This document shows, in pieces, positions 1-64,000 of a stretch of 64,000 bases of DNA. Made by a program: the position numbers and the translations under genes. Each line of letters begins with the position of its first letter. The first letter of the stretch is position 1. The stretch is from Thunnus maccoyii (taxonomy: Eukaryota > Chordata > Actinopteri > Scombriformes > Scombridae): contig NC_056538.1 of assembly GCF_910596095.1 (NCBI RefSeq), positions 32,267,094 to 32,331,093 of the forward strand. The letters run 5' to 3'. The notes beneath the pieces are model-generated. The model had not been told where the DNA came from. It did no database searches and saw nothing but the letters and a program-made list of their open reading frames with translations.

Positions 1-71
1 AGTGATAAAGTGCTGCAGAAAAATAAAATCAAAACTAAAATTTGTAGCTCTGTACTGCAGTTTTTCCTTTA

Positions 72-604
72 TTAGGGCCCAAGCACCTAGCGGTTCGCTC
101 ACACTCTCCATTCAAATATATGAGTATTTTTCTGTGTCCAGCGGCAGTTACTTATTGTCTCTACACACCTGACAGTACACATTTCAATCAAACTTTGACC
201 AGGTCATGTGGGTTAAAAGTCTTTACTTTTCTAAAAATAAACTTGATGAAAATTAGGAAATTAATTTGTTTTACACACAAGCTCATCAAAAGTTTTCAAA
301 TTATTAATTGAAATTACAGTGAAAGGGCCCAAAACTTGCGTAATTTTGATGCCACAGGTGTGAGCAAGACAGACATGTCTCACCCTGCAGAAAATTCTCA
401 TCCCCGCACCGTTGAGATTTGATGCTTTGCCATGACACAGGAAGTTGCTATAACTTTATTGTAAATGCTCCAGTCTGCACCAAACTTCACATGTTTGTAA
501 AGTCAGACCTGTCAGCCCAGGTCTGGAGACATCTACATGCCCGTGACAGAAGCCCTTGGACTGCACCGTGCCCCGACGTGCACAAGGGTGCAAAGACCCG
601 TTGA
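72..604. repeat. GGGCC-type dispersed repeat, left copy
   Basis: Starts with TTAGGGCCCAAGCACC and ends near position 604. Long stretches are the reverse complement of 53,945-54,250 (for example the 'cacacctgacagtacacatt' stretch). A third fragment lies at 36,272-36,436. These look like a fish interspersed repeat with TTAGGG-type ends. I cannot assign a superfamily. No gene is seen inside. Confidence 0.6.
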
Positions 605-1525
605 ACGCTGCTTGCAGCTTGAATTCATTTTGATCTTTTGAGCTGCATAACACGTCACTGAAGAACTACTCACTATACTTGATCCTACTTGATGAAATGT
701 CACAGTTGCACAACATGTTACTCACATAACAATAAATTCAATATTAAAATGTCAAATAGTGAAACAGCTCACCATGAGAGACGCCGAGCAGCATCACCAA
801 CAGTCCAACCACAGCTTCCATGTCTCCTCACTGTTCAGCCTCTGTTGACCCAGTCAGCAGCTTTCAGACAAACTTCTCTACTTTATTGAATAGAAAACAT
901 GAACATCCTACACTGAACAGCCTGAAATACAGTCCTGTATGTGATCGGCTTCAGAGGAGGACGTGTGGGAACTTTGACCTAGTGTTGTTTCTATTCATCT
1001 TTTTATAGACAGAGAGACAAAAAGGAAGTGGTTCTCGGTGTCACTTTTATTTTAACCTCCATCATGACAGACAGCCTTCATATGTGTGATGGACTCAGTA
1101 GATGAAAATAAAACATCCCTCCTTCACACTGAAAGAGGATTTGAGACTGACAGCTGACTTTTCTAAAATGCTATTAATGCTACATAATATTATGTCCAAG
1201 TGATACCGTAAAACTTGTCGTCTCTCTGTCTCATCATTGTGACAAAATAAGCATTTATATGATATATTGTGGCTCATTATTCTCATCTCTAAATCAATTA
1301 TAACAAGTCAAATTTGAACCCACTGACAGGTCATTATTACAACAGCATGTTGAGCTCATGAAAAATCAGCAAACTGCATTTTAAATTCAGGTGAAGACAA
1401 TGAAGTCTCCAGTCATGAAAAAGGCATAGTGCAATATATGCAAAGTGCAAGACATATATTGTATCTGAGTGATAGAGAATAATATTCAATTCAACTTAAA
1501 AGCTTCATGATTTTCAGGTAAACAT
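604..1525. repeat. Segmental duplicate of the gene D 5' flank
   Basis: Matches 52,796-53,540 in the same orientation, including the signal exon and the stretch around 'caaatttgaacccactgac'. A piece of it (about 1,450-1,520) is repeated directly at about 1,830-1,915, on either side of about 300 bp of unrelated sequence. Confidence 0.7.
773..821 (-). pseudogene. Orphan signal-peptide exon of a CD2-like receptor
   Basis: On the minus strand it reads ATG, then MEAVVGLLVMLLGVSH plus one base, then a GTGAGC splice donor. This is the same 49-bp exon that starts genes A-D to the right. No V, C2 or membrane exon follows at lower coordinates; the GGGCC-type repeat begins about 170 bp downstream. The exon therefore belongs to a gene whose body is lost, or lies outside the window. 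The flank 604-1,520 closely matches 52,796-53,540 beside gene D, so it came from a D-like copy. Confidence 0.75.
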
Positions 1526-1699
1526 TGAAGGTTATATAGTGGAAAAGTAATGCACACCAAGGGTTGTAGTGAGGTGCTGATCACTGGAAGCAGATTCAAA
1601 AGCAGGAAAGAAGTGTTGCACACTCTGGCCACCATATGTATTTCTCTTTCATTATAATGACGTTTTGGCCCTCAGGCCTTCATCCATGATTGTTGATCT

Positions 1700-1753
1700 G
1701 AGTCTTGTTTCAGAGGGATGTTGTTGGTCTCTTTATTTTCAGAGAGGAGCTGA
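1700..1753 (-). pseudogene. Relic of a CD2-like C2 exon (about 53 bp)
   Basis: This stretch aligns with the middle of the C2 exon of gene A (about 25,462-25,516), with roughly nine in ten bases matching by eye. Nothing else of the exon remains around it. It shows that a further receptor copy once existed to the left of the present array. Confidence 0.5.
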
Positions 1754-1950
1754 ATATAAGAGCGGAAGAAGAAGAGAGGGTTAGGTGGTATTTATAGGAT
1801 TGCCGAAAGTAGCGTAGTTGAGGTGTTATTGACATATATTGTATCTGAGTGACAGAGAATAATATTCAGTTCAACTTAAAAGCTTCATTAATTTCAGGTA
1901 AACATTGAAGGTTAAACACTTAAATACTATGTTAACTGAAAATTAAGGAT

Positions 1951-2011
1951 CCTCTCTCTCTCTATCTCTTTCTTTCTTTCTCTCTCTCTCTCTCTCTCTC
2001 CCTCTCTCTCT
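1951..2011. repeat. CT/CTTT microsatellite
   Basis: An almost pure pyrimidine run of CT and CTTT units. A shorter CT tract sits in the equivalent duplicated position near 53,545. Confidence 0.95.
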
Positions 2012-3089
2012 GAGTGCATGGTGGGAGTGAGCGTGGTGAGTGCGGTGGTGAGTTTGCTCTGTGAGTGACTTTTTTCTATCTTTTTATGTGTATTTTCTTG
2101 TGTATGTAAAGTCACTGTTGATTGTGTTGTTTTGTGAGTCTTTCATTGTGTCTGGGTGAGGTTTGGGTGGTGTTGGTGGCGTCAGCCGCCAGCTCTGCTC
2201 GTCAGCATGACAGCAGGTGGAGGCTCCGGCTTGGAGACGATAACTCGTCGGTGTTATGTCCCAACTGGTTTTCAAGCTAACTGGTTCCCGTACCTAACAG
2301 CAGCAGATGTTGTCTTCCTCTATCAGCAGATTTGTCACATATTCATAAACATATAACTGGAGCTTTTCAAGTCGCATCTCAGATCTACTGCGGTGAATAT
2401 GAGCATATATAAGTGAGCATTACATCACAGCCACCTACAAAAAATAAATTAAACAAAATATAACCTTTGCAAGATCGCGTCGAGCTGGATTCGATCTTAC
2501 TAGAGCAAAATGAGCTTCCCTCACCACTCACTTGTCTATCGCTCTGAGCTGTTCAAGCTCTCGTACACCCTGCCTTCCGTCACATATTAGTGAAGTACGT
2601 CAGCATCCAGGTAACATTTTGTTTTGGGATTACCCAAAACAACTGGTTACCTTGGGCTTGCCTGAGAAAATACCCAAACATATTTATCAAATTTCTTTTC
2701 TCCGAGGCTACAAACATATTGACCACTACTTTATAGCCCCCTACGACAGTAACGTTAAACATTATGATACATTATGATTTGAGACATACTTTTAAACAAT
2801 GACGATCTAGCTCAGAAAATCATCAAAATACGCTGCATACTATGTATCAATTAAAAATAAACACTGAGCCACAGGGTGAGTAATGCAAGTGGTAATAGTC
2901 TATCCTAAACACAGTAATGAAAATATGGACCTCATTTACAGTCATTCTCCGTTCTTTTGTGTATATTGTGTAGTAAAATAAAACACAGATGGACAACCAC
3001 TCGGGCCTCCATGTCATTAAGTGTTCATCAGTATTGTGTTATTCAAGAGCTTTACTCCAAATGAACCAAGCATGATGTGTTATCAAATG
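2012..3089. other. Stretch without a recognised gene
   Basis: Only short open frames on both strands. No splice-bounded exon or protein similarity that I recognise. Confidence 0.6.
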
Positions 3090-3640
3090 ATCCTATCCAA
3101 AACGACTTTCAAAAATGTGATCATAAATCAGTTGTCTAACTTCCATCTTGATTGCAAGCAAGGCATTGAGAAAAAAAATTAAGTCTATCAGTATTTGTAT
3201 ACTGTTTATTTTACAAAAGCCCATCATTTCCCCCATGAGCAAACACTTGGCGACAGTGGCAAGGAAAAACTCCCCTTTAACAGGAAGACACCTCAAGCAG
3301 AACTAGGCTCTAGGTGGGCGGCCATCTGCTTTGACCGGTTGGGTTGAGAGAGAAAAAAGGGGAGAGAGACACACACAACAAAAATAATAATAAATAATAA
3401 GCGTGGGCATCAAGCAGGGGGTCCACAACCACAACCCACATGAGCTCGCAATCCATAACTAGGGGGTCCACGACCATGATCCATAGGAACCTGTGAGACG
3501 AGAAAGCACAATAACTCCGGGGAAGAAGCCAAGTTAGTAACATGCATGAATGAAACATGAACACTTCCCATCAACATCTGCAGCGCCCACAATGGTGAGC
3601 CGCCGGCTGTACAAAAGAGTAAGATTTCTGCAGTAGTAGC
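3090..3640. repeat. Teleost interspersed repeat ('actcccctttaacagg' type)
   Basis: Contains the block 'ggaaaaactcccctttaac' followed by a 'gggtggcggccatctgc'-like stretch (here with gtgggcggccatctgc) and the duplicated phrase 'agggggtccac' (two copies around 3,420 and 3,462). I recognise this arrangement from many fish genomes as an interspersed repeat. It overlaps no receptor exon. Confidence 0.55.
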
Positions 3641-3772
3641 ATCTCAAATTTCAGCAGGTAGGGTGTTTCAGAGTAGTGAAGCCCAATAAGAATGCTCTAC
3701 AAACTGAGTTTTCCTTTACAGTTAGCATTTCGTGAGGATAAGGCTTTAGAGTGTTACTTCCTCCTGCTGCTG

Positions 3773-3868
3773 TTACAGTGTACATGCTGGACAATAAAAG
3801 TCCTGCTCCAATGGTGGTCTCCCAGCACAAATCCAGTGGAACCATAGACTACATGCTGTACACTGGAT
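3773..3868 (-). pseudogene. Ginger1 C-terminal PHD-finger exon
   Basis: After a TTTTCCTCAG acceptor the exon reads QCTACSLWFHWICAG and then DFYCPAC before a TAA stop (3,773-3,775). The Cys-x2-Cys, W-F-H-x2-Cys and Cys-x2-Cys spacing is that of the second half of a PHD zinc finger. It is the last exon of the transposase gene. The open frame on the opposite strand here is its shadow. Confidence 0.7.
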
Positions 3869-4111
3869 CTGAGGAAAAGCATGGTAGTAGATTAGTAATA
3901 CATTACATTTGTGAGCATACAGAACTGTCAGATACTCTTACCCAGTCATCATGCTCTCCTTTATTTCTCCCTGGACTTTGGCATGCATTCCCACATGCTC
4001 TGCATAGATCTGACAAGTTTTCTAGCACATTACACACGTAATTAATTTCTCAATGACACCTTACTGCATGCATGACGAAACACTGATCGAAAAAATTTAA
4101 ATAAAAAGAAC

Positions 4112-5171
4112 CTGAATCAGTGATCAGTCTATAAGCAATTTCCCTCCTCAACTGAGTGACATCGGCTTCATTAGTACTGAAATCCAGCACCCCACCAGAT
4201 AGGAGAAGCTCTGCAAACTACAGAAGATACAGTATAATCAGTAACATTCAATAGCTGTATTCAACAAAGGCTCAGTTGCACTCATACCTTTCAGACAAAT
4301 GCCTCACAGGATGTTGAGTCTTGCTGACACGGATGATTTAGTGTATTGCAAGTCCAACGTGAGATGTTTATGTGTCTGTGTCTCATGAAAGCTCAGTAGG
4401 ATAGCAAAATATTTTAGCCATTTGTAATTAAAAAAACTTATGACATTATCACTGATGTATAACTTGCCTTGTCATATCCCTGCATTTGCTTATGTGGTTC
4501 ATGGGTTTCACCTAAGGGGTCAACATAAAGCGCCCGCTTCTCCTTTGGATAAATGACCTTCATAATACATATTAAGTCATATAAAGGGGATGAATAATCA
4601 AATTAAAATCATGCTAGAGTACCACACAAATGTCTATACACTCCTACACATGGTTCACTCTGCTCTATGGTAGTGTATGTAAATTCTCACCACAAGTGTC
4701 CAGTGCTGTTTGTCACAGACTGGTCCTATGAGGGCATCGTAGGTCATTGGGTCAAGCTGAAAACATACCCACATAACGAATGAATGAACAAACGAATGGA
4801 TGAATGAATGGATATGTGTGCATTGCAATCATGTATGAACAGATTTTGATAATAGTCACTTTGTTTAATCCCCTGAATGATCCTTGCCACATTGCAGTCA
4901 TTTGAAAAGAATCAACAAGATAAAACTTTTTCTCAATTTTCTCTTGTAACTCCGCAATGACACGATGAATGAATGTATTCACAACCTTAAGTGACAAATA
5001 TGGAGTTACATTTTTGCCAACAATAATATTTAAGCATGTAAATGGAGAGACTTTATGCATGCAGATACCTCACTCTCTATTTCCCTTCCGGGGGCCAGAT
5101 TTTGCTGGTCTTTGGCAAATAGCTTGTATGGTCCAATTTTGCTCCACAGCACACCTTGCCGTTTACCTGAC
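4112..5171 (-). pseudogene. Ginger1 Ulp1/C48 protease part
   Basis: Exons at 5,069-5,171, 4,860-4,985, 4,691-4,756, 4,468-4,557, 4,288-4,375 and 4,112-4,217. Catalytic-type residues of the Ulp1 (C48) peptidase family are visible in order: His in KQHWTLV, Asp in YVDPLGE, and Gln and Cys in HPCQQDSTSCE. The Cys is followed by Glu where the family usually has Gly, and an in-frame TGA follows at 4,291-4,293. The donor after 4,468 is AAG|GCAAGT, a GC-AG type intron. Known C48 enzymes cleave SUMO-like modifiers; the target of a transposon-borne copy is not known from sequence. Confidence 0.8.
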
Positions 5172-5358
5172 CTAATGTCAGCTATTACTGAGAATTAGAA
5201 GACCAGAATTGTTTACCAAGGCGTCATTTGTAACTGAATGCAGCATCAATTTCTAAAAGCTCACCCAAGTTCTATTGAGGCATATGACAGACTCCTGCGT
5301 GTATGTAGATTTCTTTCAATATGTTGTTGTGAAAATTAAATTGTATTTACATCTATAC

Positions 5359-5892
5359 TTAAATTCTTCTGAGGTGACTGACATTGAGGGTGCTGAGGCA
5401 GTTGCATTGCATGAATGGAGGTTTGAGGACAAGGAGACTTGTGGACTCAGCGTGAAAGTGGGACACCTCAAGGGGCTGGGCTGCAGTGCTGGAGGAGGGG
5501 TGAGAGTGGTGGCGGTAATCCATTTATCAGGGATTCGTGGCTGTGGTTCCACATATTTCTTTAGATGGTTAATTTTGATTTTTTTCTATGGTGTTTCCTG
5601 TTGGTGTTTTTAGATTAGCACTTTTACTGTCAATATTTGATATTGTGAAAGGGCCTAATAAATCAGCCTCCAGTTTCCCCCCCTTTCTATGTTCCTGGCG
5701 AATATTTTTCCTTAACACTCGGTCCCCCACCACAAAGCAGTCATCCTCCCCCTTTGATAATTTCCGCTTCCGCACCCTTTTTTGTCCTTCTGCAATATTA
5801 GCCTCCACTTTAGCATACACGTCCTTGAGCTCTGTAGTTCAGGTGCATGGCTCCTCATTTTCAACTAGTGCATGGAGGTTTTCGTCACTTAT
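5359..5892 (-). pseudogene. Ginger1 GPY/F-motif exon
   Basis: The exon follows a CAG acceptor at 5,893. It has a basic stretch (RVRKRKLSKG), then a VVGDRVLRKN segment and the motif LLGPFTI, which is the GPY/F signature of Gypsy and Ginger1 integrases. A stop lies in frame at 5,839-5,841. After a 7-A run (5,579-5,585) the frame shifts and continues as a proline-rich tail (QPRIPDKW...). The 3' end at a GTATAG donor is my best guess. Confidence 0.7.
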
Positions 5893-5987
5893 CTGCAACA
5901 TTGGTGTAGATAAATAAGCAGAAGACACAGCAGAGAAATACATATGGTTACCAAAACAGTTCCTATTGTAGGTAAATGCCATCATAC

Positions 5988-7167
5988 CTGCCACTTGTCT
6001 GGAAGTTCAGACGGGTAACGGGCCTCCCTTCCATACATAAGGAAATAAGGGGAATATTTACTGGTTATCTGTTTTTTTTGTACGAAGCCCAAAGACAGTC
6101 GGTTTTATATATCTGTCCCAGTCCATTGGGTGGTCTTGTGTCATCTTTTTCAAAGCCCTGAAATTGAACAAATATGGTCATTCTCTAGAGAGATAGAAAG
6201 ACACTAAATATAGATAGAGATGTACACAGAAAATGTAGAAAGTTGTATTTTCACCCTTGAATGGTGCCATTAAGCTTTTCCACCAACCCATTTGTCTGTG
6301 GGTGGTATGGTGCACAGAGGCTCCTGGCAATGCCAAGCTTGGCACACAAATCCAGGTTGATCTAGCACAAGCATTGGATATGAAAATGAAGAACATACAT
6401 TTTTATGTAACACCATGTTGTTTTCCCCAGTGTTGCTGTCTACAAAAATAAAAAAAGATATAATAATATCATATGTCTCAGAATTCAATTTACTTTGTTG
6501 ACAAATTCTTTTCCTTGGTCAGTAAGAATTCGTTTTGGTGCACCATACTTGTAGAAAAAATCCATTATGCACTCTGTCACCTCCTCAGCCCTCTTACTTT
6601 TTCATGGATACACCTCTAGCCATTTGGTGAAATAATCCACCGTAACGCAAATATATGTGTGTCCATTGGTTGAACACTTCAACTTGCCCACAAGGTCCAT
6701 CCCCACAAGTTCAAAGGGCTCTGACACCTTAAATGCAAACCAAACCATATCATCAAGTATAAGACTTTTATGTTTAATTTAATAAGAACATTCACCTTGA
6801 TGGGTTTATACTGGATTTTCTCCTTTATAGATGCCCCCTTTTTTTGGCAGTCATCACATTGGGCTATCTAATAAAGTAAAACAATTGAGACACTCAGATA
6901 TGAAATATGTAAATATTTCCATAAGATCCACAGAAATATGGAGCAATAATGTACTCACCCATTTTGTGATGTCTGCCTTCATACCAGGCCAGTAATTCCT
7001 TTGAAGAATTGCATGCATGGTCTTGTCCACTCCACAGTGGGCCCCGATAGCACTGGCATGAAACTCAAGAAAGATGTTGTTTGAGTCATGTGGAGTGTGG
7101 ACGACTTTAGCAAGATGATGTTGCTGCTCATCGCGCTTTCTATGGCACTGGTAATACAGTTCCCCAT
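5988..7167 (-). pseudogene. Ginger1 integrase part: zinc finger and DDE core
   Basis: Exons at 6,959-7,167, 6,796-6,867, 6,494-6,727, 6,255-6,361 and 5,988-6,157. The first two give the H2C2 finger: His residues in EFHASAIGAHCG and the pair QCDDC in the next exon. The third gives VGMDLVG (first catalytic Asp) and LTDQGKEF (second Asp). The fourth gives PYHPQTNGLVEKLN (catalytic Glu). All three DDE residues are therefore present. An in-frame TGA interrupts exon 3 at 6,602-6,604, and an 8-A run shifts the frame in exon 5. Donors are GTGAG, GTGAA, GTAAA, GTGAA and GTATG. Confidence 0.85.
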
Positions 7168-7344
7168 CTAGAGATTACATTGCCATACACAATTGAAATG
7201 ACATTTAAAATTCAATAACACAATGGATATAGTGCTGTTGTGTGGTTTGACGGTAAGTGTTTGGCAACTTTTGCTGCCAGACTTTTTACCATTTTTTTAT
7301 GATTTTTTTTTTTACAGTGTAAACGGATGAATTGTGCATGATCA
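7168..7344. other. Junction between transposase relic and Ig array
   Basis: AT-rich spacer with a run of ten T's near 7,305. No coding signal is seen. The Ig copy begins abruptly at about 7,345, mid-domain. Confidence 0.5.
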
Positions 7345-8158
7345 GTGAAATGAAAAAAGAACATTTGAAGTGATGAAAAACACATCAGGTCTTGTTGTAT
7401 CTGACTACAAATTCATAACCTCTTCAGAGTACATCTGTCTGGTGATGAACAAAAAGCAGTGTGTTAGCAGCCATTCTGTATACACTGCTATACGACCAAA
7501 GATACACCTCCACTCAGTGGGAGAAAGGGCCGTGTTGGACTGTGCTGATCTCAGTGATGACCAGCCACCACTTTGGAAGAAGTACATGACAAAGGATTTC
7601 AACCCCTCCAGGACCAACTCTACAGTATTGGAAAGAAACGACTCATCACTTACATTGAATGACTCAGGTATTTACAGCTGTGAACACTCTTTCAAAAAGG
7701 AAATGCATTTATTGGGGGTGTGCCCCAAAATTGGTCCACCTGCTGTAGCGTTCTTCTCAGAGGGAGAAGACGTCACTCTCAGATGCAATCAGACAGGGGA
7801 TTTCAAGATCTTTTGGTTCATGAAGTCGAACCAAACAGAAGGCAGAACCGTTGATCTAAATCCACAAGAACTAGATGAGGGAAGCAGAATAAAAATATCT
7901 CACCCTAACATGAGTCTGGTTCTTTCTAATGTCTCACTGGAAGACACTGGGGAGTACTGGTGTGCGGCTGTGGACCAAAATTATCGGTGTGTGTCAACAT
8001 ACAAGATCCTTCTAGTGCACAGAGAGCCGTGTGGGATTTGCTTCATCGTCTATGCAGTGAGGTCTTCACTGCTCAGCGGTCTGCTGCTGACGCTCTGTGT
8101 CGTTGTCGTCGCTGTAACCAGGACGACCAGGAGAGGAGAGCAGATTACAGCTGTTTGA
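7345..8158 (+). pseudogene. 5'-truncated copy of the intronless four-Ig receptor
   Basis: The frame is open from the junction at about 7,345 to the TGA at 8,156-8,158 and matches the two full copies from the second half of Ig domain 2 onward: rest of D2, D3, D4, membrane segment and tail. The signal peptide, D1 and first half of D2 are absent. A five-residue segment before the D3 'SLTLNDSG' strand is also missing relative to the full copies. The C-terminal 40 or so residues are identical to the copy at 9,828. Without a signal peptide it is unlikely to make a surface receptor, unless an upstream exon is spliced on. Confidence 0.8.
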
Positions 8159-9827
8159 GAGGTCATATGTGTGAGTATATGTTCATATTTACTCATCATC
8201 AGGTTTTAAAAAAATATATATATGTACTCATTTCTCATTGTCTTTAATACAGTGTGTTAAATTCTTGATATTGCAATAAACAAAAAGAACGACTCAGTGT
8301 ATGTGATAATTTGATTTTAATAATAATGATTTTTTTTAAATTTGCTTTTTTTGTGTGTCTGTGTAGACACACTGTGGATTTTGGCCTCCATCACTTACAT
8401 TGAAAGCACATTTGAAGGATCTTTTAATATCCAGTATGAACAGGAGTGTTTGTGAACCTATCCTTTAACTCATAGCTTAGATGTTTTGTTAAGATGTTTA
8501 AAACTGATCTATTGGAGACATTTGGTTCAAAGTAAAGCGTTGAAGAAACCGTCTTTTATTATAAATGTTGTCATCAGTGAGACGTCGACCCTTCAGTCTA
8601 CTAACTGCTCTCTGTTCCTCCTCAGTTATTTCTGTGTTAAAGGTGCTTTTCTGTGTCTCACCAATAGATGGCAGGTCAAGCAACTTGAGGCAAGGCTCAT
8701 ATATTCAACATGAAGGCAATTTAAAGTAGAGCTGGGTGATATTACCTCAAATCAATATCATGATTAATTGTCACATTTACCTCGTATGTAATGATGAATC
8801 AAACAATATCTTATTAAATACAGTTGTATAGTTATTTGTACTGAAAAATAAACAGAAACCCTGGATTATGACTGAGTCATATTTCTTTATCATATTCAGT
8901 AGTTCAGTACACTTCTACACTTTCAGGTGTTTGTTTGATAAAACAGGAACTTCAAAGTAAAATATGGCTCCATTTAACATATCTTGTGAATGTCAGAATG
9001 TCGAAACATTGAGGATTTTGGGAATGTTGAAGAGGATCAATATCCTAGTTAAAAATTTAAATAAATTGAACTTTCTGAACATGTTTTGCTCTCACCCACA
9101 AACATATCTCTCCCTCTCCCCACACTGATTATATCTATGTCTCTCTCACGGTCTAACTCTTCATTATCTGTGTGTTTGAAGGTGTGTTTGTCTCAGTGGT
9201 TTGGTCACATCCTCTCACATTGCCCCCACAGCTGTACATCAAACCTGCAGGCACCAGTTTCACTGTGTCTGTCTCTAAAGTCCTCTGTTTTCATGCTTTT
9301 AGTTGATTTGGTGCAGATTCTCACACACATCAAAGAGGTTTGACCATATATTTACTCGGTTTTAATTCAGTTTATTTTCTACTAGTTAACACAAACTCTG
9401 TGTACAACATACACTAAAACCTTGATAAACTCTTTGGAGTTGAGGCCCATGTATACATCACATTCATTATAAAACACTTGCCAGCTGTTAAAACCTGCGA
9501 ATTGCCAGGATATTAGTATAAAATTAAGAGACCTGTTAAATCAAGCATCACCCGACTTTTACTTGAAATAGTTTTAGACGTTGGTATTTTTATTTTGACT
9601 TCAGCAAAGGATCTTAATACTTTCTCCACTACTGTCTGTTTGTGGACTAATTAGTGAAACTGTTGAACTGAATTTAAACAAACACAGATTACTCGATACG
9701 GAGCCTAATGGTTCAAAGTTTCCCATGATGGTGAGATAAAGGAGAGCTGATGGGAGGTGACATCAAACTCATGAGCTGACAAGTATCAAGTGTTTGCATC
9801 ACACTCACATGCAGATCTCAGAGCAGG

Positions 9828-11189
9828 ATGGCTGCAGTCGCAGAGCTCTCCTTCTTGCTGTTTGCTCTCATCAACAACATTCATGCAGAAGAACTTATCG
9901 TCATAGAAGAGCAGAAGGACTCTTTCACCTTTGAACCACCCAAGGAAGCCAACTTCTGCCTCATCTCCACATTTGTCGGTGAGGGGAAGCGAGTTCTGCT
10001 GAACACCTCTGACCTCTGGTCCCAAAACTCCACAGCACCTGAACACTTGAAGGAAGGACTTCCAGTTGTCAGCAAGGAGAATAATTCTTCTTACAAGATC
10101 CACAACCTGACTCACTCACACTCAGGCCTGTACCAAGAGCAGTGTTGGACGGAGGGTGAGGTGACATATGAGAAAAACATCAGCATTGTTGTTTGCGGTA
10201 CAATAGATGAGACAACAGTTATTCCAGTAAATTTGGGTGAAAGATTTGAACTACCATGTAAGGGAGCAGCCAATAATCTGACGGTCCAGTGGCTCCAGCA
10301 TGAGTCTGGATATGAGGAAGACATATGGACAAGAGTTTTTGGGAGCAGCACGACGTCGCTGATGGACAATGAAAAAACAACATTCGAAGTGATGAAAAAC
10401 ACATCAGCTCTTGTTGTATCTGACTACAAATTCACAGCCTCTCTGTTGTACATCTGTCTGGTGATGAACAAAAAGCAGTGTGTTAGTAGTCATCCTGTAT
10501 ACACGTATATAGTACCAAAGATACACTTCTACTCAGTGGGAGAAAGGGCCGTGTTGGACTGCACTGATCTCAGTGATGACCAGCCACCACTGTGGAAGAA
10601 GGACATTACAAAGGATTTCATCCCCTCCTGGAACAACTTCACAGTACTGGAAAGAAACTACTCACTGGTGTTTTCATCACTTACATTGAATGACTCAGGT
10701 TATTACGCCTGTGAAAACTCTTTCAAAGAGGAAATGTATTTACTTGCGGTGTGCCCCAAAATGGGTCCACCTGCTGTAGTGTTCTTCTCAGAGGGAGAAG
10801 ACGTCACTCTCAGATGCAATCAGACAGAGGATTTCGAGGTCATTTGGTTTTTGAAGTGGAACCAAACAGAAGGCAGAACCGTTAATCTAAATCCACAAGA
10901 AATAGATGAGGGAAGAAGAATAAAAATATCTCATGCTAACGTGGGTCTGGTTCTCTCTAATGTCTCACTGGAAGACACTGGGGAGTACTGGTGTGCGGCT
11001 GTGGACCAAAATGCTCAGTGTGTGTCAATATCCAAGATCCTTCTAGTGCACAGAGAGCCGTGTGGGATTTGCTTCATCGTCTATGCAGTGAGGTCTTCAC
11101 TGCTTAGCGGTCTGCTGCTGACGCTCTGTGTCGTTGTCGTCGCTGTAACCAGGACGACCAGGAGAGGAGAGCAGATTACAGCTGTTTGA
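9828..11189 (+). CDS. Intronless four-Ig-domain membrane receptor, copy 1 (453 aa)
   Basis: Single uninterrupted frame of 453 codons. Signal peptide 1-20 (MAAVAELSFLLFALINNIHA). Four Ig-like domains follow: D1 about 21-123 (Cys44, Cys106), D2 about 125-229 (Cys144, Trp155, Cys210), D3 about 230-309 (Cys245, Trp256, Cys295 in NDSGYYAC) and D4 about 313-408 (Cys330, Trp340, Cys389 in DTGEYWC). The membrane segment spans about 416-440 with an Arg at 422. The tail is only about 13 residues, with no tyrosine motif. There are many N-x-S/T sites. The start is the first ATG, directly followed by the hydrophobic leader. Arg in the membrane plus a short tail suggests pairing with an ITAM adaptor; this is inferred. 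I do not recognise the exact family. Confidence 0.85.
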   Translation: MAAVAELSFLLFALINNIHAEELIVIEEQKDSFTFEPPKEANFCLISTFVGEGKRVLLNTSDLWSQNSTAPEHLKEGLPVVSKENNSSYKIHNLTHSHSGLYQEQCWTEGEVTYEKNISIVVCGTIDETTVIPVNLGERFELPCKGAANNLTVQWLQHESGYEEDIWTRVFGSSTTSLMDNEKTTFEVMKNTSALVVSDYKFTASLLYICLVMNKKQCVSSHPVYTYIVPKIHFYSVGERAVLDCTDLSDDQPPLWKKDITKDFIPSWNNFTVLERNYSLVFSSLTLNDSGYYACENSFKEEMYLLAVCPKMGPPAVVFFSEGEDVTLRCNQTEDFEVIWFLKWNQTEGRTVNLNPQEIDEGRRIKISHANVGLVLSNVSLEDTGEYWCAAVDQNAQCVSISKILLVHREPCGICFIVYAVRSSLLSGLLLTLCVVVVAVTRTTRRGEQITAV

Positions 11190-11726
11190 GAGGTCATATG
11201 TGTGAGTATATGTTCATATTTACTCATCATCAGGTTTAAAAAAAACAAACAAAAAAAAAACTTAAATGTTATTTTGTGAGGTGAAATATCAAATATCAAT
11301 ATCCTGATTTCATTGTATTGTGTGTAATGACAATAACGGTTTCTATAGATATCAATGTGAAATGTACAAGATGTGACATACAAAGACAGGTAGAGAAAGA
11401 GATACTGTGGAGGAGACCTGTACATTATGTTTTTATTTTTAACATTTCAACAATCAACCTTTTAACATTGCTTTCACTCAAGTTTTTTAATAATCCTTTT
11501 ACTATCTTTTATCATGTTTTTACTGTATTGATGTTTTATTTTTAACCTAATTATTTCATGTTTAAAAAGAACATATGTTAAGCTGAAGCAGACTGATGTT
11601 TATTTTTATATCCAGTTTTTATGGTTCTGATTGTGATTTCTGGTTTTTATTATCATAAACAACATGTCTCTTGTATAATGTGTCTTAAACTGTGTTTATC
11701 CATGCCTTTACTGCTTTGCTTTTTCA

Positions 11727-11732
11727 AATAAA
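11727..11732 (+). promoter_or_regulatory. Polyadenylation signal AATAAA, copy 1
   Basis: AATAAA about 540 bp after the stop codon, conserved in the sister unit at 15,866. It is the best candidate 3' end signal of the single-exon gene. Confidence 0.5.
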
Positions 11733-13796
11733 CATGAACTTGATTCACAAATTTTACTGCTTTAATTGTGACTTTTTTAATTCCAGTATCATTTGTGTAA
11801 TATATGATAAATTGCATTTTAAAATAAGTAAAGGATTGTATTTAAGCACATTTCAGGTACATATTACTGCTACTCCATGCTGTTCTGTATACATCTTGCA
11901 CATAGATGTAGTTTACTAATTGCATTAAAGGACGGGTTCACAGTTTTTCAAGTCTGTTTTAAAACAACAGTCACCATCAGAAGATCCCTTCATAATGCAC
12001 TTACAATATAAGTGATGGGAGACAAAATCCATAGTCCTCCTTCTGTGCAAAAATGTATTTAAAAGTTAATCTGAAGCTAATATGAAGCTTCAGCGTCCAA
12101 ATGAGTCAAATCAAGTAGATATCTTTCAACGTTACAGTCTTTTTAGTGCCAAAGTCCCTCTTTTTGTTACTATACTTCCACCGCAGCTCAACAGGGAAAC
12201 ACTGTCTGAGGAAACACAAAGACGGAATCTGATGCTAAAAAGACTGTAAATGTGTCAGATATCCACTTGATATGACTAACTCAGACTGCTGAAGCCTCAT
12301 ATAAGCTTCACATCAACTTTTAAATGACTGTGTAGACACACTGTGGATTTTGGCCTCCATCACTTACATTGAAAGCACATTTGAAGGATCTTTTAATATC
12401 CAGTATGAACAGGAGTGTTTGTGAACCTATCCTTTAACTCATAGCTTAGATGTTTTGTTAAGATGTTTAACACTGATGCATTGGAGACATTTGGTTCAAA
12501 GTAAAGCGTTGAAGAAACCGTCTTTTATTATAAATGTTGTCATCAGTGAGACGTCGACCCTTCAGTCTACTAACTGCTCTCTGTTCCTCCTCAGTTATTT
12601 CTGTGTTAAAGGTGCTTTTCTGTGTCTCACCAATAGATGGCAGGTCAAGCAACTTGAGGCAAGGCTCATATATTCAACATGAAGGCAATTTAAAGTAGAG
12701 CTGGGTGATATCACCTCAAATCAATATCATGATTAATTGTCACATTTACCTCGTATGTAATGATGAATCAAACGATATCATATTAAATACAGTAGTATAG
12801 TTATTTGTACTGAAAAATAAACAGAAACCCTGGATTATGACTGAGTCATATTTCTTTATCATATTCAGTAGTTCAGTACACTTCTATACTTTCAGGTATT
12901 TGTTTGATAAAACAGGAACTTCAAAGTAAAATACGGCTCCATTTAACATATCTTGTGAATGTCAGAATGTGGAAACACTGAGGATTTTGGGGATCTTGAA
13001 GAGGATCAATATCCTAGTTAAAAATTTAAATAAATTGAACTTTCTGAACTTGTTTCACTCTCACACACTGTCTTATCTCTCCCCACACTGATTATATCTA
13101 TGTCTCTCTCACGCTAATACTCTTCATTATCTGTGTGTTTGAAGACATGTTCGCCTCAGTGGACTGGTCACGTACATTTCCTCTCACATTTCCCCCACAG
13201 CTGTCCATCAAACCTGCAGGCACCAGCTTCACTGCGTCTGTCTCTAAAGTCCTCTGTTTTCATGCTTTTAGTTGATTTGGTGCAGATTCTCACACACATC
13301 AAAGAGGTTTGACCATATATTTACTCGGTTTTAATTCAGTTTATTTTCTACTAGTTAGCACAAACTCTGTGTGCAACATACACTAAAACCTTGATAAACT
13401 CTTTGGAGTTGAGGCCCATGTATACATCACATTCATTATAAAACACTTGCCAGCTGTTAAAACCTGTGAATTTCCAGGATATTAGTATAAACTTAAGAGA
13501 CCTGTCACATCAAGCATCACTCGACTTTTACTTGAAATAGTTTTAGACGTTGGTATTTTTATTTTGACTTCAGTAAAGGATTTTAAAACTTTCTCCACTA
13601 CTGTCTGTTTGTGGACTAATTAGTGAAACTGTTGAACTGAATTTCAACAGACACAGATTACTCGATACGGAGCCTAATGGTTCAAAGTTTCCCATGATGG
13701 TGAGATAAAGGAGAGCTGATGGGAGGCGATATTGAGCTCATGAAGTGACAAGTATCAAGTGTTTGCATCACACTCACATGCAGATCTCAGAGCAGG

Positions 13797-15158
13797 ATGG
13801 CTGCAGTCGCAGAGCTCTCCTTCTTGCTGTTTGCTCTCATCAACAACATTCATGCAAGAGGACTTATCACCATACAAAAGGAGAAGGCCTCTTACACCTT
13901 TGAACCACCCAAGGAAGCCAACTTCTGCCTCATCTCCACATTTGTCGGCGAGGGGAAGCGAGTTCTGCTGAACACCTCTGACCTCTGGTCCCAAAACTCC
14001 ACAGCACCTGAACACTTGAAGGAAAGACTTCCAGTTGTCAGCAAGGTGAATAATTCTTCTTACAAGATCCACAACCTGACTCACTCACACTCAGGCCTGT
14101 ACCAAGAGCAGTGTTGGACGGAGGGTGAGGTGACATATGAGAAAAACATCAGCATTGTTGTTTGCGGTACAATAGATGAGATAACAGATATTCAAGTAAA
14201 GTTGGGTGAAAGATTTGAACTACCATGTAAGGGAGCAGCCAACGATCTGACGGTCCAGTGGCTCCAGCGTGAGTCTGGATATAAAAAATACATATGGACA
14301 AGAGTTTTTGGGAGCAGCACGACGTCGCTGATGGACAATGAAAAAAGAACATTCGAAGTGATGAAAAACACATCAGCTCTTGCTGTATCCAACTACAAAT
14401 TCACAACCTCTCCAGAGTACACCTGTCTGGTGATGAACAAAAAGCAGTGTGTTAGTAGTCATCCTGTATACACTACTATACGACAAAAGATACACCTCTA
14501 CTCAGTGGGAGAAAGGGCCGTGTTGGACTGCACTGATCTCAGTGATGACCAGCCACCACTTTGGAAGAAGTACAATACAAAGGATTTCAACCCCTCCTGG
14601 AACACCTTCACAGTATTGGAAAGAAACTACTCACTGGTGTTTTCATCACTTACATTTAATGACACAGGTTATTACAGCTGTGAAAATTCTTTCAAAGCTT
14701 GTTTTCATACACTGATGGTTTGCCCCAAAATGAGTCCACCTGCTGTAGCGTTCTTCTCAGAGGGAGAAGACGTCACTCTCAGATGCAGTCAGACAGGAGA
14801 TTTCGAGGTCACTTGGTTAATGAAGTGGAACCAAACAGAAGGCATAACCGTTGATCTAAATCTACAAGAAATAGATGAGGGAAGCAGAATAAAAATATCT
14901 CACGCTAATGTGGGTCTGGTTATCTCTAATGTCTCACTGGAAGACACTGGGGAGTACTGGTGTGTAGCTGGGGACCGAAATGGTCAGTGTGTGTCAATAT
15001 CCAAGATCCTTTTAGTGCACAGAGAGCCGTGTGGGATTTGCTTCATCGTCTATGCAGTGAGGTCTTCACTGCTCAGCGGTCTGCTGCTGACGCTCTGTGT
15101 CGTTGTCGTCGCTGCAACCAGGACGACCAGGAGAGGAGAGCAGATTACAGCTGTTTGA
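13797..15158 (+). CDS. Intronless four-Ig-domain membrane receptor, copy 2 (453 aa)
   Basis: Same length and layout as the copy at 9,828: leader 1-20, four Ig-like domains, Arg-containing membrane segment and short tail, all in one open frame. By eye about 60 of 453 residues differ. None lies in the leader and only one in the last 44 residues; the rest are in the ectodomain. Residues 21-33 are especially divergent (8 of 13 differ), although the DNA on either side is nearly identical. A new Cys appears in domain 3 (FKACFHTL). An intact frame despite this much change suggests a functional, diversifying receptor. Confidence 0.85.
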   Translation: MAAVAELSFLLFALINNIHARGLITIQKEKASYTFEPPKEANFCLISTFVGEGKRVLLNTSDLWSQNSTAPEHLKERLPVVSKVNNSSYKIHNLTHSHSGLYQEQCWTEGEVTYEKNISIVVCGTIDEITDIQVKLGERFELPCKGAANDLTVQWLQRESGYKKYIWTRVFGSSTTSLMDNEKRTFEVMKNTSALAVSNYKFTTSPEYTCLVMNKKQCVSSHPVYTTIRQKIHLYSVGERAVLDCTDLSDDQPPLWKKYNTKDFNPSWNTFTVLERNYSLVFSSLTFNDTGYYSCENSFKACFHTLMVCPKMSPPAVAFFSEGEDVTLRCSQTGDFEVTWLMKWNQTEGITVDLNLQEIDEGSRIKISHANVGLVISNVSLEDTGEYWCVAGDRNGQCVSISKILLVHREPCGICFIVYAVRSSLLSGLLLTLCVVVVAATRTTRRGEQITAV

Positions 15159-15865
15159 GAGGTCATATGTGTGAGTATATGTTCATATTTACTCATCATC
15201 AGGTTTAAAAAAAAAAAGAAAAGAAAAAAATATATGTACTGATTTCTCATTGTCTTTAATACAGTGTGTTAAATTCTTGATATTGCAATAATCAATGTTA
15301 TCTGTTCATAATTGAACATAAGAGACAGAGAGAGAGGTTGAGATTTTCATTATCACAAAAAAAATTACTCAGTGTATGTGATGATTTATGATTTATTTTT
15401 TTATTTGCATTTTCAAGGTGAAATATCAAATATCAACATCCTAATTTCATTGTATTCTGTATAATGACAATAACGGTTTCTATAGATATCAATGTGAAAT
15501 GTACAAGATGTGACATACAAAGACAGGTAGAGAAAGAGATACTGTGGAGGAGACCTGTACATTATGTTTTTATTTTTAACATTTCAACAATCAACCTTTT
15601 AACATTGCTTTCACTCAAGTTTATTAATAATCCTTTTACTATCTTTTATCATGTTTTTACTGTATTGATGTTTTATTTTTAACCTAATTATTTCATGTTT
15701 AAAAAAAAAAACATGTTAAGCTGAAGCAGACTGATGTTTATTTTTATATCCAGTTTTTATGGTTCTGATTGTGATTTCTGGTTTTTATTATCATAAACAA
15801 CATGTCTCTTGTATAATGTGTCTTAAACTGTGTTTATCCATGCCTTTACTGCTTTGCTTTTTGCA

Positions 15866-15871
15866 AATAAA
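15866..15871 (+). promoter_or_regulatory. Polyadenylation signal AATAAA, copy 2
   Basis: AATAAA in the position equivalent to 11,727 of the sister unit. Confidence 0.5.
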
Positions 15872-16509
15872 CATGAACTTGATTCACAAATTTTACTGCT
15901 TTAATTGTGACTTTTTAAAAATTCCAGTATCATTTGTGTAATATATGATAAATTGCATTTTAAAATAAAGTAAAGGATTGTATTTAAGCACATTTCAGGT
16001 ACATATTACTGCTACTCCATGCTGTTCTGTATACATCTTGCACATAGATGTAGTTTACTAATTGCATTAAAGGACGAGTTCACAGATTTTCAAGTCTGTT
16101 TTAAAACAACAGGGATAAACTGAACTTTCTGAGCTTGTTTTGCTCTCACACACAAACATATCTCTCCCCACACTGATTATATCTATGTCTCTCTCACGCT
16201 AATACTCTTCATTATCTGTGTTGTCTCAGTGGTTTGGTCACATCCTCTCACATTTCCCCCACAGCTATCCATCAAACCTGCAGGCACCAGTTTCACTGTG
16301 TCTGTCTCTAAAGTCCTCTGTTTTCATGCTTTTAGTTGATTTGGTCCAGATTCTCACACACATCAAAGAAGTTTGACCATATATTTACTCGGTTTTAATT
16401 CAGTTTATTTTCTACTAGCTAACACAAACTCTGTGTGCAACATACACTAAAACCTTAGATAAACTCTTTGGAGTTGAGGCCCATGTATACATCCCATTCA
16501 TTATAAAAC

Positions 16510-17342
16510 ACTTGTCAGCCAATCAGATTAGAGAATTCTCCATATTGTACATATTTGAGGTATTTGTACTTTCTTTTACTTGACTGTTTCTACTTTATGA
16601 TACTTTACGTCATTGAAATTTTGTACTTTTAACTCCACTTGGTTACTTTTCAGATTAGGATTTTATATAAAAAAGCATATATTATTATATAATATGATGC
16701 AGTAGTATTACTATTAATCTTCCCAGTAATATATAAAGTACCTAAAACTGGCTCGACGTTGACAAATTACATTACAAAGCTCTTACATGAACTCTTTAGT
16801 CATAAAAACAGAATAATATATTTTGATAATATAACTCTCTAAATGAGTCCTCCTGCATGATGACTACTTTTACTTTTGATACTTAAAGTACATTTTGCTG
16901 ATAATACTTCTGTACTTTTACTTGAGTAAAATTTTTTTCAGGATGTTTGGTAATGTTTTATCAAACAGGTTCTTTAATTTTACATAAATGACCTGGAGTA
17001 ATTTGCAGGTATATAACGGTGGATTTTTAGGACATTTTACAAAGAGGGTGGGACAATGTGGTTCAAAGTATTAGAAAAGAAAATATCAGAGAAAAGTGTG
17101 AAATTGGTTTAGTTAACAAATATGCTAATATATCATATTGACATACAAAACTAGTAAGTTTATTAAAGAATAGTTAAGAATCTAATTTATTAAGATTTTT
17201 TGCAAATGAAGAACTACATATAAACCTAAATATATTGAGTGGGTATTTACCAACTAAACCAAATTAACACTTTTTTCCATTTTTAAGATAATTTGTACCA
17301 AATTGCACCACTCTCTCTGAAAAATGTCCTAAAAATTAATTG
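16510..17342. mobile_element. Inserted AT-rich element in the third partial unit
   Basis: Sister units read continuously from 'aaaacacttgccagc' into 'tgttaaaacctgtgaa'. Here about 830 bp separates these two phrases. The insert includes a part rich in 'tacttttacttgagtaaa', a phrase common in fish non-autonomous elements. No coding capacity is seen. Confidence 0.6.
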
Positions 17343-17682
17343 TTAAAACCTGTAAATTGCCAAAATATTAGTATAAAAGTAAGAGACCTGTTAAATCAAG
17401 CATCACTCGACTTTTACTTGAAATAGTTTTAGACGTTGGTATCTTTATTTTGACTTCAGTAAAGGATTTTAAAACTTTCTCCACTACTGTCTGTTTGTGG
17501 ACTAATTAGTGAAACTGTTGAACTGAATTTCAACAGACACAGATTACTCGATACGGAGCCTCATGGTTCAAAGTTTCCCATGATGGTGAGATAAAGGAGA
17601 GCTGATGGGAGGCGATATTGAGCTCATGAAGTGACAAGTATCAAGTGTTTGCATCACACTCACATGCAGATCTCAGAGCAGG

Positions 17683-17764
17683 ATGGCTGCAGTCGCAGAG
17701 CTCTCCTTCTTGCTGTTTGCTCTCACCAATAACATTCATGCAAGAGAACTTATCACCATACAAT
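17683..17764 (+). pseudogene. 3'-truncated copy of the intronless receptor (leader only)
   Basis: Upstream flank from 17,343, then ATG and the leader MAAVAELSFLLFALTNNIHA plus seven residues match the full copies. At about 17,764 the match stops and an A-rich sequence begins, so no Ig domain remains. The promoter side is well preserved, so a short transcript is possible. Confidence 0.8.
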
Positions 17765-20700
17765 GTAAAAAAAAAAAAAAAAAAGTTATTTCACAGAAAC
17801 TTACTGTATTATTTTACAGTTTTTTTGTTTTTTCTACATTAAGTGTAAATCCCATAAAAACACAGTAAATTATTTTTATTTAAAATACTCATATGAAGCA
17901 TCAACTATTGTGCAGTAAATCAGTTTGGGACATCTCATCCAGGTAGCATCAGTTAGAATCAAGCTCTCACTGGACAGTGGCCTCCATCATGTGGAACCAC
18001 TTGATAACTGGCAAAACACACTCAATGTAATTCTGCAGACCGGTTAGAGACTCATCCTACCTGATAGGGAGGGACCGCTTTACGGCTATTATGGAGATAG
18101 GACAAATAATTTCCGCCCACTAATAACTTTGTCGATATACATTTGACATTTGAATATTGTATTGAAATAGACTTGAAAAAGTCCAAACCTATCCTTTAAT
18201 CTACTTAAATTTTGAGAATGCTACAGGAGGCGTTCAAGTTCGTTTCCCATACAATATGTTATGTCAACACTGTACTGATAGATATTGACATTTCTGTGAG
18301 TGTACTGAGAAGTTACACTGCTGGTCTTGAAGAACTCAGAGATCCCTCGTGCTGATACACCGGAAGACTACGAAGGGCCAGAGTGCATCTCATGTTCATG
18401 AACATTTTGTTCTAGACTGAAAATGAAAAAGTAATAACTATTACACAAATAATTATACATCACACAAACATCAAGCACAAAACAGTGTAACAGTTCAACT
18501 AATGTAATTTCCAAAAAATAATATAATTATGATGGTTCTATTTTTTTTAAAACATTTTTTTTTAAAACCACTATCGTTGCCCACGCTAGTGTTCGAGAAT
18601 TATATATATAAAAATGTTTGCGGTCATGTTTCCAGACTTTACAAAATTGCCAGGGTTATAAAATACTGACTTGCAGTATTAAAAAGTGCTATGTTGTGTT
18701 TTGGTCTCTGAATAGTCTAAAAACGCATGGATCTATCCCTCATATTTCATCATCTCACTGCTACCTGAAGCAACATGCCAACACTAATACAGACCATATT
18801 TGGTCTGAACAGGGTTCAGACAGATATTCAGTCTGGTAATAGCTCAGTACATAAAAAGCACTGAGTCTACATATTCTTGAATAATTCAATACAGACGTAC
18901 TACTCCTGATGCAGAGAAAATCAAATTTAAAACATACCTGTGATTGCTGTACAAGGGGCAATGTCACTCAGTCAATTAGATCCAGCGGGAACAGATTTAT
19001 CAAAAAATATGAAATAATTTGTGCTACAGTCATAATTGCTAATTATTCCAGTTAACAAGGACTTCACAATGAAATGCTTAAGTGACTTTTTAAATACAAA
19101 ATGTAAATATTTATCTGACTTACCAATACAATAGCCGCTTTCTGGTGAGTGAGTGATTTAGTCCTAGATGTGCACAAAACACATGAATATGAACTTTTGA
19201 TTAGTTTACAAAATAACAGTCAAGTAAAAACTTCAAATGTAATATGGGCAGGGTTTGAAGTGGATATACAATGTTAAATTGATAAAGTTGATCAATAGAA
19301 AATTTATCAGCAATAATATCTTAATTTTATATAATTGTTTCACAAGAAAAAATGCCAAAAATGTGTTGGTTTCTGCTTATCAAATATGCGGATTTGCTGC
19401 TTTTCTTTATGTTAGAACACTGTGAATTGAATATCTCAGGGTTTGGGACTGTTGGTCGGACGAAACAAGACATTTGAAGAACTTCCCTTGGGCTTCTGAA
19501 AATGACACTAAAATTGGTGTATTTTATTACTTTGACAGTTTATAGACCACACAATTAATTGATGAGTCAAGAAACAATCGTTGTAATAATTTAAGCAATA
19601 CCAACAGTATTTCAGCATACATCATACCGAGATTTCTTTGAAGCTCAAGGAACCTCAGCACGCATGTTTCACTTGAGTCTAAGAGGAAAGAGAAATGACA
19701 ATAAATATATAAATGACAACTTAAAATATATGAAGGACTTAGCATACAAACATACAGTATGTTCAATAGTAACACAGTTCAGTATTCACTGGTTGAGTCA
19801 AGCTATTTATATCCAAAACCAAATAATTTAGCTTAATTTTTCCTGGTTAAAAAAAGAGTTTTGACTATGTCAGTATCAAATATATCAAATCTTAAGATCA
19901 GAGGAGGAAAGTAGTTCTGGGATTGTTTTGTCTGAATAGTTTTTAGAGGCTGTGAAAAAGTGGGTGAGACCTCCATTTTGTCTCCATTAAACTTTGTATT
20001 TCCTGCCATACTTGTCATTTGTTTGTTTAGCCAGTCACATCGCTGTCATTTATGGTTCAATCAAGACAGAAAAGTATTGAAGTTCATTATTTATTGTTTC
20101 TTGAGTTATAGATTAGCTTAGCTTCTAACCTACCATACTCACCCACCATGCGGCCAGGAGACAAAATGGAGGCACTGAACCACTTCCTGATTTTAAGATC
20201 TTGCTGACATCACCAGTGATGTCATGGATTAGACCAAGTGTGAGGGAATTTATTTTATTTAGTTAAAGGTTTTGTATTTATGTTATTTGTACTTATTTTG
20301 GTTTACAATAAGGAACAATGCTGTTGTTGATGTGTGTGTAAACAATGTTAACTGATACATTGTCATTGTCATTCACCAGTTGTTGGTTTAAGGGAAAGGA
20401 CACCCCTGATAGAAATATGGTTCTGCCTAGACAGATTTCAGGGCCTATTTAAAGGGAGAGATGTTAGTTTGGGAGAGAGCAGAAACCAAAGAGGATGTCA
20501 GCACAGCTGTGTGAAGTTTGATTTTGCTTGTTTTCATTTGGTAGCCTCTGAGTCTGTCACTTATCACCTTCCTTGACACTCTGGCAAAACTTCCTCACAG
20601 GCAAAACTTTATTTCACAGTAAAACAGCAAATGATTGTACAAAGCCAGAAAGGGTTGCAGAAATGTTTCATTTTTCTTGTTTCCTATCTTGTCAATTGTC

Positions 20701-22203
20701 TTTTTGATCCAAAATCCTTTAGGATTTAATTTAACTTTTAAATTGTATTGCATGCAAATGAAGAGATTTGCTTTTTTATCTATTCATATAAGAAAATAAA
20801 CAGAACACTACTGGGTCGAAAAATGAGGGAGGGAAAGGGAGAGGAGGGGTGAGAGACAGACAATGATCAGTAGATGCTGAGTAAAAGGGAACAGGCAGCT
20901 TTACATTACGGTGCTGTAATATCTCTTAACTTTTGGGGTTGTACTAAACAGTCCTTTCATCCCCATGTCCAAACTGTGTGAGTGTCAGCATGTGTGTATG
21001 TAATACTGTAGGTCAAGGCTGATAATTAGTGTGATTACTGCAAGCGATCAGCAGCCGGCAGCAGCTCTCAACAGTAGAGTTGGCACATGTGCACCTGGAC
21101 AGCGGCGTATGACTTTGGGGGTTTTTTTGTGTTTTTTTCTCACCCATCTTCATCCAGCAAATCACCAGGTGAGTTCCTTTTTGCTTTGCTTGGTAGCATT
21201 GTCAAAATACATTACATTTCCAATCAGTTTGAATTGTGCTATATGCCCTTGCTTTTGTCATAATAAAGATTTTGGTACTGTGTCATCTGATCACAACATC
21301 AAACAAAAAGCTATTTTACTGGTATATATTTTTTCCTTAAGCCTGTGATCTATTCTTTGAGATTCTTTCTGACTTACTGACCAATCTTGACTTTTGGGAG
21401 TTTTTGCTCAAATTGTTTTCCTGAAGTGAATTTAATTCCATTGAAATGTAAAAGGCATAGGACTGAAGATGCAGGAGTTAAGTTTTGAAATCAGTCTTGT
21501 TAACTACTACATCTGTACTGTTGCTAAAATAATGCCTTGTTTCAGCAGCAAGTCAACATTTCTGAGAGCGGAGCTGGACTTGTGATTCTGATGCTCCAAA
21601 TTACACAGTGAGTTTAATTTTACTTTGTTTTATATGACAACATGTCCAAATAACTTAATTTATGTCGATAATATCCCATTGCTGTCTGTGTAGTGTTGTG
21701 TACTTGTAGATTTATTACTCTAGTGGCCTATATGAAACACATCAGCAATTTGCAGCAATATCCCAGTCCTTCAGTGTTGCATTCCTGGATGGATGCAACA
21801 CTGAAGTGTGCTATTTATACTACTATAGTTTATAATACACACTGTTTTTTGTTTTTCAGGTGGTTCACAGGGATAAACACTAAGAGGCACCCCGGCCTTC
21901 CACTGAAGATGGAGAGAGAAGACATCAGTCAACCCTTGTGTGTCTCCTAAAGAAACTAATGGACTTTTGAATGGGACAGCAAACCCTCTCACCCACACAA
22001 TCAGTCTCTTAGCCACACTCTTCAGTTACTCACTTAGTCTTGGTTACTCATAGTGACTCAGTCACTTTCTCAGTCAGTCATTCGCTCATTACAAACTTTT
22101 ATAAACACACACTTGGACAGTCCGGTTACAACTTGCATTAGAGGGACATGGGTTTTTTATTGGAAAATACCAATTTTAAAAAACAAACAACAACAAAAAA
22201 CAA
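17765..22203. other. 4.4-kb stretch without a recognised gene
   Basis: AT-rich. Exon-like pieces with good splice signals exist on the plus strand (for example around 21,547-21,610 and from 21,860), but I cannot link them into a protein I recognise. A 'gcttagcttctaacc' stretch near 20,115 resembles a common fish repeat. Confidence 0.5.
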
Positions 22204-22990
22204 AGATGGTTGTTGCCACAAATGTCCTACAGAGGAAAAATTTTGATCATCAGTAATTTTGTTGCATCTTTACTGTGGCACCTTTTCACTTGTGTAAAGC
22301 CCCCTGCTGGTCTATTGAGTCATCTGCAGTCTACTATTGTGGATTTTTTTCTTGGATGGATTACATTGGGTGGCACAGGGATTAATGCCTTTAGCAAGCA
22401 GGTTAGTTACCTTTTAAGCTACAGTTTGTTCAGCGGTACCTCAAAGATCCAACAGATGTGGTGTGGAGACAAGTGGCAAGTGCCCTTTAAAAAGGACTGA
22501 TGGCTTGGGTCTAGATACTTCTTTGTTTTTATGAATATACAAAATGTAAACTTGTGTAACTTTTTATCAAAGTATTTTTAAAGCTTGGGACTTATTTCTT
22601 TGGAAGAGAGCAGAGCATGCAGATTCTTCTGCACTGGCTTCTAGAGGAACCTCTCATAAACAGAGCTAGGCTGGATGTGCAGGACAACACCACGCCTGGA
22701 CTTACTCATATATTGCGTTCCAATGGAAACATCACTCTTTGGCATATTGTAAATGCAGCAGGACTTAATCTGGACAATGCACAGACAATGGCGTCTGTTT
22801 TATGACAGAGATCTGTCTGTCAAATTGAGAATATTTTAAATATGTGGTGCAGAAGATTGACCGTAGAAGAACAGATTTTGTTGCGGGACTGCCACGATGG
22901 GTTTGAATATCCGGATGAAGATGACCCTTTTCCTGAGCTTAGTTTTTCCTTGGGACTCAGTGGATTAGGAGGGACATTATTCAATACAAA
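22204..22990 (+). mobile_element. Tx1/L1-like LINE fragment (ORF2 C-terminal part), copy A
   Basis: Read with small frame changes, the plus strand gives MSYRGKILIISNFVASLLWH, later WLLEEPLINRARLDV and LTVEEQILLRDCHDGF with DEDDPFPELSF. These are typical of the C-terminal third of ORF2 in fish L1/Tx1-type LINEs. A TGA at 22,803-22,805 and other breaks show it is dead. An A-rich tail follows at about 23,060. Related, internally deleted copies sit at 31,876 and 41,990. Confidence 0.75.
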
Positions 22991-25077
22991 ATATACAGAA
23001 AATTTAAACTTGTATACAGTGAAGTGTAAAATACTATGTAAATGTTATGAGAAAGTTTAAAAAAAAAATAAATAAATGGAAGAGTAGACACTGTGTGGAG
23101 GGAGACATTGGGTGTAGATGACTGCGTTAAACCAGTGTGGAGGGTTTTCTATAAAGCACCTTTGAACAAAGATCAGGTGATTTACAATGGAGAATTTTAC
23201 ATGGTGCTGTTTCTGTCAGTGCTTTCATATCTGTTATTAATCCTGCGGTCTCACTCCTTTTGAGGATTAACTGAAACCATCTGTCATTGTTTTACGTGAA
23301 TTTGTTTGAGGTACTTGAAAGTATTTTTTAAAAGTTTTAGTGTAAAATGGTCAAAAACTGCTTTCATTTTTTGAGCAGATTACAAAAAAATTTAAATGCA
23401 TCAAAGTGAAGACTTCATAATTAGATAGTAGGACAGGAAAAACTTGCAACATGTAAAGGCAGAAAAATGAAATTTGAAAACAAAGCAGGTCAAGAATTAA
23501 TTCCAATGTTTATTGTTTTGGTCAGGGCGAGAGTGTGGGTGGATTTTAAATTTCATAAAATAATGGATGATTTAGATGCATACAAAACTGGTGTTATTTA
23601 AATATAATATGCTCAGTAGTAGATGAGGTATTGTACAACCAATATTAGAAGGTCAGAGAGTTTCAGTAAAGTATCGTAACTCTATGATGTAGAGTAACGT
23701 ATTGCTCAGTATGCTCTATTGATCATTATTTTACCTTAAAGTGAAGCATGTAAATATTTGATCTATTTTTGCTGGTCTCAGCAGAGTTTTATGAATACAG
23801 ACCTATCCATAAATAATGGTGATGCCTCTGTAAACCAGCAGAGGGAAACCTCACACCTACTTATACTAGTGATGAGACTGGAGGGTTTATTCAGTTCTCA
23901 GCAGGCATTAAAGGTACAATCTGTAATAAAAATGTCAACAAAAGGGCAGCTCACCTACATTTCAAACACACAAAACTGATTAAACTGATTATATTTTTAA
24001 TATCTAATTATATAACAGCACTAGAAAGCAACTATGTTAAAGCTCTTACAGTTTAATGCTTCAGAAGGTTTGTTTACATCAATAATGATTGTAAATATGA
24101 GAGCAAATCATTCTTATATTTTAAATGCTGATTGGATAGAAACAAACAAAAACATAAATGATGTCACTCTTTTCTAAGTCAAACACTTCAGTCATATATG
24201 TTCACTTGCCAGCATTTTATATTTTTTAGATTCACTTTTTGGGCTTTAATACAAACAAATTTGTCAATAAAAAGCTTTGAATACAAAATCACATTTTTTT
24301 CAATGTATGTAGCAACTAAATTCAACATACCTATACAAACGTTAAAAGCATGTATCAACAAAACATCAACCTCTGACAGTGCATATGTCAATAATCCAGT
24401 GTGTTTAAATTGGTTTAATTTAAGAAGTAAGAAAATCACCAAATTTGGAGATACAAGGTTTTAGCTGGACAGTGAGGATATGGAAATCTACAGTACAATA
24501 ATTTCCAAATAGCATCAAAATTAGTTTCAGCACTAAAATAACAATATAAGATCTATTCACAATGTGACATTTTCCTTTAACGTAAATGGACACTTTCATC
24601 ACATTTAGACATAAAAGTGTGTTTGATTGTAACTGTAATTCACTTCAGCAGTAATGAAAGAAAACAGTTTTGTACATTATCAACAGACAGTATCAACTGT
24701 AATGTCTTCTCTGTTCTATGATCACAGGCAGAGCCGTGGGGATCTGTAGGCTTTACCACTCTCGAAAGGCAGCAGTACACTGATTTCACAACAAGTCTGT
24801 TTACTTTTTAAATCTGTATAAAGGATGCACTGAGCCCATCTTTTGCACTGTGATAAATGCAGGAAACACTCACTAAGACTTTTTTGTAAAGGTACTCACA
24901 GCAAGCTTCTGAGCTGTGAACACAGTGGCAGAAGAAGTTTTGTAAAGAATAAAAACAGGAGAGAAATTTCACAGTAAATCCTGTCATTTTGATACCTATA
25001 AAGACACATGACCAATCACTGCAGAAGGTGAAAACCATCATGATGGTTTCACAAAGTTAACGTTCAGATGCAGAACT
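22991..25077. repeat. Module between LINE fragment and gene A short-tail exon
   Basis: No gene is seen. The block is repeated at about 32,430-34,227 (beside gene B) and 42,545-44,341 (beside gene C). A part (23,757-23,975) is also found at 53,562-53,785. The open frames in it are shared only because the DNA is duplicated. The part next to 25,078 is probably the 3' UTR of gene A. Confidence 0.7.
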
Positions 25078-27119
25078 TCACAATTCAACCATTTCGAAGG
25101 AGTTCTCTGGATGGTCCTTTATTCGTGGTCTGGTGGAGGTTTCAGCTTTCTTGTATTTCTTCTTCTTCCAAGCAAAATAGATGGCAATCCCACCCAATAG
25201 AGAAAGTACCACAACTGCTCGCAAACCACACACAAGCAGTGAGTTATCTGTTCAGATACAGAGACACAAAAATCACATGTCAAGTTTGCACTGTGACAGC
25301 AAAGTTATGAAAGTACAACAGACTATATTGGCATGTGTGATGATAGTGGAAGGTTTAATGGTTGATTTCTAGTCATGTTCTGTCTCACCACACATAGATA
25401 TCTTCTTTTCTTTTGAGACATTACTGACGTGATTCCTGACAGAGCAGACCAGTAGTCCTGAGACGTCTTGTTTCAGAGTGATGATGTTGGTCTCTTTCTT
25501 TCCAGAGAGGAGCTGAGCGTCTGTCAGTGTGTGTCCATCCAGAGTCCAGCTGTACTGAGGACTGTCCCCTCCCTCAGAGGAACAGGACACCCTCATCTCT
25601 CGCTGGGACAGACACTCAGAGTCCAGCAGGACAGAGGACACAGGAGCTGAAAGAAACACACTCACATGACTTTTTGATGTGGCCATAAACATATTCAGTG
25701 TTTACAGTGTATGTATACAATTCTTGCCAGTTATGTGGCAGACTTTGAATATTTCATGTGAAATGTTTGTTTGCAAAGGTAAAATGTAGAAATAGTATTT
25801 GTATAGTAGTATGTGTATATGTTTGGTATTTACCTAGTTTCATTTTCCAAAATCATTTGTATTTTGAATTTTGAATCTATAATTCAAATTATGTAGCTGT
25901 TGGTTTATTGTGAATAATACAAATTAAATTGTAAGATTAATAATAGCAAAAGTAGTTATTTACCTTGAATAGACAACTGAAGAGTCCGCTGTTCTGATAC
26001 ATGTCCATTTGAATCAAAGGTTTCAAGGGTATATTCAGCACCGTCAGTCCTGCTCAGGTTATTTATCCTAAATGTTCCATTACTGGGAGTAAAGACGGAT
26101 CTGTCCTTCATCAGATTATACACAATCTTATCCTCTCTCCCATCAAGTATTTTTAAGGTTTTGTTTTTATACCATTGGTATCTTAATATTTCTGAGGTGT
26201 TGTCCATCAGCTGGAGCACCACAGTTCCTCCCAGAGCTCCATAACACTGAGTTTCATTCTGTCTGCCATCACAGTGGGTTTCAATACCTGGAAATATAGA
26301 AAAATACAGTGAAGAAAATGTTATCACAGTTGAGGTCATTGCATTTCTACTAAATTAACAACTGTGACAATGTTTTATGCAGGTGCAAATACTCATGTTT
26401 TGAAACAGAAACAACTCTGTCTCTCTCAGAGCACAGTTAGCATTACACGGACCTGTCAGTTAATAGTAATATTTCACTGTAGTACATTTTGTCATTTATA
26501 TTATTCTAGTTTTAGTAAATTAATCTCATACATTCATTACAAACTCATGCTGTGTTTTTCCACATCTACAGAAGTCCAAAATTACTAAATTATATATTTG
26601 GTGGGAATTTGTATAAAATGATAATTAAACTCTCAGCAATTTCTATGATGATTCCAATTAAAATAACATACTGTTAGTATAAGCATGATATAACTGAGTG
26701 TTTTATTGTTTGTTTTTAGTTCAGTTTTCCTGAACTCTCAGGGGAAAACTTTAATTTAATAGATTCATCTGTGGTAGATAATAACTGTAATTTTTACTGT
26801 ACATACACATGGATGTGGAACTGATCTTCAGATTTGCTATTGCTCTAAGAAACAACTTTTTGTAACATTTTTTAAAAACCTGATGGACCGAAGAAAAACA
26901 GAAACATCCGTTTCAAAGTGCTGCATTTCTCAATTGATTCTTAGAACTGGATTAATCTATAAAAGTGATCATACTTGATCCTATAGCTGCATAAAAAGTC
27001 ATAGTTGCACAACATGTTATTCACATAACGTTGAATCAATATTAAAATGTCAAATAGTGAAACAGCTCACCATGAGAGACTCCGAGCAGCATCACCAACA
27101 GTCCAACCACAGCTTCCAT
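25078..27119 (-). CDS. CD2/SLAM-family-like receptor A, short tail, no stalk exon
   Basis: Exons: signal 27,071-27,119; V 25,964-26,287; C2 25,389-25,646; membrane plus tail 25,078-25,247. All internal introns are phase 1 with GT-AG ends, giving 266 residues. Leader 1-16. The V domain (17-124) has Trp55 but no F-strand Cys, as in CD2-family domain 1. The C2 domain (125-210) has four Cys (136, 146, 192, 210). The membrane segment contains Arg220 (GLRAVVVLSLLGG) and is followed by KKKKYKK and a tail ending EMVEL, without ITIM. The stalk exon present in B-D is missing: C2 and membrane exons are only 141 bp apart against 422 bp in B. The shared phase keeps the frame. Likely a leukocyte surface receptor; the exact orthologue is not recognised. 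Confidence 0.8.
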
Positions 27120-28710
27120 GTCTCCTCACTGTTCAGCCTCTATTTACCCAGTCAGCAGCTTTCAGACAAACTTCTCTACTTTATTGAATAGAAAACATGA
27201 ACATCCTACGCTGAACAGCCTGAAATACAGTCCTGTATGTGATTGGCTTCAGAGGAGCACATGCGGAAACTTTGACCAAGCAGAGTGTGGTTTCTATTCA
27301 TCTTTTTATAGACGGAGAGACAAAAAGGAAGTGGTTCTCGGTGTCACTTTTCTTTTAACCTCCAACATGACAGAGAGCCTTCATATGTGTGATGGACTCA
27401 GTGGACGAAAATAAAACATCCCTCCTTCACACTGAAAGAGGATTTGAGACTGACAGTTGACTTTTCTAAAATGTCCAATATCAACAGTCACAAAAATAGA
27501 TCTTATTATGTCCAGGTGATACCGTAAAACTTGTTGTCTCTCTGTCTCATCATTGTGACAAAATAAGCTATAAAGCTATAAATCTTTTTATAGACAGAGA
27601 GAGAAAAAGGAAGTGGTTCTCGGTGTCCCTTTTCTTTTAACCTCCAACATGACAGACAGCCTTCATATGTGTGATGGACTCAGTGTTTTGACCTGTTATG
27701 TTATAAATGTAAAACAGCTCACAGAACTCAGACAGGAAATGGGTCTGTACACAGATATGTGACCACTAAATATTTCCTTATATGCACAAACTAAAAGTCG
27801 CTCTTCCCATACAAGCAAATACAGTAAAACTATATTTCTGGAGTCATTGTGATAATTATTACTCAGCAGCACTGTGAGATGTTTTCATCCTTCCTCACAG
27901 ATTCAGTGAGAATACAAAAGATATTGTATATCTCCAGGTTTCTTAAAATTTGATTATGATCATTTAGTCAGTTATGATCTTTGGTTAGTGGAGAAATTAG
28001 TCCATTTTTTGTGTGAGCCAGTGATCACACTAAAATGGAACAAGCCACTGGTTTATTAAGACTTAAAAAAAACAAATCATATGAACAGAGAGTCTACATG
28101 CAAGACTGCCCTCGACGGAGCATAGAGCGTGTTGATTGGCTTAGCCATAAACACTTCTACAGAACAATCATCTAACCAAATGATCTACAGTAAGTGAGAG
28201 AGTTTCCACTGTTCAAATTAAATTTAATTAATTTTGTGCTCTCAACTGATAATTGCAAAATTCAGTGATTTGGATCTCATTTTCAAAAATTTCATTAGCA
28301 TTTACTTGCTCCACCACCTGTGATTATAAATTCAACCCACAGGAAGCTTTCAGATTGTCGCAACATCAAACCATTTACTGGCAGTCAGTCACAGCTCCAA
28401 ACTATCACTAAACTATGTGTTGTGCGTCATACTCACAAATGAACAGGCTATGCATGTGACACTAATCCCTGAAATCCTAGTTGTCAGTTGATTCTTGTTT
28501 GTTAAAAGTATTTATCTGGTCAAAGCTGTTTTCTAGCCTGGAACAGTATTAAAGCTGCATCAGTTAGGATGATGTCAAACTTTACTTATTGACTAAAAGT
28601 GATCTTGTGGCTGCATAAAATCATCAATAATGATTTCTAATTTAATACAAAATGTCTTTTTGCACAATATCAAATCCAATACTAACATGTCACATAGTGA
28701 AACAGCTCAT

Positions 28711-28759
28711 CATGAGAGACTCCGAGCAGCATCACCAACAGTCCAACCACAGCTTCCAT
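28711..28759 (-). pseudogene. Orphan signal exon with lost splice donor (A')
   Basis: Encodes the same MEAVVGLLVMLLGVSH leader, but the donor reads ATGAGC instead of GTGAGC. The working signal exon of gene A lies 1.6 kb downstream on the minus strand. The same defect is seen at 38,761 and 47,986, so it predates the tandem duplications. Confidence 0.75.
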
Positions 28760-29070
28760 GTCTCCTCACTGTTCAGCCTCTGTTCACCCAGTCAGCAGCT
28801 TTCAGACAAACTTCTCTACTTTATTCAATAGAAAACTACAGTCCTACACTGAACAGCCTGAAATATCTTCTGTTAGAGAAGATGGAAAGGAAGTGAAACT
28901 TGACACGGTCACTATTTACAAGAAAGAAAACCAGACACCCTCTTCCTCCTGTGATCTTTATATTGTTGTGACTTCCTCGTCTCCTTCATCTTTCTTGTAC
29001 TACTCAACAGTCACAGACATATAATGAAGCCTATGACAAACAAAACTCTGATACTATACTTTACACTAAC

Positions 29071-29290
29071 ATTACATTTCATTTAGCAGACGCTTTTATC
29101 CAAAGTGACGTATACATGAAGTACAATCCAAGCCACAGGTGACAGTGATGCTTCATGTCAGTCATGCAGTACCAACCTAGCAGCTGTTGTCTGCTGCGTT
29201 TCAGTTGCCTTCCATGATGCTCAAAATACTTCAGACACAAACTGCAAAACAAGCGATTGATCAGTCTTTTAATACACAGAAAAACATTTA
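29071..29290. repeat. Fish interspersed repeat ('tttagcagacgcttttatcc')
   Basis: Contains the very common fish repeat phrase 'atttagcagacgcttttatc' followed by 'caaagtgacgtatac'. Copies are at 39,185 and 48,410, carried along by the segmental duplications. Confidence 0.65.
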
Positions 29291-30510
29291 TTGATTCAAT
29301 AAATGAGGCCGTATTCTACCATCAAACTGGGATTTTAGAATGACAGCTGGTAGTTCAACATGTAAACTGTCTATTTGTGCTCATGGGGAAAAGATTAAAG
29401 GTCAGTTTAGCACAACTATGTCTCTGGATCATCATGTTTGCATCACAGCTGAATTTGAAATGTATTATCCTCACTGCAATGTAAATCATTGACTCCTTTA
29501 AACTGTAAAATTTCACCCTTCAAAACTTTTTTGAAGGTGTTGGTTTATGTGATGTTTAGTTTCACTGATGGTTGTTGTTTCAGACTAACCACAGGTCCAG
29601 TTCCTCATTTATCACAGAAACACTGACGTGTCCTGCTGGTCCAGTGGTCGAAAGCTTGTTTGAAGTTCACCACTTAACTCTGTCATGTCATCCTGTCTCT
29701 CTCTCTCTCTTTGTGTTTCTCAGTAGATTCTGTCACTCTCAGTTTTCATGTACAACAACCAGAGTGTGGACTTCAACCAGAAAACAGAGTCAGTGGCCTT
29801 AACGGGCCCCCTGTCGACGTCAGCTGATCAAACTTGATCTTAAAATATTTATTTTACAGTGTGTTGATAAAGTCTATGAATATTAAATTATTGGTCACCA
29901 AAGCATTTATTCAATCAGAAACTTACATGCTCAGCATTGAAGAATGGGCAGGAGCCACCAGTTTAGGTTTTATAGTTGTATAATGTTGGCATAGTAGGTA
30001 GCGTCACATGACTGTGTCACGACATAAAATGACCCGTTTTTTTAATAGGTAAAAAAATAAATGTTTGATAGTGGTTCAGTCTGACCTTTCAGAGTTCAAG
30101 TACAGCAGTCGAATGTCTTTGGATCAAAAGCAGAATGACTGCTGAACAATTTGATCCCCATAAAATAAAATGGCTTTTTGATCAGATGGCAAAAAGATGG
30201 CAGATTGTTGGAGCAGCTTTATTATCCTGCCTTTATGCTGTCAGAAGTTCAACTGTCTTTTAAGAAGTGGGCTCAACTAAAAGATTATCTCAGGTGGTTG
30301 TTTTAGAACACTACAACTATCATGGGCCATAAACACTTATTTTATGGCAGTGTGAATCAGCTGAATGGCATGTCATGGCTGTCGACTTTTAACCCCAAAC
30401 TCTCACACCAAACCAATCATGTAACCTCTATCTTTGATTAAACCCACAACAAGTAAACAGCAAAACTGCTCAGGTCAAATTAAAGTACATAGTGTCATTT
30501 TAAATTCAAA

Positions 30511-30536
30511 GAAGAAGAAGAAGAAGAAGAAGAAGA
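30511..30536. repeat. GAA microsatellite in block B
   Basis: Nearly nine GAA units. The equivalents near 40,624 and 49,825 differ in length: about nine units in C and six to seven in D. Confidence 0.9.
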
Positions 30537-30752
30537 AAATAGCACACACTAGTTGGTAAAACTCAACCGAAGTTAAAAATCATTTTAATAAAGAAATAAA
30601 ATGTGATGAAGAATAACAGCAATGAAGAAGAACAACACTGAAATGAACAAAACTAACGCTAAGTTAGATTAAATTAAATTTGGTATAATTCATGAAAGAC
30701 ATTTTCTAAGAAGTCTTTTATATAATAATGTAAAAACGCTGAACACTGCGTA

Positions 30753-31873
30753 TCACCTGCTTTTACGGACCTTAGCGTACACACATTCATCTTCTGATGG
30801 TTTAACAGTTTTCCGAGGTTGCCCTGAAAAGTTGACTTGGCCGTACTCCACCTCCATCTCTGCTGTCTGATGCATCTGCCTCCCCTGCCGCTGCACGATC
30901 TTGACATCAGCACAGGTCAATTCTTGGTCTTCTTCTTCTTCTTCTGTAGAGTGGAAGGAGGAACAGGTTGAACACTGCATGACTACACATACTCAGTGAT
31001 AACAGCGGATTGTTAAAGAAATTCTTTGACATTTTGGGCAGCAGACCTGAAAAGACTAATAGCACTGTCCTGTTTGTACATTAAATATGAAGCGATAGCC
31101 AGGAGACGGTTAGGTTAGCTTAGCACAAAGACTGGACACAGCTAGTCTGACTCTTTCAAAAAGTCTAAAGTTCATTAATTAACAAGATATGACAGGAAAT
31201 ACTGAACTTTAGAGGTGCTGGTAGGCAGATTTTTATACCTTCATATGGAGACAGGCTAGCTGTATCCCCCTGTTTCCAGTCTTTGTGCTAAGCTAAGCTA
31301 ACCGGCTGCTTGCTTCACATTTAACAAACATATAAGAGTGGTATCGATCTTCTCCTCTAACTCTGAGAAAGAAAGCTAATTAGTGTCCCAAAATGTCAAA
31401 CTATTCCTTTAATCTATGAGTGGACAAAAAACAATCATCTTTTAATGCAGTAATGAAGAAAGAAACTTTGTACCTTTAGGTTTGTTGTTTTGCTTTTTCT
31501 TGTGACTACAGGCGACTGCCACCCCAACTATTAACAGAATGACCAGCGCTGAGGGGACACCAGCCACTACTGGCAAATGACCTGTTTTAGTAATAAACGA
31601 CACAAGAGAAACACAGATCTTTCAGTAAACATGTTCTTGATGAAAGGTGTTTTCATGCAGACATACATGGGAAGAAAAGAGAAAATGACATGAATGAATC
31701 CACTGCAGCAGAGTTAGTTTTCACTTACTAATGTAAATGTACCATGAGTCATCACTGCTGTTGGTCACAGTTTGATTGTAGAGTGTGATATTAATGGAGG
31801 GTTTATCTCCTTACCTGTGATCATGGTAAGGGTTGTTGTTGGATCAACACACAGAGTGTTATTGGCTGAATAA
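30753..31873 (-). CDS. ITIM-type membrane and tail module downstream of gene B
   Basis: Three pieces on the minus strand: the 3' half of a stalk exon (31,815 to about 31,873, donor GTAAGG), a membrane exon (31,474-31,569, phase 1 on both sides, no charged residue in the membrane part) and a tail exon (30,753-30,943) with VEYGQV and CVYAKV tyrosine motifs. The frames are open and splice sites intact. The 5' half of the stalk exon is replaced by a LINE fragment, so no V or C2 exon of its own is left. It could serve gene B as an alternative 3' end, because the gene B stalk exon has a compatible phase-1 donor. Otherwise it is the remnant of a D-like gene. Expression is not known. Confidence 0.6.
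31108..31303. repeat. Imperfect inverted repeat in the ITIM-module intron
   Basis: The left arm 'ggttagcttagcacaaagac' is repeated in reverse complement at 31,276-31,303 ('gtctttgtgctaagctaagc'). This is a recognisable fish MITE-like sequence. The same structure lies in the equivalent introns near 41,222-41,417 and 50,410-50,602. Confidence 0.65.
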
Positions 31874-31875
31874 CA

Positions 31876-32440
31876 TTCTAAATACCTTGGTGTGCATCTA
31901 GGTGATGAAACAGCAATGGAAAAAAAACTGGAAAGGTGGAATAGTGAAGGTAGAAGGGAGACTGAAGAAGTGAAGATGGTTGTTGCCACAAATGTCCTAC
32001 AGAGGAAGAATTTTGATCATCAGTAATTTTGTTGCATCTTTACTGTGGCACCTTTTCACTTGTGTAAAGCCCCCTACTGGTCTATGGAGTCATCTGCAGT
32101 CTACTATTGTGGATTTTTTCATGGATGGATTACATTGGGTGGCACAGGGATTAATGCCTTTAGCAAGCAGGGTAGTTACCTTTTAAGCTACAGTTTGTTC
32201 AGCGATACCTCAAAGATCCAACAGATGTGGTGTGGAGACAAGTGGCAAGTGCCCTTTAAAAAGGACTGATGGCTTGGGTCTAGATACTTCTTTGTTTTTA
32301 TGAATATACAAAATGTAAACTTGTGTAACTTTTCATCACCCTTTTCCTGAGCTTAGTTTTTCCTTGGGACTCAGTGGATTAGGAGGGACATTATTCAATA
32401 CAAAATATACAGAAAATTTAAACTTGTATACAGTGAAGTG
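31876..32440 (+). mobile_element. Tx1/L1-like LINE fragment, copy B
   Basis: Begins with YLGVHLGDETAMEK on the plus strand, continues with MSYRGRILIISNFVASLLWH, then jumps to the PFPELSFSLGLSG part. About 340 bp present in copy A is deleted here and in copy C. Its left edge cuts the stalk exon of the ITIM module. Confidence 0.75.
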
Positions 32441-34227
32441 TAAAATACTATGTAAATGTTATGTGAAAGTTTTAAACAAAAAAAATGAAATGGAAGAGTA
32501 GACACTGTGTGGAGGGAGACATTGGTTGTAGATGACTGCGTTAAACCAGTGTGGAGGGTTTTCTATAAAGCACCTTTGAACAAAGATCAGGTGATTTACA
32601 ATGGACAATTTTACATGGTGCTGTTTCTGTCAATGCTTTCATATCTGTTATTAATCCTGCGGTCTCCCTCCTTTTGAGGATTAACTGAAACCATCTGTCA
32701 TTGTTTTACTGAGTGCAACAGAGTTGTGAATTTGTTTGAGGTACTTGAAAGTATATTTTAAAACTTTTATAATATTATAAAACTTAAACAATATTAGAAG
32801 GTCAGAGAGTTTCAGTAAAGTATCGTAACTCTATGATGTAGAGTAACGTATTGCTCAGTATGCTCTATTGATCATTATTTTACCTTAAAGTGAAGCATGT
32901 AAATATTTGATCTATTTTTGCTGGTCTCAGCAGAGTTTTATGAATACAGACCTATCCATAAATAATGGTGATGCCTCTGTAAACCAGCAGAGGGAAACCT
33001 CACACCTACTTATACTAGTGATGAGACTGGAGGGTTTATTCAGTTCTCAGCAGGCATTAAAGGTACAATCTGTAATAAAAATGTCAACAAAAGAGCAGCT
33101 CACCTACATTTCAAACACAAAACTGATTAAACGGATTATATGTTTAATATCTAATTATGATACAGCACTAGAAAGCAACTATGTTAAAGCTCTTACTGTT
33201 TAATGCTTCAGAAGGTTTGTTTACATCAGTAATGGTTGTAAATATGAGAGCAAATCATTCTTATATTTTAAATGCTGATTGGATAGAAACAAACAAAAAC
33301 ATAAATGATGTCACTCTTTTCTAAGTCAAACACTTCAGTCATATATGTTCACTTGCCAGCATTTTATATTTTGTAGATTCACTTTTTGGGCTTTAATACA
33401 AACAAATTTGTCAATAAAAAGCTTTGAATACAAAATCACATTTTTTTCAATGTATGTAGCAACTAAATTCAACATGCCTATACAAAAGTTAAAACCATGT
33501 ATCAACAAAACATCAACTTCTGACAGTGCATATGTCAATAATCCAGTGTGTTTAAATTGGTTTAATTTAAGAAGTAAGAAAATCACCAAATTTGGAGATA
33601 CAAGGTTTTAGCTGGACAGTGAGGATATGGAAATCTACAGTACAATAATTTCCAAATAGCATCAAAATTAGTTTCAGCACTAAAATAACAATATAAGCTC
33701 TATTCACAATGTGACATTTTCCTTTAACATAAATTGACACTTTCAGCACATTTAGACATAAAAGTGTGTTTGATTGTAACTGTAATTCACTTCAGCAGTA
33801 ATGAAAGAAAACAGTTTTGTACATTATCATCAGACAGTATCAACTGTAATGTCTTCTCTGTTCTATGATCACATGCAGAGCTGTGGGGATCTGCAGGCTT
33901 TACCACTCTCTAAAGGCAGCAGTACACTGATGATTTCACAACAGGTCTGTTTACTTTTTAAATCTGTATAAAGGATGCACTGAGCCCATCTTTTGCACTG
34001 TGATAAATGCAGGAAACACTCACTAAGACTTTTTTGTAAAGGTACTCACAGCAAGCTTCTGAGCTGTGAACACAGTGGCAGAAGAAGTTTTGTAAAGAAT
34101 AAAAACAGGAGAGAGATTTCACAGTAAATCCTGTCATTTTGATACCTTTGAAGACACATGACCAATCACTGCAGAAGGTGAAAACCATCCTGATGATTTC
34201 ACAAAGTTAACGTTCAAATGCAGAACT

Positions 34228-37143
34228 TCACAATTCAACCATTTCGAAGGAGTTCTCTGGATGGTTCTTTATTCGTGGTCTGGTGGAGATTTCAGCTTTC
34301 TTGTATTTCTTCTTCTTCCAAGCAAAATAGATGGCAATCCCACCCAACAGAGAAAGTGCCACAACTGGTCGCAAAACACTTACAAGCAGCGAGTTAGCTG
34401 TTCAGATACAGAGACACAAAAATCACATGTCAAGTTTGCACTGTGACAGCAAATTACTGAAAGTACTACAGATGGTATTGGTGAGTGTGATGAGAGTGGA
34501 GGGTTTAATGGACAAAATAATGTTAGTTAATTTTCACTTATTAATGTACCATGAGTCATCTCTGCTGTTGGTCACAGTTTGATTGTAGAGTGTGATATTA
34601 ATGGAGGGCTTATCTCCTTACCTGTGATCACGATCATGGTTGTTGGATCAATACACAGAGTGTTATTGGCTGAAAACACCCACTGTGATATGTTTGTCCC
34701 ATCGGGTAAGGTGCAGTTGATGAATATGAAGCCTACGGACAAACAAACAGATCAACTGTGACTAATGTACAGTGTAATCGTCAATTATCAAGTTGATTTC
34801 TAGTTATGTTCTGTCTCACCACACATAGATATCTTCTTTTCTTTCGAGACATTACTGACGTGATTCCTGACAGAGCAGACCAGTAGTCCTGAGACGTCTT
34901 GTTTCAGAGTGATGATGTTGGTCTCATTATTTCCAGAGAGGAGCTGAACGTCTGTCAGTGTGTGTCCATCCAGAGTCCAGCTGTACTGAGGACTGTCCCC
35001 TCCCTCAGAGGAGCAGGACACCCTCATCCCTCCCTGGGACAAACACTCAGAGTCCAGCAGGACAGAGGACACAGGAGCTGAGAGAAACACAGTCACATGA
35101 CTTTTTAATGTGGCCATAAACATATTCAGTGTTTACAGTGTATGTATACAATGCTTGCTAGTTATGTGGCAGACTTTGAATATTTCATGTGAAATGTTTG
35201 TTTGCAAAGGTAAAATGTAGAAATAGTATTTGTGTAGTAGTATGTGTATTTGTGTGTATTTACCTAGTTTCATTTTCCAAAATCATTTGTATTTTGAATC
35301 TATAATTCAAATAATGTAGCTGTTGGTTTATTGTGAATAATACAAATGAAATTATAAGATTAATAATAGCAAAAGTGGTTATTTACCTTGAATAGACAAC
35401 TGAAGAGTCCGCGGTTCTGATGCCCTTGCATTTGAATCAAAGGTTTGAAGGGTATATTCAGCACCATCAGTCCTGTTCAGGTTATTTATCCTAAATGTTC
35501 CATTACTGGGAGTAAAGACGGATCTGTCCTTCATCCGATTAGACACAATCTTATCCTTTCTCCCATTAAGTATTCTTGTTGTTTTGTTTTTATACAATAG
35601 GTATCTAAATATTTCTGAGGCGTTGTCCATCAGCTGGAGCACCACAGTTCCTCCCAGAGCTCCATAACACTGAGCTCCATCCTGTCTGCCATCACAGTGG
35701 GTTTCAATACCTGGAAATATAGAAAAATACAGTGAAGAGAATGTTATCACAGTTGAGGTCATTGCATTTCTATTAATGCATTTCTCATTAAATTAACAAC
35801 TGTGACAATGTTTTATGCAGGTGCAAATATTCATGTTTTAAAACAGAAACAACTCTGTCTCTCTCAGAGCACAGTTAGCATTACATGTCAATGTGTCTCT
35901 GTAGTACATTTAGGCATTTGGTTTAATCTAGCTTTACTAATTAACCTCACCTGGCCATTACAAAGTCATGCTGTGTTTTCAAAGATACCAAATCATATGT
36001 TGGAAGTTCAACTCACAGTAATTTCTATGGTGCTTCCAATAAAATAATGTTAGTATAAGAATCATAAGTGTATTTGTTTTTTTACATCAGAAAAAAGACA
36101 TAAAGAACGGGAGAAAAATTAAATATCTGAAGAGAAGAAATCCTTACATCCTTAAAGTATAATGTAATACATTCATCTGCAGTGGATACTAACTAATATT
36201 TTCTGTACATGCACACTGATGTGAAATTTAATCTCTGAATGTTCTTTTGCTCTATGAAACAACTTTTTGTTAGGGCCTGAGCCCAAAGGGCGAAGACCCT
36301 ACTGTATTTCATGTGTTTGTTTCTTTCTTATTATTCTTTCTTTATTAATCCGCCACTTCAACCCTGAATTTGACCCCCTAAACATGCTCAAAAACTCACC
36401 AAATTTGGCACACACATCAGGTCTGGTGAAATATTCTCTCAGAGCACAGTTAGCATTACATGGACCTGTAATATAGTAATATTTCACTGTAGTACATTTT
36501 GTCATTTATATTATTCTAGTTTTAGTAAATTAATCTCATACATTCATTACAAACTCATGCTGTGTTTTTCCACATCTACAGAAGTCCAAAATTACTAAAT
36601 TATATATTTGGTGGGAATTTGTATAAAATGATAATTAAACTCTCAGTAATTTCTATGATGATTCCAATTAAAATAACATATTGTTAGTATAAGCATGATA
36701 TAACTGAGTGTTTTATTGTTTGTTTTTAGTTTAGTTTTCCTGAACTCTCAGGGAAGAAGTGCGTTCATCCTAAAACTTTAATTTAATAGATTCACCTGTG
36801 GTAGATAACTGTAATTTTTACTGTACATGCACATGGATGTGGAACTAATCTTCAGATTTGCTATTGCTCTAAGAAACAACATTTTGTGACATTTTTTAAA
36901 AACCTGATGGACCGAAGAAAAACAGTAACATCAGTTTCAAATTGCTGCATTTCTCAATTGATTCTTAGAACTGGATTAATCTATAAAAGTGATCATACTT
37001 GATCCTATAGCTGCATAAAAAGTCATAGTTGCACAACATGTTATTCACATAACGTTGAATCAATATTAATGTGTCAAACAGTGAAACAGCTCACCATGAG
37101 AGACTCTGAGCAGCATCACCAACAGTCCAACCACAGCTTCCAT
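34228..37143 (-). CDS. CD2/SLAM-family-like receptor B, short tail, Trp-less V domain
   Basis: Exons: signal 37,095-37,143; V 35,387-35,710; C2 34,820-35,077; stalk 34,622-34,732; membrane plus tail 34,228-34,397. All introns are phase 1, giving 303 residues. The C2 domain has Cys136, 146, 192 and 210. The stalk (211-247) holds two Cys (FINCTLPDG and NNTLCIDPTT). The membrane segment has Arg257 (VSVLRPVVALSLLGG), and the tail has KKKKYKK and ends EMVEL. In the V domain the core Trp55 is Leu (TTG, 35,595-35,597), while genes A, C and D keep Trp. That substitution may weaken the fold. Downstream on the same strand lies the ITIM module at 30,753-31,873. Probably a paired receptor of the activating type (inferred). 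Confidence 0.8.
36272..36436. repeat. GGGCC-type repeat fragment inside the gene B first intron
   Basis: Starts TTAGGGCCTGAGCCC and ends in 'cacacacatcaggtctggtg'. The last part is the reverse complement of about 55,125-55,200. It sits exactly where the flank changes from D-like (35,880-36,260) to A-like (36,437 on), so it marks or caused a recombination joint. Confidence 0.65.
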
Positions 37144-38760
37144 GTCTCCTCACTGTTCAGCCTCTGTTGACCCAGTCAGCAGCTTTCAGACAAACTTCTC
37201 TACTTTATTTAATAGAAAACATGAACATCCTACGCTCAACAGCCTGAAATACAGTCCTGTATGTGATTGGCTTCAGAGGAGAACATGCGGAAACTTTGAC
37301 AAAGCAGAGTGTCGTTTCTATTCATCTTTTTATAGACGGAGAGACAAAAAGGAAGTGGTTCTCGGTGTCACTTTTCTTTTAACCTCCAACATGACAGAGA
37401 GCCTTCATATGTGTGATGGACTCAGTGGACGAAAATAAAACATCCCTCCTTCACACTGAAAGAGGATTTGAGACTGACAGTTGACTTTTCTAAAATGTCC
37501 AATATCAACAGTCACAAAAATAGATCTTATTATGTCCAGGTGATACCGTAAAACTTGTCGTCTCTCTGTCTCATCATTGTGACAAAATAAGCTATAAAGC
37601 TATAAATCTTTTTATAGACAGAGAGAGAAAAAGTAAGTGGTTCTCGGTGTCCCTTTTCTTTTAACCTCCAACATGACAGACAGTCTTCATATGTGTGATG
37701 GACTCAGTGGTTTGACCTATTATGTTTTAAATGTAAAACAGCTCACAGAACTCAGACAGGAAATGGGTCTGTACACAGATATGTGACCACTAAATATTTC
37801 CTTATATGCACAAACTAAAAGACGCTCTTCCCATACAAGCAAATACAGTAAAACTATATTTCTGGAGTCATTGTGATAATTATTACTCAGCAGCACTGTG
37901 AGATGTTTTCATTCTTCCTCACAGATTCAGTTAGAATCCAAAAGATATTGTATATCTCCAGGTTTCTTAAGATTTGATTATGATCATTTAGTCAGTTATG
38001 ATCTTTAGTTAGTGGAGAAATAAGTCCATTTTTTGCGTGAGCCAGTGATCACACTAACTTGGAACAAGCCACTGGTTTATTAAGACTAAAAAAAACAAAT
38101 CATATGAACAGAGAGTCCACATGCAAGACTGCCCTCGACGGAGCATAGAGCGTGTTGATTGGCTTAGCCATAAACACTTCTACAGGTACGGTGGCTCATA
38201 ATGAACAAACAGAACAATCATCTAACCAAATGATCTACAGTAAGTGAGAGAGTTTCCACTGTTCAAATTAAATTTAATTAATTTTGTGCTCTCAACTGAT
38301 ATTTGCAAAATTCAGTGATTTGGATCTCACTTTCAAAAATTTTATTAGCATTTACTTGCTCCACCACCTGTGATTATAAATTCAACCCACAGGAATCTTT
38401 CAGATTGTCGCAACATCAAACCATTTACTGGCAGTCAGTCGCAGCTCTAAACTATCACTAAACTATGTGTTGTGCTTCATACTCACTAATGAACAGGCTA
38501 TGCATGTGACACTAATCCCTGAAATCCTAGTTGTCAGTTGATTCTTGTTTGTTAAAAGTATTTATTTGGTCAAAGCTGTTTTCTAGCCTGAAACAGTATG
38601 TAAGCTGCATCAGTTAGGATGATGTCAAACTTTACTTATTGAATAAAAGTGATCTTGTGGCTGCATAAAATCATCAATAATGATTTCTAATTTAATACAA
38701 AACATATTTTTGCACAATATTAAATCCAATACTAACATGTCAGATGGTGAAACAGCTCAT

Positions 38761-38809
38761 CATGAGAGACTCCGAGCAGCATCACCAACAGTCCAACCAC
38801 AGCTTCCAT
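38761..38809 (-). pseudogene. Orphan signal exon with lost splice donor (B')
   Basis: Same leader and same ATGAGC in place of the GTGAGC donor as at 28,711. It lies 1.6 kb upstream (minus strand) of the functional signal exon of gene B. Confidence 0.75.
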
Positions 38810-40866
38810 GTCTCCTCACTGTTCAGCCTCTGTTCACCCAGTCAGCAGCTTTCAGACAAACTTCTCTACTTTATTCAATAGAAAACATGAACATCCTACA
38901 CTGAACAGCCTGAAATGTCTTCTGTTAGAGACCACCCTCAGAGAAGAAGTTGTTGAAGAAGTTGTTGAATTCAGTCACAGGTTTTATAGGTGGAGAGATG
39001 GAAAGGAAGTGAAACTTGACATGGTCACTATTTACAAGAAAGAAAACCACACCCTCTTCCTCCTGTGATCTTTGTATTGTTGTGACTTCCTCGTCTCCTC
39101 TATCTTTCTTGTACTACTCAACAGTCACAGACATATAATGAAGCCTATGACAAACAAAACTCTGATACTATACTTTACACTAACATTACATTTCATTTAG
39201 CAGACGCTTTTATCCAAAGTGACGTATACATGAAGTACAATCCAAGCCACAGGTGACAGTGATGCTTCATGTCAGTCATGCAGTACCAACCTAGCAGCTG
39301 TTGTCTGCTGCGTTTCAGTTGCCTTCCATGATGCTCAAAATACTTCAGACACAAACTGCAAAACAAGCGATTGATCAGTCTTTTAATACACAGAAAAACA
39401 TTTATTGATTCAATAAATGAGGCCGTATTCTACCATCAAACTGGGATTTTAGAATGACAGCTGGTAGTTCAACATGTAAACTGTCTATTTGTGCTCATGG
39501 GGAAAAGATTAAAGGTCAGTTTAGCACAACTATGTCTCTGGATCATCATGTTTGCATCACAGCTGAATTTGAAATGTATTATCCTCACTGCAATGTAAAT
39601 CATTGACTCCTTTAAACTGTAAAATTTCACCCTTCAAAACTTTTTTGAAGGTGTTGGTTTATGTGATGTTTAGTTTCACTGATGGTTGTTGTTTCAGACT
39701 AACCACAGGTCCAGTTCCTCATTTATCACAGAAACACTGACGTGTCCTGCTGGTCCAGTGGTCGAAAGCTTGTTTGAAGTTCACCACTTAACTCTGTCAT
39801 GTCATCCTGTCTCTCTCTCTCTCTTTGTGTTTCTCAGTAGATTCTGTCACTCTCAGTTTTCATGTACAACAACCAGAGTGTGGACTTCAACCAGAAAACA
39901 GAGTCAGTGGCCTTAACGGGCCCCCTGTCGACGTCAGCTGATCAAACTTGATCTTAAAATATTTATTTTACAATGTGTTGATAAAGTCTATGAATATTAA
40001 ATTATTGGTCACCAAAGCATTTATTCAATCAGAAACTTACATGCTCAGCATTGAAGAATGGGCAGGAGCCACCAGTTTAGGTTTTATAGTTGTATAATGT
40101 TGGCATAGTAGGTAGCGTCACATGACTGTGTCACGACATAAAATGACCCGTTTTTTTAATAGGTAAAAAAATAAATGTTTGATAGTGGTTCAGTCTGACC
40201 TTTCAGAGTTCAAGTACAGCAGTCGAATGTCTTTGGATCAAAAGCAGAATGACTGCTGAACAATTTGATCCCCATAAAATAAAATGGCTTTTTGATCAGA
40301 TGGCAAAAAGATGGCAGATTGTTGGAGCAGCTTTATTATCCTGCCTTTATGCTGTCAGAAGTTCAACTGTCTTTTAAGAAGTGGGCTCAACTAAAAGATT
40401 ATCTCAGGTGGTTGTTTTAGAACACTACAACTATCATGGGCCATAAACACTTATTTTATGGCAGTGTGAATCAGCTGAATGGCATGTCATGGCTGTCGAC
40501 TTTTAACCCCAAACTCTCACACCAAACCAATCATGTAACCTCTATCTTTGATTAAACCCACAACAAGTAAACAGCAAAACTGCTCAGGTCAAATTAAAGT
40601 ACATAGTGTCATTTTAAATTCAAAGAAGAAGAAGAAGAAGAAGAAGAAGAAAATAGCACACACTAGTTGGTAAAACTCAACCGAAGTTAAAAATCATTTT
40701 AATAAAGAAATAAAATGTGATGAAGAATAACAGCAATGAAGAAGAACAACACTGAAATGAACAAAACTAACGCTAAGTTAGATTAAATTAAATTTGGTAT
40801 AATTCATGAAAGACATTTTCTAAGAAGTCTTTTATATAATAATGTAAAAACGCTGAACACTGCGTA

Positions 40867-41987
40867 TCACCTGCTTTTACGGACCTTAGCGTACACACAT
40901 TCATCTTCTGATGGTTTAACAGTTTTCCGAGGTTGCCCTGAAAAGTTGACTTGGCCGTACTCCACCTCCATCTCTGCCATCTGATGCATCTGCCTCCCCT
41001 GCCACTGCACGATCTTGACATCAGCACACGTCAATTCTTGGTCATCTTCTTCTTCTTCTGTAGAGTGGAAGGAGGAACAGGTTGAACACTGCATGACTAC
41101 ACATACTCAGTGATAACAGCGGATTGTTAAAGAAATTCTTTGACATTTTGGACAGCAGACCTGAAAAGACTAATAGCACTGTCCTGTTTGTACATTAAAT
41201 ATGAAGCGATAGCCAGGAGACGGTTAGGTTAGCTTAGCACAAAGACTGGACACAGCTAGTCTGACTCTTTCAAAAAGTCTAAAGTTCATTAATTAACAAG
41301 ATATGACAGGAAATACTGAACTTTAGAGGTGCTGGTAGGCAGATTTTTATACCTTCATATGGAGCCAGGCTAGCTGTATCCCCCTGTTTCCAGTCTTTGT
41401 GCTAAGCTAAGCTAACCGGCTGCTTGCTTCACATTTAACAAACATATAAGAGTGGTATCGATCTTCTCCTCTAACTCTGAGAAAGAAAGCTAATTAGTGT
41501 CCCAAAATGTCAAACTATTCCTTTAATCTATGAGTGGACAAAAAACAATCATCTTTTAATGCAGTAATGAAGAAAGAAACTTTGTACCTTTAGGTTTGTT
41601 GTTTTGCTTTTTCTTGTGACTACAGGCGACTGCCACCCCGACTATTAACAGAATGACCAGCGCTGAGAGGACACCAGCCACTACTGGCAAATGACCTGTT
41701 TTAGTAATAAACGACACAAGAGAAACACAGATCTTTCAGTAAACATGTTCTTGATGAAAGGTGTTTTCATGCAGACATACATGGGAAGAAAAGAGAAAAT
41801 GACATGAATGAATCCACTGCAGCAGAGTTAGTTTTCACTTACTAATGTAAATGTACCATGAGTCATCACTGCTGTTGGTCACAGTTTGATTGTAGAGTGT
41901 GATATTAATGGAGGGTTTATCTCCTTACCTGTGATCATGGTAAGGGTTGTTGTTGGATCAACACACAGAGTGTTATTGGCTGAATAA
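40867..41987 (-). CDS. ITIM-type membrane and tail module downstream of gene C
   Basis: Tail exon 40,867-41,057, membrane exon 41,588-41,683 and truncated stalk exon 41,929 to about 41,987. It matches the module beside gene B almost base for base. Frames and splice sites are intact. The tail carries VEYGQV and CVYAKV. The first motif position in the tail reads LTCADV, with Cys where a tyrosine would complete an ITIM-like LxYxxV. As for B, this is either an alternative 3' end of gene C or a remnant of a gene that lost its ectodomain. Confidence 0.6.
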
Positions 41988-41989
41988 CA

Positions 41990-42550
41990 TTCTCAATACC
42001 TTGGTGTGCATCTAGGTGATGAAACAGCAATGGAAAAAAAACTGGAAAGGTGGAATAGTGAAGGTAGAAGGGAGACTGAAGAAGTGAAGATGGTTGTTGC
42101 CACAAATGTCCTACAGAGGAAGAATTTTGATCATCAGTAATTTTGTTGCATCTTTACTGTGGCACCTTTTCACTTGTGTAAAGCCCCCTACTGGTCTATG
42201 GAGTCATCTGCAGTCTACTATTGTGGATTTTTTCATGGATGGATTACATTGGGTGGCACAGGGATTAATGCCTTTAGCAAGCAGGGTAGTTACCTTTTAA
42301 GCTACAGTTTGTTCAGCGATACCTCAAAGATCCAACAGATGTGGTGTGGAGACAAGTGGCAAGTGCCCTTTAAAAAGGACTGATGGCTTGGGTCTAGATA
42401 CTTCTTTGTTTTTATGAATATACAAAATGTAAACTTGTGTAACTTTTCATCACCCTTTTCCTGAGCTTAGTTTTTCCTTGGGACTCAGTGGATTAGGAGG
42501 GACATTATTCAATACAAAATATACAGAAAATTTAAACTTGTATACAGTGA
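41990..42550 (+). mobile_element. Tx1/L1-like LINE fragment, copy C
   Basis: Duplicate of copy B with the same left junction in the stalk exon and the same internal deletion. The insertion therefore happened before the B/C duplication. Confidence 0.75.
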
Positions 42551-44341
42551 AGTGTAAAATACTATGTAAATGTTATGTGAAAGTTTTAAACAAAAAAAAT
42601 GAAATGGAAGAGTAGACACTGTGTGGAGGGAGACATTGGTTGTAGATGACTGCGTTAAACCAGTGTGGAGGGTTTTCTATAAAGCACCTTTGAACAAAGA
42701 TCAGGTGATTTACAATGGAGAATTTTACATGGTGCTGTTTCTGTCAATGCTTTCATATCTGTTATTAATCCTGCGGTCTCCCTCCTTTTGAGGATTAACT
42801 GAAACCATCTGTCATTGTTTTACTGAGTGCAACAGAGTTGTGAATTTGTTTGAGGTACTTGAAAGTATATTTTAAAACTTTTATAATATTATAAAACTTA
42901 AACAATATTAGAAGGTCAGAGAGTTTCAGTAAAGTATCGTAACTCTATGATGTAGAGTAACGTATTGCTCAGTATGCTCTATTGATCATTATTTTACCTT
43001 AAAGTGAAGCATGTAAATATTTGATCTATTTTTGCTGGTCTCAGCAGAGTTTTATGAATACAGACCTATCCATAAATAATGGTGATGCCTCTGTAAACCA
43101 GCAGAGGGAAACCTCACACCTACTTATACTAGTGATGAGACTGGAGGGTTTATTCAGTTCTCAGCAGGCATTAAAGGTACAATCTGTAATAAAAATGTCA
43201 ACAAAAGAGCAGCTCACCTACATTTCAAACACAAAACTGATTAAACGGATTATATGTTTAATATCTAATTATGATACAGCACTAGAAAGCAACTATGTTA
43301 AAGCTCTTACTGTTTAATGCTTCAGAAGGTTTGTTTACATCAGTAATGGTTGTAAATATGAGAGCAAATCATTCTTATATTTTAAATGCTGATTGGATAG
43401 AAACAAACAAAAACATAAATGATGTCACTCTTTTCTAAGTCAAACACTTCAGTCATATATGTTCACTTGCCAGCATTTTATATTTTGTAGATTCACTTTT
43501 TGGGCTTTAATACAAACAAATTTGTCAATAAAAAGCTTTGAATACAAAATCACATTTTTTTCAATGTATGTAGCAACTAAATTCAACATGCCTATACAAA
43601 AGTTAAAACCATGTATCAACAAAACATCAACTTCTGACAGTGCATATGTCAATAATCCAGTGTGTTTAAATTGGTTTAATTTAAGAAGTAAGAAAATCAC
43701 CAAATTTGGAGATACAAGGTTTTAGCTGGACAGTGAGGATATGGAAATCTACAGTACAATAATTTCCAAATAGCATCAAAATTAGTTTCAGCACTAAAAT
43801 AACAATATAAGCTCTATTCACAATGTGACATTTTCCTTTAACATAAATTGACACTTTCAGCACATTTAGACATAAAAGTGTGTTTGATTGTAACTGTAAT
43901 TCACTTCAGCAGTAATGAAAGAAAACAGTTTTGTACATTATCATCAGACAGTATCAACTGTAATGTCTTCTCTGTTCTATGATCACATGCAGAGCTGTGG
44001 GGATCTGCAGGCTTTACCACTCTCTAAAGGCAGCAGTACACTGATGATTTCACAACAGGTCTGTTTACTTTTTAAATCTGTATAAAGGATGCACTGAGCC
44101 CATCTTTTGCACTGTGATAAATGCAGGAAACACTCACTAAGACTTTTTTGTAAAGGTACTCACAGCAAGCTTCTGAGCTGTGAACACAGTGGCAGAAGAA
44201 GTTTTGTAAAGAATAAAAACAGGAGAGAGATTTCACAGTAAATCCTGTCATTTTGATACCTTTGAAGACACATGACCAATCACTGCAGAAGGTGAAAACC
44301 ATCCTGATGGTTTCACAAAGTTAACGTTCAAATGCAGAACT

Positions 44342-46686
44342 TCACAATTCAACCATTTCGAAGGAGTTCTCTGGATGGTTCTTTATTCGTGGTCTGGTGG
44401 AGATTTCAGCTTTCTTGTATTTCTTCTTCTTCCAAGCAAAATAGATGGCAATCCCACCCAATAGAGAAAGTGCCACAACTGGTCGCAAAACACTTACAAG
44501 CAGCGAGTTAGCTGTTCAGATACAGAGACACAAAAATCACATGTCAAGTTTGCACTGTGACAGCAAATTACTGAAAGTACTACAGATGGTATTGGTGAGT
44601 GTGATGAGAGTGGAGGGTTTAATGGACAAAATAATGTTAGTTAATTTTCACTTATTAATGTACCATGAGTCATCTCTGCTGTTGGTCACAGTTTGATTGT
44701 AGAGTGTGATATTAATGGAGGGCTTATCTCCTTACCTGTGATCACGATCATGGTTGTTGGATCAATACACAGAGTGTTATTGGCTGAAAACACCCACTGT
44801 GATATGTTTGTCCCATCGGGTAAGGTGCAGTTGATGAATATGAAGCCTACGGACAAACAAACAGATCAACTGTGACTAATGTACAGTGTAATCGTCAATT
44901 ATCAAGTTGATTTCTAGTTATGTTCTGTCTCACCACACATAGATATCTTCTTTTCTTTCGAGACATTACTGACGTGATTCCTGACAGAGCAGACCAGTAG
45001 TCCTGAGACGTCTTGTTTCAGAGTGATGATGTTGGTCTCATTATTTCCAGAGAGGAGCTGAACGTCTGTCAGTGTGTGTCCATCCAGAGTCCAGCTGTAC
45101 TGAGGACTGTCCCCTCCCTCAGAGGAGCAGGACACCCTCATCCCTCCCTGGGACAAACACTCAGAGTCCAGCAGGACAGAGGACAAAGGAGCTGAGCGAA
45201 ACACAGTCACATGACTTTTTAATGTGGCCATAAACATATTCAGTGTTTACAGTGTATGTATACAATGCTTGCTAGTTATGTGGCAGACTTTGAATATTTC
45301 ATGTGAAATGTTTGTTTGCAAAGGCAAAATGTAGAAATAGTATTTGTATAGTAGTATGTGTATTTGTGTGTATTTACCTAGTTTCATTTTCCAAAATCAT
45401 TTGTATTTTGAATTTTGAATCTATAATTCAAATTATGTAGCTGTTGGTTTATTGTGAATAATACAAATTAAATTATAAGATTAATAATAGCAAAAGTATT
45501 TATTTACCTTGAATAGACAACTGAAGAGTCCGCTGTTCTGATACATGTCCATTTGAATCAAAGGTTTCAAGGGTATGTTCAGCACCATCAGTCCTGTTCA
45601 GGTTATTTATCCTAAATGTTCCATTACTGGGAGTAAAGACGGATCTGTTCTCTATCAGATTAGACACAATCTCATCCTTTCTCCCATTAAGTATTCTTGT
45701 TGTTTTGTTTTTATACCATAGGTATCTAAATATTTCTGAGGCGTTGTCCATCAGCTGGAGCACCACAGTTCCTCCCAGAGCTCCATAACACTGAGCTCCA
45801 TCCTGTCTGCCATCACAGTGGGTTTCAATACCTGGAAATATAGAAAAATACAGTGAAGAAAATGTTATGACAGTTGAGGTCATTGCATTTCTACTAAATT
45901 AACAACTGTGACAATGTTTTATGCAGGTGCAAATATTCATGTTTTGAAACAGAAACAACTCTGTCTCTCTCAGAGCACAGTTAGCATTACACAGACCTGT
46001 CAGTTAGTCGTAATATTTCACTGTAGTACATTTTGTCATTTATATTATTCTAGTTTTAGTAAATTAATCTCATACATTCATTACAAACTCATGCTGTGTT
46101 TTTCCACATCTACAGAACTTTATTTTGGAGATCTGAACTTCTCCAAAATTACTAAATTATATATTTGGTGGGAATTTGTATAAAATGATAATTAAACTCT
46201 CAGTAATTTCTATGATGATTCCAATTAAAATAACATACTGTTAGTATAAGCATGATATAACTGAGTGTTTTATTGTTTGTTTTTAGTTCAGTTTTCCTGA
46301 ACTCTCAGGGGAAAACTTTAATTTAATAGATTCATCTGTGGTAGATAATAACTGTAATTTTTACTGTACATACACATGGATGTGGAACTGATCTTCAGAT
46401 TTGCTATTGCTCTAAGAAACAACTTTTTGTAACATTTTTTAAAAACCTGATGGACCAAAGAAAAACAGAAACATCCGTTTCAAACTGCTGCATTTCTCAA
46501 TTGATTATTAGAACTGGATTAATCTATAAAAGTGATCTATAGCTATCCTATAGCTGCATAAAAAGTCATAGTTGCACAACATGTTATTCACATAACGTTG
46601 AATCAATATTAAAATGTCAAATAGTGAAACAGCTCACCATGAGAGACTCCGAGCAGCATCACCAACAGTCCAACCACAGCTTCCAT
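44342..46686 (-). CDS. CD2/SLAM-family-like receptor C, short tail
   Basis: Exons: signal 46,638-46,686; V 45,508-45,831; C2 44,934-45,191; stalk 44,736-44,846; membrane plus tail 44,342-44,511. Phase-1 introns throughout, 303 residues. The V core Trp55 is intact (RYLWYKNK). The C2 domain differs from gene B at one of 86 positions, and the stalk and membrane/tail exons encode the same protein. The V domain differs at 12 of 108 positions. Arg257 lies in the outer part of the membrane segment and the tail has no ITIM. Surface receptor of leukocyte type; the activating role is inferred from the Arg and short tail. Confidence 0.85.
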
Positions 46687-47985
46687 GTCTCCTCACTGTT
46701 CAGCCTCTGTTCACCCAGTCAGCAGCTTTCAGACAAACTTCTCTACTTTATTCAATAGAAAACATGAACATCCTACGCTGAACAGCCTGAAATACAGTCC
46801 TGTATGTGATCGGCTTCAGAGGAGAACGTGCTGAAACTTTGACCAAGCAGAGTGTCGTTTCTGTTCATCTTTTTACAAACAGGGAGAGAAAAAGGAAGTG
46901 GTTCTAGGTGTCACTCATATGTGTGACGGACTCAGTGGTTTGACCTGTTATGTTTTAAATGTAAAACAGCTCACAGAACTCAGACAGGAAATGGGTCTGT
47001 ACACAGATATGTGACCACTAAATATTTCCTTATATGCACAAACTAAAAGTCACACTTCCCATACAAGCAAATACAGTAAAACTATGTTTCTGTCATTGTG
47101 ATAATTATTACTCAGCAGCACTGTGAGATGTTTTCATTCTTCCTCACAGATTCAGTTAGAATCCAAAAGATATTGTATATCTCCAGGTTTCTTAAGATTT
47201 GATTATGATCATTTAGTCAGTTATGATCTTTGGTTAGTGGAGAAATTAGTCCATTTTTTGTGTGAGCCAGTGATCACACTAACTTGGAACAAGCCACTGG
47301 TTTATTAAGACTAAAAAAAACAAATCATATGAACAGAGAGCCTACATGCAAGACTGCCCTCGACGGAGCATAGAGCGTGTTGATTGGCTTAGCCATAAAC
47401 ACTTCTACAGGTACGGTGGCTCATAATGAACAAACAGAACAATCATCTAACCAAATGATCTACAGTAAGTGAGAGAGTTTCCACTGTTCAAATTAAATTT
47501 AATTAATTTTGTGCTCTCAACTGATAATTGCAAAATTCAGTGATTTGGATCTCACTTTCAAAAATTTCATTAGCATTTACTTGCTCCACCACCTGTGATT
47601 ATAAATTCAACCCACAGGAAGCTTTCAGATTGTCGCAACATCAAACCATTTACTGGCAGTCAGTCACAGCTCCAAACTATCACTAAACTATGTGTTGTGC
47701 GTCACACTCACTAATGAACAGGCTATGCATGTGACACTAATCCCTGAAATCCTAGTTGTCAGTTGATTCTTGTTTGTTAAAAGTATTTATTTGGTCAAAG
47801 CTGTTTTCTAGCCTGGAACAGTATTAAAGCTGCATCAGTTAGGATGATGTCAAACTTTACTTATTGACTAAAAGTGATCTTGTGGCTGCATAAAATCATC
47901 AATAATGATTTCTAATTTAATACAAAACATATTTTTGCACAATATTAAATCCAATACTAACATGTCAGATGGTGAAACAGCTCAT

Positions 47986-48034
47986 CATGAGAGACTCCGA
48001 GCAGCATCACCAACAGTCCAACCACAGCTTCCAT
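47986..48034 (-). pseudogene. Orphan signal exon with lost splice donor (C')
   Basis: Third copy of the leader exon with ATGAGC replacing the GTGAGC donor, 1.3 kb upstream (minus strand) of the signal exon of gene C. Confidence 0.75.
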
Positions 48035-48409
48035 GTCTCCTCACTGTTCAGCCTCTGTTCACCCAGTCAGCAGCTTTCAGACAAACTTCTCTACTTTATT
48101 CAATAGAAAACATGAACATCCTACACTGAACAGCCTGAAATGTCTTCTGTTAGAGACCACCCTCAGAGAAGAAGTTGTTGAAGAAGTTGTTGAATTCAGT
48201 CACAGGTTTTATAGGTGGAGAGATGGAAAGGAAGTGAAACTTGACATGGTCACTATTTACAAGAAAGAAAACCACACCCTCTTCCTCCTGTGATCTTTGT
48301 ATTGTTGTGACTTCCTCGTCTCCTCTATCTTTCTTGTACTACTCAACAGTCACAGACATATAATGAAGCCTATGACAAACAAAACTCTAATACTATACTT
48401 CACACTAAC

Positions 48410-49900
48410 ATTACATTTCATTTAGCAGACGCTTTTATCCAAAGTGACGTATACATGAAGTACAATCCAAGCCACAGGTGACAGTGATGCTTCATGTCAG
48501 TCATGCAGTACCAACCTAGCAGCTGTTGTCTGCTGCGTTTCAGTTGCCTTCCATGATGCTCAAAATACTTAAGACACAAACTGCAAAACAAGTGATTGAT
48601 CAGTCTTTTAATACACAGAAAAATACTTATTGATTCAATAAATGAGGCTGTATTCTACCATCAAACTGGGGTTTTAGAATGACAGCTGGTAGTTCAACAT
48701 GTAAACTGTCTATTTGTGCTCATGGGGAAAAGATTAAAGGTCAGTTTAGCACAACTATGTGCTGAATTTGAAATGTATTATCCTCACTGCAATGTAAATC
48801 ATTGACTCCTTTAAACTGTAAAATTTCACCTTTCAAAACTTTTTTGAAGGTGTTGGTTTATGTGATGTTTGGTTTGACTGATGGTTGTTGTTTCAAACTA
48901 ACCACAGGTCCAGTTCCTCATTTATCACAGAAACACTGACGTGTCCTGCTGGTCCAGTGGTCAAAAGCTTGTTTGAAGTTCACCACTTAACTCTGTCATG
49001 TCATCCTGTCTCTCTCTCTCTCTTTGTGTTTCTCAGTAGATTCTGTCACTCTCAGTTTTCATGTACAACAACCAGAGTGTGGACTTCAACCAGAAAACAG
49101 AGTCAGTGGCCTTAACGGGCCCCCTGTTGACGTCAGCTGATCAAACTTGATCTTAAAATATTTATTTTACAATGTGTTGATAAATTCTATGCATATTAAA
49201 ATTATTGGTCACCAAAGCATTTATTCAATCAGAAACTTACATGCTCAGCATTGAAGAATGGGCAGGAGCCACCAGTTTAGGTTTTATAGTTGTATAATGT
49301 TGGCATAGTAGGTAGCATCACATGACTGTGTCACGACATAAAATGACCAGCTTTTTTAATAGGTAAAAAAATAAATGTTTGATAGTGGTTCAGTCTGACC
49401 TTTCAGAGTTCAAGTACAGCAGTCGAACGTCTTTGGATCAAAAGCAGAATGACTGCTGAACAATTTGATCCCCATAAAAAAAAATGGCTTTTTGATCAGA
49501 TGGCAAAAAGATGGCAGATTGTTGGAGCAGCTTTATTATCCTGCCTTTATGCTGTCAGAAGTTCAACTGTCTTTTAAGAAGTGGGCTCAACTAAAAGATT
49601 ATCTCAGGTGGTTGTTTTTAGAACACTACAACTATCATGGGCCATAAACACTTATTTTATGGCAGTGTGAATCAGCTGAATGGCATGTCATGGCTGTCGA
49701 CCTTTAACCCCAAACTCTCACACCAAACCAATCATGTAACCTCTATCTTTGATTAAACCCACAACAAGTAAACAGCAAAACTGCTCAGGTCAAATTAAAG
49801 TACATAGTGTCATTTTAAATTCAAAGAAGAAGAAGAAGAAGAAAATAGCACACACTAGTTGGTAAAACTCAACCGAAGTTAAAAAGCATTTTAATAAAGA
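48410..49900. repeat. Duplicated intergenic block between genes C and D
   Basis: Counterpart of 29,071-30,600 and 39,185-40,710, somewhat more diverged. It contains the 'tttagcagacgcttttatcc' repeat, a CT tract near 49,012 and a GAA microsatellite near 49,825. No gene is recognised; the open frames are not splice-supported. Confidence 0.65.
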
Positions 49901-50058
49901 AATAAAATGTGATGAAGAATAACAGCAATGAAGAAGAACAACACTGAAATGAACAAAACTAACACTAAGTTAGATTAAATTAAATTTGGTATAATTCATG
50001 AAAGATATTTTCTAAGAAGTCTTTTATATAAAAATGTAAATACGCTGAACACTGCGTA

Positions 50059-52994
50059 TCACCTGCTTTTACGGACCTTAGCGTACACAGATTCATCTTC
50101 TGATGGTTTAACAGTTTTCCGAGGTCGCCCTGAAAAGTTGACTTGGCCGTACTCCACCTCCATCTCTGCCATCTGATGCATCTGCCTCCCCTGCCGCTGC
50201 ACGATCTTGACATCAGCACACGTCAATTCTTGGTCTTCTTCTTCTTCTGTAGAGTGGAAGGAGGAACACGTTAAACACTGCATGACTACACATACTCAGT
50301 GATAACAGCGGATTGTTAAAGAAATTCTTTGACATTTTGGGCAGCAGACCTGAAAAGACTAATAGTACTCTCCTGTTTGTACATTAAATATGAAGCGATA
50401 GCCAGGAGATGGTTAGCTTAGCTTAGCACAAAGACCGGAAACAGCTAGTCTGACTCTTTCAAAAAGTCTAAAGTTCATTAATTAACAAGATATAATATGA
50501 ATTACTGAACTTTAGAGGTGCTGGTAGGCAGATTTTTGTACCTTCATATGGAGCCAGGCTAGCTGTATCCCCGTTTCCAGTCTTTGTGCTAAGCTAAGCT
50601 AACTGGCTGCTAGCTTCACATTTAACAAACATATAAGAGTGGTATCGATCTTCTCCTCTAACTCTGAGAAAGAAAGATAATTAGTGTCCCAAAATGTCAA
50701 ACTATTCCTTTAATCTATGAGTGGACAAAAAACAATCATCTTTTAATGCAGTAATGACAAAAGAAACTTTGTACCTTTAAGTTTGTTGTTTTGCTTTTTC
50801 TTGTGACTACAGACGACTGCCACCCCGACTATTAACAGAATGACCAGCGCTGAGGGGACACCAGCCACTACTGGAAAATAACATGTTTTAGTAATAAAAG
50901 ACACAAGAGAAACACAGATCTTTCCGTAAACATGTTCTTGATGAAAGGTGTTTTCATGCAGACATACATGGGAAGAAAAGAGAAAATGACATGAATGAAT
51001 CCACTGCAGCAGAGTTAGTTTTCACTTACTAATGTAAATGTACCATGAGTCATCACTGCTGTTGGTCACAGTTTGATTGTAGAGTGTGATATTAATGGAG
51101 GGTTTATGTCCTTACCTGTGATCATGATCATGGTAGGGGTTGTTGTTGGATCAACACACAGAGTGTTATTGGCTGAAAACACCCACTGCGATATGTTTGT
51201 CCCATCGGTTAAGGTGCAGTTGATGAATATGAAGCCTACGGACAAACAAATAGATCAACTGTGACTAATGTACAGTGTAATCATCAATTATCAAGTTTAC
51301 TTCTAGTTATGTTCTGTCTCACCACACGTAGGTATCTTCTCTTCTTTCGAGACATTACTGACGTGATTCCTGACAGAGCAGACCAGTAGTCCTGAGACGT
51401 CTTGTTTCAGAGTGATGATGTTGGTCTCATTATTTCCAGAGAGGAGCTGAGCGTCTGTCAGTGTGTGTCCATCCAGAGTCCAGCTGTACTGAGGACTGTC
51501 CCCTCCCTCAGAGGAGCAGGACACCCTCATCTCTCCCTGGGACAGACACTCAGAGTCCAGCAGGACAGAGGACACAGGAGCTGAGAGAAACACACTCATA
51601 TGACTTTTTAATGTGGCCATAAACATATTCAGTGTTTACAATGTAAATTCATATACAGAAGTACAGAATTAAATGCTTCAGTACATGTAATGCTATAGTT
51701 ACAGTATGTGTGAGTGGCACATTGAGTATTTCATGTGAAATGTTTGTTTACAAATGTGGAAAGAGTATTTGTATAGTAGTATGTGTATTTGTGTGTATTT
51801 ACCTAGTTTCATTTTCCAAAATCATTTGTATTTTGAATTTTGAATCTGCAATTCAAATTATGTAGCTGTTGGTTTATTGTGAATAATAGAAATGAAATTA
51901 TAAGATTAATAATAGCAAAAGTAGTTATTTACCTTGAATAGACAACTGAAGAGTCCGCTGTTCTGATACATGTCCATTTGAATCAAAGATTTGAAGGGTA
52001 TATTCAGCACGATCAGTCCTGATCAGGTCATTTATCCTAAATGTTCCATTACTGGGAGTAAAGACGGATCTGTCCTTCATCAGATTATACACAATCTTAT
52101 CCTTTCTCCCGTCAAGTATTTTTAAGGTTTTGTTTTTATACCATTGGTATCTAAATATTTCTGAGGCGTTGTCCATCAGCTGGAGCACCACAGTTCCTCC
52201 CAGAGCTCCATAACACTGAGCTCCATCCTGTCTGCCATCACAGAGGGTTTCAATACCTGGAAATATAGAAAAATACAGTGAAAGAAATGTTATCACAGTT
52301 GAGGTCATTGCATTTCTACTAAATTAACAACTGTGACAATGTTTTATGCAGGTGCAAATATTCATGTTTTAAAACAGAAACAACTCTGTCTCTCTCAGAG
52401 CACAGTTAGCATTACATGTCAATGTGTCACTGTAGTACATTTAGGCATTTGGTTTAATCTAGCTTTACTAATTAACCTCACCTGGTTATTACAAAGTCAT
52501 GCTGTGTTTTCCTTCACCCCTACACATCTTTATATCTGAAGTTTTCCAAAGATACCAAATCATATGTTGGAAGTTCAACTCACAGTAATTTCTACGGTGT
52601 TTCCAATAAAATAAGTTAGTATAAGAATCATAAGTGTATTTGTTTTTTTACGTCAGAAAAAAAACGTAAAGAATGGGAGAAAAATTAAATATCTGAAGAG
52701 AAGAAGTCCTTACATCCTTAAAGTATAATGTAATACATTCATCTGTAGTGGATACTAACTAATATTTTCTGTACATGCACACTGATGTGAAATTTATTCA
52801 TTTTGATCTTTTGAGCTGCATAACACGTCACTGAAGAACTACTCACTATACTTGATCCTACTTGATAAAAAGTCACAGTTGCACAACATGTTACTCACAT
52901 AACAATAAATTCAATATTAAAATGTCAAATAGTGAAACAGCTCACCATGAGAGACGCCGAGCAGCATCACCAACAGTCCAACCACAGCTTCCAT
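50059..52994 (-). CDS. CD2/SLAM-family-like receptor D with ITIM-type tail (344 aa)
   Basis: Exons: signal 52,946-52,994; V 51,933-52,256; C2 51,323-51,580; stalk 51,116-51,235; membrane 50,775-50,870; tail 50,059-50,246. All five introns are phase 1 with GT-AG ends. Leader 1-16. V domain 17-124 has Trp55 and no F-strand Cys. C2 domain 125-210 has Cys136, 146, 192 and 210. Stalk 211-250 has two Cys and a Thr-rich end (PTTTPT). The membrane segment (about 251-273) has no charged residue. The tail (283-344) has V313-E-Y315-G-Q-V318 and S335-V-Y337-A-K-V340, both fitting the ITIM consensus, and Cys292 where an LxYxxV tyrosine is expected. This is the only gene here with ectodomain and ITIM tail clearly together. 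An inhibitory role is inferred. No classical SLAM TxYxxV/I switch motif is seen. Confidence 0.88.
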
Positions 52995-53561
52995 GTCTCC
53001 TCACTGTTCAGCCTCTGTTGACCCAGTCAGCAGCTTTCAGACAACCTTCTCTACTTTATTAAATAGAAAACATGAACATCCTACATTGAACAGCCTGAAA
53101 TACAGTCCTGTATGTGATCGGCTTCAGAGGAGAACATGCGGAAACTTTGACCAAGCAGAGTGTTGTTTCTTATTTTTATAGACGGAGAGAGAAAAAGGAA
53201 GTGGTTCTAGGTGTCACTCATATGTGTGATGGACTCAGTGGTTTGACCTGTTATGTTTTCAATGCAAAACCGCTCACAGAACTGATATATTGTGTATAAT
53301 TCTCATCTCTAAATCAATTATAACAAGTCAAATTTGAACCCACTGACAGGTCATTATTACAACAGCAAGTTGAGCTCATGAAAAATCAGCAAACTGTATT
53401 TTAAATTCAGGTGAAGACAATGAAGTCTCCAGTCATGAAAAAGGCATAGTGCAATATATGCAAAGTGCAAGACATATATTGTATCTGAATGATAGAGAAT
53501 AATATTCAGTCCAACTTAAAAGCTTCATAAGAAAATTAAGGATCCTCTCTCTCTCTCTCTC

Positions 53562-53785
53562 CTCTGATCTATTTTTGCTGATCTCAGCAGAGTTTTATGA
53601 ATACAGACCTATCCATAAATAATGGTGATGCCTCTGTAAACCAGCAGAGGGAAACCTCACACCTACTTATACTAGTGATGAGACTGGGGGGTTTATTCAG
53701 TTCTCAGCAGGCATTAAAGGTACAATCTGTAATAAAAATGTCAACAAAAGGGCAGCTCACCTACATTTCAAACACAAAACTTGTT
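53562..53785. repeat. Fragment of the inter-gene module beside gene D
   Basis: Matches 23,757-23,975 and its B and C counterparts, joined directly to the gene D 5' flank after a CT tract. It marks another recombination joint at the edge of the array. Confidence 0.65.
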
Positions 53786-53944
53786 ATATTTTTAATTCTG
53801 ATCAGACAGAAACAAACAAAAATATTAAAGCTCTCAAGCAGCTTTGGTCGGGACCTCGCACTCTGGCCTGTCGGGATCAGATCATTTTGCTTTTTAAAAA
53901 TGAGGGATATTTCTTACAAGTTTGGTGTGCTTTTATTTTGAAAG

Positions 53945-55275
53945 TTTGATTGACAGGATGAGAATTTTCTGCTGTCTTGCTCACACCTGTGTCATCAAAA
54001 TTATGCAAGTTTTGGGCCCTTTCACTTGAATTTCAATTAGTAAATTGAAAAGTCTTGATGAGTTTGTGTGTAAAATAAATTAATTTCCTCATTTTCATCA
54101 AGTCTATTTATAGAAAAGGAAAGACTTTTAACCCACATGACCTGGTCAAAGTTTGATTGAAATGTGTACTGTCAGGTGTGTAGAGACAATAAGTAACTGC
54201 AGCTGGACAGAAAAATACTCATATATTTGAATGGAGAGTGTGAGCGAACCCACACCTTTTTGAACATTTACTGCTTCCACATAGTTTTAGATACAAACTT
54301 CATTTGAACTTTAAATGAGTCACGAGACTTTGACCTACAAATCTTGAATTTACATGTTTTTTCTATCTTTTACTGTTTTTGAGATATTAGAGTGTGAGTT
54401 TTAAAGTCTTTTCTTGCTCCTCCTGTGATTTTATAATGAGTGTGTATTGCGGAATGTTTCACAGCACTGAGGGAGTGACATCACCAGGAACAGTTGGAGA
54501 GGAGGATTTTAGAGTACGCTTCTTGTGAAATATCTTCATAAATCCCATGACTATGGCCAAATCTTACATTAAAAATTATATTTTTTAGTAGGAAATTTCA
54601 TTGAGAATCCATTGATACAGGTTTGAAAGTGGTCAGACTTATAGTTTAGATGTCAGAAGCCTCTGTTTGACACAAAGTTCATGCCCATAGATTGCCTCCC
54701 CATTGGTTTACGTTGTAAGGGTGATGTGGCACTGCAACTTTCAGGGCTTATCAAATCCAAACCGTTCAAGTTATTACAAAGTTTTAAAAAGTTTCAAACT
54801 TTTTTTCAGCATAGTGTCATAAGTCATCTATTAAAGTTTGAAGTCGATACCATTAACGCCCTCAGAGGACATGGCGTTTGTTCGGGGGCCAAAATTGGGG
54901 CAAAGTATTTTGAAAGGCTAATTGCGGACTTCCTGTTGGATTTAGGTCAGGGTTGTCAGCATATGATTTGTAGGTCTTGATGAGACGAATAATTGAGTTT
55001 TGGTTTGATCTCTCTACGACATTCCTACGGGCCATGGCTGCCATTTTAGTTACCTCGGTGGCGCTAGAGAGCTTATTTTGGCACTTTAGGGGTTAATTTT
55101 TACATTTTATCAAATTTTTCACCAGACCTGATGTGCGTGCCAAATTTGGTGAGTTTTTGAGCATGTTTAGGGGGTCAAATTTAGGGTTTAAGTGGCATAA
55201 TAATAAAGAAAGAAAGAAAGAAAGAAACACATGAAAAACAATTGTTTTACAGTAGTCTCAGTCCCTAATAAATAC
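53945..55275. mobile_element. GGGCC-type dispersed repeat, right copy
   Basis: Reverse-complement relative of 72-400 and, near its other end (55,120-55,270), of 36,272-36,436. It ends in 'cagtccctaata', the complement of a TTAGGGAC-type terminus. An AAAG microsatellite lies at about 55,206-55,227. The open frame 54,681-54,980 gives no protein I recognise. Confidence 0.6.
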
Positions 55276-55515
55276 AATTAATACAGTTAATAAAAGTTAA
55301 TGAATACATTTGTACATAAACTTTTAACAGTGCGCAATAAATAACAATAAATAAGAATCCAATAAATATAATTAGCATAATAAATACAATAAATTCAGTA
55401 AATATAGTTAATAATATATAATAAATACATTTGTACATAAATTTTAACACTGCACAATAAATAACAATAAATAAGAATCCCATAAGTATAATCAGTATAA
55501 TAAATACAATAAATG
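55262..55515. repeat. AT-rich tandem repeat, period about 121 bp, two copies
   Basis: The phrase 'aatacatttgtacataaa' starts at 55,303 and again at 55,424, and the following 'aataaataacaataaataag' also recurs. Confidence 0.8.
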
Positions 55516-55646
55516 GTATAGTGAAGGATGTGCAGGAAATTAATAACTATATTACATTTTTATATTACATTTGCAAACAAATTATATTTCCCTGCTTGCA
55601 CGTTGAATATGGCTGATGGACTTGCCTTAAACCTTTATTTCAACCT

Positions 55647-55808
55647 CTATCTTTCCTTTTTTTTTAGCTCCTCATCAAATGGCTGCCATGCAGCGTCATC
55701 AATCTCCAGAACTTCTCCACTTTCAAGAAGTACTTCAAGGATGTCCCTGCTCGTGTCCATCTCTGTCACACCAATGATAAACACGCTGACACTTGTGTCT
55801 TTTGGCGT
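55647..55808 (-). pseudogene. Unrecognised exon-like ORF, minus strand
   Basis: A good acceptor (TTTATCTCAACAG) is followed by an open frame of 53 codons to a TAG at 55,647-55,649. It contains VSVFIIGVTEMDTSRDILE and later SGEVLEIDDAAWQPFDEE, which looks like real protein rather than a random frame. I do not recognise the family. It may be the last exon of a gene, or of a transposon, whose other exons are missing. Confidence 0.4.
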
Positions 55809-55844
55809 CTGTTGAGATAAAGTAAATGTACCTTGTCACTTAAC

Positions 55845-57554
55845 CAGTGATGGAAGATGTATTCAGTAAGTAAAAGTTACCAACACAGCAATGTAAAAAT
55901 ACTCCATTACCAGTAAAAGTCCTGCATGAAAAAATCCTACTACAGTAAAAGTACATAAGTATTATGAGCTTGATGTAGTTAAAGTATTGCAGTAAAAGTA
56001 GTGGTTTGGTCCCTCTGACTGATATATTATTATATATGACATCATTAGATTATTAATAGTGAAGCATCAGTGTTAGAGCAGCATGTTACTGTTGTAGCTG
56101 CTGGAGGTGGAGCTAGTTTACACTACTTTATATACAGTTAGCTAGTTTAGTCCAGTGGTTCCCAACCTAGGGGTCGGGCCCCTCCAAAGGGTCAGCAGAT
56201 AAATCTGAGGGGTCGTGAGATGATTAATGGGAGAGGAAAGAAGAAAAAACAAAGTTCTGATACACAAATCTGTTTTCAGTTTTTGGACTTTTTCTCTAAT
56301 CTTTGATTTTTGCTGAAATATTGGATCATTTGAACATTTATTGAAATGAAAGCATGTGAGAAGTTTAGAGGGAAAAATCACTATTTGGTGGAGCTGTTAA
56401 CAACTCATAGACATGTGAAATGTGACCCCGACTACACACTGCTTTTTGTAAGACGTCAAAAGCCAAAATGAGACAGAAGCAGCTGAAACATCTAAACCCA
56501 CAGAAGAACTGTGACAACCTCTCCGAGATGCAGGAACCACTGACCTGCTAAGTACCAGAAAAACTGTGTGCAGGTGAATTAGGTTTCATTTAGGTTTCTT
56601 CTGTTTACTAAACTTTGTATGAAGTTTAATGAATAAATAAAAATAAATAATAAATAAGAACTAGAACAACTGCCTGCTGAGATTTTGCTTCACTAAACGC
56701 AACAGAAACAGACTCAGAGTGTAAAAAACATGGCGCATCTCCTTGAGAGTGTCTGGGATTCAGTGTGGACTGATACATTTAATAAAATGGAAGCATATCT
56801 CTTCCTTGAGAAAATACTTTCTATGTGAATCAGCCACAGCTTCTCTCTTTCCAGCCCACCAGCACTGTCACATCCTTACAAGTCAAATTGTTGAACTTTT
56901 TCTAAATGTAATAATATAAATCCGTAATTTTCCTTTGTATACTTAAAAATTGTAAAAAAAACAACAACAAAAAAATTTAAAAAAAAAGAGGAAAGAACAT
57001 TATGGCATCTACTGTATTCTAAAGTTGTGTTTAAAAATGAAAAAACAGGAACAACAATGTACCTCAATCTTAGCGTAGTTGGTGGTTTCCATAATCAGTG
57101 GTGCAGGAGCTTGTCGGTGAATCGGCTGCTGCATCAGTGTGAAATAATTTATCAGTTTATGTAAATGTAGCTCTGGTTGACAATTTATTGATTTATTTAG
57201 CAGTGAAACAGGAAACACCACTTCATTTAGTTAATTACATTTAATTTCAGTTGTTTTGTTAAATTTGTTATATTACATGTTATTGTATGTGTTTGTTATA
57301 ATTATACTGTATGTGTAATATTTTTTTTAAAAGAAATTGTCATTGTTTACTTCAATCCTTTATTTATTCATGTATTTATTTATGTTTGATTTGCTTAAAT
57401 GTTTTTTTGTGTTTTGAGCACTTTACTACTTTTTAATACTTATGTACTTTTACTGTAGTAGGATTTTTCATGCAGGACTTTTACTTGTAATGTAGTATTT
57501 TTACATTGCTGTACTTTGACTGAAGTAAAGATCTGAGTACTTCTTCCAGCACTG
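55845..57554. mobile_element. hAT-like non-autonomous element with long TIRs (1.7 kb)
   Basis: The left end CAGTGATGGAAGATGTA and right end (reverse complement CAGTGCTGGAAGAAGTA) continue as imperfect inverted repeats of about 110 bp, sharing 'tactccattac'/'tactacattac' and 'agtaaaagtcctgcatga'. Inside is the familiar 'gtggttcccaacct' and 'gaggggtcgtgagatgatt' block. Flanks (cacttaac and tttcattac) do not give a clean 8-bp target duplication. No transposase frame is seen. Confidence 0.75.
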
Positions 57555-59585
57555 TTTCATTACGGTTACATGAGATTTCATTTGTGACATGTTTTCATCA
57601 CACCTGCAGGATAATCATCCTCCTCCTCCTCCTCTGCTCTCCATCAGGACTGGAATCAATTTTCAATCAAGCAGGAATAAAAAAAGAAGGCACAGACACA
57701 GTGTGTTTTTTGAGGAGATGCCTGGGATGTTGGTTTTAATAACTTAGAAAACATTTATGTTACAGCGATACTACAGTAACAGTACAACAGAGAAATGGAA
57801 GGAGCCTGTCTGAATCCAGATTAGTTGGGCTGAACATTTGAAAACCAGCAGGATCTGCTGCAGCGGCTGCTTTCAAACAGCCGACACAGACGCTCATCAG
57901 CTTCAGTGGAATGATTTTGGGCTGGTGGCATAAACACACATTAAACTCACTGTCCCAAATGCTGTCTGATGATTTTCCATCACGATAAGAGGGGGGGAAA
58001 AAAAGTCTTGGGTAAAAAACTGATTATAAAAAATTGAAGTGAAATCCTCCAAGATTGTTAAAACGCTGCCCTCGCAGTTCTGCATGAAGGGGATTTTCCA
58101 CACACATGCTGCTTCACATCTACACACATCTCCACTGGAAATGCATTAGAAGGTAAAACAGGTGATGAAACACAGTCCAAAACAGCATTTTATCTCATCT
58201 GATTGGTGGCTTTTCACAACATCTGCAGGAAAAGTACCTGGAAAAAAAACAGGAAACTCCATCAAACCCACATTTATCTGACTGCCAGAGAGCACCAGTA
58301 CCAGACAGTACCAAAAACCAGTAATCACAATTATTGATTCAACCATTTCTTCTTATTTAGGTGCTTTTTTTTTTTTTTTTTTTTGGCAAACTGAGCGCTT
58401 CTTCAACACAAATCCTGAAACCAAAGAAAAAGTAGTGATTTTTCAAAAAAGCAGAAAAAAAAATCATTTTCTGAGTTTGTTCGTCAATGTAAACTCGAAG
58501 AGTTTGATTTCAAAATGGAATAAAAGCAGAAAAAAAAATAAACTTTTATATTCTGTGAGAAGAGACAGAAACTAACATCAGTCTGACCCCTGAGAGACTT
58601 TATATTACAGCTCCCTTTATTTTAGACTCATTTCCTGCAGTAGTTTGCTGGTATGTAACGCTTCATTTTCCATAGAGGTGCAATCTGGTACAAATAAGAA
58701 AAACACAAGTGTTATACTGTCATTATATTTTGGTTCATATGTAGTTGTTAATTTGCAAAAATTCTTAATAAATTAGACACTTGACGATTCTTTAACTGAC
58801 AGAAAACACTCAGTTTTCAGTGTAGTTTTGTGTGTTTTTAAGAAACAAGCTAATATGCAGATGACACGCAAAACTACACATTGAAAACTCAAATATAAAC
58901 CAACTTTTTTTCCCTGTTTTTTCTAATAATTTGTACCAAACTACACCGTCCTCTGTAAAATGTTCTAAAAATGAACTACCTGCAAATTACTGTACAAATT
59001 TCCAGGAAATTAGTATAAAATTAAAGGTCCTGTGAAATTAAGTGTTACCACCACTTCTTAAAGGTTTTGAATTACTGGTTTTGTTCAGGAGTTTGTGGGT
59101 TTTTTTGACACATCTCAAGATCAAGAAGAAAACTGATTTTTTTTGGAATATTAGATGGTTGCGTTGTGTTTTATGTATTTCTTGCACCTGGAACGCTTCA
59201 GTTTGGTTTCTGTTTGTAACTTGGGGGGGAAGGTCATTTAAAATATACTTTTTTATGTTTTTGGGAGACGTCAGCTGAGAGCATTTGTTGCTAGTTAAAA
59301 TATACAGTATGTGTCCTCTTATGCTAAAATGATTTAAAAACAGAGATTCAAACACTTTCGTCTCTTATTCGACACATCAAATGTGAATCCAAAGAAATTC
59401 TGGAAAAATCTCCTGAATCATCAGATCAGGATCAGAGCTGCAGACAGATCAAGAGTTTGGATATCATCGCTTTCAGCTTCAAAAGAAACTTTTTTTTACT
59501 GACAGAAAGAAATAAAAGAAAAGAGCTGCAGGGGAATCAGAGCAAACATCTGTTGTTGTCAGATAGACGTATCCATGCTAACACC
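57555..59585. other. 2-kb stretch without a recognised gene
   Basis: Contains a TCC run near 57,620 and a T18 tract near 58,367. Only short, unsupported frames are seen on both strands. Confidence 0.5.
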
Positions 59586-59830
59586 AGGGGCCCGTATCAC
59601 AAAGCCGGATTAGCGGGTGATCCGGATGTCTTTGGGGTTTCTGGTGTCACAAAGCCGGCTCACTTTTAACCAGGTAAGATCACCACGGTAACCTACGCTG
59701 CACGGCTACTTCTAACTTCAGACCGTCAGATCAGTCGTCATCCTACGGGATCCCGAAATGGACAAAAAAGGGGCTGCGATCACAAACGAAGAGACGTATT
59801 TATAGATCAGTAGAATCGATTTTGCTGTTT
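59586..59830. repeat. Fish repeat ('gggcccgtatcacaaagc')
   Basis: The phrase 'aggggcccgtatcacaaagc' and a second 'tcacaaagccggctcac' are typical of a fish DNA-transposon relic. No transposase frame remains that I can name. Confidence 0.4.
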
Positions 59831-60179
59831 CCATGTTCACAAACACTAAATACATAATGGATGATGGTTATAGCTGCATTTTAACTGTGCAAAGTTTCTT
59901 CTGTTCCCTACAGCGTAGACAGCTTCAACGCTCTTATCCCGTCAATAACATGACGCCGCTTCCTGATCAAAACTCTGGAAATAAAAAGTAAACCAACTGT
60001 TGTCTGTTTACCAGAAAAGAAACACACTGTTAATTAGCTCCCAGCTGATGAGCAGCTTTGTGATACCAGTGATGTTAACCCAAAGAGAACCGGACTGAAC
60101 TGTCCCATCAACAGCTCTGTTTACCTGAACAGCAGGATAAAACTAATTTAAAGCCTAAACAGTGATCTGACTGTAACAA

Positions 60180-60893
60180 GTTAAAGGATCAGTCTGGCGA
60201 TTTTATATATTTTCCTTCTTGTCAGCAAATCTCATGTTTGGATACAAAACCAACAATGAACTGATCTACTAACAAGTATTATGTGTGTATCTACAGCCTG
60301 ATATATCTTATTAAAAACACGTCAGTGAGTCACAGCGCTGCACTGGGTGACATGATCCTTCATTAGGAAGAGTTTTATCACGTTAGTTTGTTTAGAAACG
60401 GCTCCAAAGACTAATAACAGCATCATGTTTTCAGTCTTCAGAGAGTAGTTCTGTGTAATGCAGACGCTACTGAGCATGTGCGGGAACGCTGCTTCTACAT
60501 TGTGCCTTGTAAATAACTTCAGTACAAAGTCAAGAGGTTGTGATATGTAGCACAACAAGCTAGTGAAGCTGTAAAAGGAGCTTTGATCCTGCATATGCTC
60601 AGTTGCGTCTGCCTTACACAGAACTACTCTCCAGAGACTGAAAACATGATGCTGTTATTAGTCTTTGGAGCCGTTTCTAAACAAACTAACGTGACCAAAC
60701 TCTTCATGATGAAGGAACATGTCACCCAGTGCAGCGATGTGACTCACTGACGTGTTTTTAATAAGATATATCAGGCTTTGATACAAACACAATACTTGTT
60801 AGTAGATCAGTTCATTGTTGGTTTGGATCCAAACATGAGATTTGTTGACAAGAAGGAAAATGGAGAAAATCACCAGATTGATCCTTTACAGGA
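60180..60893. mobile_element. Large palindromic (fold-back) element
   Basis: The left arm from about 60,183 ('aaaggatcagtctggcgatt') to about 60,485 is repeated as its reverse complement from about 60,594 to about 60,891. The arms are about 300 bp and the central spacer about 110 bp. The arms are similar enough to be read by eye. The element has no coding capacity; the open frames inside are mirror images of each other. Confidence 0.85.
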
Positions 60894-62744
60894 ATTCTTC
60901 TATTCTGCTTTGGGCCGCACAGTAAACCTTAAAATACACTTTTTACCCGATAAAACCGTTTCAGACAAGCATAAATCCCGATGGACATTTAGAAGCTGAG
61001 ATGACAAAGTTAGCGGTCACTTTGTTTGATCGGTGACACAATACAGAGCTCTGTTCCTGCTTAAAAACAGTTGGGGGGGTCCCCCTTCAGGGATATATAT
61101 ATATATACGAAATGTTAAAAACCTTTTTAAAGCTGTAGGACACAAGGCTGAAAGTGAGCAGTAACAAGGAGGTGACGTTGTACTCGTGAACGGGCTCCAC
61201 GCTGGTCTTATTTCACACAAATCCAACGGCCGCAGAATCTCCAAACAAAACAAGCGAACCGCTGATCGATCCACACATCACTCACAGCAGCATCTCTCCT
61301 CCTCTCCTTCATATAGAAAATATAACACTATATTTTACAAGAGGACTAAGAACAGAACATCTATTATCTTACAAGGAACAGCGTACAGGCAAAGTATGTA
61401 CAGCAAACATGTCCCCCGCCGACACAAGGCCAAACAAACCATCTGAAACCGAACACTTTGGCTGCTGGATCCAAAATGGTCCAGAGTGCCTCTTTCAGCT
61501 CTCAGCATCATCAAGGATGTGGATCATTCCTCTCTTACTTACTTAGATTTAATGTTTAGATTCATTTGTGTGGCTGGATAACAGCGATCATGAGATTGAC
61601 ATTATTTAACTGCCTGATTTTTGGTGACATTTGCAGCCCGAAGAATCTATTTTTTTTGCACATCTGCCAGGTGTTTAGTGGGTCGTCATGTAAATACATA
61701 AAAACCAGATCAATAATAAAGTAAACTGCAGGGTGTCTGTGCTTTGTTGCTCATTACAGGATGTTGAAAGTCACATGAATATATATTTACTTGTTTATTT
61801 TCATGATTGATTAATCTGCTGGTTTATTCTCTCCAATAATCTATTAATGATTTAGTCTAAAAAAAAAAAATGTCAGAAAACGATGAAAAATTCCTGACAT
61901 AATTTCCTAAAGTTTATGTCATCAGATTTCTTTTTGTCCAACCAACACATCGAAATCTAAAAAATATTCAATTTATTGTCACATTAGACAAAGAAAATCT
62001 GTAATCAAGTCATTTTTACCTTTAAAAGAACGACAGAAACGATGGATGATGATCAGAATAATTGTTTTCTACCTGCTGACTAATGTTTTCAGCTCTAATA
62101 TTCACCATAAACATGGTAAATTATTGACTTTGCATGTAAATAACTTAACATCATCTGCTTATTTGGGTCATGATGATCATTTATGATAAACATGTTGCTT
62201 AAAGTGTTGATTGAAAACCAAACAGACAGTATTTGGTTTTATTTTTCCAGGTTTTGAGATTTCTGCCACCAACACAACACAGTAAATCTGTTATTTAGCT
62301 TGTGGTGCTAAAAACACTGAAACTGGCCTTTAAAAACTCAACAGATCTTAAAGTTTACAGGATAATATTTACTTCATTCTTCTCAAAACTGGCAACACTG
62401 GGCCTCATGCAAGCACATATTCTCCTGAATCTCTCTTCTCTTCTTCTTCCTCTCTTAAAGTCTCAAACTCGTCATAAATCTGCGGTTTCGGCCTGATGAA
62501 CGTCACCCGTTCGTGAGGAGCTGAGCATTGCTGACGTCATCATCAGCATCATCGACGCCCCCTAAAACATCCGTCTAAGCCGACCTGTTCTGCTCCGTTT
62601 GTGGACGAGATTCATTCACAAAAAGACTCCCTGCTGTCCCGTTTAGTCCAGCTTCACGCCAACTGCTACCACTATTATTATTATTAGTCATATTTCTATT
62701 GTTGTTATTGTTGTTGCTGTGCTTCTCTGTGTCTCTCTCTCAAC
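60894..62744. other. Stretch without a recognised gene
   Basis: A short TA run lies at about 61,092-61,107. The open frame at 61,186-61,446 has no supporting splice or protein evidence. Confidence 0.5.
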
Positions 62745-62940
62745 CCAACAGATGGTGTCTACCTAGAGTCCTGGTTCTGCTCAAGGTTTCTTCCCGTTAA
62801 AGGTGAGTTTTTCTTGCCGCCGTCGCCGAACGCTGCTAATGGAGGAATGTTGTGTCTCTGTAAATTTAAAGAGTTCGGTCTAGACCTGCTCTATGTGGAA
62901 AGTGCCCTGAGATAACTTCTGTTGTGATTATATTAACAAA
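62745..62940. repeat. Fish interspersed repeat ('ctggttctgctcaaggtttc')
   Basis: Phrases 'agtcctggttctgctcaagg' and 'ggtctagacctgctctatgt' followed by 'gaaagtgccctgagataac' are a common fish repeat, probably of the same family as the block near 3,255. Confidence 0.6.
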
Positions 62941-63649
62941 ACTGACATTTATCAGCGTCAGTCGTCGTATTAGAGGAGCTGAAACTATTAGAAAACAAGA
63001 ATCCATGTGACAGAAATAAAGAAGTAAGATGCTAAAAACGTCTTTCTAAAGCAAAGCGCTCCGTGACTGATACGAGAGGCGTCATGTGATAATCAGAGAG
63101 ATGTTAGCCTACAGTAGGTGATGTTACACTGTCAGAGAGCTGCAGCTGTTTACTACCGCTGACAGAAACATCAGCACATCTGGCAGCCATGTTTGTTTTA
63201 GTTGTATATTTCATTCTAGTTGATTTCAGTATCATATTTAAACTTTAAATTCATGTGAAGAAAGTCAGACTGTCTGTTCGCGACTTGTTCATTGACGAAT
63301 GCCACGAATCTTCTTCAAATCTCTCCTACGTGCCTCTTAAGAAGGAATCTGTTGAGAGCTTCTTGCATGAGGCCCAGTGTGTCATGTGGATTACTCAGAG
63401 TAACAAAAACATAGTTTCTGGAAAGACGTTGCTGTTGAATTTATTTTTTCAGTACAGCACAACAACAACAATGAAACAACCCTAAATTAACCACAAACTA
63501 CACTTCCATTCACTTCCATTGTGTTGGGAGGCAAAGATCTCTAAACCTGGACCAATAAAACCAGAAGTACCTGCATGCATGGCCAGATAAACCAGTAACA
63601 AGTTTTTTGTTGTGAGGATTAAAATCGGGTTCACCTGATCCAAAGTGTT

Positions 63650-63990
63650 CGGTTTGACACTGGCGCTCTCCTTGGTGGCGGGTTATTTAAGTGTTATGAG
63701 AATGACCAAGTGCTTTAGGATGAGGTACACTACAAACAGACTGCTGTGTCCAATCAGATCAGGCCCGAGCGGACCCCACCGGAAAGAAGACGTCCGTAAC
63801 TCAGGGGAGTTTAGGGGGAAATGGTCACGATAACCTCCGGCTGTGTGAGCGCGTCCGCTGAAACGTGAAGTGCAGCCGGTCCTGGCGTGAGGAGGCTTTT
63901 GGTCCGGCTGGTTGGCTGATAGTTCTGCCAGGGGGGGTGGCGGTGGTGGTGGTGATGATGATGATGATGATGATGATGAGTGTAAATGGG
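63650..63990 (+). promoter_or_regulatory. GC-richer right edge, possible promoter or first exon
   Basis: The last 350 bp are richer in GC and CpG than the rest of the window. They contain a GGT/GAT repeat (63,939-63,979) and then 'gtaaatgGGTGAGT', a good splice donor. A gene could start here and run off the right edge. Evidence is weak. Confidence 0.25.
63939..63979. repeat. GGT/GAT microsatellite
   Basis: Consecutive GGT units followed by about ten GAT/ATG units. Confidence 0.9.
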
Positions 63991-64000
63991 TGAGTTTCTG

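Follow-up and report, generated by a model that had tools for sequence, protein, structure and literature searches.

Receptors built from immunoglobulin (Ig) domains are normally coded with one domain per phase-1 exon, an arrangement that allows exon shuffling and alternative splicing, and the locus described here raises the question of how a receptor with what appear to be four such domains (D1–D4) came to be coded in one uninterrupted frame and repeated in tandem. The window, by which we mean the whole 64,000-nucleotide stretch of DNA that was analyzed (C6:32267094–32331093 of the genome searched), contains two intact single-frame genes on the plus strand, copy 1 at window positions 9828–11189 and copy 2 at 13797–15158, each of 453 codons plus stop and each inside a 469-codon stop-free stretch. 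The two 453-residue frames of the original prediction, each open over its whole length between leader and tail, are thus present as described. Their proteins are 87% identical, and the duplicated unit recurs at a spacing of 3969 bases. On the plus strand, the upstream region and gene at 8356–11269 are 94% identical to 12325–15237, and the downstream part at 11279–11970, with AATAAA 537 bases past the stop, is 98% identical to that at 15416–16112, where AATAAA lies 707 bases past the stop. Because the repeated unit spans upstream DNA as well as the 3′ flank, the array is the product of DNA duplication. Two further plus-strand copies in the window are incomplete, with a third, 5′-truncated copy at 7349–8158 running from the second half of D2 to the tail and still open, and a fourth, 3′-truncated remnant at 17341–17763 comprising the upstream region and leader only, its first 27 codons at 17683–17763. 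An Integrase_H2C2 fragment (E 1.6e-12) is found on the minus strand at 6854–7174, ending ~175 bases upstream of 7349, and perhaps marks the break point of the truncated copy.

With boundaries set by eye, copy 1 divides into a leader (residues 1–20), D1 (21–123), D2 (124–228), D3 (229–307), D4 (308–409) and a C-terminal part of stalk, transmembrane segment and short tail (410–453), in which the best 19-residue hydrophobic stretch, at 423–441, provides the anchor and is followed by a tail of 12 residues that, as read from copy 1, holds no tyrosine. The Pfam models V-set and Ig_3 match both whole window proteins (E 1e-18 to 8e-21), whereas for single domains, taken from copy 1 and from a homologue on contig C5 that is introduced below, D4 alone passes the curated cut-offs; D1–D3 are recognizable yet fall under them, and D1 and D2 are atypical Ig domains. 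For this reason the predicted four Ig domains rest on architecture and homologue together. In hhalign comparisons D1–D2 matches D3–D4 with a probability of 95.9% over 160 columns and six other profiles (a neighbour gene profile and five Ig exons) with at most 6%. The two halves are likely, though not certain, to stem from internal duplication of a two-domain unit, since D3–D4 also matches the five generic Ig exons (91–96%, with shallow profiles) and D1–D2 does not. Each half carries an extra pair of cysteines, one in the linker and one after the last canonical cysteine (123/218 and 309/398), which may form a disulfide between linker and loop; 123, 309 and 398 are invariant in eight sequences, and 218 is lost in copy L007. 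Arg422 was considered as an adaptor-pairing residue and is a weak candidate, bordering the stretch 423–441 rather than lying inside it. Modelling of the three proteins of the window produced no usable structure (mean pLDDT 42).

A search of the genome itself returned 13 matches. In our reading they comprise seven intact frames, a broken copy split into three pieces (C6:31973545–31974769), the two remnants in the window and one remote relative. The five intact frames besides the window pair lie on the minus strand at C6:31.943–31.979 Mb, ~0.3 Mb from the pair at 32.274–32.285 Mb, and this opposite orientation of two separated sub-clusters suggests an inversion or an inverted duplication. All seven intact copies have 451–453 codons and a nearly identical leader, and the ~300 alignment columns before the ATG show a mean identity of 96% among them. 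The remote relative is a single open frame on the minus strand of contig C5 (24412879–24414546), which shares 26% identity with the C6 proteins over residues 6–392 (about 390 residues) and likewise comprises leader, four domains, membrane anchor and tail in one frame, the tail being longer than in the C6 copies. At a distance of ~4.5 kb, the C5 gene has as neighbour a 406-codon frame with an mTERF domain (L021:1039–2259), a possible synteny anchor.

As read from the genomic sequence the coding frame has no introns, as would be the case for a retrogene, and in this the original prediction is supported by the seven C6 frames and the C5 homologue alike. In the alignment of the C5 and C6 groups no gap at any of the three domain boundaries exceeds two residues, leaving no room for an overlooked inter-domain intron. 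A simple home-made splice-site scan detected no acceptor-like site above threshold in the seven C6 frames and three to six donor-like sites within each copy. The same scan placed a strong acceptor-like site over the C5 leader, so that a spliced leader is possible in that gene, and, in all seven C6 copies, a donor-like site 96 bases upstream of the start codon, so that a 5′ UTR intron is possible there. Because the C5 homologue is one open frame as well, the intronless state appears to be old and to precede the tandem duplications; if it arose once, it predates the split of C5 and C6.

The explanation that we consider probable is that the C6 genes encode functional, intronless type I receptors, members of an old single-frame family that has recently expanded in tandem and whose D2–D4 are under positive selection. 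Each product would be a type I membrane receptor with leader, four Ig-type domains, membrane anchor and short tail. Its single-frame state would be inherited from an ancestor common to the C6 family and the C5 homologue, in which the introns of a conventional Ig gene may have been lost by way of reverse-transcribed mRNA or cDNA conversion. Recent expansion would then have proceeded by tandem duplication at the DNA level, with D2–D4 diversifying under positive selection, as happens in immune receptors that keep pace with ligands that change. The proteins would be expected to reach the cell surface and to act there as immune receptors; given a short tail without tyrosine, signalling, if any, would pass through a partner, or else the proteins would be adhesion or decoy molecules.

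Were the copies non-functional and drifting instead, their frames open by chance, the truncation or breakage of three of the ten recognizable copies (two of the three in the window) would be readily understood. Under neutral drift, however, some two to three stops would be expected in each copy, and the seven frames, chosen as intact out of the ten, contain none, so that they look functional; moreover, over D2–D4 dN (0.112) exceeds dS (0.071, bootstrap P 0.004) rather than equalling it, in pooled pairwise counts that are not independent and that gene conversion may distort. D3 taken alone gives no significant result (P 0.18). Such an excess in D2–D4 is as expected of diversifying immune receptors, and we regard drift as very unlikely. 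The original prediction had proposed retroposition followed by tandem duplication with a new promoter, the A-rich tracts after the stops being the old poly(A). If an ordinary Ig gene with several exons had recently been retrocopied, and the copy then duplicated in tandem together with a newly acquired promoter, the intronless frame and the tandem copies would indeed be accounted for, and an A-rich tract does follow the stop in five of the seven intact copies, both window copies included. The tract is absent from the other two (L003 and L007), for which reason a poly(A) relic is not supported. Beyond the tract, L002, L005, L006 and the truncated window copy continue with the sequence found in the tract-less L003 and L007, while L001 and L004 diverge from the other copies, and we read the tract as a variable simple repeat. 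Six of the seven intact copies have a possible AATAAA signal 537–743 bases downstream of the stop, L004 having an additional one within its A-rich tract; L003 has none within 1200 bases of its stop. The 3′ flanks thus lead us to reject a recent retrocopy with poly(A). Protein searches of the genome itself, in which only the best candidates were scored, revealed no gene with introns that was more closely related than the one on C5, and with this scoring a distant or old parent could be missed. With D4 alone as query, 13 weak matches outside the family were obtained (E 0.036 to 0.97), and the nine loci among them that were inspected over ~1.5 kb either side held frames of 120–186 residues around the match and no colinear exon set or parent; D1–D2 of copy 1 gave one further weak match, a 90-residue frame on C10 (E 0.09). 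In the D4 search the C5 gene itself scored E 0.42, so that single-domain scores cannot separate it from ordinary Ig exons, and its kinship rests on the four-domain match. Since this homologue, at 26% identity, is already a single frame, any retroposition must long predate the tandem copies, and a recent retrocopy is accordingly held to be unlikely.

Of the predicted chain of events, tandem duplication including the upstream region stands, the poly(A) relic does not, and retroposition is a possible source of the intronless frame. A large DNA virus, as donor or as partner in an exchange, would be another explanation for an Ig gene without introns, viral genes typically being intronless. A scan of viral contigs with the family profile, pre-filtered by two short patterns and directed at contigs among which few fish viruses are expected, produced 45 pattern matches of which none was confirmed, and we deem a viral origin extremely unlikely. 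Retroposition before the C5–C6 split, from a parent since lost or changed beyond recognition, has in our estimate a little less than an even chance, and is one route within the preferred explanation of an old single-frame family rather than a rival that would exclude it. The absence of introns over leader, four domains and anchor would be attained most easily in one step via mRNA, and the intronless state is common to both branches; against this, the searches turned up no trace of a parent, and stepwise intron loss offers an alternative, suggested by the fused V–I exon of some NITR genes (PMC2442602).

In the pufferfish NITR genes named in that paper and in some medaka ones (all on chromosomes 18 and 21), a single exon holds both the V and the I domain, whereas the remaining medaka genes and the two-domain zebrafish NITR genes have two exons (PMC2442602). 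NITRs comprise one or two Ig domains, and most of them carry ITIMs. Diversified fish receptors with fused Ig exons are thus already known, and the coding of all four domains of a receptor in one frame goes a step beyond them. NITRs resemble the single-frame family in forming species-expanded, diversified clusters of Ig receptor genes in fish and in having Ig domains fused in one exon, V and I in their case and all domains here. They differ in domain number, which by architecture is four here, in that here leader and anchor are part of the frame as well, and in the tail, which here has no tyrosine. NITRs are marked by an ITIM tail or a charged transmembrane residue, and Arg422, beside the anchor rather than inside it, would be a weak candidate for the latter. 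The FGxG motif, a mark of NITRs, is not seen on reading the sequences of copies 1 and 2. Intronless membrane protein families that combine leucine-rich repeats with one Ig domain form another point of comparison, an example being the intronless LRR-plus-Ig family reportedly described in the FIGLER study. As in the single-frame family an Ig domain is coded without introns, but it is one domain beside leucine-rich repeats and not a tandem multi-Ig receptor. Among solved structures the best match of copy 1 is CEACAM1 (E 6.4e-7, residues 274–391), also a protein of tandem Ig domains, and this reflects general Ig similarity, not orthology.

A literature search over titles and abstract openings, with few subscription papers among them, found no description of such a family. 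We tentatively propose, at odds somewhat below even, that fish possess an old multi-Ig receptor family that is intronless throughout and stands apart from the named Ig families, and in which D2–D4 diversify under positive selection and most of D1, the leader and the anchor are homogenized. If this is true, the lack of introns lets whole receptors duplicate and recombine as compact frames of 1.4 kb. A diversified four-domain family without the exon-per-domain layout would imply that rapid receptor diversification is possible via tandem, compact single-frame genes, and would provide a natural test of the part that introns play in the evolution of receptors. Such a family could escape, or be mislabelled by, annotation geared to spliced Ig genes.

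On its minus strand the window further contains, at 25300–52300, a tandem series of four genes with two Ig domains each (V plus C2), spaced about 6–10 kb apart, with four exon frames of the V and four of the C2 type. Our reading of these neighbours is SLAM/CD48-like, Pfam returning general Ig matches only. SLAM/CD2-type genes share with the single-frame family their Ig domains and the region, and the V-C2-V-C2 layout of CD229 invites comparison with the repeated two-domain look of D1–D2/D3–D4. Kinship is nevertheless unsupported: with shallow profiles, hhalign against the SLAM-like neighbour profile gives 5.9% for D1–D2, the highest of its six profiles, and 8.9% for D3–D4, far from the values that D3–D4 attains with generic Ig exons. 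In the gene at 25300–26500, the one neighbour whose boundaries were read, V and C2 each have an exon of their own, of phase 1, so that the one phase-1 exon per domain predicted for the minus-strand neighbours holds in this gene, in contrast to the single-frame family, which has no such introns.
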